A DNA stretch of 64,000 nt from Kordiimonas sp. SCSIO 12610 (GTDB lineage: Bacteria; Pseudomonadota; Alphaproteobacteria; Sphingomonadales; Kordiimonadaceae), in NCBI RefSeq assembly GCF_024398015.1, contig NZ_CP073747.1:2849001-2913000 (forward strand), read 5' to 3'. A model generated the notes under the pieces. It searched no databases, was not told the origin of the DNA, and saw only the letters and a program-made list of their open reading frames with translations. Positions 1 to 64,000 of the stretch are shown here, piece after piece; the first letter of the stretch is position 1; each line of letters starts with the position of its first letter. A program made the position numbers and the translations under genes.

Positions 1-1725
1 CCCTTTCACACCATCATCTTTAAACATGAGTTTTAGATCACTAACGCCGCTCCATGATATCGCACATCTATATGCATCAGGGTCCATCGACGCCCCCATT
101 AACGCTGCATATCCTCCATAAAGGCGTCCTAAGATACAAACACTATCTTCCTTCGCATAACCTTCATCAACCGCCCAATACACTGCATCTACAAGATCTT
201 TTTGCATATCACCGCCCCACTCACCGTGTCCAAGGCTTGCAAATCTATCTCCGTAGCCCGCAGAGCCCCGATAGTTAGGCTGAACAACAACATATCCTCG
301 GTTAGCAAGAAACTGAGCAGTATATTGCCAGCCCCAATAATCTCTACCAGTTGAGTCAGCATGCGGTATTATAATTGTCGGCAGCGGTTCCCCAGAAAAA
401 TTAAGAGGTAACGTGACATAACCTGAAATTTGGACACCATCCCGCGCCATAAAGGACATTGGCTTAACTTCAGCCATCTCATTAATTTCAATGTCAGGCA
501 ATTTGGTACCAAGGAAACTTAACGACTTTTTATCAACATTATAATGATAGAAAGATCCTGGTTCACGGTCGCTTTGCGATAAAACGATCATGTTCTTTTC
601 ATCACTACTCCTTGAAATAATTAGGACATCTGTTTGGAGTGCTTTTTCCAGACCTTTTATGGTTGCTTTATATTTTTTATCAAAAAAGACTTTCTCACGT
701 TTTCCATCATGATAGATGGCCGCCAGTGGTTTTGCATCTGTATAAGAATAAACAAGGCTAGAGACATCAACCTCATCATGCTCATAAATCTTGCCATCCA
801 GTTCTCCACTGGAAATATCAAACTTGAAAATGGCGTCTCGGCCTGTTGCCAGGGATGACAGGACATAAAATTCATTCGGTCCACTTCCAAACATTAACGG
901 AGAGAACTTTCCCTCTTCAAATAACTCATTATCGCTAAGTCTTTTCCAATCCTCATCATTTTCGCCTCGAATGACCATAACACTTTTGCCTTTACGGTCC
1001 TCACCATAACCAAATCGTATGTTGCCCCCCTGATCTGAGAACCAATCATTCAACTTAACGCCGGAAATTTTTGGCGATTTCATATAGAGCTGCATATCTC
1101 CGTTATAAATATTCAATTTATAAACGTCGGAAACTTCGCCCCTTTGATAATTTTGCGCCCAGTTCTTGTTGCGTGGCTTACTAACCAAGACATGATTTGG
1201 GTCGTCTCTCCAGACATTAATAATGTCAGCAGCACTGAAATGACGCATGCTTTGCCCAGCTTTTGAACCATCGGTACGAAGTTCAATAATATCCTTACCG
1301 TCACGGCTTGAGGAATATAAAACACTGCCCCAGACTTTATATCGAGTTCCTTTAATTTTGGCTCTGACATGCATCTTTATCAACAAACGGTCGTCACTGG
1401 CCCAGTAGACTTCACCAATGCGGTGCGTTTTCTTAAGCTTGCCTTTGACACTCATTAAAACTGAACGAGCCCCAAGGCCATTGTCAGTCAAATCCGCAAC
1501 CATCAAGTAACTTTCACCTTTAGTATTCATGACATAGACAATAGACTTGCCATCAGGTGAAAGCCGCACATCATTAACAAGCGATTCTGCTACAAATGCA
1601 TTTATAGGAATTATTTTGTGGTCTTTTTCCGATGTCTTTTCTTCATCTGCAACTGCAACCACATTGTTAGTCAAAATGCCCAGGCTACATGCTGTTACAA
1701 TCAAACTTCCAATTATATGTTTCAT
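1..1725 (-). CDS. S9-family prolyl-oligopeptidase-like protein, catalytic Ser replaced (3' end outside window)
   Basis: The first 575 codons are visible; the C-terminus lies beyond the left edge. Start is ATG at 1725 with a GGGGGA ribosome site just upstream. The N-terminus is a short signal sequence with a possible lipobox (VTAC, Cys13). A beta-propeller-like region (about 40-430) is followed by the alpha/beta hydrolase domain. It aligns throughout with the active paralogue at 1747-3810, for example in the NYRGSAGYGDRF and HGEWGGDMQ motifs. However, the nucleophile elbow, GGSYGGY in the paralogue, reads GRLYGGY here, so the catalytic Ser is Leu535 (codon 121-123). The oxyanion-region HGGP has become HADS. 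It is probably a pseudopeptidase co-transcribed 21 bp behind its active paralogue. The Asp and His of the triad are not in view. Family assignment is firm; loss of activity is inferred. Confidence 0.88.
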   Translation of the reverse strand, partial: MKHIIGSLIVTACSLGILTNNVVAVADEEKTSEKDHKIIPINAFVAESLVNDVRLSPDGKSIVYVMNTKGESYLMVADLTDNGLGARSVLMSVKGKLKKTHRIGEVYWASDDRLLIKMHVRAKIKGTRYKVWGSVLYSSSRDGKDIIELRTDGSKAGQSMRHFSAADIINVWRDDPNHVLVSKPRNKNWAQNYQRGEVSDVYKLNIYNGDMQLYMKSPKISGVKLNDWFSDQGGNIRFGYGEDRKGKSVMVIRGENDEDWKRLSDNELFEEGKFSPLMFGSGPNEFYVLSSLATGRDAIFKFDISSGELDGKIYEHDEVDVSSLVYSYTDAKPLAAIYHDGKREKVFFDKKYKATIKGLEKALQTDVLIISRSSDEKNMIVLSQSDREPGSFYHYNVDKKSLSFLGTKLPDIEINEMAEVKPMSFMARDGVQISGYVTLPLNFSGEPLPTIIIPHADSTGRDYWGWQYTAQFLANRGYVVVQPNYRGSAGYGDRFASLGHGEWGGDMQKDLVDAVYWAVDEGYAKEDSVCILGRLYGGYAALMGASMDPDAYRCAISWSGVSDLKLMFKDDGVKG

Positions 1726-1746
1726 TTTATTCCCCCAATTGACAGG

Positions 1747-3810
1747 TTAATTGATCTTGGCGCGAAGACTTGCTGTCGGATTATGTTCTGTAAGAAAACT
1801 TTCAAGAGCCTCGAGAAATTGTCGCTGAGACGCAGGTGTTTCAGGGCTGTGGCCTAAACCAGGTATCTCGATATATTTAAAATTCTCTTTTTTATTTTTT
1901 TTAAGTGCTTTCACGAGAAGTCGGGATTGCTCGATATAAACAATATCATCCTCCACCCCGTGCATAAGTAATAAAGGCTGGTTAATCTTTTTCACTTGAA
2001 AACGTGGAGAGATTTTGCGCAATTCTTTCTTCGTCTTTCCACCCGTAACACGCCAATACCATGAGCTTTTTTTGGTATATGCGTCATCCTGCTCAAGAAT
2101 GAGCTTAAGATCTGTCACGGGTGCCCACGCGACCGCACATTTAAACTTATCCGGATCACTAACAATACCCATAAGCGCCGCATAACCGCCGTAGCTGCCC
2201 CCTACCACGCATATGGTATCTTTACGTGTATAGCCATTGCGGACCAACCATTTCGCAGCGTCTGCAACATCTTGTTGCATGTCACCTCCCCATTCACCGT
2301 ATCCGAGCGCAGTGAAACGTCCACCAAAGCCTGTAGACCCACGAAAGTTTGGCTGCAATACAATATACCCGCGATTTGTTAGAAACTGTACCCAAGTATC
2401 CCACCCTTGATAGTCTCTCGCATAAGGTCCGCCATGCGGCATGACTATTGCCGGCCGTTTCTCGCCTTCCTCGTAGTCGACAGGGGTGCTTAAATAAGCA
2501 GGAATATCAATACCATCGCGAGCAGAATAGACGACTGGCTGCATAGAAGACATTCGCTCACTATCTATAGCAGAATTAATAGGACCGATTTCAAACCCTC
2601 TTTGCTCCACATTGTCATAAAACCATATGGTACCGGGACTTCTATTATCCTCAACAAATACAATCGAACGCTGCTCATCTAGGCTTTGGCTGCCCATATA
2701 AATTTCGCCAACATCTCCAGTAACTTCGTGGATAGTATCAATCATACTGCCAAAAGCGGGGTCGTAAATTGTGCGTTCAAAGACCTGGTCATTGTGAGCA
2801 ACTCCAAGAACCTTGCCACCGACAAATGAATAATAGAGAAATGCAGCGTCTTTTTTAGGATCATTAAAAATTGGCTTCTTAAGTCTTCCACGTTTCATAT
2901 CAAATTGATAAATTGCGGTTCGACCAGTCGCATATGAACTGGATACATATAGTTCATCGTCTGCTTTACCGAAAAACATGGGGTCGAACTTACCTTTTTC
3001 GAAAAGCTCATTATCATCAAGCCTCTTCCACTGGCTTTCAGGGCTTCTTCGAACCAGCATAATAGCCTTCTCTTCGGCGTCCTCACCGTAACCCAGCCGG
3101 ATATTACCATCATAATCAGCAAGCCAGGTGTACATTTGAGCACCTTCAATATCATGCTTTGGTGTTATTTCCTCGCGGGCAGCAGTTCGAATATTGAGCC
3201 GAAAAATATCTGTTACAATATCTTCTTCATCGTCATTCCCTTTTTTGGGAGTTTCAATCACACGCTCCAAGAGAACAAAGTCTGCTTCTTTGGGCAAAAG
3301 GTGAATGATACGAAAATACACCCTCTCGGATTTCTTTTTAGTTCGCTTTCTGCGTTTCTTATTTTGCTTTTCCGAGGGCTGTTCTGCGGGAATATCAAAT
3401 AATTTTAATTGGTTCTGGCCGTTATAATCGACTGCAAAAATTTCAATCGACGGCTTTTCGTCAATTAGAGGTAGTGAGCCGGAATATGAAGTGTATTGAA
3501 CGATAACTCGATCATTATCTGCCCAAAATACTCTATGCCGATAAACATTGTCTGGAACCGAAATACGATGTGAGACCGCATACCCATCAACATCAATGGC
3601 GCCAATTTCGATGGTGTTAACGCCTGCATCATGACGGCTAATTAATAACCGCGACCCTTCTGGATTAAGTCTGGGTGCGCTTATTTCTGGGCGGGCAGCG
3701 AAATTTTCAACGGGAATTAATTCTAATGACTTTTTTTCAATTACTGTTTTAGCACTAAGGTTTGTTTGGCAAAGAAACAACAACAGAAAAATAGACAAAA
3801 CAATACGCAC
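1747..3810 (-). CDS. S9-family exported prolyl oligopeptidase / acylaminoacyl-peptidase
   Basis: A 687-residue exported serine peptidase. The start is GTG at 3810, preceded by AGGGGGA. Residues 1-20 form a Sec signal peptide (MRIVLSIFLLLFLC then SAKT). Residues about 30-430 are a propeller-type N-terminal domain, interrupted by a Lys/Arg/Glu-rich insert near 150-165. The C-terminal hydrolase domain carries HGGP, the elbow GGSYGGY (Ser539), GVEDDIV (Asp621) and GLGHSPE (His654), a complete triad in the family order. Known members cut short oligopeptides, so a role in periplasmic peptide breakdown is likely. It is the first gene of a minus-strand pair with the serine-less paralogue downstream. 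The 282 bp upstream, shared with the divergent metalloprotease gene, is AT-rich and presumably holds both promoters. Confidence 0.93.
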   Translation of the reverse strand: MRIVLSIFLLLFLCQTNLSAKTVIEKKSLELIPVENFAARPEISAPRLNPEGSRLLISRHDAGVNTIEIGAIDVDGYAVSHRISVPDNVYRHRVFWADNDRVIVQYTSYSGSLPLIDEKPSIEIFAVDYNGQNQLKLFDIPAEQPSEKQNKKRRKRTKKKSERVYFRIIHLLPKEADFVLLERVIETPKKGNDDEEDIVTDIFRLNIRTAAREEITPKHDIEGAQMYTWLADYDGNIRLGYGEDAEEKAIMLVRRSPESQWKRLDDNELFEKGKFDPMFFGKADDELYVSSSYATGRTAIYQFDMKRGRLKKPIFNDPKKDAAFLYYSFVGGKVLGVAHNDQVFERTIYDPAFGSMIDTIHEVTGDVGEIYMGSQSLDEQRSIVFVEDNRSPGTIWFYDNVEQRGFEIGPINSAIDSERMSSMQPVVYSARDGIDIPAYLSTPVDYEEGEKRPAIVMPHGGPYARDYQGWDTWVQFLTNRGYIVLQPNFRGSTGFGGRFTALGYGEWGGDMQQDVADAAKWLVRNGYTRKDTICVVGGSYGGYAALMGIVSDPDKFKCAVAWAPVTDLKLILEQDDAYTKKSSWYWRVTGGKTKKELRKISPRFQVKKINQPLLLMHGVEDDIVYIEQSRLLVKALKKNKKENFKYIEIPGLGHSPETPASQRQFLEALESFLTEHNPTASLRAKIN

Positions 3811-4092
3811 AGCTTCCCCCTAAGATTGCATTTTTAATTAATCTCACACTTTCGTGATTGAATGCAAGATTTTTTTATACGCGACTTTATTGCCCATGCA
3901 TTCACGTTGATGGCCAAAATGCATATATTCTGCCGACCTGAAAATGGATCAATCTACGCCTAACTGTTTGCTGAGAACATTCGTTCGCCTCTATAACTAT
4001 AGATTAGATTTTGTCACAACTCCGTGACTGCCATTCCAAATTGAAGCGTTTCTGATTAAAACCTCCGCAACGGGACACTTTTGGAGGGCTTT

Positions 4093-6567
4093 ATGCATAA
4101 AATTACCCAACTGGCATGCGCCGTAAGCATGCTGGCGCTTTCTACTTCACTTTCAGCAACTTCTGATTTTGGTTTATCACCTGATCTGCTAGGAAAATCT
4201 TCACTGCAGGAAAAAACCGAGAAACCGGCAGCAAAACAAGACGCACCGGCAAAAGCAGACGATAAAAAAGAAAAAAAGAAAAAATCAAAAATCAAAAAAT
4301 ACGAAGACGTTATCACTGACAAGGCTGTAACGAAGGTCGGTGTATTCACAACACACAAAGTTGACGGCAAAGTATATTTTGAAATCCCTGAGGCGCAGTT
4401 AGGCCGCGAATTCGTTTGGCAGATCAAAGTTGCAGGTATTCAAACAGCAAAAGGCCTGATTAGCGCGGATTCTGCACGTCAGTATATCTATTTTGAGCGC
4501 ATTGATGATAATTTAGTCCTCCGTGCCAAAGATCATTCCGTGATCAAAAAGGAAGGCGAACCTGAGACGTTCGTTATTAATGCAGCGCACCTTGACGGGT
4601 TGTTGGCGAAATTCCCGATCGTTACATTTGGGGAAAACAAAACCCCGGTTATTGATGTAACTGATATTTTCTTGGGTAAAATCAAGGGAATGGAGGGGCT
4701 TCGTGATGACAAGATGGATGCAAAATCATCGCTGGTTAAAAACGTAAAGGCGTTCGAGCGCAATATTGAAGCACGTGTTCTTGGTAAATTTACGCGCAAG
4801 GCCGGCAAAGAAACAGAGAATGTAACCGCAGAAATCAGACACTCTATCCTGGCATTACCTGACGATCTGATGAAACCTCGCTATTTTAACCACCGCGTTG
4901 GTTTCTTTGACGGTCGTTATTCAGATTATAACGGACAGAAAAACAAGGTAGAAACCAAGCGGTTCATCAAACGCTGGCGCCTTGTCAAAAAAGACCCAAA
5001 TGCTGAATTGAGCGAGCCAGTAGAACCAATTGTATGGTATATTGACCGCGGCACACCAACCCGCTTTATCGAAGCAACCCGCGAAGGTATCGAGTTTTGG
5101 CAAGAAGCTTTCGAGCAAGCGGGCTTCAAAAACGCTATCGTCGCGAAAATGGCGCCTACAGTTGAAGAAGATCCTGATTGGGACCCAGAAGACGCCCGTT
5201 ACGCGGTAATCCGCTGGGTACCGTCGACCATTCCGAACGCACAGGGCCCACATGTTGCCGACCCGCGCACTGGTGAGATCATTGAAGCTGACGTTCGCAT
5301 GTACCACAATGTGATCAAGCTTATTGAAGAATGGTATTTCGCACAGGCTGGCGCAACTGACCCGCGCGCGAAAAAACTACCACTTCCTGATGATGTCATG
5401 CATGATCTTGTTCGGTTTGTCGTCGCCCACGAGGTTGGTCATTCGATTGGCCTTCATCATAACTTCCTTGGCTCGAACGCATATACTGTCGAACAGCTTC
5501 GCGACCCCAATTTTGTCGCGAAAAACGGTGTTGCATCATCAATCATGGATTACGCTCGGTTTAATTATGTTATCCAACCAGAAGATGGTGTTTCACCAAT
5601 CGACTATGTTCCTGGACCATATGATAAATTTGCTATCGAATGGGGTTATAAGGAATTCCCGGGCAATTTAAGTCCTGACGAAGAAGTTCCTTTACTTAAT
5701 AAAATCGCAGATCGTCAGCTTACGAATAAAGCTTTTCGCTGGGATTCCTATTCGGCTGGCGCTGCCTATGACCCACGTATTCAAACCGAAGACATTGGTA
5801 ATGATGCGATTAAGGCAACATCACTTGGTATGAAAAACCTTGAGCGGATCATGGCTAACATCGTTGATGCTGCCACATATGAAGACGGCATGACCTATGA
5901 TGAGATCAAGGTTGCATACAGCGCACTTGCATCACAGTTTGCTCGTGAACTTGGTCACGTAACCAAATATATTGGTTCCGCAACCTATCATAACGAGCTT
6001 GCACAGGGCCATGGAAATACCGAAGTCTATTCCACATACCCGTTGGCAAAACAACGTGAAGCAATGAATTTTATCGCTCAAAACGCATTCAAACTACCTT
6101 CATTCTGGAAAAACGAAGCCGTTCTTCAGCGCGTCGGATATGATTTTTATATCGATACCGTTTCACGCTTCGGTACGCGCTCGTTGAACAGGTTACTTTC
6201 CCCTGCTGTTGCAGATCGACTTGTAAAGTTTGAAGCCGCAGGCCTCGAAGTATATAGCCCTGTTGCACTTTACAACGATGTTCGCGAGGCTGTATTTGAG
6301 GAAGTCAGTGATCGTAAGCCAAATGTTGGGGCCTATCGTCGTAATCTTCAGTCAACGATGGTCAACATACTCATCAATGGCTTAGAAGCACCGAGTGGCC
6401 GTGCAAAGGATGCTGTTAGCGAAGAATATAGATCGCTGGCTCGTGCAACACTCAGCAAGCTGGAAAAAGACCTGAGTAAAGCAGCATCAAAGAATGCGAA
6501 TTCCATTACAGGCATTCATTTCCAGAATTTGGCTAGTAAAATTTTGGAAGCACTCGATACTAATTAA
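4093..6567 (+). CDS. Exported zinc-dependent metalloprotease, DUF5117/DUF4953 type
   Basis: An 824-residue protein from ATG 4093, chosen because GGAGGG at 4083-4088 is at ideal distance; a TTG at 4081 lies before that site. A signal peptide (MHKITQLACAVSMLALSTSLSA) is followed by a low-complexity Lys-rich linker (about 45-75). The middle of the protein has the zinc motif HEVGHSIGLHHN: His446, Glu447, His450 and His456 fit HExxHxxGxxH. A downstream SIMDY segment resembles the metzincin Met-turn. This architecture matches the large secreted metalloproteases annotated with DUF5117 and DUF4953 in Bacteroidetes and Proteobacteria, whose substrates are mostly unknown. A strong terminator follows directly, so it is probably monocistronic. 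Confidence 0.9.
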   Translation: MHKITQLACAVSMLALSTSLSATSDFGLSPDLLGKSSLQEKTEKPAAKQDAPAKADDKKEKKKKSKIKKYEDVITDKAVTKVGVFTTHKVDGKVYFEIPEAQLGREFVWQIKVAGIQTAKGLISADSARQYIYFERIDDNLVLRAKDHSVIKKEGEPETFVINAAHLDGLLAKFPIVTFGENKTPVIDVTDIFLGKIKGMEGLRDDKMDAKSSLVKNVKAFERNIEARVLGKFTRKAGKETENVTAEIRHSILALPDDLMKPRYFNHRVGFFDGRYSDYNGQKNKVETKRFIKRWRLVKKDPNAELSEPVEPIVWYIDRGTPTRFIEATREGIEFWQEAFEQAGFKNAIVAKMAPTVEEDPDWDPEDARYAVIRWVPSTIPNAQGPHVADPRTGEIIEADVRMYHNVIKLIEEWYFAQAGATDPRAKKLPLPDDVMHDLVRFVVAHEVGHSIGLHHNFLGSNAYTVEQLRDPNFVAKNGVASSIMDYARFNYVIQPEDGVSPIDYVPGPYDKFAIEWGYKEFPGNLSPDEEVPLLNKIADRQLTNKAFRWDSYSAGAAYDPRIQTEDIGNDAIKATSLGMKNLERIMANIVDAATYEDGMTYDEIKVAYSALASQFARELGHVTKYIGSATYHNELAQGHGNTEVYSTYPLAKQREAMNFIAQNAFKLPSFWKNEAVLQRVGYDFYIDTVSRFGTRSLNRLLSPAVADRLVKFEAAGLEVYSPVALYNDVREAVFEEVSDRKPNVGAYRRNLQSTMVNILINGLEAPSGRAKDAVSEEYRSLARATLSKLEKDLSKAASKNANSITGIHFQNLASKILEALDTN

Positions 6568-6577
6568 AACAACCACT

Positions 6578-6607
6578 AAAGGGCGGATCAAATTCCGCCC
6601 TTTTTTG
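6578..6607 (+). terminator. Rho-independent terminator after the metalloprotease gene
   Basis: AAAGGGCGGA and TCCGCCCTTT pair around a 6-base loop and run into a T tract, 11 bp after the stop codon. Confidence 0.9.
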
Positions 6608-6670
6608 TATCAATCACTGATAACATGACAGCTTATCAATCGGTAAACTTACATGTGGGGAGAAATAACT

Positions 6671-7957
6671 ATGATTATGATAAAGAAGGCATCCAATAGA
6701 CTATTTGCATATACTGCTACAGTCTTAACCGTGATCATGTTTTTCACAGCACCTACACTGGCACAGCAGACGCAGGCTGATGCCTTCACTCGCTATGAAC
6801 TTCTTGCCCCCACCTCACAAAGTTTCCGTATCTATTATTACGTCAGTGCAACACGTGAAGGTGCCACCCGCTTTTATAATCAAATCAGGCCAGGTAGCGA
6901 GCCCGACGTACACGGTGTTTATGACCGAATGAGTGGTGAAAACCTTAACTGGGCTATCGTGGACGGAAATGACGCAAAAGGAAGCGGACTTATTCCAAAC
7001 GCACAGCCCGACTTTCAGTATATACGCGTTGATCTTAATCGCCCTGTCCCAAATGAAGGGCGCGGCAGGCTTTTGATCGATAAAACCTACAAAGATGCTA
7101 AAAGCTACTTTGAAAAGGACGGTACTCTTATTTTTTCCCGCACATTAGGTGTAAAGCGAAATTCTGTTATTCTTCCGCTTAACTACGAGCTGATTTCAGT
7201 TAACTACCCATCCCAGGTTATTTTACGCGAGGATGGCAGGCTTGAACTTAGCTTCATAAATCCGGGCACCATCGGCGTTCCTTATGAAGTGAAAGCACGT
7301 CCAATTCAAGCCGGTATTTTGTCGGTCAAACTGGATAAAACGAGCACAAATTCAAACAAACAAACGTCCACGCGCGATGTCGCTAGAGTTGATTATGATA
7401 TCCCTCAACGCGCCTCACAGACACGCGATATATTTTATTTCCTCCAAGAACCTGAAAGTAACTCCTTCCGCCTTTATCACGATTATGAGGAAAAACGCGA
7501 AGGTATAGACCGTTATCTTAATGTGGTGCGTCCGGGCAGCAAGGCCTCTAATCCATCAGCGAAAATACTCGATACCGGCGAGGTCCTGAAAGTTGAGACA
7601 CTGCACGGCGAAGAGATCACTAATCGCGGGATTGATATAGGCGAACCCGTTACTAACAAAACCGAACTTGTAGCAATCTGGTTTGATCCTGTTGAAACCG
7701 GCCAAAGCAAACTACTTCGAATTGAGGAAACTTACACAGACGCTGGCCGATATTTCCTGACCAATAAAGACGAATTTTTATGGGACCGTAGTTTTGGCAG
7801 GTCCAGAAACACCGTCATTCTACCAGCAGGCTGGGTTTTAACCGAGAGCTCGATACCTGCGAGCGTTAACATGAGGCAGGATGGCCGAACCCAGTTAAAC
7901 TTTGTGAACGGTCGCCCCGACAATATTGAGGTGCTTATCAGAGGGCGCCGACGCTAG
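6671..7957 (+). CDS. Exported protein of unknown function with two tandem copies of one domain
   Basis: I do not recognise this family. From ATG 6671 (GGGGAGAAA upstream at 6657-6665; an in-frame ATG at 6653 has no such site) it encodes 428 residues. A signal peptide ends near residue 31 (APTLAQQ). The mature part is an internal duplication: copy 1 about 42-230, copy 2 about 254-428. Matching landmarks are FRIYYYVSATREG / FRLYHDYEEKREG, RFYNQIRPGS / RYLNVVRPGS, KTYKDAKSYF / ETYTDAGRYF, RNSVILP / RNTVILP and REDGRLELSF / RQDGRTQLNF. No catalytic signature is obvious, so a binding or structural role is as likely as an enzyme. It lies between an exported protease and an exported phosphodiesterase and may share their extracellular setting. 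Confidence 0.8.
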   Translation: MIMIKKASNRLFAYTATVLTVIMFFTAPTLAQQTQADAFTRYELLAPTSQSFRIYYYVSATREGATRFYNQIRPGSEPDVHGVYDRMSGENLNWAIVDGNDAKGSGLIPNAQPDFQYIRVDLNRPVPNEGRGRLLIDKTYKDAKSYFEKDGTLIFSRTLGVKRNSVILPLNYELISVNYPSQVILREDGRLELSFINPGTIGVPYEVKARPIQAGILSVKLDKTSTNSNKQTSTRDVARVDYDIPQRASQTRDIFYFLQEPESNSFRLYHDYEEKREGIDRYLNVVRPGSKASNPSAKILDTGEVLKVETLHGEEITNRGIDIGEPVTNKTELVAIWFDPVETGQSKLLRIEETYTDAGRYFLTNKDEFLWDRSFGRSRNTVILPAGWVLTESSIPASVNMRQDGRTQLNFVNGRPDNIEVLIRGRRR

Positions 7958-8040
7958 TTTTAGATAGGTGTCCCCGGTCATGATATTAAGTATGAAATTT
8001 ACTTACTCCCCAAAATTGCTAGGTCTATCAAAGTCTTCAT

Positions 8041-9261
8041 ATGCGCACTAAACTTATCTTATTACTACTAGCATGTGTCACAATTGGTGTATCCTATGCC
8101 TATTACACTATTTTCCATACTGTCACACCCTACGGTAATCATTATGATTTGAATGTATCAGCTCCCCTTATTTCCCGCCTGCGAGGAAAAAGTGAGGGGC
8201 CGCCATCATCCCGGTCTCATCCTCTCAAGCTAAATGACATTCAGGCTGTTGGCTCCCATAACAGCTATAAACAGTCTGTTCCGCATGTTGAAATGGCCCT
8301 TATAAGGCAATCGTCAGAGGATGCTGCAAAAGCACTTGATTATTCGCATCTACCCCTCTCTGACCAACTTGATCTTGGCATGCGACAGCTGGAGATTGAT
8401 ATTTATTATGACCCAAACGGTGGACTTTACAGCGATCCTTTATTACCGCGTATCACTTCCCTATTACCCGGTGCGAAAGAGTATGATGCAACGAAGCTTG
8501 CTAGCCCTGGCTATAAGGTTATGCATGCACAAGACGTTGACCCCCGATCCAGTTGCTTGCTTTTTATTGAGTGTCTTACACAAATCAGGAACTGGTCAAT
8601 AAACCGTCCTGATCATGCCCCTATCCTGATTTTATTGAACACAAAAGACAGTAAGCTCGATATTCCGGGAACTGTTGTTCCTCTCAAATTCACAGAGGAG
8701 GCTTTTGATGACCTTGACCGTGAAACCTTAGAGGTTTTCAGCCATAATGATTTAATCACACCAGACCATGTTCGCGGTTCTTACCCAACATTACGCGAAG
8801 CGGTCGTCGCAGATAACTGGCCAATGTTTGAAGCGGCACGGGGAAGAGTTATGTTTGCCTTAGACGCGAGACCGGAAATCGTTAAAAAATACATGAGAGG
8901 CAAGAAATCGCTAGAAGGTCTACCCATTTTTGTAAATAGCATAAGCACTGATGCCGATCACGCGGCATATTTCACGGTAAATAACCCGGTTGAACAACAA
9001 GCCCATATCCAACAGCTCGTAAAACATGGCTTTATCGTTAGAACACGCGCTGACGCAGATACCAAAGAAGCGCGTATGAATGAAACGCAAAGGCGCGAAG
9101 CGGCCTTTGCATCAGGTGCGCACTATATTTCTACAGATTATTATCTTCCGCGGCACGAATGGGGCAATTATTATGTGGAAAACAAAGGACAAAGTGTCGT
9201 TGCTTGTAACCCTGTTCGGCTATCAGTTGAGTGTTTACCTAATACTAAAAGCAATGATTAA
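8041..9261 (+). CDS. PI-PLC-like phosphodiesterase (Ca2+-dependent phosphoinositide phospholipase C family)
   Basis: 406 residues with an N-terminal hydrophobic anchor or signal (MRTKLILLLLACVTIGVSYAYY). The motif VGSHNSYK (His73), a second histidine in MHAQDVD (His162), and the LSDQLDLGMRQLEIDIYYDP segment are typical of the bacterial PI-PLC C1-like TIM barrel, where two histidines act as general base and acid. Length fits the family. Bacterial members are exported and hydrolyse phosphodiester bonds; the substrate here cannot be read from sequence. No strong ribosome site precedes the ATG, and expression may be coupled to the gene before it (83 bp away). Confidence 0.85.
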   Translation: MRTKLILLLLACVTIGVSYAYYTIFHTVTPYGNHYDLNVSAPLISRLRGKSEGPPSSRSHPLKLNDIQAVGSHNSYKQSVPHVEMALIRQSSEDAAKALDYSHLPLSDQLDLGMRQLEIDIYYDPNGGLYSDPLLPRITSLLPGAKEYDATKLASPGYKVMHAQDVDPRSSCLLFIECLTQIRNWSINRPDHAPILILLNTKDSKLDIPGTVVPLKFTEEAFDDLDRETLEVFSHNDLITPDHVRGSYPTLREAVVADNWPMFEAARGRVMFALDARPEIVKKYMRGKKSLEGLPIFVNSISTDADHAAYFTVNNPVEQQAHIQQLVKHGFIVRTRADADTKEARMNETQRREAAFASGAHYISTDYYLPRHEWGNYYVENKGQSVVACNPVRLSVECLPNTKSND

Positions 9262-9528
9262 AAGTATCGTGGATTTATTCACTAACTATCTTCTGTCTAT
9301 ATTATTTTTATGCCGGTATGCATTTTATCCAATTCTATCGACAACAAGAATAAGTGATATGCATCAGAATTGCCTCATAGAATAGAATATGTAAAACTGC
9401 GGCGCAGTGGGTTAGGGGTTATGTTATAGCGCGATCAAATTCAGCTTTTAGAAAGCTGATGCCAAACAATACTCCAAAACATTTATAAATTTTATCGGTC
9501 TATGTCACGAGCCTAACGGGAGGATTAT

Positions 9529-12500
9529 ATGACAAACCAGTCCATCAAGCCACGACTGAAGAAATGGCTTACCGCATCATTTCTAGTACCGGCCTATATG
9601 GCAGCAACCAGCATGGCATTCGCGCCTAGCGCATACGCACAGAAAGATTCCAAAAAAGACGAAGGTCCGCTCTCTTCTGCAACTTTTAGCGGCATTAAGC
9701 TGCGTAATATTGGCCCTGCTTTCATGTCTGGCCGGATCGCGGATATCGATATTGATCAGACAGATCCAGCAACATGGTATGTCTCTGTCGCGTCTGGCGG
9801 TGTTTGGAAAACAGAGAACGCTGGGACAACCTGGAAATCAATCTTTGATGGTCAAAATAGCTATTCGATTGGCTCGCTCGCGATCGACCCTAGCAACAAA
9901 AACGTCATTTGGGTTGGTACTGGTGAAAACAATGGTGGTCGTCATATTGGGTTTGGCGACGGTATCTATCGGTCTGCAGATGGTGGCAAAACCTGGAAAA
10001 ACATGGGCCTAAAAGGGTCTGAACATATATCCGAAATCATCATTCACCCGGAAGACCCGAACACTGTATGGGTGGCATCCCAAGGTCCGCTTTGGTCGAA
10101 AGGTGGCGAACGCGGTGTTTTCAAAACCACAGACGGCGGCAAAACATGGAAAAATGTTTTAGCTGAAGGCCCTTGGACCGGCGTAACATCGATGGTTATC
10201 GATCCACGTGATCCTAATCGCCTTTATGCCGCTACTTGGCAGCACCAACGAACCGTCGCGGCATACATCGGCGCTGGGCCAGAAAGCGGTCTTCACATGT
10301 CAGAGGATGGTGGTGAGACCTGGACAAAGCTCACTAACGGACTACCCAAAGGTAACCTGGGTAAAACCGGTATGGCGATATCACCAATGAACCCTGACGT
10401 TGTTTATGCAGCGATTGAAACGGACCAACGCACAGGTGGTCTATGGCGATCTGAAGATCGCGGCGCAAGCTGGACGAAAATGTCTGACATGGTCGCTGGC
10501 GGTACTGGCCCACACTATTATCAGGAACTATACGCAAGCCCACACGAATTTGACAAAATTTATCTCGCGAACAACCTGACACAGGTTTCAGATGATGGCG
10601 GCAAAACATGGCGCACGCTTCAACTTCAATATAAGCATGTTGATGATCACGCTGTTGCGTTCCACCCAACAGATCCAGACTATCTGATCGTTGGCTCTGA
10701 TGGTGGTCTTTATGAAAGCCATGACGCTGAAACAAGCTGGCGTTATATTTCGAACCTGCCTGTCACACAATTTTACAAGGTGGCAGCAGATGATGCAGAG
10801 CCATTTTATTTTGTTTATGGCGGCACACAGGATAACTCCACACAAGGAGCGCCCTCGCGTACAGACAACCGTCATGGCATCCGAAATTCTGACTGGTTCA
10901 TCACACTTTTTGCTGACGGGCACCAGCCAGCAACCGAACCCGGCAATCCGGATATCGTGTATTCGCATTGGCAGCAAGGTAACCTCGTCCGTGCAGACCG
11001 AAAAACTGGTGAGGTCGTGCACATCCAACCGCAGCCAAAGCCAGGTGACCCGGCAGAGCGCTTTAACTGGGATGCACCGATTTATGTGAGTGCACACGAC
11101 CCTAAGCGTATCTATCATGCGTCACAGCGCCTGTGGCGCTCGAACGACCGCGGCGATAGCTGGACACCAATTTCGCCAGACCTTACCCGCAATCAGGACC
11201 GGATGCTGCTTCCTGTTATGGATCGCCAGTGGTCTTGGGAAGCGGGTTGGGACCTTCTAGCCATGTCAAACTATAACAGCATCACATCTGTGGGTGAATC
11301 GCCCCTTGATGAGAACACGCTTTATGTTGGCACTGATGATGGTCTTATTCAGGTAACAACCGATGGCGGTCAAACATGGCGTAAAACAGAGGTTGGTGAT
11401 CTGCCCGGCGTTCCTGATACAGCGTTCGTCAACGACATCCGCGCTGACCTTCATGACCCGAATACGGTTTATGTGGCACTTGATAACCATAAGTACGGTG
11501 ACTACAAACCATACCTCCTCAAGAGTACCAACAAAGGTCGCTCTTGGAAGTCTATGACCGCTAATCTGGAAGATCGTCACCTTGTGTGGCGGATCGTGCA
11601 GGATCATGTTGATCCAAATCTCTTATTTCTCGCGACTGAATTCGGTATTTTCTTCACAATCGACGGCGGTGATAAATGGGTAGAGCTTACTGGTGGGTCA
11701 CCAACTATCTCATACCGTGATGTTGTGATCCAGCGCCGTGAAAACGATCTGGTTGCCGGTAGCTTTGGACGCGGTATTTTCATCCTTGATGATTACACAC
11801 CACTCAGAAACCTTGATAAAGACGACCTTGATAAAGATGCGCTTTTATTCGGTGGCCGCAAAGCCTGGTGGTATATCGAGCGCCACCCACTTGGTTTCTC
11901 CGAGGGCGCATCACAGGGTAACAACCTGTTCCGTGCACCAAATCCTGATTTTGGGGCAAACTTCACTTACTACTTGAAAGACGACCTGAAAACAGCCCGT
12001 CAGGAACGCCAGGACCGTGAAAAACCGCTTATCAAAGACGGTAAGAACACGCCGTTCCCCGGCTTTGATGTAGTAGAAGAAGAACGCCGCGAAACACCGC
12101 CGGAAGTTTGGCTAACGGTTAAAGATAGCGACGGCAATGTCATGCGACGCATCAAAGGTGATACCAAAAAAGGTTTCCACCGCATCGCATGGGATCTACG
12201 CACACCTTCACAGTCCGCTGTTGGCAACAACGGCCAAGCAGGTGGTAGCGGTTTCCTTGTAGTTCCGGGCGAATATAATGTAACGCTGTCGAAACGAGTT
12301 CGTGGTGAGACAACTGTTCTCGCAGGCCCCGAAACCTTCGAGGTTACACCCCTTAGAAGTGGTGCTCTTAAAGGAGCAGAACCAGCAGAAACGGTTGCTT
12401 TCTGGGATCGCCTATCGAAGCTTCAGCGCGGTGTCAGCGCAGCGAATACTGCGCTAGGCAATCTTGATCGTCGTCTAAGTGGCCTGAAAGCAGCATTAGA

Positions 12501-12849
12501 GAACTCACGTTCTACGCCAGACGCTTTGGACAATGAATGGCAGGCAATTCGAACCGAAGTTCATGAACTTGATGCCCTTCTGAACGGTAATCGTACTGTA
12601 GGCCGCGGATTTGGGGCTGTTAAGGAAACGATCCAGAGCCGCCTTGGTAAAGCGATGGTCGGAACTGGTCAGTCAACCTATGGACCAACAAAAACACACC
12701 TTGAAGTCGTTGGATATGCAGAGGCTGATTTTGCTGATGTTAGGAATCGCATCAACACATTGATGAAGACAACACTTCCTGCGTTTGAAGCGAAATTAAT
12801 TGATGCAGGTGCTCCGTGGGCACCGGGTGCGGAAATTCCATCACTTTAA
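9529..12849 (+). CDS. Large exported Asp-box/BNR beta-propeller protein (VPS10/sortilin-like, 'glycosyl hydrolase' annotation)
   Basis: 1106 residues, ATG preceded by GGGAGGATT. A long signal peptide ends near residue 38 (SAYAQKD). Residues 50-760 contain about eleven Asp-box motifs of the form S/TxDGGxTW (for example SADGGKTW, TTDGGKTW, SEDGGETW, SNDRGDSW, TTDGGQTW), spaced as in VPS10/BNR propellers, probably two propellers. Residues about 800-960 hold a FlgD-like Ig-type region (RIKGDTKKGFHRIAWDLRTP), followed by a helical C-terminus. Proteins of this build are frequently annotated as glycosyl hydrolases but the activity is rarely shown, so I would call it a propeller protein. A hairpin 30 bp after the stop suggests a single-gene unit. 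Confidence 0.88.
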   Translation: MTNQSIKPRLKKWLTASFLVPAYMAATSMAFAPSAYAQKDSKKDEGPLSSATFSGIKLRNIGPAFMSGRIADIDIDQTDPATWYVSVASGGVWKTENAGTTWKSIFDGQNSYSIGSLAIDPSNKNVIWVGTGENNGGRHIGFGDGIYRSADGGKTWKNMGLKGSEHISEIIIHPEDPNTVWVASQGPLWSKGGERGVFKTTDGGKTWKNVLAEGPWTGVTSMVIDPRDPNRLYAATWQHQRTVAAYIGAGPESGLHMSEDGGETWTKLTNGLPKGNLGKTGMAISPMNPDVVYAAIETDQRTGGLWRSEDRGASWTKMSDMVAGGTGPHYYQELYASPHEFDKIYLANNLTQVSDDGGKTWRTLQLQYKHVDDHAVAFHPTDPDYLIVGSDGGLYESHDAETSWRYISNLPVTQFYKVAADDAEPFYFVYGGTQDNSTQGAPSRTDNRHGIRNSDWFITLFADGHQPATEPGNPDIVYSHWQQGNLVRADRKTGEVVHIQPQPKPGDPAERFNWDAPIYVSAHDPKRIYHASQRLWRSNDRGDSWTPISPDLTRNQDRMLLPVMDRQWSWEAGWDLLAMSNYNSITSVGESPLDENTLYVGTDDGLIQVTTDGGQTWRKTEVGDLPGVPDTAFVNDIRADLHDPNTVYVALDNHKYGDYKPYLLKSTNKGRSWKSMTANLEDRHLVWRIVQDHVDPNLLFLATEFGIFFTIDGGDKWVELTGGSPTISYRDVVIQRRENDLVAGSFGRGIFILDDYTPLRNLDKDDLDKDALLFGGRKAWWYIERHPLGFSEGASQGNNLFRAPNPDFGANFTYYLKDDLKTARQERQDREKPLIKDGKNTPFPGFDVVEEERRETPPEVWLTVKDSDGNVMRRIKGDTKKGFHRIAWDLRTPSQSAVGNNGQAGGSGFLVVPGEYNVTLSKRVRGETTVLAGPETFEVTPLRSGALKGAEPAETVAFWDRLSKLQRGVSAANTALGNLDRRLSGLKAALENSRSTPDALDNEWQAIRTEVHELDALLNGNRTVGRGFGAVKETIQSRLGKAMVGTGQSTYGPTKTHLEVVGYAEADFADVRNRINTLMKTTLPAFEAKLIDAGAPWAPGAEIPSL

Positions 12850-12878
12850 ACCAAGATTATAATTTCAGAAACAACGAG

Positions 12879-12900
12879 AGGCGTGCAATTGCGCGCCTTT
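12879..12900 (+). terminator. Probable intrinsic terminator after the BNR gene
   Basis: AGGCGTGC / GCGCGCCT stem with AATT loop (one G-U pair) followed by only a short T run. Confidence 0.65.
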
Positions 12901-12972
12901 CCTGCATCCAAACTCTGCTTGATGAAGTGCAATTGAATACCGCAGCGCAGTCACAACAGATTACGAAAAACC

Positions 12973-13719
12973 TCAACGCTTGCCAAATTTACGAAACGCT
13001 AGTGGCGAAAACCCCGTAGCCCTTCTGAACTGACGACTGAAAGCACTTTGGTCTTCATAACCAATGTTGCTGGCGACCTGCACTATCGGAATATCCGTCA
13101 ATTGTAATTGCTGGCTTGCGTAATCCAGTCGCATTTTCAAGACCCATTGCCCGGTTGTTAGCCCAAAAACCTGACGCATACGCCGATCTAACTGGTATTG
13201 GGAAAGATTAGAAATCCTACATAAATCACCAAGACAAGGCGCACTATTTAGATTGTGTTCAACATACTCAACAACAGATTTTAGTTTATCATAATCATCA
13301 TGCGTTTTATCCGGTGCCCTTAAATCCTGAGATATTCCTGCGAGGCCGACAATGCCCCCTTTGTCATCATAAAGCGGATACTTATTGGTCATACACCATC
13401 CAATTGATCGATTTGGATAGGTGTGAAGTTCTAACTGATTAACAATAGAAACGCCGTTCGATAAAACATTATCGTCTTGCGCCTCATAATCAGCCCCCAA
13501 AGAGTGCCCCTGCAAGTCGGACGGTTTTCTTCCAATCAAATCACTTTTAGATTTTAACCCACACCTACGGACTAAAGTTTCATTCACAACGACATATTTC
13601 CCCAGCATGTCTTTGACAAAAAAAACAGTATCTATCAAACAGTCAAATAATTCTTCTGTTGGCCAATAGCTTTTATTCTGTGCTTGTAAATCGATCATTA
13701 GGTATTTTACATATTTCAT
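12973..13719 (-). CDS. PAS-domain AraC-family transcriptional regulator
   Basis: About 248 residues from ATG 13719; a TTG nine bases earlier is possible and neither has a clear ribosome site. Residues about 22-130 resemble a PAS/PAC sensor (TVFFVKDMLGKYVVVNETLV ... GIVGLAGISQDL). The C-terminal 100 residues are a double helix-turn-helix of the AraC type, with DLCRISNLSQYQLDRRMRQVF and IVQVASNIGYEDQSAFSRQF. It is transcribed divergently from the hydroxyproline genes across a 100-bp spacer, so it most likely controls them, with the PAS domain sensing the substrate or a pathway intermediate. That role is inferred from position only. Confidence 0.88.
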   Translation of the reverse strand: MKYVKYLMIDLQAQNKSYWPTEELFDCLIDTVFFVKDMLGKYVVVNETLVRRCGLKSKSDLIGRKPSDLQGHSLGADYEAQDDNVLSNGVSIVNQLELHTYPNRSIGWCMTNKYPLYDDKGGIVGLAGISQDLRAPDKTHDDYDKLKSVVEYVEHNLNSAPCLGDLCRISNLSQYQLDRRMRQVFGLTTGQWVLKMRLDYASQQLQLTDIPIVQVASNIGYEDQSAFSRQFRRATGFSPLAFRKFGKR

Positions 13720-13820
13720 TTTATGCAAAAAATAAAGTTTGATACCTGATTATTGTCAAGACGTTTTCTTAGCATGATGATAACTTCCATTCATAGATCA
13801 CCATCATTAAGAGGACGTTT

Positions 13821-14780
13821 GTGATGATAGACAATAGCGTATTTTCAGGCTGTATTCCCGCTTTAATGACGCCGTGCGATAAATCAGGCACCCCTGATTT
13901 TGATGCCCTTGCGCGCAAAGGCAAAGACCTTATTGATGCTGGCATGAGCGCTGTCGTTTATTGTGGTTCGATGGGCGATTGGCCACTTCTTAGTGATGAG
14001 GAACGTATGACGGGTGTGAAAGCCCTTTGCGGCGCTGGCGTTCCTGTTATCGTTGGGACAGGTGCACAAAACACAAAACGTGCTGCTGCAATTGCGGCGC
14101 ACGGCGCTAAGGTGGGGGCTGCGGGGCTTATGGTTATTCCGCGTGTTCTATCCCGCGGGATTTCACCTATTGCACAGTACAATCATTTTACAGCCGTTTT
14201 ACAGGCTGCACCGAACCTTCCGTCTGTGATCTATAACAGCCCATATTACGGCTATGAGACGAAAGCTGATCTGTTTTTTAAATTGCGCGATGAAAATTCA
14301 AACCTGATTGGTTTCAAAGAATTCGGCGGCGCACAGTCAATGACGTATGCGGCAGAAAATATTACCTCAGGAAGCGATGACCTTATTTTAATGGTTGGCG
14401 TTGATACGCAAGCGTTTCATGGATTTGTCAATTGCGGGGCGGGCGGCGCTATCACAGGTGTTGGAAACGCTCTTCCCAAAGAAGTACTTCGACTGGTTGA
14501 ACTCTGTGAAGAGGCAGCCAAAGGGGATGCTACAGCACGCAAACTTGCTTATGAACTCGATACCGCCCTGCATGTATTATCAACATTCGATGAAGGGCCT
14601 GACTTAGTTTTATACTACAAGCACCTGATGGTTCTGGAAGGAAGCCCAGAATATCAATATCAATTGAATAGTGATGATCACCTTACGAGCTCACAAAGAG
14701 CTTTCATCGAGCAAGCTTGGCAGCAATTTAGAAACTGGTGGGATAGCTGGCCCGGAAAGACACCGAGTAAAACAAGTTAG
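13821..14780 (+). CDS. DapA-family lyase, probable 1-pyrroline-4-hydroxy-2-carboxylate deaminase
   Basis: 319 residues counted from GTG 13821; ATG 13824 is equally usable behind GAGG at 13811-13814. TIM-barrel features of the dihydrodipicolinate synthase family are present: YNSPYYG with Tyr138 and GFKEFGG with the Schiff-base Lys166. The family includes DHDPS, N-acetylneuraminate lyase and the hydroxyproline-pathway deaminase. The next two genes encode a hydroxyproline-type epimerase and an FAD amino-acid oxidase, so the deaminase is the best reading: it would convert pyrroline-4-hydroxy-2-carboxylate to 2-oxoglutarate semialdehyde plus ammonia. The dehydrogenase for the last step is not in this window. 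Confidence 0.85.
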   Translation: MMIDNSVFSGCIPALMTPCDKSGTPDFDALARKGKDLIDAGMSAVVYCGSMGDWPLLSDEERMTGVKALCGAGVPVIVGTGAQNTKRAAAIAAHGAKVGAAGLMVIPRVLSRGISPIAQYNHFTAVLQAAPNLPSVIYNSPYYGYETKADLFFKLRDENSNLIGFKEFGGAQSMTYAAENITSGSDDLILMVGVDTQAFHGFVNCGAGGAITGVGNALPKEVLRLVELCEEAAKGDATARKLAYELDTALHVLSTFDEGPDLVLYYKHLMVLEGSPEYQYQLNSDDHLTSSQRAFIEQAWQQFRNWWDSWPGKTPSKTS

Positions 14781-14788
14781 GTGGAGCC

Positions 14789-15718
14789 ATGCGCGTTATT
14801 GACTCTCACACAGGCGGCGAGCCAACCCGGGTCGTCATTGAAGGTGGTCCGGATTTAGGCAATGGATCTATGGCACAACGCTGCGAAAAATTTGCCAACG
14901 AGTTCGATCACATTCGCACGATGACAATCAGGGAACCTCGTAGTTCTGATGCTGCGGTTGGTGCACTCTTGTGCGAACCCCTTAACCCTGAACATACAGC
15001 TGGTGTTATTTTCTATAATACAGCCGGGTATTTAGGGATGTGTGGCCACGGCACCATCGGTCTCATCAATACACTCGTTTACATGGGAAAAATTAGCGAA
15101 GGCATACATAAAATTGAAACTCCGGTTGGCGTCGTTACAGCTAGATATCTGGGCAACCATAAGGTTAGCATTGAAAATGTTGAAAGTTATCGGTTCAGGA
15201 AAGATGTGTGTGTGAACGTGCCGGAACTAGGCAGTGTGACTGGTGATATAGCCTGGGGTGGAAACTGGTTTTTCCTCATCAGCAAAGCACCAACCGCTTT
15301 AACCTCTCAAAACATTCCTGACCTTACATATCAATCATTAAAGATACGACGAGCTTTGGCTGCCCAAGGCATAACTGGGGAAGATGGTACAGAAATTGAT
15401 CATATCGAATTTTTCGGCCCTTCTACTCTCAAGGGTGTCGATAGCAAAAATTTTGTCATGTGCCCAGGCGGGGCGTACGACAGATCACCCTGCGGCACGG
15501 GAACCAGCGCAAAGATTGCGTGCCTAGCAGAGGATGGAAAGTTAAACCCCGGTGATGCATGGAAGCAGGAAAGCATTGTTGGGAGTATATTTGAAGCCTC
15601 ATACACAAGGAATAAGGATGGTGGAATTATTCCGATGATAACAGGCACTGCCCATATCTGTGGTGAAACAACGCTCATCTTTGAGGATAATGACCCCTTT
15701 AGACTTGGAATACCATGA
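14789..15718 (+). CDS. Proline racemase family, probable 4-hydroxyproline 2-epimerase
   Basis: 309 residues. The two catalytic cysteines are in MCGHGTIG (Cys85) and SPCGTGTSA (Cys235), the Cys/Cys pair used by proline racemase and 4-hydroxyproline epimerase; 3-hydroxyproline dehydratases have Thr at the second site. The N-terminus RVIDSHTGGEPTRVV is typical. It starts 8 bp after the deaminase gene (GGTGGAG as ribosome site) and its stop overlaps the next start, so the three genes are translationally linked. It would turn trans-4-hydroxy-L-proline into the cis-D isomer for the oxidase. Confidence 0.92.
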   Translation: MRVIDSHTGGEPTRVVIEGGPDLGNGSMAQRCEKFANEFDHIRTMTIREPRSSDAAVGALLCEPLNPEHTAGVIFYNTAGYLGMCGHGTIGLINTLVYMGKISEGIHKIETPVGVVTARYLGNHKVSIENVESYRFRKDVCVNVPELGSVTGDIAWGGNWFFLISKAPTALTSQNIPDLTYQSLKIRRALAAQGITGEDGTEIDHIEFFGPSTLKGVDSKNFVMCPGGAYDRSPCGTGTSAKIACLAEDGKLNPGDAWKQESIVGSIFEASYTRNKDGGIIPMITGTAHICGETTLIFEDNDPFRLGIP

Positions 15719-16974
15719 CCCGTAACAGATCAGACAATTCCGTTGTAATTATTGGTGCAGGTATCATTGGGCTGGCATGCGCCCACTATCTCGCTCGCGA
15801 AGGGAAAAAAGTTGTTGTTCTGGATAGCAAAACAATTGGTGGCGGATGCTCTGCGGGAAACTGCGGGCATATTTTACCAAGCCATATATTGCCATTAAAC
15901 TCTGCTAGCGCCTTAAAAACAGGTTTTCTGTCACTATTTGATCGGTCTTCTGCTTTTAGGGTAAAACCCCAACTTAATTTAAACTTCATAAGCTGGATGT
16001 GGAGTTTTGCCCGCCATTGTTCTTCAAAGCACGTGTTATCAGCCACGCACCATTTACAGTCTATCCTTGAGCTTTCAATAGCTGAGTATGAGGATATTAT
16101 AAATTCTGAGGCACTCGATTGCGATTGGCAAAAATCAGGGCTTTTATATCTATTTAAAGATCAGAAATCCCTCGACCAGTTTTCCAAAACCGATGAATAT
16201 CTTAGCGAAAATTTCAAATTGAAGGCGGATTACCTCGACCCTAATGCACTACAAAGTTTTGACCCATCCCTAGACACATCACTGACTGGCGGCTTTCTGT
16301 ATAAACAAGATGCACATTTAAGACCTGAAAAGCTGATCCATACCTGGACACAAAAGCTAAGAGAACACGGCGTTACATTTGTTGAAAACTGCCATGTAAT
16401 CAATTTCGAGCGCACTAACGATCAAGTTTCAAAGTTAATGACAACATCCGGTGATATCGAGGTGGAGCAGCTAGTCATCGCAACGGGGGCTTTCTCTGGT
16501 CAATTAGCAAAAATGCTTAATTGTTCGGTGCCTGTAATTCCTGGAAAGGGATATTCTATTACTTTTCCAAAAACGACTGTCGCACCAAAAACGTCGATTG
16601 TATTTCCCGAAGAAAACATTGCGCTTACCCCGTTTAAGGATCACCTTCGTATCGGATCGATGATGGAATTTGTTGGCTTTAACACGGACATTCCAGACCA
16701 CAGAATTCAACAACTTCACTCAAACATTGCCCCCTACTTCAAAGACGCCCTACCTGAACAAACATCAAAAGGATGGTTCGGCTGGCGGCCAATGTCTTAT
16801 GATGGCTTGCCTATAATTGGTCGACTGGAAAACACTGGGAACGCATTTATCGCGACCGGCCATGGTATGATGGGTGTCATGCTTGCGCCAGCGACAGGGC
16901 GCTTGATTTCAGAAATTATGACTGACAAAAAACGTATAATATCAGAAATGCCCTATTCCCCAGCGAGGTTTTAA
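15715..16974 (+). CDS. FAD-dependent D-amino acid oxidase/dehydrogenase (D-hydroxyproline oxidation)
   Basis: 419 residues; ATG lies in an ATGA overlap with the epimerase stop. The N-terminal dinucleotide fold VVIIGAGIIGLACAHYLA is followed by GGGCSAGNCGH and a DAO-family C-terminus (GWFGWRPMSYDGLPIIGR, ATGHGMMGVMLAPATG). DadA-like enzymes of this length oxidise D-amino acids, passing electrons to the respiratory chain. Its fusion to the epimerase reading unit argues that cis-4-hydroxy-D-proline is the substrate, giving pyrroline-4-hydroxy-2-carboxylate for the DapA-like deaminase. Confidence 0.9.
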   Translation: MTRNRSDNSVVIIGAGIIGLACAHYLAREGKKVVVLDSKTIGGGCSAGNCGHILPSHILPLNSASALKTGFLSLFDRSSAFRVKPQLNLNFISWMWSFARHCSSKHVLSATHHLQSILELSIAEYEDIINSEALDCDWQKSGLLYLFKDQKSLDQFSKTDEYLSENFKLKADYLDPNALQSFDPSLDTSLTGGFLYKQDAHLRPEKLIHTWTQKLREHGVTFVENCHVINFERTNDQVSKLMTTSGDIEVEQLVIATGAFSGQLAKMLNCSVPVIPGKGYSITFPKTTVAPKTSIVFPEENIALTPFKDHLRIGSMMEFVGFNTDIPDHRIQQLHSNIAPYFKDALPEQTSKGWFGWRPMSYDGLPIIGRLENTGNAFIATGHGMMGVMLAPATGRLISEIMTDKKRIISEMPYSPARF

Positions 16975-17036
16975 AACTGCTCCGCCGTTATTAATGCCTG
17001 CCAAAAACATTATTAAGTGGTATATATTGCAATACT

Positions 17037-18740
17037 TTATGCGTTTTGATGCGTAGAGATTGCGCGCCACCACACACTCACATTCAACAGCAATACCCCG
17101 CCATTAATGAGGTAAAAAAGTAAGCCTAAATTATTGCCCGCTAGTCCTATCGGTGAGAATAAAACATAAATCAAAACTACAGCGGAAAATAATGTAAAAG
17201 CCACAGGTACCGTGTATCGCCAGGGTGTTAAGTCCACGATATCAACCTTTTTGAACACCCAGGGGTCAGGCCTTGGTCTAAGATATCCAGCCAGCAGCAT
17301 AATTCCAACTTCAACTGTAAACAGAAGCGCATATAAATGCAGGAAGTGCAGCGTAACGTAATCATCCAAGGCAAATTTCAGCAGGCCATATGCAATCACA
17401 TGGAAAATAATGACCATTTTAGCGCCTATCGCTGGAATGCGTTTACTAAACAGCCCAACCAACACAATCACCACAATTGGAATATTATAAAACCCAGTAA
17501 AAATTCTAATAATCTGCCATAAACCCTCAGGAGCAAAATATAGAAGCGGTGCCACTATGAACGAGAAAATCGCCATAATGACACTAACAATCTTCGCCAT
17601 ACGAACAGTCTCATGCTCACTAACTTTCCCACCCTTAAGCGGCGTATAAATATCCAGGCAAAATAGTGTAGCAGCACTGTTCAACAGCGAATTAAACGAG
17701 CTAAACACTGCACCCAATAGAACCGCGAGGAAAAAACCCATCAACCATATAGGGAAGAGATCACGGATCAACTGTGGATACGCGAGGTCGATCGACGTTA
17801 ATCCCGCACCATAAAGGTGAAAGGCAATGACACCGGGTAACATCATAAAAAATGGGACGAGCAGCTTTAGGAAGCCTGAAAACAAAACCCCTTTTTGCCC
17901 TTCGGCAAGATTTTGTGCTGCCAATGTACGCTGAATAACATATTGGTTCGTACACCAATAAAAAAGATTCGCCATAATCATACCTGTAAAAATCGTCCCA
18001 AAGGGGGTGGGGTCACCCTTCCCTCCTATGGCATTTAATTTTTCAGGATGCTCGGAAGTTATCGTGGCAATACCGTCTAATATACTGCCTCCCCCAAGGG
18101 CATAAAGCCCCAACAGTGGCACCAATATGCCAACAATCAATAACCCAATACCGTTCAAAGTATCAGATACAGCAACCGCCTTCAGCCCACCAAAAATCGC
18201 GTAAACCGAGCCAACACAACCAATCGCAAGTACTGTAATGATAAGCGCTTCAAATTGACCAACACCCAACAGTTCAGGAACGTCAAATAATTTGATAACA
18301 GCAATTGACCCTGAATAGAGGACCGAGGGAATAGTAACCAACCCATACCCAAGCATAAACAATATCAACGACATTTGCTGGACCTGAGGGTCAAACCTGT
18401 TTCTGAGGAATTCTGGTAGCGTCGTAAAAGCACCCGCGAGATATTTGGGGAGAAAAATAATTGCCATAGCAATCGTTGAAACCGCTGCCGTTACTTCCCA
18501 TGCCATACTTGAAAGATTGAACCCATACGCAGAGCCATTAAGGCCGATAAGTTGTTCAGCGGATAAATTTGTTAAAAGCAGCGAACCCGCAATGAATAGG
18601 CCACTTAAATTCCGGCCTGCAAGGAAATAGCCATCCTTCGACTGTGTGCTACCGCGAGTATAAACATAAGAAACCCATGCAACGAGCGCCATCAAAACAA
18701 CACACGTTACCAAAGTTAATATAAGTTCAGCACCAGTCAC
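17037..18740 (-). CDS. Sodium:solute symporter (SSS family), sugar-type
   Basis: 567 residues, GTG start with AAGGAAAC upstream. About 14 hydrophobic segments and the family signatures GYFLAGRNLSGLFIAGSLLLTNLSAEQLIG, read as short pieces (FLAGRNL, NLSAEQLIG), and LGAVFSSFNSLLNSAATLF. Eukaryotic-like SGLT members and bacterial VSGLT carry sugars, and this protein has that longer form. It follows the aldo-keto reductase gene by 69 bp on the same strand and is probably the importer for the monooxygenase pathway, not for hydroxyproline, whose genes run towards it from the other side. Confidence 0.9.
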   Translation of the reverse strand: MTGAELILTLVTCVVLMALVAWVSYVYTRGSTQSKDGYFLAGRNLSGLFIAGSLLLTNLSAEQLIGLNGSAYGFNLSSMAWEVTAAVSTIAMAIIFLPKYLAGAFTTLPEFLRNRFDPQVQQMSLILFMLGYGLVTIPSVLYSGSIAVIKLFDVPELLGVGQFEALIITVLAIGCVGSVYAIFGGLKAVAVSDTLNGIGLLIVGILVPLLGLYALGGGSILDGIATITSEHPEKLNAIGGKGDPTPFGTIFTGMIMANLFYWCTNQYVIQRTLAAQNLAEGQKGVLFSGFLKLLVPFFMMLPGVIAFHLYGAGLTSIDLAYPQLIRDLFPIWLMGFFLAVLLGAVFSSFNSLLNSAATLFCLDIYTPLKGGKVSEHETVRMAKIVSVIMAIFSFIVAPLLYFAPEGLWQIIRIFTGFYNIPIVVIVLVGLFSKRIPAIGAKMVIIFHVIAYGLLKFALDDYVTLHFLHLYALLFTVEVGIMLLAGYLRPRPDPWVFKKVDIVDLTPWRYTVPVAFTLFSAVVLIYVLFSPIGLAGNNLGLLFYLINGGVLLLNVSVWWRAISTHQNA

Positions 18741-18809
18741 ACAGGTTTCCTTTTTATGTTGATTGGCATCCAGCCTGATGAATGACTACTCAGGGAATTT
18801 AAAAGCTAT

Positions 18810-19703
18810 TTAAGGAACCTCATAACCATTTGCTGTCGAATATAGCTCAAACCAGGTTTGACGATCTATGTTGACATCAAAGGCTTTAGAAAACGTCTTT
18901 ATACGCTCAAGTGTATTCGTGCCCATGACCGGAATGATACCGGATGGGTGCGCTAATAGCCACGCAACCGCAACAGCCGCGATATCCACGTCATTCGCTG
19001 ATGCCATCCGCTCGAGTAAGCTATTCAGTTCGGCGCTCGATTGATTAAACAAACTACCACCACCAAGCGGCGACCAGGCCATTGGCTTCACATTTCGTTC
19101 TTGCAGATATGCTATATCGCCGTTGGTAAAAGCATCGTTCGCTGCAAGGCTTATTTCGATCTGATTAGTGACAAGTTCTGTATTCATAGCACTGGAAAGC
19201 AATGACCAATCATGCGACTTGAAGTTTGATACGCCAACAGCCTTAACCTTACCGGATGCCACAACTTCGTCCAAGGCAGCCCCAGTTTCATGATGGTTCA
19301 TAAACGGATCAGGTCGATGGATGAGCAACAAATCAATGCAGTCAATATTCATCAACGACAAGGACTGGTCTACAGACTGTAAAATATGGCTGCGGCTGGT
19401 ATCATAATATTTCACGCGCCGATCTGAATATCGTCCAACAGGAGCAACGATATCGCACTTCGTTACAATTTCAATTTGACCCTTTAATTGAGGCGCAGCC
19501 TTAAGGCAGTTACCCAGCATCTCCTCGGCCATATAGCCGCCATATATATCGGCTTGATCGATTGTACTGATACCTTGCTCTAAGCATGCTTCGATTTTAG
19601 CCTGGATATGCGAAGGCGAAGTATCAACGTCATCACCGATGCGCCACATACCGTAGACAATACGGGATATATTCAGTTTGTCAGCAAGTTGAACTCTTTC
19701 CAT
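18810..19703 (-). CDS. Aldo-keto reductase (SmoB-like candidate)
   Basis: 297 residues, a complete AKR TIM barrel with the tetrad Asp49, Tyr54 (DQADIYGGY), Lys82 (IVTKCD) and His129 (LLIHRPD). NADPH-site segments SNF and PVMGTNTLERI are present near the C-terminus. Its ATG shares one base with the stop codon of the flavin monooxygenase gene, so the two are translationally coupled. In the sulfoquinovose monooxygenase pathway an AKR (SmoB) reduces 6-oxo-glucose, the product of the desulfonating monooxygenase (SmoC), to glucose. The pairing here fits that, but the substrate is inferred from context; the wider YdhF-like AKR group has many roles. Confidence 0.9.
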   Translation of the reverse strand: MERVQLADKLNISRIVYGMWRIGDDVDTSPSHIQAKIEACLEQGISTIDQADIYGGYMAEEMLGNCLKAAPQLKGQIEIVTKCDIVAPVGRYSDRRVKYYDTSRSHILQSVDQSLSLMNIDCIDLLLIHRPDPFMNHHETGAALDEVVASGKVKAVGVSNFKSHDWSLLSSAMNTELVTNQIEISLAANDAFTNGDIAYLQERNVKPMAWSPLGGGSLFNQSSAELNSLLERMASANDVDIAAVAVAWLLAHPSGIIPVMGTNTLERIKTFSKAFDVNIDRQTWFELYSTANGYEVP

Positions 19704-20857
19704 TATACTCTTATTCCTGTACCAAGAGGCGTTTGCGGGGGCATAGTTGGCACTTTACCATACACGTCAGGCAAAGAGCATGTCTTCAGATCCGGCATGA
19801 CATATTTCCCAAACAATTTGCATTCTTCAATGTGTGGATATCCAGACAAGATAAAAGCCCGAATACCCATATTCTGATACTCCTCCAGTTCTGATAAAAC
19901 CTGATCGGCAGAACCCACAATCGCTGCGCCGCAGCCAGAACGTGCTCGACCAATACCAGTCCAAAGATGTGGTTCTACATATCCGTAAATATCTGCAAGT
20001 TCTCTTGCTCTTGCCTGATGAGAAACACCCAGACTAATGCTATCATGCGCACGGTCGCGAATTAATTTACCGTATTCATCATCTAACTTACTGACGATAT
20101 ATTCCGCATATTCCCGGGCTTCCTGCTCTGTATCACGAACAATGACATGGGCACGCAAACCATAATCAATGACACGATCATACTTTTCAGCGACACTGTG
20201 CACAGCCTTCATGCGCTCTGCCAGCATGTCCTTTGTTTCTGGCCACATAAGATACACATCACAGTGTTCTCCGCACAAATCGAGCGCTGGCGGCGAATAT
20301 CCTCCAAAATATAACAAAGGCCCATTTGTCTGATAGGGTTTTGCTGGTTCGGTAGGTACATTTTCAAACTGGTAAACCTGTCCATCGATAGAGATCGTAT
20401 CTTGCATCCAGGCCTGTTTCAGGATTTCAACAACTTCTCTTGATCGCTGGTATCTATAGGTACTTTCCGCAACCTCTCCCGGAAAGTCAGAACTAATAAT
20501 ATTTAGCGTCAACCGACCCTTAAGCATATGATCCAAAGTGGCAACGGTGCGGGCAAGCATAATGGGCTGCATTTCACCACATCTTATTGCTGCCAACATA
20601 TTAATTTTAGACGTTAAGGGGGCACAGCCCGCAACAAAACTAAGGGTATCCTGTCCAACCTGGTAGGACGAAGGGCATAATATATTTCGAAAACCTTGGC
20701 TTTCCGCCTCTAAAAGGATATCGCGGCAATGTTCCCAACTAGACCTTAAATCCCCGTCAGGTACACCAAGAAACTGATAATCATCCGAACATAATGCTGA
20801 GAACCACGATATTTCTATGGCCTCTAAGTCCGCGGACCTAACGGGTACGATTGTCAT
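19703..20857 (-). CDS. LLM-class FMN-dependent (alkane)sulfonate/sulfosugar monooxygenase, SsuD/SmoC-like
   Basis: 384 residues of the luciferase-like TIM barrel. It matches SsuD-type desulfonating enzymes along the length: LLYFGGYSP, DVYLMWPE, GLRAHVIVRDTEQEA, HLWTGIGRARSGCGAAIVG and FILSGYPHIEEC correspond to conserved SsuD blocks including the Arg-x-His-Val-Ile-Val-Arg and SGYPHLEE elements. The N-terminus EISWFSALCSDDYQFLG differs from SsuD proper. Such enzymes use FMNH2 and O2 to cleave C-S bonds, releasing sulfite and an aldehyde. No flavin reductase gene is visible in the window. It heads the operon with the AKR and the SSS symporter. Preferred reading: sulfoquinovose-type monooxygenase; alternative: another sulfonate. 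Confidence 0.88.
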   Translation of the reverse strand: MTIVPVRSADLEAIEISWFSALCSDDYQFLGVPDGDLRSSWEHCRDILLEAESQGFRNILCPSSYQVGQDTLSFVAGCAPLTSKINMLAAIRCGEMQPIMLARTVATLDHMLKGRLTLNIISSDFPGEVAESTYRYQRSREVVEILKQAWMQDTISIDGQVYQFENVPTEPAKPYQTNGPLLYFGGYSPPALDLCGEHCDVYLMWPETKDMLAERMKAVHSVAEKYDRVIDYGLRAHVIVRDTEQEAREYAEYIVSKLDDEYGKLIRDRAHDSISLGVSHQARARELADIYGYVEPHLWTGIGRARSGCGAAIVGSADQVLSELEEYQNMGIRAFILSGYPHIEECKLFGKYVMPDLKTCSLPDVYGKVPTMPPQTPLGTGIRV

Positions 20858-20910
20858 TGGAACACCCTCGTAATTCGTTTACATATAAGTTGAATATCAT
20901 GAGGACGCAT

Positions 20911-20931
20911 GTATATCAATAGTATATCAAT
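20911..20931. promoter_or_regulatory. Direct repeat in the LLM/GntR divergent promoter region
   Basis: GTATATCAAT occurs twice with an 11-bp period (20911-20920 and 20922-20931), about one helical turn apart, between the monooxygenase operon and the GntR gene. A related ATATCA lies at 20894. This is a candidate binding site for the adjacent GntR protein; it could also be a chance AT-rich repeat overlapping the promoter. Confidence 0.4.
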
Positions 20932-20959
20932 TTTCTAATATTGCTTGGAGAAAGGCATA

Positions 20960-21661
20960 ATGCCGAACCAACGCGCACTACCGAAACACATACAATTAAG
21001 CGAAATGCTCATCAGAGAAATAATGTCTGGGCAATTAGCAAACGGTAGTCGTTTACCAAGCGAGCGACAAATGGCTGCCGATCTTGGTGTTGCAATTGGA
21101 ACCTTGCGTAAAGCCCTGGCAATCCTTCAGGAAAAAGGCGCGCTCGAGCGCATTCACGGGTCTGGAAATTATATCCGTTCGACAGCCGATATAAACAGTA
21201 TTTATTCATTTTTTAGGTTAGAGCTGTTGGAAGGCGGCGGCCTGCCAACTGCCAAAGTAATCGACGTGCAAAAACTAAAAAAGCCAATAGGATCGCCCGA
21301 TTTTGGTGCAGCGTCAAAAGCACATAGAATTAGGCGAATACGTTTCTTAAACGATAAACCAATTGCGATTGAGGAAATTTGGCTCGATGCATCCGTGGCT
21401 AAAGTCCTTGAAAAAATGGACCTGATCGACTCGTTGTACCTGTTTTACAAAGAAAATCTTGGACTTGTTATTTCCAGAGTGGAAGATCAAGTGGGGATCG
21501 ACATCCTCCCTGATTGGAATCTGTCAGAAACCAATATGGAACCGGGCAGTTACATGGGATATATCGAGCGCGTAAGCTGGGATACAGAAGATAAACCGGT
21601 TGAGTTTTCCAAAACATGGTTCAATTCAGAAATTGCGCGTTACACGATGCGTCTGCAATAA
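20960..21661 (+). CDS. GntR-family (HutC subfamily) transcriptional regulator
   Basis: 233 residues from ATG 20960, preceded by GGAGAAAGG; the TTG at 20945 lies before that site. N-terminal winged helix (residues about 8-75: RLPSERQMAADLGVAIGTLRKAL, given here as the pieces RLPSERQMAADLG and GTLRKAL) and a C-terminal UTRA ligand-binding domain (RIRRIRFLNDKPIAIEEIWL as RFLNDKPIAIEE). HutC-type regulators bind small metabolites, often sugars. It is divergent from the monooxygenase operon and 9 bp ahead of the Gfo/Idh/MocA gene, so it probably regulates both. Confidence 0.9.
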   Translation: MPNQRALPKHIQLSEMLIREIMSGQLANGSRLPSERQMAADLGVAIGTLRKALAILQEKGALERIHGSGNYIRSTADINSIYSFFRLELLEGGGLPTAKVIDVQKLKKPIGSPDFGAASKAHRIRRIRFLNDKPIAIEEIWLDASVAKVLEKMDLIDSLYLFYKENLGLVISRVEDQVGIDILPDWNLSETNMEPGSYMGYIERVSWDTEDKPVEFSKTWFNSEIARYTMRLQ

Positions 21662-21670
21662 GTGAGCAAT

Positions 21671-22771
21671 ATGACTAATAAAAACTATGGTATCATCGGC
21701 TGCGGCATGATGGGGGTTGAACACATCAAAAACATCAAATTGCTCGATGGGGCAGATGTCACAGCTGTTTATGATCCAGTATTTGAACTCGCTGAAAATG
21801 CAGCTAAATTGGCTGGTAATGCTTCAGTATCGACAAGCCTTGATCAGATTATAAACAACACCTCGCTAGACGCCATCGTAATCGTTAGCCCAAATTTCCT
21901 ACATGTCAATCAACTGGAAAAAGCTCTAAGGCAAAGCGATGCCAATATTCTATGTGAAAAACCTTTGTTCACTGATATCTCTGATCATTCAAGAATTAAG
22001 CAGCTCAATAAGCGTTATAAAGATCGCGTTTGGGTCGCAATGGAATATCGCTACATGCCGCCTATTGAGGCCTTGATTAATCAATCCTTGGATGTAACAG
22101 GACATATTGAACTGCTATCAATTCGCGAGCATCGATTTCCCTTTTTAGAGAAAGTCGGTGACTGGAATCGTTTTAACAAAAATACTGGTGGCACTTTCGT
22201 CGAAAAATGCTGTCACTTCTTTGACCTAATGCGCCTTATACTGAGGGCAGAGCCCATCCGGGTCGCTGCAAGCGGTGGTCAAGCCGCCAATCACCTTGAC
22301 GAAAACTACAACGGAGAAACTCCCGATATATGGGATAGCGGATATGTTCTCGTTGATTTTGACAATGGCAGCCGTGCAATGCTTGAGCTCTGTATGTTTG
22401 CTGATGGATCACTTTGGAATGAGGAAATATCCGCGGTTGGAGCAAAGGGCAAGATCGAATGCAGACTTCCTGGCCCACATAGATTTTGGCCAAGTGATCT
22501 TGGGGAACCGCCGCATTCACAGCTTACGATAAGCCCCCGCACGCCTAAAAAGCCAGTCACTACAGAAATAACCGTCGACAGTGATTTATTACTGGCTGGT
22601 GACCATCATGGTTCAACATACTATCAACACCAGCAATTCTTGAAGCTTATTAATAATGGCGGCGTGCCAGATGTTTCGATAGAGGACGGGAGGATGGCCG
22701 TTTTGATGGGTATGGCTGCTCAAATTGCAGCCAGTGAAAAGCGCGTCGTCGAACTATCAGAATTTGATTGA
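21671..22771 (+). CDS. Gfo/Idh/MocA-family NAD(P)-dependent protein (oxidoreductase or NAD-dependent glycosidase)
   Basis: 366 residues from ATG 21671 behind AAGTGAG; GTG 21662 directly after the regulator stop is the alternative. Rossmann fold GIIGCGMMGVEHIKN, then ILCEKPL with the conserved EKP lysine, and the C-terminal sheet domain with NTGGTFVEKCCHFFDLMRL and a GDHHGSTYYQHQQFL segment. Most family members oxidise or reduce sugars or cyclitols. One newly described branch (CAZy GH188, as I recall) contains NAD-dependent sulfoquinovosidases. No GH31 sulfoquinovosidase is nearby, so this protein may fill that slot. Membership of the superfamily is certain; the glycosidase idea is a hypothesis. 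Confidence 0.88.
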   Translation: MTNKNYGIIGCGMMGVEHIKNIKLLDGADVTAVYDPVFELAENAAKLAGNASVSTSLDQIINNTSLDAIVIVSPNFLHVNQLEKALRQSDANILCEKPLFTDISDHSRIKQLNKRYKDRVWVAMEYRYMPPIEALINQSLDVTGHIELLSIREHRFPFLEKVGDWNRFNKNTGGTFVEKCCHFFDLMRLILRAEPIRVAASGGQAANHLDENYNGETPDIWDSGYVLVDFDNGSRAMLELCMFADGSLWNEEISAVGAKGKIECRLPGPHRFWPSDLGEPPHSQLTISPRTPKKPVTTEITVDSDLLLAGDHHGSTYYQHQQFLKLINNGGVPDVSIEDGRMAVLMGMAAQIAASEKRVVELSEFD

Positions 22772-22830
22772 GAGCCAAATAAACCTTGAGGCAATTGAAA
22801 ACCTAACCCTATTAAGTGACCAAGGTGGAA

Positions 22831-23583
22831 TTATCTATCATTTGCATTAGCAAACTGGGTTGACGAATATTTATCCAGAATGGCTTGGCGTGTGCCATCG
22901 GATATTATCTGATTTAACGTCTCATTGAATTTATCTCTAACCGTCTGATCTTTAAAAGCGGCATATGCAGGAATTGCAGGGATAATTTCATGGATTTTAA
23001 TCGACGGCCTTGGTTCTTGGAGTGGTCGTTCATTATTCCAATAATGCTGAAACAGATAATAATCCAGAACAACAACATTGGTTCGTTTTCGTTCTAAGAG
23101 CTTTGGTAAAACAGACATGTCATCAAGTTCCATATAGCTATTATTCCTTGTCATCTCGACAAATGTCTTACCGAAATACCCTTTGGCTCCTTGAAAACTG
23201 GAAACCATCAAACCCTTGATAGAAGCAAGGCTATTAAAATCCAGCTTTTCGTCCGCACGCGTAAACACCGTCGGTCGATAAAGAACCACTGGCTCAGACA
23301 CAAAAAATCCCTTTGTATCCTTTTGGAAAAAGGTAGGAACAACCAGGTCAACGTTACCTGTTTCAACAGCTTTTTGAGCGCGCGCAAGCGACATATACTC
23401 AATATGCACTTCGTAACCTGCACGTTTCAAAACTTCACTAACAATGTCGATATCAATCCCGCTATTAGTTTCGCGGATCATATGTGGCGGGCCATCATCT
23501 GTAGCCAGGGTCAGTATTTTACTTTGAGCGCAACAATACTCTGCCAAAAACACAGTTAAAAGAGATAGGATTACAGCTTTCAT
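22831..23583 (-). CDS. Periplasmic solute-binding protein, SBP_bac_3 family (orphan)
   Basis: 250 residues with a signal peptide (MKAVILSLLTVFLAEYCCAQ). The mature domain has the amino-acid-binding protein order LATDDGPPHMI ... GIDIDIVSEVLKRAGY ... GNVDLVVPTFF ... and a C-terminal DKYSS. No permease or ATPase gene is adjacent, so it may act as a sensor or partner of a transporter encoded elsewhere. Such orphan proteins are common in marine proteobacteria. Ligand unknown. Confidence 0.85.
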   Translation of the reverse strand: MKAVILSLLTVFLAEYCCAQSKILTLATDDGPPHMIRETNSGIDIDIVSEVLKRAGYEVHIEYMSLARAQKAVETGNVDLVVPTFFQKDTKGFFVSEPVVLYRPTVFTRADEKLDFNSLASIKGLMVSSFQGAKGYFGKTFVEMTRNNSYMELDDMSVLPKLLERKRTNVVVLDYYLFQHYWNNERPLQEPRPSIKIHEIIPAIPAYAAFKDQTVRDKFNETLNQIISDGTRQAILDKYSSTQFANANDR

Positions 23584-23928
23584 GCGTATACCCTAGTTGC
23601 CAGTAAAAGTTTATCAACACTTATTAATACGACAGTCTAACCTATTAAGATCAAAAAACAATTGAAAGATATACATAGACAAAAAAAGATAAGTTTTAAA
23701 TAACCCAAATATAACTTTCTAAGCACTTTACTTATTACTATCCATCGTATCTTTCAAATTTATGCCCCATTACTACGAACTCTAGACCACCTTTAATTAC
23801 AAGAAGCCTAATACTTTTCTCAGACAATTCAAACCAAACACCATCAAAGATCGTATCAAGCTTAGTTGCTCTGTTCGTAAAGTTTACAGAAGTTATCGAT
23901 AAGATTACAGTTTTGGATATCCGCAAAT
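23584..23928. other. 345-bp AT-rich intergenic region between divergent genes
   Basis: This spacer separates the solute-binding protein gene (minus) from the DUF3833 gene (plus). It presumably holds both promoters. A 62-codon TTG-initiated frame on the minus strand has no ribosome site and I do not count it. I see no strong hairpin or operator. Confidence 0.6.
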
Positions 23929-24456
23929 ATGAAACACGCGTTCATTCTCTTTATACTATTTTTGGTTTCAGCCTGTTCCGGTTCGATCGATGGCAAAAAC
24001 TACGAGCAAACCGGTCAACCTTTCGATTTATTCACATTTTTCGAAGGAGACGTTAAGGCCTGGGGCATTGTGCAAGACCGTGATGGCAATCTTTTGCAAC
24101 GCTTCGAAGTGGATATCAAAGGTAAGATTGATGGAAATACACTCACCCTCGACGAGACGTTCTATTATAGCATAGGGAACGGGCCGACAGAACGGACCTG
24201 GACCATCTCAAAACAAATAGACAATACGTACACGGGTTCTGCAACCGACATACCTGGTCCAGCGTCTGGCAAAGGATTTGGTAACGCCTTCAATTGGCGA
24301 TACAACATGGATCTACCGGTGGATAACACAAGCTATAATGTGACATTCGACGACTGGATTTGGGCGTTTGATGAGGATCGCATTATCAACAGATCGTACA
24401 TCAAAAAATTTGGTATTGTTTGGTCTGATGTCACTATTTTCATGGAAAAAAAGTAA
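23929..24456 (+). CDS. DUF3833-family lipoprotein
   Basis: 175 residues with a lipoprotein signal (MKHAFILFILFLVSAC; lipobox VSAC, Cys16). The body (FFEGDVKAWGIVQDRDGNLLQRFEVD as FEGDVKAWGIVQDR, then LDETFYYSIG, RTWTISK, DDWIWAFDEDRIINRSYIKKFG as DDWIWAFDED) matches the small DUF3833 family of proteobacterial lipoproteins, whose function is unknown. Length fits the family. There is no operon partner. Confidence 0.85.
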   Translation: MKHAFILFILFLVSACSGSIDGKNYEQTGQPFDLFTFFEGDVKAWGIVQDRDGNLLQRFEVDIKGKIDGNTLTLDETFYYSIGNGPTERTWTISKQIDNTYTGSATDIPGPASGKGFGNAFNWRYNMDLPVDNTSYNVTFDDWIWAFDEDRIINRSYIKKFGIVWSDVTIFMEKK

Positions 24457-24514
24457 GCGCAATTGGTACGCGCTCATCAAAAGTCATAATACCACAACTG
24501 CTATGAATAAAGTC

Positions 24515-25213
24515 TCACATCTGCTTAAGTTCTTTAACGATGGCTTCCAGCTTGTCAATTTGATCCGCATAACTTGATCGTGTCCCAATTTCGTTTTCTT
24601 GCGTTAGCCCTACAGCAGAAAACAATGATGGCAACATCATGTTTAAATGCTTCTCATAGGTATCAGCGTCACCGCGCAACATCAGGGTCCGCCCCAAATG
24701 TTCAAGGCTGCCATAAAAGACATCCCGCAAAATCGATACTTTCTTGTCAGAGGGAATATCCCCACGGTTTCGGGCTTCACGAATAACATTATCAAATGTT
24801 TTAACGTACGTTTTATTGAGCAAATATTGTTCGCTCTGCTGGTATTCCAGGCTATCACGGTACAGCGTGGAAGCGAGCATTAACATTTGCCACTCATCCA
24901 GCGACCTACCCAGGTGTAAGTGCGCTAAAAAGTGAAGGCGCTCTTTTGTTGTCTGATATTTTAATATTCCTACCTCTGCGCTTTCCGTGAGGGTAACATA
25001 AAATGTTCTCAGAACAGCGAGCATCAGGGCTTTTTTATTATCAAAATATAAGTAAAGCCCCCCTTCAGACAAACTACACCGCTTTGCAATTTCAGCCATA
25101 GTTGCCTTTTCAAACCCTTTTTCGAGAAAGGTAGAGTGCGCAGCCTTCAAAATATCCGCTTCCCTAGCTTCAACCTTCTGACGCCGGGTTTTTCCTTTTT
25201 TTACTTCACTCAT
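24515..25213 (-). CDS. TetR/AcrR-family regulator of the terpene/acyl-CoA cluster (AtuR-like)
   Basis: 232 residues. The N-terminal helix-turn-helix (ATMAEIAKRCSLSEGGLYLY, then FDNKKAL) is canonical TetR. The ligand domain carries no recognisable signature. Its start overlaps the stop of the acyl-CoA synthetase gene by 4 bp, so it is co-expressed with it. In pseudomonads the Atu cluster is repressed by the TetR protein AtuR; the same function is plausible here, with an acyl-CoA as inducer. Confidence 0.88.
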   Translation of the reverse strand: MSEVKKGKTRRQKVEAREADILKAAHSTFLEKGFEKATMAEIAKRCSLSEGGLYLYFDNKKALMLAVLRTFYVTLTESAEVGILKYQTTKERLHFLAHLHLGRSLDEWQMLMLASTLYRDSLEYQQSEQYLLNKTYVKTFDNVIREARNRGDIPSDKKVSILRDVFYGSLEHLGRTLMLRGDADTYEKHLNMMLPSLFSAVGLTQENEIGTRSSYADQIDKLEAIVKELKQM

Positions 25214-26760
25214 AGATTTTCTTTAAGTTGATCACGCAACTGATATTTCAATACTTTGCCCGTAGCATTGCGGGGCAAGACGTCAATTCTTTCAATACGA
25301 TTTGGATGTTTATATTTAGCCAGTTTATCTGAGCAAAAGCTTTGCAAATCAAGCAAAGATAGGTCTGCATCCTCTTTCACAACAACGAACGCGCATCCGG
25401 TTTCTCCCCAAACTTGATCTTTTACACCGACTACAGCAACCTCAAGAATTTCGGGCATTTGGTACAAAATATTCTCAACCTCGGCAGGGTAAACATTTTC
25501 ACCGCCAGAAATATACATGTCTTTGACGCGGTCTTCTACATACAGATACCCATCTTTATCACGCCGGACAATGTCACCTGTTCTAAGCCATCCATCAACA
25601 AATGACTGTTCGTTGGCATCTGCCCTATTCCAGTAGGCGGGCGTAACTGTGGGGCCGCGAAGCCACAATTCACCAGTTTGATTAACCCCGACGTCAACTC
25701 CATCCGGGTCAACAATTCTTCCTTCACTATGCCGCAACAATACGCCCACTGATCCTTCTTTATTCGTCACTTGCTCAGGCGGTAAAAATGTACAGCTTGC
25801 TGCATTTTCAGTCATGCCGAGCCCTTGCTGGACGGTCAATCCATTCTCTGACCACCAACGAATAATATCAACGGGAACCGCTTCGCCGCCCGCGCAAGCA
25901 ACCTGAATATTTGAAAAATCTGCTGTTTTTGCCTTCGGATGTTGACGCATAGCATTATACATTGCCGGCACGCCAATAAAATGCGTAACGCCATGTTCTG
26001 GATTTCCAATATATTCCAGCATACTTTCAGGGTCAAATGACCGCATCACAAGGGTCGTGCCACCAAGATACATGGCCGGGCAATTAAATATATTAAATCC
26101 TCCAATATGAAAAAGTGGCATAACTGCCAAATTCACCATTGGTCCTGCAATTCCAACGCTCGATACAAAATTAAAGACCGAGAACAAGAGCATTTTATAT
26201 GTAATCACCACCCCCTTTGGGCGGCCGGTTGTTCCCGAGGAATACATCAGCATACAGGTGTCAGATAAAAACTGGCCGATCATATCGTTAATTGGAGATA
26301 CCTCAGAGAACGAACGCTCAAAACTGCTATCCCCGCCAACACCATCTGTATCGATCCAATGTTTAACAGATACAAGAGGTTTGACAATATCAACGGTTGG
26401 TTCAAAGACGGTATCAAAAACCACCACATCCGGGCTTGCATCATTAATAATATATTCAAGTTCAGGAGCTGTAAGGCGAAAATTCAACATTAGGCAGACG
26501 GCCCCAATTCGCCAGCATGCAAACACGACCTCATTCATATCGGTTGAATTCATAGCAAGAAGCCCAACACGGTCACCTTTTCGAACACCCAACTCTTTCA
26601 GATGAGCCGCAAGTCGGCCCACACGGTCATGCATTTGTAAATACGTGTATGTGCGACCACTCGCTATATCAACTTGCGCGGTACGTGCACCGTGATTGGC
26701 GGCATTATAAGAAATCCAGTCAAATACTAAATCTTGCCCACTTCCCGACTGACTCATCAT
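25210..26760 (-). CDS. Acyl-CoA synthetase (AMP-binding, AtuH-like)
   Basis: 516 residues of the ANL superfamily. The P-loop MYSSGTTGRPKGV, the GLGMTENA motif, the hinge YLYVEDRVKDMYISGGENVYP (seen as DRVKDMYISGGE) and the C-terminal catalytic lysine in NATGKVLKYQLR are all present. It activates a carboxylic acid to its CoA thioester. It is divergent from the biotin-carboxylase operon and next to a TetR gene, so the substrate is probably a citronellic/geranic-type or other branched acid. The chain preference cannot be read from sequence. Confidence 0.92.
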   Translation of the reverse strand: MMSQSGSGQDLVFDWISYNAANHGARTAQVDIASGRTYTYLQMHDRVGRLAAHLKELGVRKGDRVGLLAMNSTDMNEVVFACWRIGAVCLMLNFRLTAPELEYIINDASPDVVVFDTVFEPTVDIVKPLVSVKHWIDTDGVGGDSSFERSFSEVSPINDMIGQFLSDTCMLMYSSGTTGRPKGVVITYKMLLFSVFNFVSSVGIAGPMVNLAVMPLFHIGGFNIFNCPAMYLGGTTLVMRSFDPESMLEYIGNPEHGVTHFIGVPAMYNAMRQHPKAKTADFSNIQVACAGGEAVPVDIIRWWSENGLTVQQGLGMTENAASCTFLPPEQVTNKEGSVGVLLRHSEGRIVDPDGVDVGVNQTGELWLRGPTVTPAYWNRADANEQSFVDGWLRTGDIVRRDKDGYLYVEDRVKDMYISGGENVYPAEVENILYQMPEILEVAVVGVKDQVWGETGCAFVVVKEDADLSLLDLQSFCSDKLAKYKHPNRIERIDVLPRNATGKVLKYQLRDQLKENL

Positions 26761-26816
26761 ATTTCCCCTGAACAGTAAAACCGAAATAATAAAACTGAAA
26801 ACAAAAATAAACTTGA

Positions 26817-26831
26817 CTTAGTTTAACTGAG
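26817..26831. promoter_or_regulatory. Candidate TetR operator in the Atu divergent promoter
   Basis: A short palindrome AGTTTAACT (26820-26828) with partly symmetric flanks (CT...AG) sits between the acyl-CoA synthetase and the carboxylase genes, next to a TTGACT that could be a -35 box. It is a plausible but unproven site for the local TetR protein. Confidence 0.35.
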
Positions 26832-26876
26832 GCTTCCTTATTGTAAAGTATTTTGATCATGATCGAGGCTATTTGC

Positions 26877-28499
26877 ATGAGCGTATTCGCATCCAGAATT
26901 AATACCAACTCCGAGGAATTTGCCGCAAACAGGGCTGACATGCTGGCACTGGTTGACCGATTAAGTGAACTGAATGGACGCGGTGCAAAGATATCAGAGA
27001 AAAGAAAAGACCGTTTTGATGCGCGCGGCCAACTGACACCACGTGAACGCTTGGCACGGCTTCTTGACCCCGGCATGCCATTTCTCGTGATCGGAAACAT
27101 AGCTGGCTATTTGCTCGACACAAAAAAAGAAGAAAAATCAATCCCGGGTGCGACGATCATTGCCGGTATTGGCTTTATCTCTGGCGTTCGCTGCGTTGTC
27201 GTTGTGGACGATAGTGGTATTCAAGCAGGTTCCCTGACAACCGCTGGCGGTTACCGACTTCAGCGCGCTCAGGAAATTTCACTCGAACAAAAGCTACCAT
27301 TTGTACATCTGGTAGAAAGTGCTGGCGGCGACCTCTTGAATTATACCGTTGAAGGCTTCCTACAAGGCGGTCGATTATTCGGGAATTTGGCGAAACTATC
27401 CAAGGCAGGTATTCCTGTTATTGCTATCTTACATGGGTCGTCAACAGCGGGCGGCGCCTATATGCCGGGCCTGAGCGATTATGTAATCGCTGTTAAAGGC
27501 CGCGGGCGCGCATTCCTCGCAGGACCACCGCTTTTAAAAGCTGCAACAGGGGAAATTGCGACGGAAGAAGAATTAGGCGGCGCAGAAATGCATGCAACGA
27601 CCTCTGGCCTAGCGGAGTATCTTGCGGATGATGATGGGCATGCGGTTCAAATGGCACGTGAATTGATCTCAAAACTTGATTGGGACAAGGATATGCCAAT
27701 CACTGTTACCAACGATTTCACTGAACCATACTATGACCCTGATGAAATAGCTGGCCTTATACCAACCGACTACCGAAAACCTTATGATGTACGGGAACTG
27801 GCAGCACGCATCGTTGATGGCTCCGATTTTCTGGACTTTAAACCCGACTACGGCATCTCAACGGTGTGCTTACAAGCAAAAGTGTTCGGGCACGCTTGCG
27901 CATTCATTGGTAACAATGGCCCTATTGACCCCGCAGGGGCGACAAAAGCCGCGCAGTTCCTTCAGCTCTGTGATCAATCAAACATTCCTGTGGTTTTCCT
28001 GCAAAACACCACGGGCTACATCGTTGGCACCACAAGCGAGCAAGCCGGAATGATCAAGCATGGTTCCAAAATGATCCAGGCCGTCCGGAACATAAGCGTT
28101 CCACGCATTACCTTCATGGTCGGTGCAAGCTTTGGTGCAGGCAACTATGGGATGTGTGGCCGCGGATACGATCCAGATTTTCTTTTCACATGGCCGAACG
28201 CCAAAACAGGTGTAATGGGCGGCGACCAGGCCGCTAAAACTATGTCTATGGTCGCCAGAGGACGAGCGAAAGCGAAAGGCGAAGAGGTTGATGAAGAGGT
28301 CATCAAGGCACAGGAAACAATGCTAACGCATGTGTTTGATAGCCAATCTGATGCCTTTTATACATCAGGCCATCTGATGGATGACGGAATGATCGACCCA
28401 CGCGACACCCGCAAAACACTTGGGTTTATTCTGGAAACAGTCCGTGAGGCTGGCACACGCAAACTGCGTGAAAACAGCTTTGGCATTGCCCGGATGTAG
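26877..28499 (+). CDS. atuC: Biotin-dependent acyl-CoA carboxylase, carboxyltransferase (beta) subunit, geranyl/methylcrotonyl type
   Basis: 540 residues from ATG 26877, placed behind GAGG at 26864; in-frame starts at 26853 and 26859 precede it. Both carboxyltransferase halves are seen: GGARLTPRER-like FDARGQLTPRERLARLLD (as LTPRERLARLLD), the N-half oxyanion region GSSTAGGAYMPGLSD, and the C-half FLQNTTGYIVGT, GASFGAGNYGMCGRGY and WPNAKTGVMGGDQAA. Length and motifs fit the methylcrotonyl/geranyl-CoA carboxylase beta group. AtuA and an AtuE-like hydratase downstream favour geranyl-CoA (AtuC). A methylcrotonyl or other 3-methyl-enoyl substrate is the alternative. Confidence 0.85.
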   Translation: MSVFASRINTNSEEFAANRADMLALVDRLSELNGRGAKISEKRKDRFDARGQLTPRERLARLLDPGMPFLVIGNIAGYLLDTKKEEKSIPGATIIAGIGFISGVRCVVVVDDSGIQAGSLTTAGGYRLQRAQEISLEQKLPFVHLVESAGGDLLNYTVEGFLQGGRLFGNLAKLSKAGIPVIAILHGSSTAGGAYMPGLSDYVIAVKGRGRAFLAGPPLLKAATGEIATEEELGGAEMHATTSGLAEYLADDDGHAVQMARELISKLDWDKDMPITVTNDFTEPYYDPDEIAGLIPTDYRKPYDVRELAARIVDGSDFLDFKPDYGISTVCLQAKVFGHACAFIGNNGPIDPAGATKAAQFLQLCDQSNIPVVFLQNTTGYIVGTTSEQAGMIKHGSKMIQAVRNISVPRITFMVGASFGAGNYGMCGRGYDPDFLFTWPNAKTGVMGGDQAAKTMSMVARGRAKAKGEEVDEEVIKAQETMLTHVFDSQSDAFYTSGHLMDDGMIDPRDTRKTLGFILETVREAGTRKLRENSFGIARM

Positions 28500-28510
28500 G
28501 GGGAAGTATC

Positions 28511-30484
28511 ATGACCAATATCTCCAGAATTCTGATTGCGAACCGCGGCGAAATAGCATGCCGTATCATGCGTACCGTTCAAAATATGGCGATGCAAGCA
28601 ATCGCTGTATATTCAGACGCAGACGAAGCTGCCCCTCATGTAAAAATGGCGGATCAAGCGATTTGCATTGGCTCTGGCCATGTTGATCAATCTTATCTTG
28701 TGATCGAAAATATCATCGATGCTGCCAAAAAGTCTGGCGCAGATGCCATCCATCCAGGCTATGGATTTTTGTCTGAAAATGCTGAATTCGCACGCGCATG
28801 CGCTGACAATGATATTGTCTTCATCGGCCCCAGACCTGAAGCCATTGAAATTATGGGAAACAAGGCAGCAGCAAAAGAAAAAATGATTGAAGCAGGGGTC
28901 CCTTGCGTACCCGGTTATAACGGCAAAGATCAAAGCTTAGGCGCTTTCGCGAAGGCCGCGGATGACATTGGCTTCCCGATTATGGTGAAAGCGAGTGCGG
29001 GAGGCGGCGGTCGTGGCATGCGCTTGGTCAATAGTAAAGATGGCCTTCCAGATGCTATTAACCTTGCCCGTTCCGAAGCAGAAAACGCCTTTGGAAATGG
29101 TCATTTAATTCTTGAGAAGGCTATCATCAATCCTTCCCACATTGAAATTCAGGTCTTCGGCGATACGCATGGAAATATTGTTCATTACGGCGAACGAGAC
29201 TGTTCTGTCCAACGTCGCCATCAGAAAATACTTGAAGAAGCACCTTCCCTTGCCGTTGACGGGGCTTTGAGAGAAAAAATGGGCGAAGCTGCTATCAACG
29301 CAGCAAAATGCGTCGATTATGTCGGTGCAGGAACGGTTGAGTTTCTTTTAGACGCTGATAAAAACTTCTATTTCCTTGAAATGAACACCCGCCTTCAGGT
29401 GGAACATCCCGTAAGCGAAATTGCATATGATGAAGATTTCGTTCGGTTACAGATTGAAATTGCGAGCGGAAATACGATCGGCAAAGGTCAGGATTATATC
29501 TGGCATCATGACTGGGCGATAGAAGCGCGGCTTTACTGCGAAGATCCTGAAAATCAATTCCTACCAGCAATAGGCATGATTGATTTTTGGCGCGCACCAT
29601 CAGGTGAAGGCGTCCGGGTAGATGCAGGGATTACAACTGGTATTGAAGTATCGCCGTTTTATGATCCTATGGTAGCCAAAATCATCGGTTTTGGCGAAAC
29701 ACGTGACATTGCAAGGCGCAAGCTTTTGAAGGCGTTAAAAGAAACATGCCTGTTCGGACCCAAAAGCAATTTAAGCTTCCTGATTGCAAGTATTGAGAAA
29801 GAAACGTTTAAGTACGGTCCCATCACTACCGCCTTCATTGATGAGGAGTTTGAAGGTGGCTTAGCCCACAACGACGGATCATTGGGTGACATTTACGCGG
29901 TCGCAGCCGTTATCGAACACGAGCTAAACACAATAGATCATGAATCCCCTCTCAAAAACTGGACGAGTGCCGGTGCCCTAACATCCAGAAGCCAATATAA
30001 GATCGGAGAAGATATCGTCGATATTTTTGTTCATGCCAATGGCCCTTCGAACTATACGGTTACGATTGGTGATACATCCAATGATTTCGAGGTAGACAGT
30101 TTTGGTGCAAATGATGCAGTCCTCACTATTAATGGCAAACGAATAAACGCCGCATACCATAGGATGGGCGAAGGTGATTTTTGGCTCAATATTGACGGGA
30201 TCACTCAACGCTTTCAAAACCTGGTTTATCAGCCCTCTCAGGCAACTGTTGGACAAAAAGGCGGCAATATAACCGCCCCTATGCATGGGGTATTGCTAGA
30301 GGTTAAAGTGAATATTGGTGAAGAGGTACAGGAGGGTCAATCACTCGCCGTTCTTGAAGCCATGAAAATGCAGCATGAGATCAAAGCAGAAATTAACGGT
30401 ACGGTTAAGGCAGTTGGAGCATCCGCAGGCAGTCAGGTTGCAGCCGACAGTTTGCTCATCGAAATTGAACCAGCGAAGGATTAG
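28511..30484 (+). CDS. atuF: Biotin carboxylase / biotin carrier (alpha) subunit of the acyl-CoA carboxylase
   Basis: 657 residues. Biotin carboxylase N-domain (ILIANRGEIACRIMRT), ATP-grasp with KASAGGGGRGMR, the EMNTRLQVEHPVSE active-site block, then a BT linker region and the biotinyl domain with EAMKMQH (biotin Lys619) near the C-terminus. It starts 11 bp after the beta subunit gene and will assemble with it. The complex carboxylates the gamma-methyl of a 3-methyl-2-enoyl-CoA. As with the beta subunit, the geranyl assignment rests on the neighbours. Confidence 0.88.
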   Translation: MTNISRILIANRGEIACRIMRTVQNMAMQAIAVYSDADEAAPHVKMADQAICIGSGHVDQSYLVIENIIDAAKKSGADAIHPGYGFLSENAEFARACADNDIVFIGPRPEAIEIMGNKAAAKEKMIEAGVPCVPGYNGKDQSLGAFAKAADDIGFPIMVKASAGGGGRGMRLVNSKDGLPDAINLARSEAENAFGNGHLILEKAIINPSHIEIQVFGDTHGNIVHYGERDCSVQRRHQKILEEAPSLAVDGALREKMGEAAINAAKCVDYVGAGTVEFLLDADKNFYFLEMNTRLQVEHPVSEIAYDEDFVRLQIEIASGNTIGKGQDYIWHHDWAIEARLYCEDPENQFLPAIGMIDFWRAPSGEGVRVDAGITTGIEVSPFYDPMVAKIIGFGETRDIARRKLLKALKETCLFGPKSNLSFLIASIEKETFKYGPITTAFIDEEFEGGLAHNDGSLGDIYAVAAVIEHELNTIDHESPLKNWTSAGALTSRSQYKIGEDIVDIFVHANGPSNYTVTIGDTSNDFEVDSFGANDAVLTINGKRINAAYHRMGEGDFWLNIDGITQRFQNLVYQPSQATVGQKGGNITAPMHGVLLEVKVNIGEEVQEGQSLAVLEAMKMQHEIKAEINGTVKAVGASAGSQVAADSLLIEIEPAKD

Positions 30485-30519
30485 GCAATCATATCTGATT
30501 GCCGAAAAGGAAATTTGCC

Positions 30520-31662
30520 ATGAAAAACCCTTTTGAAACCGAAGAACGTCGTGCCTTTCAGGAAACGGTCGAACGCTTTATTCAAAATGAAGTGGTTCCC
30601 CATGCCAATGAATGGGACGAGGCTGGCACCTTCCCATGGTCGCTTCATGAAAAGGCGGGAGCGCTTGGTTTTTTCGGGTTTGGTATTGATGAAAAATACG
30701 GCGGGCTTGGCTTTGATGACGCCTTCATGCGGGCGAGCCTGGGTGTAGAAATGGGGCGAAGCGGTATTGGCGGCGCGATGGCAAGCATTGGTTCGCGCAA
30801 TATCATGACTGGCCCTATTCAAATGCTTGCAAGTGACGATATTAAAATGAAGGTGCTTCCTGATGTTGTCTCCGGTAGAATGGGTGGGGCGCTCGGCATT
30901 ACCGAACCATCAGGCGGGTCCGATGTTGCGAACATCAAAACCACCGCGCGCAAAGACGGTAACCACTATGTTTTAAACGGTGAAAAAACCTTCATCACAG
31001 GGGGCTTGAACGCATCGCATTTTGTGATCGGTGCGCGTACAGGCGGTGATGGCATCGCAGGTATTTCATTATTCTATGTCCCTGCTGACACGCCGGGTTT
31101 CACCCGACAATCCGTTGGCGGCAAAATGGGGTGGTGGTGCTCTGATACGGCCAGCCTGTTTTTTGATGACGTCCGCGTGCCCGCAGAAAATATGCTCGGT
31201 GAAGAGAACCGTGGTTTCATATCAATCATGAATAATTTTAACTATGAGCGCTTGGGCATGACAGCGCAGTGCGTTGGGATGTCACGTCTTTGTATGGATG
31301 AAAGCATCAAGTGGGCGCAGGAGCGAAAAACCTTTGGGAAACCAATGATTGCTCATCAGGTTATCCGTCATAAGATTGCTGATATGTCTTCAAAAATTGA
31401 TGCATTGCAAGCGCTCGTTCATCAAATTTGCTGGAATATCGAAGACGGGAATATGCCCGTGGCAGAGATTTCGAAGGCGAAGTTTTTCGGCTCCAAAGTG
31501 CTTGAGTTCTGTGCAAGTGAGGCCATGCAAATCCTTGGAGGTGCCGGGTACCTGCGCGGCAGCCCCGTTGAGCGCACCTACCGTGAAGTAAAGGTTATGG
31601 CAATTGGTGGCGGCTCTGAAGAGATTATGCGTGACCTCGCCGTAAAGCAGATGGGATTATAG
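30520..31662 (+). CDS. Acyl-CoA dehydrogenase (first of two)
   Basis: 380 residues from ATG 30520 behind AAGGAAA; an upstream in-frame TTG is less likely. Family signatures: LGITEPSGGSDVANIKT, GEKTFITGG, and the C-terminal QILGGAGYLRGSPVERTYREVK segment (in part LGGAGYLRGSPVE, TYREVK). Uses FAD to introduce a trans double bond next to the thioester. In an Atu-type pathway it could act on citronellyl-CoA or on shortened products. Second dehydrogenase at 32475 suggests two different acyl substrates. Confidence 0.9.
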   Translation: MKNPFETEERRAFQETVERFIQNEVVPHANEWDEAGTFPWSLHEKAGALGFFGFGIDEKYGGLGFDDAFMRASLGVEMGRSGIGGAMASIGSRNIMTGPIQMLASDDIKMKVLPDVVSGRMGGALGITEPSGGSDVANIKTTARKDGNHYVLNGEKTFITGGLNASHFVIGARTGGDGIAGISLFYVPADTPGFTRQSVGGKMGWWCSDTASLFFDDVRVPAENMLGEENRGFISIMNNFNYERLGMTAQCVGMSRLCMDESIKWAQERKTFGKPMIAHQVIRHKIADMSSKIDALQALVHQICWNIEDGNMPVAEISKAKFFGSKVLEFCASEAMQILGGAGYLRGSPVERTYREVKVMAIGGGSEEIMRDLAVKQMGL

Positions 31663-31663
31663 A

Positions 31664-32470
31664 ATGTCATTAACATCTGACTTACGGGAAGAACAGCTAG
31701 CGCTATTTGATTTGATGAAAGGTCAAAGCGAGGAATTCTATCAAACGCCGTCTCAGTTCAAGGATTGGACCGTCTGGGATATTATTGCACACCTGCATTT
31801 CTCAGACCATATGGCGCTCACGGCAGCCACTAGCGATGAAGCCTTTTACGCCCTTCAAAAAGAGTTGGGGGTTTTATTTGCTGGCAAAATATCCTTCCGC
31901 GATTATGCACGAAATTGGGCCGGTGATATTTCAGGGCAAGCCCTGTTAGAGCGCTGGAATGATATGTTTAATGATATGTGCGGGCGCTTTGATGATGCAC
32001 CCGATGGCCAGCGCTACAAATGGTTTGGCCCGGATATGGGTGTCCGCATGTTCGCGACCGCCCGCCAGATGGAGATTTGGGCGCATGGGCAGGCGATTTA
32101 TGACCTCCTTGGCATCACGCGACAAGATACGGACCGCATCAAAAATATTGTCGTCATTGGCGTGAAGACATTTGGATTTAATTTCACCCTTCATGGCAAA
32201 GAAGTGCCCGCAACTATGCCCTTTGTATCGCTAACCGCGCCATCAGGCGAGATATGGGCATTCGGCGAAGAAAATACGAGTGAACGGATCGAGGGACAGG
32301 CCATAGAGTTTGCGCAGGTTGTCACCCAAACACGGAATATTAAGGACACTGACCTGATGGTTACAGGCGAGGTCGCAAGCAACTGGATGGAAATCGCACA
32401 GTGCTTTGCTGGTGGTGCCGAAACACCCCCTGCCCCCGGTCAGCGTCATAAGTCAGAGAATCAAGGATAG
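31664..32470 (+). CDS. TIGR03084-like / DinB-fold protein (maleylpyruvate isomerase-like)
   Basis: 268 residues, beginning one base after the previous stop. The N-terminal four-helix bundle has the metal-site histidines IIAHLHFSDH and EIWAHGQAIYDLLG, as in the DinB/mycothiol-dependent maleylpyruvate isomerase superfamily; the overall pattern matches the TIGR03084 family, which is of unknown function. Its C-terminal part (VTGEVASNWMEIAQCFAGGAETPPAPG) looks like a small sterol-carrier-like domain end. It sits between two acyl-CoA dehydrogenase genes with almost no spacers, so it should work in the same pathway. No reaction can be assigned. Confidence 0.78.
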   Translation: MSLTSDLREEQLALFDLMKGQSEEFYQTPSQFKDWTVWDIIAHLHFSDHMALTAATSDEAFYALQKELGVLFAGKISFRDYARNWAGDISGQALLERWNDMFNDMCGRFDDAPDGQRYKWFGPDMGVRMFATARQMEIWAHGQAIYDLLGITRQDTDRIKNIVVIGVKTFGFNFTLHGKEVPATMPFVSLTAPSGEIWAFGEENTSERIEGQAIEFAQVVTQTRNIKDTDLMVTGEVASNWMEIAQCFAGGAETPPAPGQRHKSENQG

Positions 32471-32474
32471 AGCT

Positions 32475-33623
32475 ATGCTTTTTAATGAACAACACAATGA
32501 AATTCGCAGAACTGTCGCAAAATTCGTTGAAAATGAGATCAATCCCTATGTTGATGACTGGGAAGACGCTGGTATTTTCCCGGCCCATGAGCTTTTCAAA
32601 AAAATGGGGAACCTTGGGCTTTTGGGGATTTCAAAACCGGAGGCTTACGGTGGCTTGGGCCTAGATTATTCCTATGAAATGGTTTTCGCGGAGGAATTAG
32701 GCGCGATACGGTGCGGCAGTATTCCTATGGCAATTGGCGTACAGACCAACATGGCAACCCCTGCGCTTGCAGTCTTCGGGCATGACGAAATCAAGGAAAA
32801 CTTCCTGAAACCTGCCATTGCAGGCGATATGGTCTGTTCAATTGCGGTTAGCGAACCTCATGCGGGATCGGACGTTGCGGCGATCAAAACAAATGCTGTC
32901 TCTGACGGTGATGATTATATCATCAACGGCACCAAAATGTGGATCACTAATTCAACGCAGGCAGATTTCCTTTGTGTGCTTGCGAACACAGATGATGGTA
33001 ACAAACACGCGAACAAGTCGCTGATTATTGTGCCTACCAAAACACCTGGTATTTCATTTTCTGAACGTCTGAACAAACTGGGCATGCGCTCTAGTGATAC
33101 CGCGCAGATATTCTTTGATGATGTTCGGGTTCCGAAACGATATCGGATCGGCGATGAAGGTGCAGGTTTCCGTATGCAGATGATCCAGTTTCAGGAAGAG
33201 CGCCTATACGCCGCCATGAGCTGTATCAAGGGCTTCGAGCTTTGCATCAATGAAACCATCGAATATACGCGTGAACGCAAAATATTTGGTGGCAGCGTAC
33301 TTGATAATCAGGTGGTGCAATACCGTCTCGCTGAGCTTCAGACCGAGATCGAATGCTTACGTGCCCTTATGTATCAGGCAACAGAAGACTATATCAATGG
33401 GGGCGATGTAACAAAACTCGCGACAATGGCGAAGCTTAAGGCCGGCAGGCTCGCGCGCGAGGTAACCGATAGCTGCCTTCAATATTGGGGCGGTCAGGGC
33501 TTTATGTGGGATAATGTAGTGTCACGTAGCTATAGGGATTCGCGCCTAACATCTATCGGTGGCGGCAGTGACGAGACAATGCTCCGTGTTCTCTCGGGCA
33601 TGATGGGCATGTCAAAACGATAA
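32475..33623 (+). CDS. Acyl-CoA dehydrogenase (second; AtuD-like candidate)
   Basis: 382 residues from ATG 32475 behind AAGGATAGAG, 4 bp after the preceding gene. Motifs: IAVSEPHAGSDVAAIKT, GTKMWITNSTQADF, and WGGQGFMWDNVVSRSYRDSR with the flavin and adenine contacts. The extra distance from the first dehydrogenase (different substrate-loop residues) suggests a distinct acyl-CoA. In pseudomonad Atu clusters AtuD is a citronellyl-CoA dehydrogenase; this is the better match by its position next to atuA, but I cannot separate the two with certainty. Confidence 0.9.
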   Translation: MLFNEQHNEIRRTVAKFVENEINPYVDDWEDAGIFPAHELFKKMGNLGLLGISKPEAYGGLGLDYSYEMVFAEELGAIRCGSIPMAIGVQTNMATPALAVFGHDEIKENFLKPAIAGDMVCSIAVSEPHAGSDVAAIKTNAVSDGDDYIINGTKMWITNSTQADFLCVLANTDDGNKHANKSLIIVPTKTPGISFSERLNKLGMRSSDTAQIFFDDVRVPKRYRIGDEGAGFRMQMIQFQEERLYAAMSCIKGFELCINETIEYTRERKIFGGSVLDNQVVQYRLAELQTEIECLRALMYQATEDYINGGDVTKLATMAKLKAGRLAREVTDSCLQYWGGQGFMWDNVVSRSYRDSRLTSIGGGSDETMLRVLSGMMGMSKR

Positions 33624-33651
33624 CCCACTGCGACAAGGGAGCGCAAAAGTC

Positions 33652-35457
33652 ATGGCTGACAAACCAATTAAGATCGGTGGTGCCTGTGGGTATTGGGGCG
33701 AGAGCGCGGTGTCCACCCCCCAACTCCTGCAAGTCGTAGGCCTCGACTATATTGTTTATGATTACCTGGCTGAAATCACCATGTCGATCATGGCGCGCGC
33801 GCGTGCTTCAGACCCAGAGAAAGGATATGCCACCGATTTTATCAGCGCTGTTTTGAAACCCAACCTGAAAGCTATCGCCGATAAGGGTGTCAAAATCCTC
33901 TCTAACGCTGGCGGCGTGAACCCCGAAGCCTGCGGGAAGATTGTGCGTAGCCTAGTTCAAAGTCGTGGGCTGGATTTGAAGGTCGCCGTCATCACAGGTG
34001 ATGACTTAATGCCTCAATTGACAAAAATCACTGAACAAGCACCAACCGAGATGTTTACAGGTGGTAGCTTTCCTAGCCCAGATAAAGTTGCCAGTATGAA
34101 CGCCTATTTGGGCGCAGCGCCTGTTGTGGCAGCGCTTGCAGGCGGCGCCGATATTGTTATCACAGGCAGGTGCGCTGATAGCGCGCTTACCCTTGCAGCA
34201 TGTCAGCATGAATTTGGCTGGCAGGATACGGATTATGACCTCTTAGCGGTAGGAAGCTTAGCTGGGCACCTCCTCGAATGTGGTCCTCAGGCCACTGGTG
34301 GTAATTTTACCGATTGGCATCTGGTTGCTGATACCATTCATAATATCGGTTACCCTATTGCAGAAATTAGCGCTGATGGTTCCATGATTATCAGCAAACC
34401 TGAGAATACTGGCGGTTTGGTATCTGTAGGAACTGTCAGCGAGCAACTTGTTTATGAAATCGAAGACCCACAGAATTATATGCTCCCTGACGTCATATGT
34501 GACTTGTCAGATGTTAAAATCCTCGAAATCGCGCAAAACCGGGCCGCCGTATCAGGCGCAAAAGGCAAGCCGCCAACCGGGAAATATAAAGTTTCAACCA
34601 CCTACATGGACGGATACAAATGCGGTGCATTGATGACATTTGTTGGGTACGAGGCCGCCAAGAAGGCTGAAACTCTCAGTAATGCAATTTTCAAGCGCGC
34701 AGAGGCCATACTTCGCGCAAGTAATGCTGGTGAATATACGGAAAAATCAACCGAATTGATCGGGAATGATAGCCAGTTCGGTGGGGCAGATACTGGTTCG
34801 CGCGAGGTCACCCTGAAGATCGCGGCCAAACATCCTCGGGCAGAGGCCATTGGCTTATTACTAAAGGAAATGGCAGGAATTGGTCTTGCTACCCCCGCTG
34901 GCCTAACCGCATTTAATGCAAGCCGACCAAAGCCAATGCCTGTGGTAAGGCTGTTTTCATTTCTGATTGATGCAGACCAGTTAGATATCCAATGCGAGTT
35001 TGATAATAGCAAAATCGATTTACCGCATATGAGCCCTCCATTGGCTACAACAGATACTGTGAGGCCAAATCCTCCTAAAAAACTAAGCTTCAATGGCAAT
35101 GATGAAGTGCCTCTAATTGACCTTGCTTGGGCGCGAAGTGGTGATAAGGGTGACAGAGCAAATGTCGGCATCATTGCGCGCAGGCCTGAATATCTGCCCT
35201 ATATCTGGCATTCGCTGACGGAAGAGAGTGTGAAAAAACATTTTGCCCATTTCAATCCGTCCTCGGTTGAACGTTTCCTTATGCCCGGCATGAATGCGAT
35301 CAATTTTATATTGCATGACGTTCTTGGTGGCGGCGGCGTTGCAAGCTTACGCGCTGATCCGCAGGGAAAAGCTTACGGGCAAATTCTTCTGCACTATATG
35401 ATCAAAGTTCCTGAAGATATCATGGGCATGATAAATGAAGAGAAAGCCACATCATGA
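33652..35457 (+). CDS. atuA: AtuA-family protein (DUF1446), acyclic terpene utilisation
   Basis: 601 residues. Opens with IGGACGYWGESAVSTPQLL, the AtuA/DUF1446 hallmark (GxxGFWGD-like), and continues with ILSNAGGVNPEACG and DIVITGRCADSALTL. The C-terminal 100 residues (DLAWARSGDKGDRANVGIIAR) are the small domain usually fused in this family. AtuA is needed for growth on citronellol/geraniol in Pseudomonas, but its reaction is not established. Preceded by AAGGGAG; overlaps the hydratase start by 4 bp. Confidence 0.9.
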   Translation: MADKPIKIGGACGYWGESAVSTPQLLQVVGLDYIVYDYLAEITMSIMARARASDPEKGYATDFISAVLKPNLKAIADKGVKILSNAGGVNPEACGKIVRSLVQSRGLDLKVAVITGDDLMPQLTKITEQAPTEMFTGGSFPSPDKVASMNAYLGAAPVVAALAGGADIVITGRCADSALTLAACQHEFGWQDTDYDLLAVGSLAGHLLECGPQATGGNFTDWHLVADTIHNIGYPIAEISADGSMIISKPENTGGLVSVGTVSEQLVYEIEDPQNYMLPDVICDLSDVKILEIAQNRAAVSGAKGKPPTGKYKVSTTYMDGYKCGALMTFVGYEAAKKAETLSNAIFKRAEAILRASNAGEYTEKSTELIGNDSQFGGADTGSREVTLKIAAKHPRAEAIGLLLKEMAGIGLATPAGLTAFNASRPKPMPVVRLFSFLIDADQLDIQCEFDNSKIDLPHMSPPLATTDTVRPNPPKKLSFNGNDEVPLIDLAWARSGDKGDRANVGIIARRPEYLPYIWHSLTEESVKKHFAHFNPSSVERFLMPGMNAINFILHDVLGGGGVASLRADPQGKAYGQILLHYMIKVPEDIMGMINEEKATS

Positions 35458-36263
35458 CAAATATTCCTGAAACCACCGCAATTACTACGAATTTACGGGA
35501 CGGCTGGCTGCAAATTGTATTCAATATGCCGGAAAGTCGCAACGCGCTTTCGGACAAAATGGTGGCAGATATCAAGGCCGTTTTAAACGCTGTTAGGGAT
35601 GACCGAAGCGTTCGCGGTATTAGCTTTCGCGGCAATGGTGGTGTTTTCTGTGCTGGCGGAGACCTAAAGGGTTTTCGATCAATCCATGAAAAAGGTGTTG
35701 AGGCAAAAGGTGAAGCTGAAAGCTTAAGCAAAAGTGCTGGTGAATTTTTTGCCATGATCGCGGATATGCCGCAAATTACCATAGCCTTGGTCGAAGGTGC
35801 TGCGATGGCTGGCGGCTTTGGGGTTGCTTGTTGCTGCGACATCATCACCTCAACCACTAACGCTAAATATGCCCTTACGGAGACGCGCATTGGCATTACG
35901 CCAGCGCAGATTGCGCCCTATATTCTGGCTCGCCTAGGCGCAATAACTGGCAAACGGATGATGTTACTCGGCTCGCGCTTTGACGGAAAAACCGCGCATG
36001 AGCTCGGTTTGGTAGATTACACTGTCGATACCCCTGACGCTTTAACAACCATCGAAGATAAAATAAAATCAGAAACCTTCGCTTGTGCACCCAACGCCGT
36101 GGCCGTAACCAAGGAAATCATCAGACAGGTTCAATCAGGTTTACCAACTGACGAATTTATCAAAGTTGCCGCCAATGCTTTTGCAAATGGGCTAACGAGT
36201 AATGAAGGGCGCGAAGGCATCGCATCATTTCTTGAGAAACGTCACCCCAAGTGGGCCGAATAA
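35454..36263 (+). CDS. atuE: Enoyl-CoA hydratase/isomerase family, probable isohexenylglutaconyl-CoA hydratase (AtuE-like)
   Basis: 269 residues of the crotonase fold. NMPESRNALS, SFRGNGGVFCAGGDLKGF (first oxyanion segment as GGVFCAGGDLKG) and EGAAMAGGFGVACCCDI (second) are clear; TETRIGITPAQIAPY holds the usual catalytic-loop glutamate region. The ATGA overlap with atuA and the carboxylase upstream point to hydration of a carboxylated glutaconyl-CoA. It is the last gene of the 26877-36263 operon. Confidence 0.87.
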   Translation: MTNIPETTAITTNLRDGWLQIVFNMPESRNALSDKMVADIKAVLNAVRDDRSVRGISFRGNGGVFCAGGDLKGFRSIHEKGVEAKGEAESLSKSAGEFFAMIADMPQITIALVEGAAMAGGFGVACCCDIITSTTNAKYALTETRIGITPAQIAPYILARLGAITGKRMMLLGSRFDGKTAHELGLVDYTVDTPDALTTIEDKIKSETFACAPNAVAVTKEIIRQVQSGLPTDEFIKVAANAFANGLTSNEGREGIASFLEKRHPKWAE

Positions 36264-36314
36264 CTCACCAGCTTTAGCCTTGAGCTATTGGTTGAATTTA
36301 CGTAAACATGCGGA

Positions 36315-37307
36315 ATGAATACTAAAAGAACCCTAACAATCACGGAAGATACTTGGCGCTTAAAAAAGCCGTTCATCATTGCTCGTGGCTCACGTACCGA
36401 AACTAAAACCATAACCGTTCACATCAGCGAAAATAGTCATACCGGCAGGGGCGAAGCCGTCGCCTCACCAAGGTACGGCGAGAGCAATGCCTCCATTATC
36501 GATGAGATAGAAAATCTCCGTAGTGATATTGAAAACGGTATTTCCATTGAGAACTTGCAAACTATCCTGCCAGCGGGATCTGCTCGCAATGCTATCGACA
36601 ATGCCCTTTGGGATTTAAGTGCCAAGCTATCTAATACCACTGTGGGAATTGCGTCCGGCCTTGGTTCCCCAAACGGTATCAAAACCGTCCAAACAATCAG
36701 TATTTTATCGCCTGACGAAGTTTTTAAAGAGGCGCGGTCCCTCGCGGGTTTTCCGGTCCTCAAACTAAAGCTCGATAATTCTCTTGTTTCGGAACGTGTT
36801 CAGGCAGCACGCTCTGGCGCACCAAATTCAAAGATCATTATTGATGCCAATGAAAGCTGGACACCTGATAGCCTCAACAAAAATCTTTCTATGCTCGCAG
36901 ATATGAAGATTTCGATGCTTGAACAACCCCTTCCAGCAAACAAAGATGAAACCCTAATAAACCTGAATGCACCAATTCCTATTTTCGCTGATGAAAGTTG
37001 CCATGTTACGGCGGACCTTGTTAACCTTCGAGACAAATATCAGGGCATTAATATCAAACTCGATAAAACTGGTGGCTTAAGCGAGGCTATCAAGCTTTAT
37101 AAGGCAGCCAAAGACATGGATTTTGAGGTCATGGTTGGCTGTATGCTTGGGACATCGCTTGGTATGGCACCAGCTTTATTCATCGCCCAACATGCAGCGT
37201 ATGTTGACGTTGATGCCCCTGCACTTCTTGCTGAAGACCGGGACCATCACCTTACCATTCACAACGGTGATGTTTCTGATCTAAACCCCAGTCTTTGGGG
37301 CGCCTGA
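36315..37307 (+). CDS. Dipeptide epimerase (L-Ala-D/L-Glu epimerase, enolase superfamily)
   Basis: 330 residues. Enolase-superfamily layout: N-terminal capping domain, then the barrel with KxK (Lys150, Lys152 in LKLKLD), metal ligands Asp177 (IIDANES), Glu203 (LEQPL) and Asp226 (FADES), and Lys248 in NIKLDKTGG. The two-lysine arrangement and the DVDAP tail are those of AEE-type dipeptide epimerases, which process L-Ala-D-Glu from murein or other dipeptides. Not obviously linked to the terpene operon 51 bp upstream; it may be expressed by read-through. Confidence 0.9.
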   Translation: MNTKRTLTITEDTWRLKKPFIIARGSRTETKTITVHISENSHTGRGEAVASPRYGESNASIIDEIENLRSDIENGISIENLQTILPAGSARNAIDNALWDLSAKLSNTTVGIASGLGSPNGIKTVQTISILSPDEVFKEARSLAGFPVLKLKLDNSLVSERVQAARSGAPNSKIIIDANESWTPDSLNKNLSMLADMKISMLEQPLPANKDETLINLNAPIPIFADESCHVTADLVNLRDKYQGINIKLDKTGGLSEAIKLYKAAKDMDFEVMVGCMLGTSLGMAPALFIAQHAAYVDVDAPALLAEDRDHHLTIHNGDVSDLNPSLWGA

Positions 37308-37327
37308 TACTATTCACCCCTTCATAC

Positions 37328-38338
37328 TCATTTCAAGTCATCAAGTGTTCGCGTATTATCAAGCGCCTTTAGAAAGGCGACGATATCCTTGGTTTCTTCA
37401 GGGGTAAATTTAATACCCAACTGATGCCATCCGGTATCCGATACAGCCTGATCCAACTCAAAGACCGCTCCATCATGGAAATAAGGCGCTGTCTGAGCGA
37501 CATTGCGAAGCGTTGGTACCTTGAAAAGATAATTATGACGACGCTTGCCCGTAACCTCTGCCCTGCCCTTATCATCCGTATTCGGATATGGGTTAACGAG
37601 TCCCATCTTCATAAACAGCTCACCCCCCATTAAGGGGCCATTATGGCAGCCATTGCATCCGCTTTTGATAAAGGTATAAAGCCCCTTTTTTTCTTGCTCA
37701 TTCAGGGCATTGTCATCCCCAGCGAGAAAATCATCAAAACGATCCTGCGTTACTAATGTTCGCTGGAAAGCTGCCAAAGCCTCAGCAATAGTATCAAAGG
37801 TTATCGGATCAGATAAATCTGAAAAAGCCGCTGTAAATGCTTGTCTGTATTCTGCGGACTTTGACAATCTTTCAATCGCTATTTCCTCTGATGGCAAGGC
37901 CATTTCATGGTGCGTTAATATCGGACTTTTGGCCTGTTCCGCTAAATTTTCTGCCCGACCATCCCAAAATTGGACAAACTGAAAACCTGCATTCCACACA
38001 GTTGGGCTATTCCTACGCCCTTCAATACCAAGTGCACCAACCGACACTCGCAAATTATCAGTTCCTGAGCCTCCATCACGTAATTCATGGCATGAATTAC
38101 ATGACTGTGTTTCATTCCCAGACAAGGCTGTTTCAAAAAATAATTTTCTACCTAATGCTATACGCTCGATTGTGTCATTTTCGCTTCCAGGCATCTTTTC
38201 CGGCAACTGTCCGAAAACCGCGTTAGCCAAGGCACGCAGATCATCCTCGGCAACCGATTGCATGGAGCTACTCAGAATTATCAAAATTGCCACTAAAAAA
38301 GATTTCACCGCGCTTATCCAATCAACAGGAACTTTCAT
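37328..38338 (-). CDS. Di-heme cytochrome c peroxidase (CcpA/MauG family)
   Basis: 336 residues with a signal peptide. Two c-type heme sites: CNSCHE (Cys80, Cys83, His84) and CNGCHN (Cys228, Cys231, His232), in the usual N- and C-terminal heme domains; FHDGAVFELDQAV and LKALDN are typical of bacterial cytochrome c peroxidases. It reduces H2O2 in the periplasm with electrons from a c-type cytochrome; MauG-like oxidation chemistry cannot be excluded. Divergent from katG, with which it shares a 220-bp promoter region. Confidence 0.92.
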   Translation of the reverse strand: MKVPVDWISAVKSFLVAILIILSSSMQSVAEDDLRALANAVFGQLPEKMPGSENDTIERIALGRKLFFETALSGNETQSCNSCHELRDGGSGTDNLRVSVGALGIEGRRNSPTVWNAGFQFVQFWDGRAENLAEQAKSPILTHHEMALPSEEIAIERLSKSAEYRQAFTAAFSDLSDPITFDTIAEALAAFQRTLVTQDRFDDFLAGDDNALNEQEKKGLYTFIKSGCNGCHNGPLMGGELFMKMGLVNPYPNTDDKGRAEVTGKRRHNYLFKVPTLRNVAQTAPYFHDGAVFELDQAVSDTGWHQLGIKFTPEETKDIVAFLKALDNTRTLDDLK

Positions 38339-38558
38339 CGGTTAATGTACCGACATTTCAAGCAGGAACAAACAGCTTAATAAATTAAATAGTTAACTAT
38401 AACGCTATATATAAATTTATTAAATCGATTAATAGTATTCAATAATTCAATTGTTAAAAATCTAATATTCATTGGATAATGGCCTCGTTTTTAGAAATAG
38501 CACAGATCATATGATCGATTTACTAAGTTTTTAAATTCGAACTTTATGGAGGTTTTCG
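38339..38558. promoter_or_regulatory. Shared ccp/katG promoter region, AT-rich with a palindrome
   Basis: 220 bp, very AT-rich. A perfect 12-bp palindrome ATAGTTAACTAT lies at 38389-38400. It resembles half of an OxyR pattern (ATAG...CTAT) but the spacer is too short for the consensus, so no regulator is named. The katG ribosome site GGAGG is just before 38559. Confidence 0.35.
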
Positions 38559-40781
38559 ATGTTTAAAAAAGCTAGACCGATAGCGGCGACCCTGGTTCTC
38601 GCTCTATCCACGACAATCATGTCACCTGCAATTTCCGTTGCAGAAGATAATACTGTACAAAGCCCAAAATTCTGGTGGCCCGACCAACTTGACCTAAGCC
38701 CGCTTCGCGCCCATGACGTTAAATCTGACCCGCTAAAGGGTGAATTTGACTATGTAAGCGCATTCAACAGCTTAGACCTTGATGCTGTCAAAGGCGACAT
38801 CCGCGAAGTTCTTACAACATCGCAGGATTGGTGGCCTGCTGATTATGGGCACTATGGTCCATTCTTCATTCGCCTTGCATGGCACGCAGCAGGCACATAC
38901 CGTGTGCATGATGGCCGCGGCGGCGCAGGCGGCGGACAGCAACGTTTTGACCCACTTAATAGCTGGCCTGACAACGGCAACCTGGACAAAGCCCGCCGTC
39001 TTTTATGGCCTGTAAAACAAAAATACGGCCGCAATATTTCCTGGGGTGATCTAATTGCCCTAACCGGTAACGTTTCCCTTGAAGACATGGGTTTCAAAAC
39101 ATTTGGTTTCGCGGGCGGTCGCGTTGATAACTGGGAGCCGGATCTTGTATACTGGGGCCGTGAAAAGAGCTTCCTTTCAAACAAGAAACGTTATGACAAA
39201 GACGGTAACCTTGAAAAGCCACTAGCTGCTGTCGAGCAAGGCCTGATTTACGTGAACCCACAAGGCCCACACGGCAACCCTGATCCGCTTGCTTCTGCGA
39301 AAGATATTCGCCTTTCATTTGGTCGTATGGCGATGAACGACGAGGAAATCGTAGCGCTAATCGCCGGTGGTCACACATTCGGTAAAGCGCACGGCGCGAA
39401 GCGCGGCAAAGACTGCGTTGGTGCAGAACCTGCTGCTGCTGCCATCGAAGAACAAGGTTTCGGTTGGAAAAACAAATGCGGTAAAGGTAATGCAGGTGCC
39501 ACACACACAAGTGGTTTCGAAGGCGCCTGGACTGTTACACCGACACAGTGGACAACAAACTACCTCGATAACCTCTTCGGTTTCGAATGGAAGAAATCTG
39601 AAAGCCCGTCAGGTGCTATCCAGTGGATTCCAACTGACGAAGCTGCTAATCAGCTCGTTCCAGATGCGCATGACCCAACAAAACGTCACGCGCCAATCAT
39701 GTTCACAACTGACATTGCAATCAAAGAAGATCCAGAATTCAGAAAAATCGCTGAAAGCTTCCTTGATGACCCAGAAAAGTATGAGCTTGCATTTGCTAAA
39801 GCATGGTTCAAACTTAACCACCGTGATCTTGGCCCACGTGCTCGTTACTTGGGTAAAGAAGTCCCACAGGAAGCGTTAATCTGGCAGGACCCGATCCCGG
39901 CTGTTAACCACGACCTTGTAAACGACCGCGATGTGAAATCCTTGAAGTCAGAGATTTTGAACTCCGGCCTCAGCGTATCCGAGCTTGTTAGAACGGCTTG
40001 GGCTTCTGCTGCCAGCTACCGCGGCACAGACATGCGCGGCGGCGCTGATGGTGGCCGCTTAGCACTTGCTCCTCAGAAGGACTGGGCTGTCAACAACCCA
40101 GCTGAGGTTTCAAAAGTACTTGGCAAGTTGGAAGGCATTCAGAAGTCATTCAACGCAAAATCAAGCAAAAAGAAAATCTCGCTTGCTGATTTGATCGTTC
40201 TTGGCGGCGCTGCTGCGATTGAGAAAGCAGCTAAAGATGCTGGTCATTCTGTAAACGTTCCGTTCAAGCCAGGCCGCATGGATGCAACGCAGGCAATGAC
40301 TGATGTTAAATCCTTCGGTGTTCTCGAGCCACATGCAGATGGTTTCCGTAACTACTATAGTGACGATAGCTATCTTGCACCGCTTGATGCCTTGATTGAC
40401 CGTGCTGCGTTCCTTGACCTTACGGTACCAGAAATGACTGTACTTATCGGTGGTATGCGTTCACTTGACGCAAACATTGGCGGCGCGGATTACGGCGTAT
40501 TCACCGACAAACCGGGCACACTCAATAATGATTTCTTTGTAAATCTTTTGGATATGTCTACAGAGTGGTCAAAATCTTCCAAGTCAGAAGGTATCTACGA
40601 AGGCCGTGACCGCAAAACGGGTGAACTGAAATGGGAAGCAACGCCGATCGACCTGATCTTCGGCTCAAACGCAGAACTACGCGCTGTGGCTGAATATTAT
40701 GGCTACGATAATGCAGACGAAACATTCGCAAATGATTTTGTTACTGCATGGACCAAGGTTATGAACCTTGGCCGCTTCTAA
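38559..40781 (+). CDS. katG: Catalase-peroxidase, exported form
   Basis: 740 residues. A clear signal peptide (to about residue 29, ending ISVAED) places the enzyme in the periplasm, unlike the common cytoplasmic KatG. The distal triad Arg105-Trp108-His109 ([11 protein letters not shown]), the Met-Tyr-Trp crosslink partners Tyr231 (GLIYVNPQG) and Met257 (GRMAMND), and the proximal His272 ([10 protein letters not shown]) are intact, and the second, heme-free half of the duplication is complete. It decomposes H2O2 by catalase and peroxidase activity. Single gene, ended by a bidirectional terminator; divergent from the cytochrome c peroxidase. Confidence 0.96.
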
Positions 40782-40810
40782 GCCTTAGACCATTACAGTC
40801 TATAAAAACA

Positions 40811-40838
40811 AAAGCCCCGAAACAATTCGGGGCTTTTT
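40811..40838. terminator. Bidirectional terminator between katG and the flotillin operon
   Basis: AAAGCCCCGAA / TTCGGGGCTTT stem; T tract on the plus side and, on the minus strand, TTTTGTTTTTA after the stem. Serves both convergent genes. Confidence 0.9.
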
Positions 40839-40862
40839 CATTATTTGAGATGAACCAAATAT

Positions 40863-42623
40863 CTACTCTGAGGTATCCTTATCAGTTCCCTTAAAACTCT
40901 CAGTAAATCCATTCAAGTCATCGGATTTCAGACCAACTTCAGATAATAACGAATCCACCAGCGGTGCCTGAGCGCGGTATTTAAGGGCCGAAGAAACTAC
41001 CTTATCGGCTAAATTATCGCCGCCGGTTGTAGCTCCAGACACCTCACCGGATGCCGCTGTTGCACCGTTTAGTCCGTCAAGCTGGATAATTTTGATATCA
41101 TCAATATTCTCCATTGGTTTCGCGCTTTCACGGATAATTGCCTCAAGATTTTCAATCAATTCGAGCTTCACACGCATTGCAACCTGTTCGTTGGACAAGA
41201 GGTTCGCAGCCTCATTAAGGGCCTGATTACCTGTTGCTTCAACCGCATAACGAATTTCAGCAGCAGCCGCGCGCATTTTCTCTGCTTCTGCTTCCGCCTC
41301 AGCCGTAATGCGGGCTTCGTCCGCTTCACCGCGTGCTTTCTCACGAATAGCTTCTGCTGTATCCGTTGCTGCAATTTTCTCTGCTTCAGCGGCAATTTTT
41401 ATCGCGATCGCTTCTCTTTCCGCTTCCTTCGCGGCTTCAATCAGTTCGATCTGCTTTTGCCTATCTGCGATTTCAGTTTCACGCGCGGTTGACACTTTCT
41501 CTTCTGCCTGAACCGCCAGTGCCCTTGCCTGATCGGCTTCTGCTGCCGCCTCAGATTGCTCTTTGGATTTGACACTAATCGCAATATCGCGCTCTTGCTC
41601 GGCTAGCTCTACCGCTTTACGGCGTTCGATATCCTGCGTTTCAACAGCACGGTCTTTCGCGATATCTCGCTCTTTGATAAGCTTATCTTTCTCGATCCGC
41701 TCTTCTTCAACCGCACGCTCGGATGTAATCGAAGAGGTCTGAACTTGCTGGTTCGCAATAATTTTAGCCTGCTCGGCCTCACGTTCTTTGTCCGCTTGCT
41801 CCTTAGCAATTTCTGCGACCTGTGCCGCGCGGCGAATTTCAACTTCACGCTCTTGAGCGAGGCGAGCGTATTCTTCTTCCTTATCGATCTCTAGCGTTTC
41901 TTTAGCCGCTTGCAGGTTCTTGTTTTTGATCTGAACAGCAGTATCCTGCTCAATATCATTTCTGATTTTCTTCCGCTGTTCGATTTCTTCGGTCAGGCGC
42001 GTTAGACCCTCAGCATCAAACGCATTGTTTGGATTGAAATACTCCATACCTGTTTGATCCAGGCCAGTCAGTGATACTGTTTCCAACTCTAAACCGTTCT
42101 TGAGCAAATCTTCGGACACCACTTGCTGCACTTTCTGAACGAAATCAACGCGCTGCTCGTGCAGGTCCTCCATTGTCATTTCCGCTGCAACCGAGCGAAG
42201 GGCGTCAACAAATTTACCTTCCACGAGATCCTTCAGCTTTTCAGGCTGCATGGTCCGCGCTCCAAGTGTTTGGGCCGCATTTGCAATGGCATCATCGGTT
42301 GGCTGCACGCGTACATAAAATTCTGCAACCACATCTACCCGCATCCGGTCACGCGTAATAAGCGCCTGCTCATTCGCTCTGTGAACCGCAAGCCGGAGCG
42401 TGTTCATATTTACTGGAATAATTTCATGCAAGACCGGAAATACAACTGAGCCACCGTTTTTAATGACTTTCTGACCACGCCATCCAGTTCGAACATAACT
42501 GACCTCTTTACTTGCTCGGGTATATAATCGAGCAATAATTACTCCCATTAATAAAAAAGAAAATAGTAGAAAACCAACGATAGCTGTAATTAAAGTAGTG
42601 CTGTCGAGTGCATTGAATTCCAT
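40863..42623 (-). CDS. Flotillin-family SPFH protein (YqiK/FloT type)
   Basis: 586 residues. One N-terminal membrane segment (about 12-33), an SPFH domain (about 40-215), a long Ala/Glu/Lys-rich coiled coil (about 225-470) with repeated AE(R/K)EA patterns, and a C-terminal flotillin tail (LSNEQVAMRVKLELIENL). Bacterial flotillins organise membrane microdomains and respond to envelope stress. It ends an operon with PspA and YqiJ proteins, the grouping known for the E. coli yqiJK and related loci. Confidence 0.92.
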   Translation of the reverse strand: MEFNALDSTTLITAIVGFLLFSFLLMGVIIARLYTRASKEVSYVRTGWRGQKVIKNGGSVVFPVLHEIIPVNMNTLRLAVHRANEQALITRDRMRVDVVAEFYVRVQPTDDAIANAAQTLGARTMQPEKLKDLVEGKFVDALRSVAAEMTMEDLHEQRVDFVQKVQQVVSEDLLKNGLELETVSLTGLDQTGMEYFNPNNAFDAEGLTRLTEEIEQRKKIRNDIEQDTAVQIKNKNLQAAKETLEIDKEEEYARLAQEREVEIRRAAQVAEIAKEQADKEREAEQAKIIANQQVQTSSITSERAVEEERIEKDKLIKERDIAKDRAVETQDIERRKAVELAEQERDIAISVKSKEQSEAAAEADQARALAVQAEEKVSTARETEIADRQKQIELIEAAKEAEREAIAIKIAAEAEKIAATDTAEAIREKARGEADEARITAEAEAEAEKMRAAAAEIRYAVEATGNQALNEAANLLSNEQVAMRVKLELIENLEAIIRESAKPMENIDDIKIIQLDGLNGATAASGEVSGATTGGDNLADKVVSSALKYRAQAPLVDSLLSEVGLKSDDLNGFTESFKGTDKDTSE

Positions 42624-42674
42624 AAGTCTACTCCCTTGACTTTGGATTGAAAGATTGAACGTAAACGCGCAGGT

Positions 42675-43343
42675 TTAATCGTCCGTCATAAATTCTTTGG
42701 TGTTTGCAATGACGTAAAAAAGAGCTTGTTCTTTGCGAACAATAATCACGTCATCACCCTGGTTGAACGAAGCGTCATCCATGTCGGGTTCCGCCATAAA
42801 ATAGTGATCTTGACCAAACTGATCAGCAAGCTTGATTTGTGCTGGATTGCCGCGCCCCATAGTGCCCAGAACCACTTTGGCTGAATGGCCGACAAAACTA
42901 TCCGTCTTAACCGCTGATGTTTCATCCTTCGGCATTATTTTCGCCAAGACACCAGCAAAAAATCGGACCACTGGCAAACAAATCAGAAGGCTGCTGATAC
43001 TAGCAACAAAACCATTTACTGTACTACCGAGAATGGCTGCGAGAACCCCTTGGAAAACAATACCAGTTAGTCCAAAGGCCGTTAAAAAGGCAATCATAAT
43101 GACGATCACAGGCACCTCGCGGAAGCGAAGCCATGATAGGAATTCACCAAAGGCACCGCTATCACCAACATCGCCAGCATCAAGGTCTATATCTGCTTCG
43201 GGAAAGATACTATCCAGTAAGCCTGAAAGCGCAAACCCCACAACTGCGCCAATACCTTCCAGAACACCTATTGCGATCACAAGACCCAAGGCAACCGAGA
43301 ATGCGATATTTTCTGGCGCTAAAAATAATTCTATGACTGTCAA
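42675..43343 (-). CDS. YqiJ-like membrane protein with OB-fold domain
   Basis: 222 residues with TTG as probable start (GAGGGGGA upstream). Three or four membrane helices (about 12-40, 78-105, 108-130) precede a soluble C-terminal OB-fold-like domain (SFVGHSAKVVLGTMGRGNPAQIKLAD, in part GHSAKVVLGTMGRG). YqiJ/NfeD-like partners accompany flotillins. 51 bp before the flotillin gene in the same operon. Confidence 0.85.
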   Translation of the reverse strand: MTVIELFLAPENIAFSVALGLVIAIGVLEGIGAVVGFALSGLLDSIFPEADIDLDAGDVGDSGAFGEFLSWLRFREVPVIVIMIAFLTAFGLTGIVFQGVLAAILGSTVNGFVASISSLLICLPVVRFFAGVLAKIMPKDETSAVKTDSFVGHSAKVVLGTMGRGNPAQIKLADQFGQDHYFMAEPDMDDASFNQGDDVIIVRKEQALFYVIANTKEFMTDD

Positions 43344-43407
43344 TAAATCCCCCTCTCGCTACTAAAAACCAATAATCAATATTTTCTTGATCAAGAAAAG
43401 AGGAAAT

Positions 43408-44076
43408 TTATGCTTGCTTATCTTTTATAGCCTTCAAACGTTCCTGAATGGCGTTCTTCTTTGATAATTCTTCTAGTTCAGCCAATTTAACTGACGTTTC
43501 GTCAAGTGCATCACCGCTTGGTAAACTACCTGCGACACGCTCAAAAACTCTTGTCGCTGCTTCCACCTTGGCATTAACATCGCTATTTGGGTTCGGTTGA
43601 TTGTCACCATCCAGTATTTGGTTCTGAGCGGCTGCCGCCTGATGTTTTTTATAGTCATCCAGTTCCTGAAGCATTTCGCTTCGCTTGCCTTTTAAGGCCT
43701 TTATGTAACCTTCAAGCTCTTGTTCACGCTCTGAGTAATCTTTAACCGATGCTTCCAATATTGGAACCTGCGCTTCCAGGTCCATCTGACGCGCAATCGC
43801 AGCCTCTGCAAGATCATCTCTATTTTCGGCAATAGCCACTTCAACCTGACTGGTTAGTTCTTCATGCTTGTTGCTGTTTTCAGTAAGTTGCTTACTGGCT
43901 AAATGTTTATCAGCCGTAATTTTGCCATAGGAAACACGAACCTCAGCAATTGCATCATCAATTTCCCGTAACGCTTGTTCCATAACGGCTTCAGGGGCTG
44001 CATTTTCAATCGCATCAATCATCGCATTGATACTGCCACTTATTATTCGACCTACTCGGTCACCTAATTTTGCCAT
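43408..44076 (-). CDS. PspA/IM30-family protein
   Basis: 222 residues, almost entirely helical coiled coil. N-terminal amphipathic helix (LGDRVGRIISGSINAMID), the PspA repeat EQALREIDDAIAEVRVSYG, and heptad-rich segments to residue 150. PspA proteins bind stressed inner membranes and can form rods. The tail (150-222) is more variable. Cotranscribed with YqiJ and flotillin; third partner of the membrane-stress module. Confidence 0.9.
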   Translation of the reverse strand: MAKLGDRVGRIISGSINAMIDAIENAAPEAVMEQALREIDDAIAEVRVSYGKITADKHLASKQLTENSNKHEELTSQVEVAIAENRDDLAEAAIARQMDLEAQVPILEASVKDYSEREQELEGYIKALKGKRSEMLQELDDYKKHQAAAAQNQILDGDNQPNPNSDVNAKVEAATRVFERVAGSLPSGDALDETSVKLAELEELSKKNAIQERLKAIKDKQA

Positions 44077-44093
44077 AAAAGCTCCTCACTTGT

Positions 44094-44615
44094 TTATTTA
44101 TTGAAAATAGTAGTTAGTTTCTCAGCTTCACTGTCACTCAGCTGTTTATGCTGCCCAGAATCCAAAAGGGTTTTCAGCGCCGGAAGGAACACAGCCAACT
44201 GCATCAAGCATTCATACTCCAAGCCCCCCAATTCAGAATATGGTTCACTTCCGGCACCGAAATTTTGTTTATCACTATTTTTTGGGCTGCCCTGAACCCT
44301 ACCCTCCACTTGATACTGTCCTAATGACGCAATCATTTTTGGAAGCCACGCCGACATTAAGGATAGGACAGGATAACTTTCACCCTTTAATCGTTCCTCA
44401 GCACGTAACTTGGCGGCTAGTGGGCGCAATAATTCTTCGCATTGTGCGTATAGTCCCTCAAATGTCTCGGCCTGCTCGCTTCTTATTCGTTCTGTTTGAA
44501 CCAGGTACCTAACTTTTTCGCTCATGGTAATGGCGTCAGGCTCCTTCAGGTCTGCGATAAAAGCAGCATCCTTTTGCGATAAACGTACACTAAGTGGAAT
44601 TGGCTTTTGACTCAT
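44094..44615 (-). CDS. Uncharacterised protein with ribbon-helix-helix-like N-terminus, first gene of the PspA operon
   Basis: 173 residues, not recognised as a known family. The N-terminus (PLSVRLSQKDAAFIADLK ... MSEKVRYLV) looks like a CopG/RHH DNA-binding fold: a beta strand with alternating residues followed by two helices. The rest is helical with a Ser/Gly-rich loop near 115. It starts the operon RHH-PspA-YqiJ-flotillin (gap to pspA 17 bp), and a 24-bp palindrome lies 45 bp upstream, which suggests autoregulation. Regulator function is inferred. Confidence 0.7.
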   Translation of the reverse strand: MSQKPIPLSVRLSQKDAAFIADLKEPDAITMSEKVRYLVQTERIRSEQAETFEGLYAQCEELLRPLAAKLRAEERLKGESYPVLSLMSAWLPKMIASLGQYQVEGRVQGSPKNSDKQNFGAGSEPYSELGGLEYECLMQLAVFLPALKTLLDSGQHKQLSDSEAEKLTTIFNK

Positions 44616-44659
44616 AGCACCCCAACACGTTTTGCATGCTTTTTATTACCTATGATTTA

Positions 44660-44683
44660 ATATGTATGCATTTGTATACATAT
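44660..44683. promoter_or_regulatory. Palindromic operator candidate upstream of the PspA/flotillin operon
   Basis: Perfect 8-bp arms ATATGTAT / ATACATAT separated by 8 bp, 45-68 bp before the start codon of the RHH-like gene. Position and symmetry fit a binding site for a dimeric repressor such as that RHH-like protein. Confidence 0.55.
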
Positions 44684-44740
44684 TTCAAGGGCCATCTATA
44701 ACTTTTTTCATATTGATGAATATCCAACCCTTGTTCGAAG

Positions 44741-44776
44741 AAAACAAAAAAAGGCCACAAGCGCGAACTTGTGGCC
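44741..44776 (-). terminator. Terminator of the autotransporter gene
   Basis: On the minus strand GGCCACAAG / CTTGTGGCC around a 6-base loop, followed by a T-rich tract (TTTTTTTGTTTT). Confidence 0.9.
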
Positions 44777-44817
44777 GAGTTGGGTGGTTAGGGAATTTTT
44801 GTTTTGGATCGCCCTCC

Positions 44818-47800
44818 TTAGAAAGCGAACCTAATGCGTGCTACACCAGCGTGGCTATTGAAGTCAGAGCGATATTCACCCTCGTAGCCAAGTGTGATTG
44901 ATGTGTTTCCGCTAGTGAAAATGCCGAGTGACGCATCAACTTCGAAGCTTGAAGCTGTTGGGTCAACACCAGTGAGCGCAAAGTTGTTGCCACCAGCAAA
45001 GCTTGCGTTCAGGCTGCGGGCTTCGTCAGCAAGGTCATAGTACCAACCAACAGAAACCTGCGGTACAAGTTTGAAACCATCATTTTCGATTGGAAGTGCG
45101 AACTTTGCACCAACCCCAGTTTCAAAGATTGTTACGCTATCGGCATCCACAACAAGGTTCAGTCCACCAATTTCAGTAAAATCACTTTGTGAAATATTAG
45201 CATACTGAAGACTTGCGAATGGAGAGAACTCCAGATCACCGAGGTTTGCTTTGTAACCAGCAGTTACTTTTGCTGAGAACTGATCAACATCAAAGTCTGA
45301 AGAGATCGTATCAACAATTGCTTGACGGCTACTGTCAGCATTACCGAAGACATATGCAAGAGCACCGTTAACAAATGTTCCTTCATCTTCATATGATGCA
45401 TAAGCATTCAAGCTGTAGCTGTCGATTGAAGTCTCTTCAAACGCTCCGCTTGTTTCCTCAACATCAATATCAGAGTATGAGAAAGCAACACCCGCACGAA
45501 CATTATCAGCAATTGCTGTGTCCGCACCGATTACAAAACCATAACTGTCAGCATCATAACCAGAGAAGGTCAATCCACCTTCGCTATCACGGTCTGCTGT
45601 ACGGCCGAACGCTTGACCCCAGATCGCGTTACCTTCAGCGTCACCACCAAGGCGGCTATCAATAAGGCTCAGAACCTGGTTCTGTGTTTCATAAACTTCA
45701 CGTGTCACACCCTCATTTAGGGTTGGAAGCAAGCTGGAAGCAGCAAGTTCAAACTGACGGTTGTTTGTGAAGCCGTTGATGGCATTTGCATTTGCAGCGA
45801 AAGCAGCATCGCCGTTACCTGCCTGCAATGCACCAGCGAACGCAGAACCGAACGATGAAACATTTACATCATTTGAAAGCGCAGCAAGGTTAACAACTGT
45901 CGGCGTTACTGAAACAGCATTTGATGAAGCCACAACATTGAAATCAACGAGGAAGTTGTTTTCAGGAGCAAATGACACACCATTGTTTGTCAAAGTACCT
46001 GTTGTAGTAATCAAATTAGTAGCTTGGCCAAAGCTTAGGCTTGTTACATCTGTGAAGTTTAGCGAAACTTGGCTAGCATTTCCAAATGTCGCATTACCGT
46101 CAACATTGATAATCTCTCCGAGATCAAAGTTAACAAGGCCGTCAACTGCAACATCACTTGCAACATTGATTGTACCCACAACATCCAGTGAACCACCAGC
46201 AAGGATGTTCACTTGGTTGCTACCCGTACCAAGATCAATATCGCCAGAGATAGAGCCACCAGAGATGTTCAGAACATCATCGCCAGCACCAGTTAACACA
46301 CCGCCAACTAGGTCGCCTGAGTTATTGATGATCACATTGCCGAATGATGTACTTGCATCAATCGCAGCCGTTGCACCTGAAATCGTGCCTGAGTTCGTAA
46401 TATCGCCAGCAAAAGTGATATTTTCAAGCAAGATTCCTGCTGATGTTTCAGAAGCAATGGTACCAGTGTTATCGATATCTAGGTTAACAACTGGACGCAT
46501 CATGTTAGGTGGATAGAACACGCGGAGGCCAGCAGCTTCACCAGAAGCAAGAGCAGTACCACGACCCTGAATAATACCCGCGTTCGAGATAGTGTGCGTG
46601 CGCTCACCAGCGAGGGCCTGAATAGAAACACCTGAACCATTGTTGCCAGCGCCTGCATCAATCACACCACCAGCAAGGTTGTTCAGTGTTACATTGTTGG
46701 CTGTGCCATCAAAGTAAACTGTACCATTACGCTGATCGCCTGTACCAAGGATTGAACCACTGTTGTTAACAGTAAGACCGATACCGTCGATGTTAAGTGC
46801 GCGACTTCCTGATGAAATTGTACCGAAGTTGTTTACAACACCACCAGTGTGATCAGCGCCAGCGCCGTCAACCGGGTTACCGAAGTAAAGACCGTTTTGT
46901 GCACCGGAGATAACACCACCAGCTTCGTTCGTCAGTGTACCCTGGAAACTGATACCGTTTACAAAACGGATACCTGCTGTTGTACCCTGTGTGCTCTCTG
47001 AGTTGATTGTACCAGAGTTCGTGATTGTTCCGTCAAACACACCGATGTTGCCAACGTTACCGATACGAACACCGTCGCCTGCAGCGTTTTCAGCAGCAGA
47101 AGCCTGACCGCGACCCTGAATAGTGCCAGAGTTGATAAGGTCAAATGTGTTGCCGTCTGCAGCAATCTCTGCACCGAAGCCTGAACCTGTGTTACCAGCG
47201 CCTGCGTCCACGAGACCAGCGTTGTTGAAAGTGAAGTCCTGTGCAGTGCTGTCAGCATATACTGTACCGTTACGCTGGTTGCCTGTACCGATGATTTCAC
47301 CAGTTGCAAGGTTGTTTACTTCAAGGCCGATACCATCGATGTTAAGGGCACGGCTGTCAGAAGAGATCGTGCCAGCGTTGTTGACAACACCACCAGTGTG
47401 ATCAGCGCCAGCGCCGTCAACCGGGTTACCGAAGTAAAGACCGTTTTGTGCACCGGAGATTACACCACCAGCTTCGTTCGTCAGTGTACCCTGGAAGCTG
47501 ATACCGTTTACAAAACGGATACCTGCTGTTGTACCCTGTGTGCTCTCTGAGTTGATTGTACCAGAGTTTGTGATTGTTCCGTCAAACACACCGATGTTGC
47601 CAACGTTACCAATGCGAACACCGTCACCTGCAGCGTTTTCAGCAGCAGAAGCCTGACCGCGACCCTGAATAGTACCAGAGTTGATAAGGTCAAATGTGTT
47701 ACCGTCTGCAGCAATCTCTGCACCGAAGCCTGAACCTGTGTTACCAGCGCCTGCGTCCACGAGACCAGCGTTGTTGAAAGTAAAGTCCTGTGCAGTGCTG

Positions 47801-50472
47801 TCAGCATATACTGTACCGTTACGCTGGTTGCCTGTACCGATGATTTCACCAGTTGCAAGGTTGTTCACTTCAAGGCCGATACCGTCGATGTTAAGTGCGC
47901 GACTTCCTGATGAAATTGTACCGAAGTTGTTTACAACACCACCAGTGTGATCAGCGCCAGCGCCGTCAACCGGGTTACCGAAGTAAAGACCGTTTTGTGC
48001 ACCGGAGATAACACCACCAGCTTCGTTCGTCAGTGTACCCTGGAAGCTGATACCGTTTACAAAACGGATACCTGCTGTTGTACCCTGTGTGCTCTCTGAG
48101 TTGATTGTACCAGAGTTTGTGATTGTTCCGTCAAACACACCGATGTTGCCAACGTTACCAATGCGAACACCGTCACCTGCAGCGTTTTCAGCAGCAGAAG
48201 CCTGACCGCGACCCTGAATAGTACCAGAGTTGATAAGGTCAAATGTGTTACCGTCTGCAGCAATCTCTGCACCGAAGCCTGAACCTGTGTTACCAGCGCC
48301 TGCGTCCACGAGACCAGCGTTGTTGAAAGTAAAGTCCTGTGCAGTGCTGTCAGCATATACTGTACCGTTACGCTGGTTGCCTGTACCGATGATTTCACCA
48401 GTTGCAAGGTTGTTAACAGTAAGACCGATACCGTCGATGTTAAGTGCGCGACTTCCTGATGAAATTGTACCGAAGTTGTTTACAACACCACCAGTGTGAT
48501 CAGCGCCAGCGCCGTCAACCGGGTTACCGAAGTAAAGACCGTTTTGTGCACCAGAGATAACACCACCAGCTTCGTTCGTCAGTGTACCCTGGAAGCTGAT
48601 ACCGTTTACAAAACGGATACCTGCTGTTGTACCCTGTGTGCTCTCTGAGTTGATTGTACCAGAGTTTGTGATTGTTCCATCAAACACACCGATGTTGCCA
48701 ACGTTACCAATGCGAACACCGTCACCTGCAGCGTTTTCAGCAGCAGAAGCCTGACCGCGACCCTGAATAGTGCCAGAGTTGATAAGGTCAAATGTGTTAC
48801 CGTCTGCAGCAATCTCTGCACCGAAGCCTGAACCAGTGTTACCAGCGCCTGCGTCCACAAGACCGGCGTTGTTGAAAGTGAAGTCCTGTGCAGTGCTGTC
48901 AGCATATACTGTACCGTTACGCTGGTTGCCTGTACCAAGAATTAAGCCTGTGTTGTTCACTTCAAGACCGATACCATCGATGTTAAGGGCACGGCTGTCA
49001 GAAGAGATCGTACCAGCGTTGTTTACAACACCACCAGTGTGATCAGCACCAGCGCCGTCAACCGGGTTACCGAAGTAAAGACCGTTTTGTGCACCGGAAA
49101 TTGTTCCAGTGTTTGTTAGTGTACCCTGGAAGCTAATACCGTTTACGAAACGGATACCTGCTGTTGTACCCTGTGTGCTCTCTGAGTTAATTTCGCCAGA
49201 GTTCGTGATTGTTCCATCAAACACACCGATGTTGCCAACGTTACCAATGCGGACACCGTCGCCTGCAGCGTTTTCAGCAGCAGAAGCCTGTCCGCGACCC
49301 TGAATAGTACCAGAGTTGATAAGATCAAATGTGTTCGCACCATCAGCAGCACCGCCGATTTCAGCACCAAAACCTGATCCTGTGTTGCCTTCACCTGCAT
49401 CAACAGAGCCTGCGTTATTGAACGTAAAGTCATCAGCAGTACCATCAGCATATACTGTACCGTTACGCTGGTTGCCTGTACCGATGATTTCACCAGATGC
49501 AAGGTTGTTTACTTCAAGGCCGATACCATCGATATTAAGCGCGCGGCTATCAGAAGAGATCGTCCCAGCGTTGTTGACAACACCACCAGTGTGGTCACCG
49601 CCGCCTGCAGGCGTTGGGTTACCGAAATACACACCATTCTGTGTACCAGAGATAACACCGCCAACTTCGTTGGTTAGCGTACCCTGGAAGGAAACTCCAT
49701 TAACAGCACGGAAACCAGCAACAGTACCGTTAGCACCTTCAGAAGAAATAGTTCCTGAATTTGTGATTGTACCCGTAAACAAACCTGTCGTCGTCGCATC
49801 AAGTGCACCGCCAACGCGTGTGCGCTCAAGGCGGATACCATCGCCTGCTGTTGCAAGGCCTGCACCCTCGTTACCACGACCAGCTATCGTGCCAGAATTG
49901 ATAATATCAAAATCTGTACCTTCCGCTGCAAGTTCAGCCGAGAAGCCTGCACCAATCTGACCTGCACCAGCATCAATTGTGCCGCTGTTTGTCAACGAAA
50001 AGTTGTTCGCTGTCACATTAGAGTAAACAGTGCCATTGCGCTGACTTAATGTACCCAAAATAGAGCCATCATTAACAATCGCTGCATTCAAGCCATTAAT
50101 TTCAATAGCACGCGAGTCGGCAGTAATAGAGCCAGTATTAGTATTGTTAATAATAATGCCGTTGCCATTTAATGTTAGCGTGTTGGTAACACCAGTTGTT
50201 GAGAGTGTTCCTGCATTGTTAACGATAACATCGTTGTTGTTAACAGTCAGAAGCGGTGCCCCCGCAACAGTGCTTGTACTTCCAGTGTCAACGAGGATGG
50301 TTTCACCATCAACCTGGCTTGTACGTGACTGGTTGTCACCATTTGGGATTATTGTTTGGGCAGATACAGCGCCAGAAAGCGCCATTGCCAATAATGATGT
50401 CGAAGCCATTAGCCTCTTGTTTAAGAAACGAGCGGTATGTGCCGAATCTATTTTACCAAATTTCTTGCTCAC
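44818..50472 (-). CDS. Giant autotransporter with near-identical passenger repeats
   Basis: 1884 residues. An extended signal region (cleavage near residue 39, GAVSAQT) precedes a passenger rich in G, N, T and S with NSGTI/NNAGTI turns, typical of a right-handed beta-helix. About seven copies of a 183-residue unit fill residues about 115-1370; the central five are nearly identical. After a link region (1370-1600) comes the autotransporter beta-barrel (about 1610-1884), starting WGQAFGRTADRD and ending in the terminal aromatic ARIRFAF. Type V secretion to the surface is expected, with adhesion or aggregation as common roles. Divergent from the TonB receptor gene. Confidence 0.93.
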   Translation of the reverse strand: MSKKFGKIDSAHTARFLNKRLMASTSLLAMALSGAVSAQTIIPNGDNQSRTSQVDGETILVDTGSTSTVAGAPLLTVNNNDVIVNNAGTLSTTGVTNTLTLNGNGIIINNTNTGSITADSRAIEINGLNAAIVNDGSILGTLSQRNGTVYSNVTANNFSLTNSGTIDAGAGQIGAGFSAELAAEGTDFDIINSGTIAGRGNEGAGLATAGDGIRLERTRVGGALDATTTGLFTGTITNSGTISSEGANGTVAGFRAVNGVSFQGTLTNEVGGVISGTQNGVYFGNPTPAGGGDHTGGVVNNAGTISSDSRALNIDGIGLEVNNLASGEIIGTGNQRNGTVYADGTADDFTFNNAGSVDAGEGNTGSGFGAEIGGAADGANTFDLINSGTIQGRGQASAAENAAGDGVRIGNVGNIGVFDGTITNSGEINSESTQGTTAGIRFVNGISFQGTLTNTGTISGAQNGLYFGNPVDGAGADHTGGVVNNAGTISSDSRALNIDGIGLEVNNTGLILGTGNQRNGTVYADSTAQDFTFNNAGLVDAGAGNTGSGFGAEIAADGNTFDLINSGTIQGRGQASAAENAAGDGVRIGNVGNIGVFDGTITNSGTINSESTQGTTAGIRFVNGISFQGTLTNEAGGVISGAQNGLYFGNPVDGAGADHTGGVVNNFGTISSGSRALNIDGIGLTVNNLATGEIIGTGNQRNGTVYADSTAQDFTFNNAGLVDAGAGNTGSGFGAEIAADGNTFDLINSGTIQGRGQASAAENAAGDGVRIGNVGNIGVFDGTITNSGTINSESTQGTTAGIRFVNGISFQGTLTNEAGGVISGAQNGLYFGNPVDGAGADHTGGVVNNFGTISSGSRALNIDGIGLEVNNLATGEIIGTGNQRNGTVYADSTAQDFTFNNAGLVDAGAGNTGSGFGAEIAADGNTFDLINSGTIQGRGQASAAENAAGDGVRIGNVGNIGVFDGTITNSGTINSESTQGTTAGIRFVNGISFQGTLTNEAGGVISGAQNGLYFGNPVDGAGADHTGGVVNNAGTISSDSRALNIDGIGLEVNNLATGEIIGTGNQRNGTVYADSTAQDFTFNNAGLVDAGAGNTGSGFGAEIAADGNTFDLINSGTIQGRGQASAAENAAGDGVRIGNVGNIGVFDGTITNSGTINSESTQGTTAGIRFVNGISFQGTLTNEAGGVISGAQNGLYFGNPVDGAGADHTGGVVNNFGTISSGSRALNIDGIGLTVNNSGSILGTGDQRNGTVYFDGTANNVTLNNLAGGVIDAGAGNNGSGVSIQALAGERTHTISNAGIIQGRGTALASGEAAGLRVFYPPNMMRPVVNLDIDNTGTIASETSAGILLENITFAGDITNSGTISGATAAIDASTSFGNVIINNSGDLVGGVLTGAGDDVLNISGGSISGDIDLGTGSNQVNILAGGSLDVVGTINVASDVAVDGLVNFDLGEIINVDGNATFGNASQVSLNFTDVTSLSFGQATNLITTTGTLTNNGVSFAPENNFLVDFNVVASSNAVSVTPTVVNLAALSNDVNVSSFGSAFAGALQAGNGDAAFAANANAINGFTNNRQFELAASSLLPTLNEGVTREVYETQNQVLSLIDSRLGGDAEGNAIWGQAFGRTADRDSEGGLTFSGYDADSYGFVIGADTAIADNVRAGVAFSYSDIDVEETSGAFEETSIDSYSLNAYASYEDEGTFVNGALAYVFGNADSSRQAIVDTISSDFDVDQFSAKVTAGYKANLGDLEFSPFASLQYANISQSDFTEIGGLNLVVDADSVTIFETGVGAKFALPIENDGFKLVPQVSVGWYYDLADEARSLNASFAGGNNFALTGVDPTASSFEVDASLGIFTSGNTSITLGYEGEYRSDFNSHAGVARIRFAF
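46824..49563 (-). repeat. Tandem 549-bp repeats inside the autotransporter gene
   Basis: Five in-frame copies (the TQGTTAG landmark lies near 46978, 47527, 48076, 48624 and 49161). Three spacings are 549 bp or within one base of it; one is 12 bp shorter because of two 2-codon deletions. Copies around 47522-48410 are identical over hundreds of bases. Divergent flanking copies lie on each side (about 46365-46823 and 49564-50120). Differences between copies cluster in SSDSR/SSGSR, LEVNN/LTVNN and ATGEIIG/TGLILG. Confidence 0.95.
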
Positions 50473-51024
50473 TTTTGTCTCCTATAAGTGATTATTCAAG
50501 AAAATCGGGGAAGGTTATTTGATGCCACCCATGTGGTTTATACTAAGGAAATTATAAATCTGCCCCAGATCTTCGAGGGGCAAGAAACGTCAAAATTCAA
50601 GCGATTGAAAGTAAAGTAAGTGTTATTTTCATGAATTCGCATTCAGCTAGATTAACAACCGTTCATGATCCTTTTTTTAGTAAACTAGAAATCATTTTTT
50701 TCTTTATTTAACAAATACTTATAGAGATTAAAATGAAGACATCAATGTGTAAACAGAAATTAATTTTTGGTTAATTTTGTGCAAAAAAAATTTCACTATG
50801 AGCACAATTCTATCACTTTTCATTTCTCTCAATCTTCTTCATCTAACGTTCATATTTGCCTCCAGATCACCATCTGAATAGTGTGATAAAAGTGCATCAG
50901 TTTTTGCCAAAGCCGAAATTAAATGCGAATAATATTGATATTCATTCTTAATAATATATAAGCACGACCAACGAGAATTATTGCGAATAATTCTTAATAA
51001 CACCAAAAACTCGTGGAATGACGA
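50473..51024. promoter_or_regulatory. 552-bp AT-rich divergent promoter region with Fur-like palindromes
   Basis: Lies between the autotransporter (minus) and the TonB receptor (plus). GAATTATTGCGAATAATTC at 50975-50993 is a perfect 8+3+8 palindrome with the length and A/T pattern of a Fur box, 32 bp before the receptor start. A second, imperfect dyad (GAATAATATTGATATTC, 50927-50943) sits one turn upstream. This suggests iron-regulated expression of the receptor. The left 350 bp contain no gene. Confidence 0.6.
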
Positions 51025-53175
51025 ATGAGTACAAAACTTAAAAGTATATTATATATGAGCACAATTATGGTGAGCCTAACCGGCACAGCCTATGCTCAAG
51101 ACGTTAACACTGCAGATCAAGATGCATATGATGCATATGATGAAGAAATCATCGTTACCGGTCGCTACTTATATAGTGATCAAGTCAATGCGCTGAAAAC
51201 TCCAACACCCATTATCGACGTTCCACAGAGTCTCTCGATCATCACCGCTGACCAAATTGTCCGCCAAGGTATCGATAGCATTAGCGACATCACACTTTAC
51301 ACGCCTGGTATTACAAGTTCCCAGGGTGAAGGGCACCGCGATGCTGTTGTGTTCCGGGGGGTACGCTCAACAGCTGATTTCTACCTCGACGGCGTCCGTG
51401 ATGACGTACAGTATTATCGCTCGCTTTATAACTTGGAACAAGTTGAAGTACTTCGCGGTCCAAACGCTCTTCTATTCGGTCGTGGCGGCACAGGTGGTCT
51501 TATTAACCGCGTGACGAAAAAAGGTGTGATTGGCGAAGATTTCGTTGGCTACCTAGGGAGTGTAGATACTTTCGGTGCTTATACTATTCAAGCTGATGCC
51601 AACTTTACCGTCAGCGACAATGCAGCATTCCGTATCAATGGATACTATGAAAGCCTGAATAACCACCGTGATTTCTTCGACGGCGATCGTTATGGTATTA
51701 ATCCAACAGCACGTATTGAACTTTCAGATGCAACAACATTGAATGTTTCGTACGAATATAACAATAACGAACGCTTTGTTGATCGTGGTATCCCCGCCGG
51801 CGCAGATGGTCGCCCCGCAGAGCAGCTTGTTGATATTACTTTTGGTGACCCAGAATTAAATACAACAACTTTCGAAGGCCACACAATTCGCGCCACTGTT
51901 GAACATGAATTCTCTGAGAGTTTAAAAGGGAATTTCAACGCTTTCTACGGCGATTATGATAAGCTTTATTCTAATTTCTTTCCGGTAAGCTTTAATGAAG
52001 ACACCAATGTCGTTGGTCTTGATGGCTATATTGATACAACTCAGCGCAAGAATTTGGTTTTATCTACAAATTTAGTCGGTGAGTTTAAGACGGGTAGCAT
52101 TGGACATACATTCTTCGTTGGGGGCGAATATATTGATACTTCCAATAACAACGACCGTTTCAATGCCTTCTTTGATCAAACGCAAGATGATATTGAGTTT
52201 TTCACAGCAACTCGTCCGCTAAACTTTGCCAATGGCATTGGTACAAATGCAAGTGGCCTTCCAACAGCAAACAGCTTTAATGTTGATCTTAATGACGATA
52301 CTGAAGCAGACGTTGAAGTATTCTCAGTATACATTCAGGATCAAATCGAAATTTCTGAGCATTTAGACCTTTTAATTGGTGGTCGTTTCGATAGCTTTGA
52401 TATTACAGTTGATAACATTGAGACATTCATTGAAACCGGTGAGCGCGATATCAGAGAGCGCCGCGATTCCGAATTCTCTCCGCGTCTTGGTCTAGTCTTT
52501 AAACCGCAGGAAAATATTTCGATTTATGGTAGCTTTAGCGAGAGCTTCTTGCCAAGGAGTGGTGAGCAGTTTGCGGATATCAATCCACCTGACGATGCGC
52601 TTGACCCTAACACATTCCAGACGATTGAAGCTGGTTTGAAATGGGACTTTGCGAATGGCCTTAGTTTTACAGCCGCTATCTTTGAAAACGAACAAAGCTC
52701 GCCGCAGGTTGCTGATAACGACCCCGGAACGCTTGATGTAATCGACAGCGAAATCCGTGGTATCGAAGCACAAATTCAAGGTCAGATCACCGATCAGTTC
52801 TTTATTACTGCGGGCTATAGTTACCTTGAGGGTAATCAGGTTAACGATGATGGCAGTGAAGGCCTTCGTGTTCGTGAATTACCAGAGCATACCTTCAATA
52901 TCTGGGGTAATTATCAAGTTACTGATCGCCTTGGTTTTGGTGTAGGCCTAACGTATCAGGACGAAAGTTTTGCTGATAATGGCAACAACACAACATTGCC
53001 TGATTTCGTTCGAATTGACGCTGCTGCATACTATGACTTAAACGACAGTGTTCGCCTTCAGGTTAATATTGAGAACCTAACTGATACTGAATATTTCCCG
53101 AACGCACACACAGCAAACAATATCACAGTAGGCGCGCCTCTTAACGCTCGCTTTACAATTACTGGCCGCTTCTAA
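51025..53175 (+). CDS. TonB-dependent siderophore receptor
   Basis: 716 residues. Signal peptide to about residue 24 (TAYAQD), a TonB-box-like stretch EEIIVTGRY, the plug domain (PTPIIDVPQSLSIITADQI, RGVRSTADFYLDGVRDDVQYY as RGVRSTADFYLDG, LEQVEVLRGPNALLFGRGGTGGLIN in part), then a 22-strand-type barrel ending ARFTITGRF. The plug pattern is that of the catecholate/ferrichrome-type siderophore receptors (Fiu/FhuE-like). Ligand not assignable. The palindromes upstream fit Fur control. Ended by a terminator; no biosynthesis genes nearby. Confidence 0.93.
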   Translation: MSTKLKSILYMSTIMVSLTGTAYAQDVNTADQDAYDAYDEEIIVTGRYLYSDQVNALKTPTPIIDVPQSLSIITADQIVRQGIDSISDITLYTPGITSSQGEGHRDAVVFRGVRSTADFYLDGVRDDVQYYRSLYNLEQVEVLRGPNALLFGRGGTGGLINRVTKKGVIGEDFVGYLGSVDTFGAYTIQADANFTVSDNAAFRINGYYESLNNHRDFFDGDRYGINPTARIELSDATTLNVSYEYNNNERFVDRGIPAGADGRPAEQLVDITFGDPELNTTTFEGHTIRATVEHEFSESLKGNFNAFYGDYDKLYSNFFPVSFNEDTNVVGLDGYIDTTQRKNLVLSTNLVGEFKTGSIGHTFFVGGEYIDTSNNNDRFNAFFDQTQDDIEFFTATRPLNFANGIGTNASGLPTANSFNVDLNDDTEADVEVFSVYIQDQIEISEHLDLLIGGRFDSFDITVDNIETFIETGERDIRERRDSEFSPRLGLVFKPQENISIYGSFSESFLPRSGEQFADINPPDDALDPNTFQTIEAGLKWDFANGLSFTAAIFENEQSSPQVADNDPGTLDVIDSEIRGIEAQIQGQITDQFFITAGYSYLEGNQVNDDGSEGLRVRELPEHTFNIWGNYQVTDRLGFGVGLTYQDESFADNGNNTTLPDFVRIDAAAYYDLNDSVRLQVNIENLTDTEYFPNAHTANNITVGAPLNARFTITGRF

Positions 53176-53200
53176 AGTTAGTCAGTAGTTAAATAATCAG

Positions 53201-53236
53201 AAAACCCGGTCACTCATTTGATGCGCCGGGTTTTTT
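53201..53236 (+). terminator. Terminator after the TonB receptor gene
   Basis: AAACCCGG / CCGGGTTT stem with a 16-base loop and TTTTTT tail; may also act on the convergent nupC transcript. Confidence 0.85.
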
Positions 53237-53249
53237 ATACACAGTCCAG

Positions 53250-54497
53250 TCACACTAAAATTATCGCAGCTACAGCGGCCGTGGTGCCGGTTGTCAAGTT
53301 CCCCGCGAGCCAAGCACGCCAACCAAGCGAGGCAACTTCAGAACGCTTAGAAGGGGCCAATGCACCAAATGTTGCTATCTGAAGCCCTATACTCGCGAGG
53401 TTTGCGAACCCACATAATGCATATGTCATAATAATAGCAGATCGGGGGCTAAGTTCGGTCTCGGAAAGTGTAGAAAGGTGCTGATAAGCAATAAACTCAT
53501 TTAAGATTGCCTTGGTACCCATCAACTGCCCAGCAACATGCGCTTCTTCGTAAGGAATACCGAAGGCCAACACAATAGGTGAGAATATCCAGCCAAATAT
53601 CCGGTTTACCGTCAATGGCTCACCAGACACAGAAGGTAATATTCCGAGAAGCTCATTGATAATAAAAACGAGCGCGAAGATTACGATAAGCATTGCCATA
53701 ACGCTCAGAAAAACCTTCAGGCCATCTTCAACGCCGCTCACAAGAGCATCCAAAGTACTATCGTATTTAATAGACTGATCGAAGTCTGTACCTTTTGTTT
53801 TGGTTTCACCTGGTACCATGATTTTTGCAAATAAGAGAGACGCAGGAAGCGAGATTAGTGAAGCGGTTAGGATATGCCCCGTTGCATCAGAAACCACCCC
53901 TTCAATCACGCTTGCATATAGAACCAACACTGCCCCAGAAACTGTTGAGAGCCCTGCAACCATTACCATAAATAGTTCGGTTCGCCCCATTTGCGCAATG
54001 TACGCACGAATTATCAAAGGGCTTTCCACTACACCCAAAAAGAAATTCGCGCCGGTACCAAGGCCCACCGCTCCACTAACGCCCAAGGTGCGTTGCAGGG
54101 CAAAACTTAGGCCTTTGATTGCTTTTGGCAAAACCCGCCAATGCCAGAGAATTGCCGATATTGCTGCCATGACAAGGATAATGGGAAGGATTTCGAATGC
54201 GATTATTAACGTGCTGCTTCCCTCCTTTACATCAAACGGTAGTTCTCCCCCTCCTAAATACCCGAACATATAAGCAGAACCAGCTCTACTCGCTTTTTCC
54301 AAAACCTGAATGAGCACACCAGCCTTTGCTATAACGTTTTGAAGAAACTCAATCCTCAGCAGGAGGAAAGCCAAGACCAATTGCAGGATAACAGCACCTA
54401 TGGACCACTTTAAGGGAAAGGCGCGACGATTTTCGCTGAATAACCAAGCGACAAAAATCAAAAACATAAGTCCTAAAACTGGCTGGATTAGTATCAT
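53250..54497 (-). CDS. nupC: NupC-family concentrative nucleoside transporter
   Basis: 415 residues, about the usual length, with eight or more membrane helices. CNT motifs GTGANFFLGVVESPLIIRAYI (as GTGANFFLGVVES), AGLSTVSGAVLVLYA and SPRSAIIMTYALCGFANLASIG (as YALCGFANLASIG) are present. Nucleoside-proton or nucleoside-sodium symport across the inner membrane. Divergent from glpD over a 259-bp AT-rich spacer that contains a GlpR operator nearer glpD. No nucleoside-catabolic genes nearby. Confidence 0.93.
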   Translation of the reverse strand: MILIQPVLGLMFLIFVAWLFSENRRAFPLKWSIGAVILQLVLAFLLLRIEFLQNVIAKAGVLIQVLEKASRAGSAYMFGYLGGGELPFDVKEGSSTLIIAFEILPIILVMAAISAILWHWRVLPKAIKGLSFALQRTLGVSGAVGLGTGANFFLGVVESPLIIRAYIAQMGRTELFMVMVAGLSTVSGAVLVLYASVIEGVVSDATGHILTASLISLPASLLFAKIMVPGETKTKGTDFDQSIKYDSTLDALVSGVEDGLKVFLSVMAMLIVIFALVFIINELLGILPSVSGEPLTVNRIFGWIFSPIVLAFGIPYEEAHVAGQLMGTKAILNEFIAYQHLSTLSETELSPRSAIIMTYALCGFANLASIGLQIATFGALAPSKRSEVASLGWRAWLAGNLTTGTTAAVAAIILV

Positions 54498-54682
54498 AAA
54501 AGATAACGCTCTCTCGATTAAAAATTAATGCAAAAACCATCAAAGCCGATTTTGATGAAAAACTCAGCAGCTCCAACGTTGCCCAACTTTTATGCTTAAC
54601 ACTCATACAAAGATGCAAATAATCATTTTCTGTTGAACACAGATTTTCTTAATTGTTCGCATTAAAACAATTTTATCAATTT

Positions 54683-54702
54683 TATTTTCGTTTACGAACA
54701 TT
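54683..54702. promoter_or_regulatory. GlpR operator upstream of glpD
   Basis: TATTTTCGTTTACGAACATT fits the E. coli GlpR consensus (WATKTTCGWWAWCGAWCATW) with one mismatch, the TTCG...CGAA core intact. It lies 55 bp before the glpD start. A weaker TTGTTCG...AAACAA match sits at 54653-54673. The GlpR gene itself is next to glpD. Confidence 0.75.
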
Positions 54703-54756
54703 TTGATTTATTATATAATCTAAATAATCGATAAATTCAGCGTCTGTAGTTTTGAT

Positions 54757-56253
54757 ATGTATGATCTTCTAATCATTGGTGGCGGCATTAACGGCGCGGG
54801 TATAGCACGCGATGCAGCCGGTCGCGGGTTGAAGGTATTATTGGTTGAAAAAGATGACCTCGCATCTCATACATCGTCAGCCAGCACCAAACTTATCCAC
54901 GGCGGCCTAAGGTATCTGGAATATTATGATTTTGCTCTTGTGAGAAAAGCCCTGAAAGAGCGGGAGGTTCTCCTTAGGGCCGCACCACACATCATCTGGC
55001 CACTTAGATTTGTGTTACCCTATCATAGCGGCCTAAGACCTGCGTGGCTGATCAGGCTTGGCCTTTTCATTTACGACCATATCGGCGGGAGAAAACTTCT
55101 CCCAGCAACAAAAACATTGAAACGCAGCAAACACGATAAGCTAAACCCGCTCACCGACAATTTTTCCCTGGCTTTCGAATATTCAGACTGTTGGGTTGAT
55201 GATGCGCGCCTTGTTGTCTTAAACGCTGTTGATGCAGCAAATCATGGCGCTGATATTCTAACACAGACCGAATGTATTAATTTGACGCGTTCAAATGACT
55301 TCTGGACAGCAGATCTTTTAACGAAAGATGGCGCCAATTATCAAATCACCAGCAAGGCAATTATCAATGCAGCTGGCCCTTGGGTTGAAACGCTGGCTTC
55401 CCGTGCTGACAAAACCCTTGGCGATAAAGCAAAAGTGCGCCTTGTGAAAGGTAGTCATATCATCATCAACAAACATTTCGACGGCGATCACGCGTTCTTT
55501 TTTCAAAATGCTGATGGACGAATTATTTTCGCTATCCCCTATGAAAACAATAACTTCACACTTATTGGCACTACTGACTTGTCCTATGATGGAGATAAGG
55601 ATGATGTTCAGATTTCTGACGAAGAAATTCAGTATTTATGCGCGTCTGCAAACGAGTATTTCAAAAATAAAATTGACCCAAATGATGTAGTTGCTACCTA
55701 CTCGGGGGTGCGCCCGCTTTATGATGATAAGGCAGCGGACGCTTCTGCAGTCACTCGTGATTATATTTTATCTTATGATAATGATGGCGGCGCCCCCATT
55801 CTCTCAATTTTCGGTGGTAAAATAACCACGTACCGCAAGCTCGCAGAGGATAGCCTAGCTTTATTCCAAGATGCTTTACTAAACATACAAAAGCGCGAAT
55901 GGACAAACGGCACACCGCTACCTGGCGGGGATATTGAAAACGCTGACTTTGATGGTTTCTTCAAAACACTTTTAGAGCAGTATAATTGGCTGGATACAAC
56001 TGTTCTTCGCCGCCTGGCTCGTTGCTACGGAACCCAAATCCATAATATTCTTCAAGATGTTGAAGGCGTGAACGACTTAGGTGCACACTATGGCTTTGGC
56101 TTGTACCACAAAGAAGTTGAATATCTGCAAACCCACGAATTCGCAAAGTCTGTTGACGATATCCTCTTTAGACGAACCAAACTCGGCCTATATTTTACCG
56201 ACGATCAAAAAAACGCTTTAGAATTAGCACTCTCTGACCTTCTTCATGACTAA
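54757..56253 (+). CDS. glpD: Aerobic glycerol-3-phosphate dehydrogenase
   Basis: 498 residues, the size of GlpD. FAD site LLIIGGGINGAGIARDAAGRG, then SSASTKLIHGGLRYLE, YSDCWVDDARLV, NAAGPWVETLASR (in AINAAGPWVE-like form) and TYRKLAEDSL. It oxidises sn-glycerol 3-phosphate to dihydroxyacetone phosphate and feeds quinones. ATG at 54757 has little ribosome-site signal. Neighbour of glpR and a GlpR operator; glpF and glpK are not in this window. Confidence 0.95.
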   Translation: MYDLLIIGGGINGAGIARDAAGRGLKVLLVEKDDLASHTSSASTKLIHGGLRYLEYYDFALVRKALKEREVLLRAAPHIIWPLRFVLPYHSGLRPAWLIRLGLFIYDHIGGRKLLPATKTLKRSKHDKLNPLTDNFSLAFEYSDCWVDDARLVVLNAVDAANHGADILTQTECINLTRSNDFWTADLLTKDGANYQITSKAIINAAGPWVETLASRADKTLGDKAKVRLVKGSHIIINKHFDGDHAFFFQNADGRIIFAIPYENNNFTLIGTTDLSYDGDKDDVQISDEEIQYLCASANEYFKNKIDPNDVVATYSGVRPLYDDKAADASAVTRDYILSYDNDGGAPILSIFGGKITTYRKLAEDSLALFQDALLNIQKREWTNGTPLPGGDIENADFDGFFKTLLEQYNWLDTTVLRRLARCYGTQIHNILQDVEGVNDLGAHYGFGLYHKEVEYLQTHEFAKSVDDILFRRTKLGLYFTDDQKNALELALSDLLHD

Positions 56254-56262
56254 TTCCACTGG

Positions 56263-57051
56263 CTACAAACCACCTGCAACATGTAACTTCATTTCAGACG
56301 CTTCTATTGCTTCTATAAAATCAGATGGCGGTTGAATGTCTGTAAACAGGTGATCAATGTCGGAATAATTTCCCATCCTTATCATCGCGCGTCGACCGAA
56401 TTTATTATGATCGGCAACCATAAATACCTGTTTGGAATTTTTGATAATTGCCTGCGCACTTCGTATCTCCTGATAATCAAAATCCAGCAGGGTCCCATCG
56501 CGGTCAATGCCACTAATGCCAAGGACCCCGATATCAAGGCGGAATTGATTGATAAAATCGGTCGTTGCTTCACCCACTATCCCGCCATCAGAATGACGAA
56601 CGAGGCCGCCTGCAATCATCACATCAAAGCTTGCATTTTGCCTGAGCATATTTGCAATATTTATGTTGTTAGTAACAATACGAAGGTCCTTGTGACTCTT
56701 TAGTTCCATAGCTACCGCTTCTGGTGTCGTCCCGATATTCAGAAACAAAGAGGACCCATTCGGTATCAATTTAGCCGCCATTTTTGCAATGCGCTGCTTG
56801 GCTTCAAACCCTGTGTTGGCGCGCTCTAAATACGGTGTATTTTGGGTATTTCCGGGGGTACTCGCACCGCCATGAAACCGCTGCAACAGCTTCAGGTCAC
56901 AAAGTGAATTTATATCGCGTCTGATAGTTTGTGGTGTCACCCCAAAATGTTTCACCATTTGCTCTGTAGCTATGAAACCATGTTCCTGAACCAAGTCCAA
57001 AATTTCTTTCTGGCGAGCCGATAGGTTTTTTTCTTTTTTAGGCATATTCAT
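56263..57051 (-). CDS. glpR: DeoR-family glycerol-3-phosphate repressor
   Basis: 262 residues. Helix-turn-helix ATEQMVKHFGVTPQTIRRDIN and effector domain with NIGTTPEAVA, RIVTNNINIANML, GEATTDFINQFRLDIGVLGISGID and DHNKFGRRAM, a close parallel to E. coli GlpR along its length. Convergent with glpD, ending 9 bp after its stop. Together with the operator at 54683-54702 it should repress glpD until glycerol-3-phosphate is present. Confidence 0.92.
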   Translation of the reverse strand: MNMPKKEKNLSARQKEILDLVQEHGFIATEQMVKHFGVTPQTIRRDINSLCDLKLLQRFHGGASTPGNTQNTPYLERANTGFEAKQRIAKMAAKLIPNGSSLFLNIGTTPEAVAMELKSHKDLRIVTNNINIANMLRQNASFDVMIAGGLVRHSDGGIVGEATTDFINQFRLDIGVLGISGIDRDGTLLDFDYQEIRSAQAIIKNSKQVFMVADHNKFGRRAMIRMGNYSDIDHLFTDIQPPSDFIEAIEASEMKLHVAGGL

Positions 57052-57089
57052 TATCCTGCCATTTCACAGCATTTGTCCTTAGGGGATGC

Positions 57090-59243
57090 TTAATCATCCA
57101 ATTGCACATGATAAATAATACATGTTTCAGGGTGTAACAAAGGGGCCTGAACACCTATTTTCATCAAGGCTTCGCCCATTACCAATTCGCCCATACCAGC
57201 TAAGTCCATAACGTCGATAATTGACGGCGACGTAATAGACTGCAACCCTACCGGCCATATTATTCTCAGACGATATAATTTATCCGGCTTTAGACCAGTA
57301 AAGAAAATACGCGGCGGCAGGGTTTCAGAATGCCCCGTCATATTGCACCATGACAGAAGCGCCTGTTCTTTATCTTTGCTGACAACACATACAGCATTAA
57401 CAAAATCTGGCGTATCGAGGCGATAAAAATCACCTTGATGGATCAAGCGCCTGTATTGCTTATGCAAAGATATTCCCAATTTCAATATTTTCAGGTTCTC
57501 GGGTGTTTCATCCAAGAGGTTCATTTCCATACCCATATGCCCCAAAAAGGCTGTGGCTACTCTTAATTCCATGGAAAGCTTACGGCCAGTTATGTGGCAA
57601 ACCTCAGGGCCAACATGGGCGCCCATGATCGAAAGAGGAAAGAAATAAGACGCACCGCGCTGAATATGCTGCCTATCAAGCGCATCATTACTATCCGATG
57701 TCCAAATCCTATCACTATGATTTAAAATACCATAGTCCGCTCTGCCACCGCCAGAGGAGCAACTTTCTATTTCAATATCAGGATGAGCGTTTCGAATACG
57801 TTCAAGCAAACTATAAAGAGCTTTTGTTTGCTTTGAAGTGACCGCCCTACCAGCAGCATGACCTGGATGATGCACATCCCTATTCATATCCCATTTAATA
57901 TATGAAATATTATGATGAGACAGCAAATCATCTATGCACCCGAATAAATAGTCACACACGTCACTTCGCGTTAAATCAAGTGCATATTGATTTCTAAACG
58001 GAACTTGTTCCAAATCCCCTGCGCTCAAAATCCAATCTGGATGTTTTCGATATAATTCACTGTCAGGATTGACCATTTCCGGTTCAAACCAAATTCCAAA
58101 CTCCATACCGAGCGCATTCACATGATCAATAAGTGGTTTTAAGCCCTCAGGATACACCTCAGCCGCAATCCACCAGTCACCGAGCCCCGTTTGGTCATTT
58201 CTTCGGCCGCCAAACCAACCATCATCTAACACAAACCGTTCAGCACCAACATCCGCGGCCCTTTGAGCGAGTTCCATTAATTTCTGAGGAGAATGATCGA
58301 AATATACCGCTTCCCAAGTGTTGTAGTGAATTGGTCTCGGTTTATTCTGTTTCCTGTCGTCCAGCACCTTACTTTTAAGTGCATTATGAAATTTATGAGA
58401 TAGCCCATTAAAGCCATCCCCTGAATATCCAACATACAAGATTGGTGTTTGGTATATCTCCTCTGCGCCCAAAAGCACTTCACCAGGGAAAAGGTACTCC
58501 CCCATGTGCACAAAAGCACGCCCGTCGCTCAAACGCTCAACCTCAATATGGCTATTGCCGCTCCAACCAAGGTGAAAACCCAATGCCTGCCCCGAATTCT
58601 CATCAGCCTCAGCAGTACCCAATATTATGGCAGGGAAGGCATCATGGCTTGTTCTACCCTTTTTATTCTCTCGGACATAACTTCCGATAAATTTAGGGAT
58701 ATGCTGCAACTTAAATTCACCGGCCCATCGCCCCGAAAAACCAATCGTTTGATCAAACTGCGGACCTATTGGCACACATGCGGCCATACAAGATTGCAAA
58801 TTCAACATCGAACGACCAACGTTTTGCACGCTTGTTTGAAAAGTGATCACCTCATTATCAACCATCATGCTGATAGTATGCTTCACTTCAATGTTTGTAT
58901 GATGATCAAGACATGTGATCACCACTTCTTCTTCGCTCAAGCATTCAATAGCGGTAACACTGAAAAAACTGTACCACTCATCACCGTTACGGTGCACTAG
59001 AAAACCCGCTTTGGCAACAACACCTGCACCTAACTCATTCAAAATTGAAGGAGCGATTTCAACGTCAGCAGACCCATGAGCATGTTGACGAGTATGAATT
59101 AAATCTATTTCAGCGGGATGGGATGCGAATAAACGCCCGCCCAAATATACTATTCTAGGCCTTTCGCCGATTGCACACGCCAAAATCAAAGATGTGTCAC
59201 CTGCATCAAACCTTACATAGTCTTCTGTAACTTTAATCGCCAT
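57090..59243 (-). CDS. Alpha-galactosidase, GH36
   Basis: 717 residues, no signal peptide, so cytoplasmic. N-terminal beta-sandwich, then the barrel with RFVLDDGWFGGR, the nucleophile in YIKWDMNR (Asp452), ESCSSGGGRADYG and the acid/base in WTSDSND (Asp517). Length and motifs fit the GH36 alpha-galactosidases acting on melibiose and raffinose-type sugars. Divergent from galT-galK, which would take the released galactose. A sugar transporter would be needed and is not seen beside it. Confidence 0.94.
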   Translation of the reverse strand: MAIKVTEDYVRFDAGDTSLILACAIGERPRIVYLGGRLFASHPAEIDLIHTRQHAHGSADVEIAPSILNELGAGVVAKAGFLVHRNGDEWYSFFSVTAIECLSEEEVVITCLDHHTNIEVKHTISMMVDNEVITFQTSVQNVGRSMLNLQSCMAACVPIGPQFDQTIGFSGRWAGEFKLQHIPKFIGSYVRENKKGRTSHDAFPAIILGTAEADENSGQALGFHLGWSGNSHIEVERLSDGRAFVHMGEYLFPGEVLLGAEEIYQTPILYVGYSGDGFNGLSHKFHNALKSKVLDDRKQNKPRPIHYNTWEAVYFDHSPQKLMELAQRAADVGAERFVLDDGWFGGRRNDQTGLGDWWIAAEVYPEGLKPLIDHVNALGMEFGIWFEPEMVNPDSELYRKHPDWILSAGDLEQVPFRNQYALDLTRSDVCDYLFGCIDDLLSHHNISYIKWDMNRDVHHPGHAAGRAVTSKQTKALYSLLERIRNAHPDIEIESCSSGGGRADYGILNHSDRIWTSDSNDALDRQHIQRGASYFFPLSIMGAHVGPEVCHITGRKLSMELRVATAFLGHMGMEMNLLDETPENLKILKLGISLHKQYRRLIHQGDFYRLDTPDFVNAVCVVSKDKEQALLSWCNMTGHSETLPPRIFFTGLKPDKLYRLRIIWPVGLQSITSPSIIDVMDLAGMGELVMGEALMKIGVQAPLLHPETCIIYHVQLDD

Positions 59244-59389
59244 CTTATACTCACGTTTGGATGTGTTATGTTTTCGAGCATTTTAATGTATTTTTTGCGC
59301 GAAATCGAAAATAACTCTAGAATAAAAACAACATTAGTTCTATTTCGAAAATTCAATGCGCTAACTTGCTCAAACCAAAGTGATGCTTT

Positions 59390-60469
59390 ATGGCAATTTC
59401 TAGTGAAACTATTGACCGCTTAACCAGTGGAAAATCAATCTATAAACACAGGTATCAAAAACCGGATGGTCGAAACCTATATCTGTATGGGTATCAGCCA
59501 CATCAACCCATTTTGATTGAGGGAGAGCAATTATCAAAGGCAACAGGGTCAGAGCTACGAAGGCATCCACTGAGAGGCGATTGGTCAGTTTACGCAGAAA
59601 AACGCCAAAATCGAACCTTCAAGCCATCGATGGCAGAAAACCCTCTAGCCCCGAGCAAAGAGGGGCACCCCCTAACCGAAATACCATTTTCTGATTTTGA
59701 ATTAGCCGTTTTTGAAAACCGTTTTCCAAGCTTTTACAAAGAAGCAGATCCTCCTCTTGCCACAACACTCGAGAAACACTCTGCAACAGGCACATGCGAA
59801 GTCATTGTCTATTCACCGGAACCGACAGGTTCACTGGCAACGCTTGGGCAGACGAAAAGGCGGCTACTGTTAGAAGCCTGGATAGACCGCTATATATCAC
59901 TATATGATCAAGGCAACGCTTATATCCTTCCTTTTGAGAATCGGGGAGAGGAAGTTGGGGTTACATTACACCACCCTCACGGGCAGATTTATGGCTTTCC
60001 AGTGGTGCCAACACCCCAGGCAACCGCAGCAACTGCATTTGAAAACGGGTATGACTTAGCGAAAGAAGTTAAATCATGGCCTGAATTACAAATTGAAGCT
60101 GCTGGTGGAATTCGGGCATATGCACCTGCCTTTGCTCGCTTCCCATATGAAGTATGGATATCGGCGGACGATGCCGTTTCAGGCCCCTGGGCATTTAATA
60201 ACGAGCAAGCTGATGGTTTCTGTCATTTACTTGGCAGTATCACAGCGAAATATGATGCATTTTTTGGGCAAACCACCCCTTATATGCTCAGCCTGCATGC
60301 GTCCCCATACGGTCAGGATAATCGTTTCCAGTTCACTGCGCAGTTCTACCCAATCTTACGTGCCCCCGGACGATTAAAATATTTAGCAGCGGTAGAGCAA
60401 GCAACCGGCATTTTCACGGTGGATGTCATGCCCGAACAAACCGCAAAAAAACTCAGAGATATTTTATGA
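59390..60469 (+). CDS. galT: Galactose-1-phosphate uridylyltransferase
   Basis: 359 residues. The nucleophilic His197 is in HHPHGQIYG; ENRFPSF and RFPYEVWI are further family blocks. It exchanges UMP between UDP-glucose and galactose-1-phosphate (Leloir pathway). The stop overlaps the galK start by 4 bp. galE and galM are not in the window, so UDP-galactose epimerase must be encoded elsewhere. Confidence 0.95.
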   Translation: MAISSETIDRLTSGKSIYKHRYQKPDGRNLYLYGYQPHQPILIEGEQLSKATGSELRRHPLRGDWSVYAEKRQNRTFKPSMAENPLAPSKEGHPLTEIPFSDFELAVFENRFPSFYKEADPPLATTLEKHSATGTCEVIVYSPEPTGSLATLGQTKRRLLLEAWIDRYISLYDQGNAYILPFENRGEEVGVTLHHPHGQIYGFPVVPTPQATAATAFENGYDLAKEVKSWPELQIEAAGGIRAYAPAFARFPYEVWISADDAVSGPWAFNNEQADGFCHLLGSITAKYDAFFGQTTPYMLSLHASPYGQDNRFQFTAQFYPILRAPGRLKYLAAVEQATGIFTVDVMPEQTAKKLRDIL

Positions 60470-61527
60470 ACATCAACGAGAAGTTCCTGAAACATTTTGG
60501 AATGGCTGCCTCAACGTCCGCAAGCGCTCCAGGACGCGTGAACTTGATCGGTGAGCATATTGATTATAACGGCGGAACCGTATTACCTACGGCGATCAAC
60601 AACCAAATCCATGTTGCTATCTCACCGAATGCGTCGGAAACAGTCGCGATATATTCGACGCGTTACGAGAATGAGATCAAGAGGGATATAGAATCTGAAG
60701 CCAATGGTCATTGGTCCGACTATATCATTGGAGCATTACAGCGTTCATTTAAAAACGATTGGATACCCTTAGGGTTAAATATTGCTATCGACAGCGAAAT
60801 TCCTGATGGGGCCGGTGTTTCCTCATCCGCCGCGCTCATTACTGCAATCTTCCGGGCTGTATCATCATATTCAAATCTTAATTTAGAACCAAAAACCATT
60901 GCCCACATGGCAAGAGCGGTTGAAAATGAATATTGCGGCGTTCCCTGCGGTATCATGGATCAAATGGCCGTAAACTTATCGAACTACCGTGAAGCCTTAA
61001 TGCTCAACACCACAAACTTTGAAACGAGCGTGATTGCTATACCTGATGAATGGGAATTTGTTGTGATCCATTCGGGCGTTCACCGAAAACTGACCGACGG
61101 TCGGTACGCGGAACGATTTAATGAATGCGCTGAGATAAAAGACATCCTTGCTAGTCAAGACCTTTGTTCAAATTCATTCAGTGCCGCGAAACTGCGTCCA
61201 TTGCCAAAAAACCTCGCTAAACGATATAATCATATACAGAGCGAACATCAACGCGTCCTGAGCGCAGTAACGGCCCTTAAAAACAACAATATGGAAACGT
61301 TCGGCATTCTGATGAACGAAAGCCATCAGTCCTACAGTAAAGATTTTGAAGCAAGCACAGATCAAATTGATCATTTAGTTCGTGACGCCCAAAGTTGCGG
61401 CGCCGTCGGTGCAAGGCTTACGGGTGGTGGTTTCGGCGGCTGTATCGTTTGCCTGTTACCCAAGGAAAAGAAAACTAATTGGGTACAGCTCTTAACAAAT
61501 AGAAACCCAGAAACCTGGGTTGTCTAA
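60466..61527 (+). CDS. galK: Galactokinase
   Basis: 353 residues, GHMP kinase fold. Galactokinase signature GRVNLIGEHIDYNGG near residue 23, ATP loop PDGAGVSSSAAL, the GIMDQMA block with the catalytic aspartate and RLTGGGFGGC near the C-terminus. Phosphorylates galactose at C1. Overlaps galT. Confidence 0.96.
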   Translation: MNINEKFLKHFGMAASTSASAPGRVNLIGEHIDYNGGTVLPTAINNQIHVAISPNASETVAIYSTRYENEIKRDIESEANGHWSDYIIGALQRSFKNDWIPLGLNIAIDSEIPDGAGVSSSAALITAIFRAVSSYSNLNLEPKTIAHMARAVENEYCGVPCGIMDQMAVNLSNYREALMLNTTNFETSVIAIPDEWEFVVIHSGVHRKLTDGRYAERFNECAEIKDILASQDLCSNSFSAAKLRPLPKNLAKRYNHIQSEHQRVLSAVTALKNNNMETFGILMNESHQSYSKDFEASTDQIDHLVRDAQSCGAVGARLTGGGFGGCIVCLLPKEKKTNWVQLLTNRNPETWVV

Positions 61528-61626
61528 TTAACGCCTTTAATGATGGTCCGAAAAACAACTCAAATTTCCACCATTTCTCATGACTGAGAGCATAGACAGT
61601 TCCACTTTTAACAGTGAAATATACTA

Positions 61627-62871
61627 TTACTCCTTCAGCGCTTTTAATATTTCCATCATCGTCCGCTCCGTATCTTGCACTGTTGCCTTACTGAGGGGTA
61701 GACCCAACTTCAAAATTTGTTTTGACGCCATAAAAGACTGCGGATCATTAACAGCATCCACCGCAATGAACTCATCGTCCTTAAAATAAAACACTGCAAA
61801 TTTTCCGCTATCTATATCGCCTCTAACCTGGGCATCTGTATAGCCTGCAAACAATCCCACTGTTTGAATTTTGGTTTTATACTGATCTGACCAAAACCAC
61901 GGAGGGTCAAACGCAGGCTGTTGCATCCCTGCGATATGACATGCAACAATTTCCGCCTGATCGATCGCGTTAGGAACACTTTCAAGACGTAGTTTCTCAT
62001 TCTGGCCCTTAAGAGGGCGCATACTACAATCCCCAATAGCATATATATTGGGGTCACTCGTCAGCGCATTATCGTCAACAACTATTCCATTGTCACACAC
62101 GAGGCCACACGCATCCGCAAGTTCCTGATTAGGCAAAACTCCAATACCAATAAGAAGCATGTCGGTGGATATTTCTGAACCATCAACTAACCGCACACCT
62201 GTCACTTTATCGTGCTCTATTAGAAACTCTGCGACTTCTGCATCAAGCTTGATGCTAACACCGTTACCCTGATGCAATTTTAAAAAATAGTCTGAGATAA
62301 GGTCGCCAGTTACCCGCGCGAGCAAGCGCGGCGTACGCTCCAAAACTGTAACAGTTTTACCCAACTCATTAGCAACGGCCGCAGCCTCCAACCCGATATA
62401 CCCACCGCCGATCAGTAATATATCTTGTATATCTGGTAGCTTTGCCTTTAGAGACTTTGCGTCATTCATATCACGCATGACCGCAACATTTTTTAGCCCA
62501 GTAAGTTCGGGTAACAATCGCGGACGTGAACCTGTTGCTATAATTAAGCGATCATACGGTATCGTTGAATTGTCAGACAGATGAATTCTCTGTTCAGCGC
62601 GGTCGATACTTTTAACCCGTGTGTTCGTATGAAGACTAATCTGTTTGTTTTCATAGTATGTATCTGGCTTCAGATATAACCGTGCTTCTGGCAGCTCATC
62701 CTTCAAAAACGCTTTTGAGAGCGGAGGACGCTGATAGGGTGCATAGGCCTCTTCACCAACAATCGTTATTTCCCCGTCAAATTTTTTAGCCCGCAACGCA
62801 TGCGCTAAATGTATCGCAGCCTGCCCTGCGCCTATGATTACAATCTTTTCTGAATTTGATGGGTCCGACAT
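61627..62871 (-). CDS. FAD/NAD(P)-dependent ferredoxin/rubredoxin reductase family protein
   Basis: 414 residues. FAD site IVIIGAGQAAIHLAHALR with APYQRPPLSKAFL, NAD site ILLIGGGYIGLEAAAVANELG, and the AIGDCSMRP flavin motif; the C-terminal domain is as in putidaredoxin/rhodocoxin reductases. It passes electrons from NAD(P)H to a ferredoxin or rubredoxin, often for a P450 or oxygenase. No such partner is adjacent, so its electron acceptor is unknown. Confidence 0.9.
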   Translation of the reverse strand: MSDPSNSEKIVIIGAGQAAIHLAHALRAKKFDGEITIVGEEAYAPYQRPPLSKAFLKDELPEARLYLKPDTYYENKQISLHTNTRVKSIDRAEQRIHLSDNSTIPYDRLIIATGSRPRLLPELTGLKNVAVMRDMNDAKSLKAKLPDIQDILLIGGGYIGLEAAAVANELGKTVTVLERTPRLLARVTGDLISDYFLKLHQGNGVSIKLDAEVAEFLIEHDKVTGVRLVDGSEISTDMLLIGIGVLPNQELADACGLVCDNGIVVDDNALTSDPNIYAIGDCSMRPLKGQNEKLRLESVPNAIDQAEIVACHIAGMQQPAFDPPWFWSDQYKTKIQTVGLFAGYTDAQVRGDIDSGKFAVFYFKDDEFIAVDAVNDPQSFMASKQILKLGLPLSKATVQDTERTMMEILKALKE

Positions 62872-62951
62872 AAATTATATCCACATGCTTTCGTTTAAAT
62901 TTCCGCCCGAATAAACACAATTAGAAATAAAAACGTTATTTTTCAATACCT

Positions 62952-62965
62952 TAGAAAATTTTCTA
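62952..62965. promoter_or_regulatory. 14-bp palindrome in the reductase/phasin divergent region
   Basis: TAGAAAATTTTCTA is a perfect palindrome, followed at once by another short one (TTCTAGAA). It lies in the 238-bp spacer between the reductase (minus) and the phasin (plus). A regulatory role is possible, but AT-rich palindromes arise easily by chance. Confidence 0.3.
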
Positions 62966-63109
62966 GAAATTATTGGCGTTTAGTATGCGCTTTCTAATTT
63001 TTAAGAGTAGCTTCTATCTCAAGGTTAAACAACGACTGAGTGAAACATAAAATACACCCGGTCAAGACAATACAAAACGATTACACAAGCAAGATAGAAG
63101 GAATTCATC

Positions 63110-63607
63110 ATGGCTATTCTAGAAAACATCCAAGACTCACAAGTTGTTCGCGCTTACCGTCAGGGCTGGCTGGCATGGCTCGGCGCTCACAAAGCAGCAT
63201 TCGATTTCGCACAAGACGGTGTTGAAAAACTAATGAGCAACCGTGAAAAGCTTGTTGAAGAGCTCGTTCAAAAAGGTGAAAACGTTGAAGAACTTGCGAC
63301 AGCAAACTTCAACAAAGTGCGCGGCAATGTAGAAACACGTGTTAACGGTGTAAGCGAGAAAGTATCCGAAGCTCGCAACAAAGTTTTCTCACGTACAACA
63401 GAAGAAGCAACTGACCGTGTTGCAGAACTTACTGAAGAAGTTGCGAAACTTGCAAAAACAGTTTCAACACTTAGCCGCAAAGTAAATGCTGCACAAAAGC
63501 CAGCAGCAAAGAAAAAAGCACCTGCTAAGCGCACACCTGCAAAGAAAGCTGCTGCACCTAAAGCAGAAGCTCCAAAAACTGAAACAGAAGCGAAAGCTGC
63601 TGCATAA
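63110..63607 (+). CDS. Phasin with histone-H1-like C-terminal tail (PhaF-type)
   Basis: 165 residues, AAGGA ribosome site. The first 115 residues form amphipathic and coiled-coil helices (VVRAYRQGWLAWLGAHKAAFDFAQDGVEKL in part, VAELTEEVAKLAKTVSTLSRKV) like small phasin-family proteins. The last 45 are Ala/Lys/Pro-rich (AAKKKAPAKRTPAKKA), as in PhaF, whose tail binds DNA and links granules to the nucleoid. It coats polyhydroxyalkanoate granules. The PHA synthase gene begins 265 bp downstream. Confidence 0.88.
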   Translation: MAILENIQDSQVVRAYRQGWLAWLGAHKAAFDFAQDGVEKLMSNREKLVEELVQKGENVEELATANFNKVRGNVETRVNGVSEKVSEARNKVFSRTTEEATDRVAELTEEVAKLAKTVSTLSRKVNAAQKPAAKKKAPAKRTPAKKAAAPKAEAPKTETEAKAAA

Positions 63608-63618
63608 GGACCCTCTAG

Positions 63619-63648
63619 TCCCGAAGGTGTAGTGATTATACTTCGGGA
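63619..63648 (+). terminator. Hairpin after the phasin gene
   Basis: TCCCGAAG / CTTCGGGA stem, 14-base loop, only a short T run (TTATA). May slow or partly stop transcription. Confidence 0.6.
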
Positions 63649-63656
63649 TTATACCC

Positions 63657-63724
63657 AGGCTGACAGGCCACCTTACCCTCCCCCAACCTCCAGGCCTGTC
63701 AGCCTACTATTTCCTGTTTTTTTT
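63657..63724 (+). terminator. Strong terminator with 13-bp stem upstream of the PHA synthase gene
   Basis: AGGCTGACAGGCC pairs perfectly with GGCCTGTCAGCCT (63693-63705) across a 23-base loop, followed after 11 bases by eight T. It separates the phasin transcript from the PHA synthase gene. Confidence 0.8.
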
Positions 63725-63872
63725 GACTTTACTGAATTTTTGCCATTATGCTCAAAACATAGTGGGAAGAATTATTGGAACGCACAGCATTGTGCGTCGA
63801 AATTTTTACTGGAATTTGAATAGCTAATATCAATCCAATATCATTAACAGTATTATCCAAGGGGAACCAAGC

Positions 63873-64000
63873 ATGGCACCGACGAAGAAAAAGATTGGCG
63901 AAACTGCTGCTGAAACAACGACAGCATTTAATCCCATTGTTGGTGTACATCGCTCAGAACTGATCAAATCCCTAGGCATTGTTTTAAAACAAGCCGCCTT
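63873..64000 (+). CDS. phaC: PHA synthase, N-terminal start only (cut by window edge)
   Basis: 42 codons from ATG 63873, preceded by AGGGGAA. The segment TAFNPIVGVHRSELIKS ... VLKQAA parallels the N-terminus of PhaC proteins (NPxxGIRRKDLLxxxRxxLRQA). The catalytic Cys-Asp-His part lies beyond the edge, so class and activity cannot be judged. The neighbouring phasin supports the call. Confidence 0.65.
   Translation, partial: MAPTKKKIGETAAETTTAFNPIVGVHRSELIKSLGIVLKQAA

Follow-up and report, generated by a model that had tools for sequence, protein, structure and literature searches.

How is an operon that encodes a PspA protein, YqiJ and a flotillin controlled when its first gene specifies a small protein and is preceded by a palindrome? 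The question is raised by four minus-strand open reading frames (ORFs) in a 64,000-nucleotide stretch of the Kordiimonas sp. SCSIO 12610 genome, the whole of which was analyzed and is called the window here. To our knowledge, the control of PspA systems that do without PspF is largely open beyond a few models. A first-pass annotation had proposed the gene order ribbon–helix–helix (RHH)-like protein (P1), PspA, YqiJ and flotillin on one strand, and the ORF listing and Pfam matches bear this out (Table 1): the YqiJ product matches YqiJ_N (PF21001, E 1.8e-33) and YqiJ_OB (PF07290, E 5e-22), and the flotillin product matches Flot (PF15975, E 2.4e-39) and Band_7 (PF01145, E 3.2e-16). The neighbors in the window, assigned by reading, resemble katG on one side and an autotransporter gene on the other. 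Between the two bounding hairpins, all other ORFs of at least 60 aa overlap the four; terminator-like hairpins number six in the stretch by scan, as against 4.2 expected by chance.

Table 1. Coordinates of the P1 operon and its control elements within the window (strand "." denotes a feature without orientation).
Feature	Position	Strand	Description
P1	44094..44615	-	173 aa; RHH-like N-terminus and C-terminal region; predicted autorepressor
RHH-like segment of P1	44478..44606	-	Residues 4-46: ribbon, helix A, turn, helix B starting TMSEKVR
PspA/IM30 paralogue	43408..44076	-	222 aa; PF04012 match
YqiJ	42675..43343	-	222 aa; TTG start; membrane protein with OB-fold
Flotillin/SPFH protein	40863..42623	-	586 aa
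Terminator-like hairpin	44753..44776	-	Separates upstream autotransporter gene from operon
Two-way terminator-like hairpin	40810..40837	.	Separates operon from convergent katG-like gene
-35-like hexamer TTGAAA	44683..44688	-	TTGAAA, TTGAAT or TTGTAA here in 8 family members
-10-like hexamer CATATT	44659..44664	-	18-bp spacer; overlaps operator end; consensus match only, 4/6
8+8+8 palindrome	44660..44683	.	Perfect; one side lacks conservation at its outer positions
Conserved operator	44663..44680	-	8-2-8 inverted repeat, gene strand TGTATACA-AA-TGCATACA

P1 was found at 23 loci, and the order P1–PspA–YqiJ–flotillin recurs at every one of them, 21 being complete and two running past contig ends at the start of flotillin (L071) or of YqiJ (L091). 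Conservation of the first gene with the other three, on which the earlier proposal had been staked in advance, thus holds throughout, as does the four-gene order that was sought in other genomes. Counting its own genome each time, P1 is present in nine of 59 relatives, in 11 of 385 genomes of the class and in five of 398 genomes of the phylum; the P1 carriers in these samples bear 13 family labels, and by kinship label they belong to a single phylum and to two or more of its classes. One locus (L010) repeats another (L011) and was counted once, and a spurious class match (G427; E 1.7e-4 over profile positions 88–155 only, with PspA, YqiJ and flotillin absent nearby) was dropped. The P1 starts of relatives were picked by eye at the conserved start, and the ORF calls at the loci were mechanical. 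P1 and PspA genes are separated by a 17-nt gap in the window; among the 15 loci (of 23) at which this distance was measured, seven show a 4-bp overlap of the two genes. No match to P1 was found at E up to 0.01 among 72,556 plasmid records.

YqiJ itself is found in 25 of the 385 class genomes, 11 with P1 and 14 without it. All 11 of the former encode a separate PspA between P1 and YqiJ. Among the latter, nine left the operon-type PspA profile unmatched in the 8 to 9.5 kb read, and the other five carry PspA fused behind another domain; a P1-like segment was not found inside the fused proteins. In other alphaproteobacteria, PspA is fused directly to a domain that resembles TnpB, an RNA-guided nuclease, in its N-terminal part; a PDB search with the domain fused to PspA gave a best E of 1 and returned no TnpB.

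The operon PspA matches PspA_IM30 (PF04012) with an E of 1.3e-15 (58 bits, against a cut-off of 33.9) and scores 48.7 bits with NCBIfam phageshock_pspA, short of the equivalog cut-off of 242.95 bits. As judged from its sequence, it is a second, divergent paralogue beside the classical PspA, which is encoded in the same genome at 3298834-3301707 in a locus containing pspF, pspA, a PspB-like 74-aa ORF and pspC. Inspection of the neighbors in the window revealed no pspF, pspB or pspC adjacent to the P1 operon. The suggestion that a small RHH-like protein had taken over from PspF was given up: P1 does not replace PspF because the classical pspF-pspA-pspB-pspC locus is also present, and the genome carries both systems.

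A perfect 8+8+8 palindrome upstream of P1 had been reported and is indeed there. Allowing up to three mismatches, it is the sole match of its kind in the window; this count is weak proof by itself because 34 of 100 shuffles contain one too. The perfect form is unique in the 3.5-Mb genome, which holds no single-mismatch site under a slightly looser pattern. Comparison with relatives upheld a palindromic operator and altered its dimensions: relatives do not preserve the outer ATA at the 5′ side of the gene strand, and the conserved arms are arranged as 8-2-8 and not as 8-8-8. The resulting pattern, TGYATRCA-NN-TGYATRCA, corresponds to the inner 18 bp of the palindrome; each 8-bp half (TGTATACA and TGCATACA) is a palindrome or nearly so, and the half-site centers lie 10 bp apart. 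We fixed this pattern on the family genomes before the class loci were read.

The pattern occurs without mismatch in all eight family genomes with P1 and with 0 to 3 mismatches before 12 of the 15 P1 genes outside the family (14 genera, since L069 and L071 share one). At each of these 12 loci, the match was equaled by at most four of 300 dinucleotide shuffles of 200 nt; the other three (L066, L073 and L088) have four mismatches, which is chance level. In 16 control regions of 260 nt without P1, the best match had four to seven mismatches, with four at a fusion locus (L138); the gene start of one control (L079) was placed by hand within an over-long ORF. P1, its operator and PspA are co-inherited. 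In the 3.5-Mb genome of the window, the 8-2-8 pattern has one perfect site, the operator itself, and 10 sites with up to two mismatches versus two for the reversed pattern. Two sites carry a single mismatch, one inside a 183-aa ORF (L063) and one outside the listed ORFs of at least 100 aa (L062). A wider regulon was rejected on the grounds that the sole perfect site is in front of the P1 operon, and the regulon looks like a single operon from this motif search.

The operator is embedded in a candidate promoter. In seven of eight family genomes, a scan placed the -35 hexamer 8 to 9 bp ahead of the operator start and a -10 candidate overlapping the operator end; in the eighth (L013) the scan listed other promoter candidates, yet TTGAAA is visible there. 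Outside the family, the operator lies directly downstream of the -10 candidate in two loci (L069 and L071), and the listed promoters place it at the -35 or upstream of the -35 in two more (L068 and L088); the scan output contains no promoter for L074 or L091.

The first-pass annotation had regarded the 173-residue protein as outside the families it knew, and P1 gave no sequence-family match in Pfam (E up to 1), NCBIfam or the PDB, where the P1 profile reached a best E of 0.32 with unrelated helical proteins. The RHH-like segment is the best-conserved part of P1 in a 19-row alignment: S9, R11, A28, S32, K34 and R36 are invariant in 19 of 19 rows, and E133 is the sole invariant column outside it. 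In hhalign, the P1 N-terminus aligns with RHH_1 over 43 columns (Prob 76, score 25.4), compared with scores of at most 9.8 for other slices, four of them from P1 and seven from YqiJ, at most 16.8 for 200 column shuffles and 9.8 for P1 against HTH_3; the unrelated pair RHH_1 and HTH_3 scores 20.8, though across 14 columns only. The RHH_1 alignment comprised 15 of the 16 stretches found (L106, with 17 positions, was left out), and that of HTH_3 comprised 16 stretches taken from a longer list. Neither the window P1 nor any of 19 scanned members reaches the cut-off of a Pfam RHH family, the nearest Pfam family among the 19 being DUF6290 (E 0.012, one member), which we take to be RHH-like. An RHH-like N-terminus, as first proposed, stands as the best profile match found and not as membership of a Pfam RHH family; the similarity is moderate, remote and below the Pfam level. 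The slices outside residues 4-46 are not RHH-like, and the C-terminal region of about 125 aa contains no known domain by Pfam and PDB sequence searches. AlphaFold with two-sequence input returned a pLDDT of 48.7 for full-length P1, too low to be of use, and of 75 for residues 1-55 as a monomer, with two helices and the ribbon region mostly helix; Foldseek with this predicted structure found no PDB match. Read literally, the short model speaks against an RHH fold.

We consider it fairly probable that P1 acts as an RHH-type repressor of the operon it heads and that a membrane signal, probably passed on through PspA, relieves this autorepression. P1 would bind the 8-2-8 operator between the -35 and -10 elements of a σ70-type promoter, perhaps as two RHH dimers side by side, which the 10-bp half-site spacing would fit, and thereby repress rather than activate the operon. 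Envelope stress would lift repression; by analogy with PspA–PspF, the simplest route of release would be that the C-terminal region of P1 binds PspA or that PspA displaces it. The products would function jointly at the inner membrane, where PspA may remodel or seal the bilayer and YqiJ and flotillin may dock PspA. In B. subtilis, placement of PspA at the membrane requires an SPFH protein (PMC8581546). The locus is best explained as a self-contained membrane-maintenance operon.

Other readings of the same loci differ from this one in the sign of regulation, the inducer or the role of P1. That P1 activates the promoter would accord with the family -10 hexamers beside the operator, which match the consensus at only three to four of six positions; activator sites are usually upstream of the -35, however, and the operator lies between the -35 and -10 and overlaps the -10 in seven of eight family members, a repressor position that makes activation very improbable. 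A DNA-binding autoregulator might instead respond to a ligand other than PspA, or hold the operon at a constant level by negative autoregulation without sensing stress. Such autoregulation is common among RHH proteins encoded by first genes, and no ligand site stands out in P1 because E133 is the only invariant column beyond the N-terminal segment. Against this reading as a whole, which we regard as unlikely, P1 was never found without an adjacent PspA at 23 loci, and the 4-bp overlaps of the two genes suggest a specific partnership.

Finally, an unlinked regulator might bind the operator and P1 might assist PspA in a structural or chaperone-like role, occupying the slot that a CesT/Tir protein of the YjfI type fills in other PspA-YqiJ-flotillin operons. 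Published operons, in the accessible sections of PMC11237479, do pair PspA with a CesT/Tir-like protein, and the RHH likeness of P1 is confined to residues 4-46. The operator tracks P1, however, and was not found in the PspA-YqiJ-flotillin operons without P1 that served as controls; conservation within P1 is highest in the RHH-like segment, and Pfam gave no DUF2170/CesT match for the window P1 or the 19 members, so that we give this arrangement little credence.

The autorepressor reading can be extended to a broader one, which we put forward as doubtful: P1 would be the founding member of an RHH repressor family for which PspA itself reports membrane stress, and the slot before PspA would be general for nucleic-acid-binding partners, the TnpB-like domain fused to PspA filling it in other alphaproteobacteria. 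The C-terminal region would then bind free PspA, and a shift of PspA to the membrane would alter operator occupancy, providing a one-protein, σ70-dependent loop for PspA-YqiJ-flotillin alongside the σ54/PspF loop.

MetJ, Arc and CopG carry an N-terminal ribbon–helix–helix and act at adjacent symmetric boxes that overlap the promoter of their own operon. P1 is predicted to share the N-terminal RHH and the adjacent symmetric boxes at its own promoter and differs from them in its C-terminal region of about 125 aa without a known domain. Like the classical pspF/pspABC system (PspF, σ54), the P1 operon would control PspA from its own locus, with PspA as the likely feedback partner, but it has a σ70-like promoter and lacks an adjacent σ54 activator, pspB and pspC.

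PspA-YqiJ-flotillin operons are already known, and what appears to be new here is the putative regulator, its operator and the four-gene version. The accessible sections of PMC11237479 describe operons with PspA, YqiJ, flotillin (band-7), CesT/Tir and AAA+ proteins; these share with the P1 operon a PspA, a 3TM YqiJ/YuaF protein and a TM+band-7+flotillin protein, whereas the CesT/Tir protein and the AAA+ ATPase are missing from the P1 operon. Those sections name no regulator gene for the PspA-YqiJ-flotillin type and place an RHH factor sometimes last in a different PspA operon, that of the spermine-synthase group, in contrast to the P1 operon, where the RHH-like gene is first and the operator is conserved. 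The B. subtilis pspA-ydjGHI operon likewise unites PspA, an SPFH protein and membrane proteins, although its membrane partners are YdjG/YdjH and not YqiJ, and the available text mentions no RHH-like gene (PMC8581546). In E. coli yqiJ-yqiK, an SPFH2 protein with an NfeD-like partner, YqiJ shares its operon with an SPFH protein that is flotillin-like; the available part of PMC2636767 names only yqiJ and yqiK for this operon, leaving PspA unmentioned. We found no description of the P1 regulator family, its operator or the four-gene version in the open-licence PMC literature, although the figures and supplementary tables of PMC11237479 could list the operon.

A gene and a palindrome that accompany the operon into distant relatives suggest a second route to PspA control besides the textbook one. 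One small protein and an 18-bp site would make up a control loop, open to experiment, for a PspA that is linked with YqiJ and flotillin, and the site allows the regulon question to be asked. P1, always found next to a divergent PspA, provides a handle on PspA–flotillin machines as distinct from the classical Psp response that the cell also has.

The 173-residue product of the first gene (P1) was found, own genome included in each case, in 9 of 59 relatives and 5 of 398 genomes of the phylum, and 12 of the 385 class genomes gave a match, one of which (G427) is spurious. This gives 23 distinct loci under 13 family labels. All 23 were read, and each has P1, PspA, YqiJ, and flotillin in the same order on a single strand. 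The locus is complete in 21 cases; a contig end cuts the start of flotillin in locus L071 and that of YqiJ in L091. The four-gene order reported by the first-pass annotation thus recurs in other genomes, with the first gene conserved along with the other three. Of 15 loci in which the junction was measured, 7 show a 4-bp overlap between the P1 and PspA genes; in the window these genes are separated by 17 nt, and the next two intergenic gaps are 64 and 51 nt. A YqiJ profile search of the 385 class genomes retrieved 25, and all 11 of those that also carry P1 have a separate PspA. Among the 14 without P1, nine have YqiJ and flotillin with no match to the operon-PspA profile in the 8 to 9.5 kb read, and five have a single long ORF (383–401 aa) with PspA as its C-terminal half and a different N-terminal part. 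In this sample, therefore, a free-standing PspA gene before YqiJ is always preceded by P1.

A domain of about 165 aa is fused before PspA, with YqiJ or an OB-fold protein and flotillin following, in five genomes of other alphaproteobacteria from the class sample (L138–L142), and the same fusion is found on Hyphomicrobiales plasmids (L146 and L147). A profile of the five domain sequences matched residues 6–133 of a 375-aa TnpB from Allomeiothermus at 53.7 bits, and tblastn gave E 6e-5 to that TnpB. In the opposite direction, a search with the TnpB N terminus retrieved, among the best 60 of 79 records, at least three Shinella proteins annotated as PspA (E 7e-4). On the other side, nothing significant was obtained against eight other, mechanically called TnpB ORFs of the class; a pooled TnpB alignment gave only Prob 20 and a score of 31.5 (shuffles ≤22.4), and Pfam, NCBIfam, and the PDB returned neither TnpB nor any named family. 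At the sequence level, the domain resembles the N-terminal third of TnpB, an RNA-guided nuclease; the nuclease part is absent from the fusions, and PspA starts at the point where that part would be expected. A similar 176-aa protein is encoded by a free-standing gene immediately before that of an S-layer domain protein (L145).

Searches of Pfam, NCBIfam, and PDB sequences gave no match to P1 itself, in keeping with the initial description, which assigned it to no familiar family. In an alignment of 19 of the 23 sequences, conservation is strongest at the N terminus, where K-S-V-P-L-S-V-R-L-S, D-A-A-F-I-A, and T-x-S-E-K-V-R follow in that order; the invariant columns are S9, R11, A28, S32, K34, and R36, and elsewhere only E133. 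A ribbon-helix-helix (RHH) protein comprises a ribbon, helix A, and a helix B that begins at an S/T-x-S-E motif, and, as read from the alignment, the conserved P1 blocks are in the order of an RHH. Profile–profile comparison with 15 RHH_1 stretches from relatives aligned P1 in register over 43 columns, with Prob 76 and a score of 25.4; scores were ≤9.8 for four further slices of P1 and seven of YqiJ and ≤16.8 for 200 column-shuffled versions. P1 scored 9.8 against 16 HTH_3 stretches; as a cross control, RHH_1 against HTH_3 reached 20.8 (14 columns), and as a positive control, the two halves of the RHH set scored 55.9 against each other. On these scores and controls, the RHH similarity first proposed for the N terminus of P1 clearly exceeds chance, though it is remote and P1 falls within no Pfam, NCBIfam, or PDB family. 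AlphaFold, with only two input sequences, returned a pLDDT of 48.7 for full-length P1 and 75 for residues 1–55, with helices at 8–24 and 31–53. The latter model has no PDB structure match, and most of the ribbon region is drawn as helix in it, as may well happen when an RHH protein is modeled as a single chain rather than as a dimer.

The promoters of the eight P1 genomes of the family (the window and L011–L017) share a TTGAAA-like hexamer, 2–3 nt, and TGYATRCA-NN-TGCATACA, followed by an AT-rich segment and then an element resembling CATAGGTT. The 8+8+8 palindrome originally described does enclose this putative operator, but the conserved repeat is shorter (8-2-8). Right behind it lies a second, partly palindromic element (TATTAAATCATAGGTAATA in the window), which in several family members reads AACC-N2-3-GGTT. 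The operator pattern TGYATRCANNTGYATRCA was set from the family before sequence upstream of P1 in the class loci was examined. The own genome has a single zero-mismatch site, at the P1 operon; with ≤2 mismatches it has 10 sites, and the reversed pattern has 2. Within the 200 nt upstream of P1, the best match is perfect in 10 loci and carries 1 mismatch in one, 2 in five, 3 in four, and 4 in three; it is equaled by ≤4 of 300 shuffles per locus in 20 of 23 loci (12 of 15 outside the family); no match in L066, L073, or L088 (best, 4 mismatches) passed this shuffle test. Because related palindromes occur in L088 (TGATTACATATGTAATCA) and L018 (TGATTACATATGTAAACA), the core may be TACA-NN-TGTA. Across sixteen 260-nt control regions without P1 (five fusion operons, ten YqiJ-flotillin operons, and the classical pspA), the best match had between 4 and 7 mismatches; one region, fusion L138, equaled the three failing P1 loci at 4. 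On the whole, the candidate operator tracks P1 rather than the mere presence of PspA, YqiJ, or flotillin.

The positions of the −35-like and −10-like hexamers place the window operator in the spacer, touching the −10. The promoter scan reports this arrangement in seven of the eight family members and in L072 and L075; in L013, TTGAAA is visible by eye, though the arrangement is absent from the scan list. A −10 candidate lies inside the best-matching site in L018, L066, L067, L070, L073, L087, and L090, and the operator is just behind it in L069 and L071; the arrangement differs again in L068 and L088, and the scan listed no promoter for L074 and L091. Sites within or just behind the core promoter fit repression. 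Both 8-bp halves are palindromic or almost so, with centers 10 bp apart, the spacing that, by analogy with RHH operators, would be expected for two adjacent RHH dimers.

Coordinates of features in the window and, where a locus (L) is named, elsewhere
Feature	Location	Strand	Basis or remark
Operon P1-PspA-YqiJ-flotillin	44615-40863	-	ORFs, Pfam
Putative operator, 8-2-8 inverted repeat	44663-44680		alignment of 8 family promoters
Second conserved element, around CATAGGTT	44644-44662	-	also L011-L017
−35-like TTGAAA	44688-44683	-	promoter scan
−10-like CATATT	44664-44659	-	promoter scan
Terminator-like hairpin	44776-44753		terminator scan
Two-way terminator-like hairpin	40837-40810		terminator scan
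Autotransporter-like protein, 1884 aa	44818-50472	-	directly upstream of operon
KatG-like catalase-peroxidase	38559-40781	+	by reading; start resembles signal peptide
Cytochrome c peroxidase-like, two CxxCH motifs	37328-38338	-	by reading; divergent from katG-like gene
Classical pspF/pspA-pspB-pspC	L077 2335-5208 (G000:C1 3298834-3301707)		own genome
Fusion PspA	L138 3506-4666	+
Fusion PspA	L139 3600-4805	+
Fusion PspA	L140 2891-4051	-
Fusion PspA	L141 3210-4361	+
Fusion PspA	L142 4731-5885	-
Fusion PspA	L146 4974-6083	+	Agrobacterium fabrum plasmid
Fusion PspA	L147 4971-6083	+	Bosea plasmid
176-aa hypothetical protein	L145 1798-2328	+	Thermobacillus composti plasmid; like fusion domain, tblastn E 2e-3

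Terminator-like hairpins lie on both flanks of the operon, one behind the preceding same-strand autotransporter-like gene and one towards the convergent katG-like gene; the four genes may therefore be transcribed as a separate unit, though the terminator scan is weak evidence (6 hairpins found versus 4.2 expected). The autotransporter-like protein contains long near-identical repeats of about 183 aa, as judged from two mechanically called ORFs spaced 549 nt apart. A related ORF occupies the matching position in L011, from a genus relative, where a katG-like gene likewise adjoins the operon.

The own genome (3.5 Mb, single contig) also harbors a classical psp locus at 3.30 Mb. Its PspA scores 138 bits to PF04012, versus 58 bits for the P1-operon PspA, and is accompanied by a sigma54 activator, a 74-aa PspB-like ORF (by reading only), and a PspC-domain protein (66 bits). 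The suggestion that the small protein takes over from PspF does not survive this second locus, and we reject P1 as a PspF replacement; the P1 operon, whose PspA is divergent, stands beside the classical locus as a parallel system.

PspA with YqiJ and flotillin has been described before, in operons that also encode a CesT/Tir protein plus an AAA+ ATPase, and an RHH factor is sometimes the last gene of a different PspA operon (PMC11237479). In contrast to the CesT/Tir and AAA+ type, the present operon has its RHH-like gene first. While the PspA-YqiJ-flotillin grouping is known, in the literature searched, including text passages of PMC11237479, we found no description of P1, the operator, or the RHH-first four-gene operon, which are apparently new.

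Most likely, P1 would bind DNA and repress its own operon, and membrane stress would relieve this repression. In the classical system, PspA acts on PspF; the signal might most simply reach P1 in a like manner, via its constant neighbor PspA. Recruitment of PspA to the membrane in B. subtilis requires an SPFH protein together with two membrane proteins (PMC8581546). Under such control, the products of the P1 operon would serve the membrane jointly.
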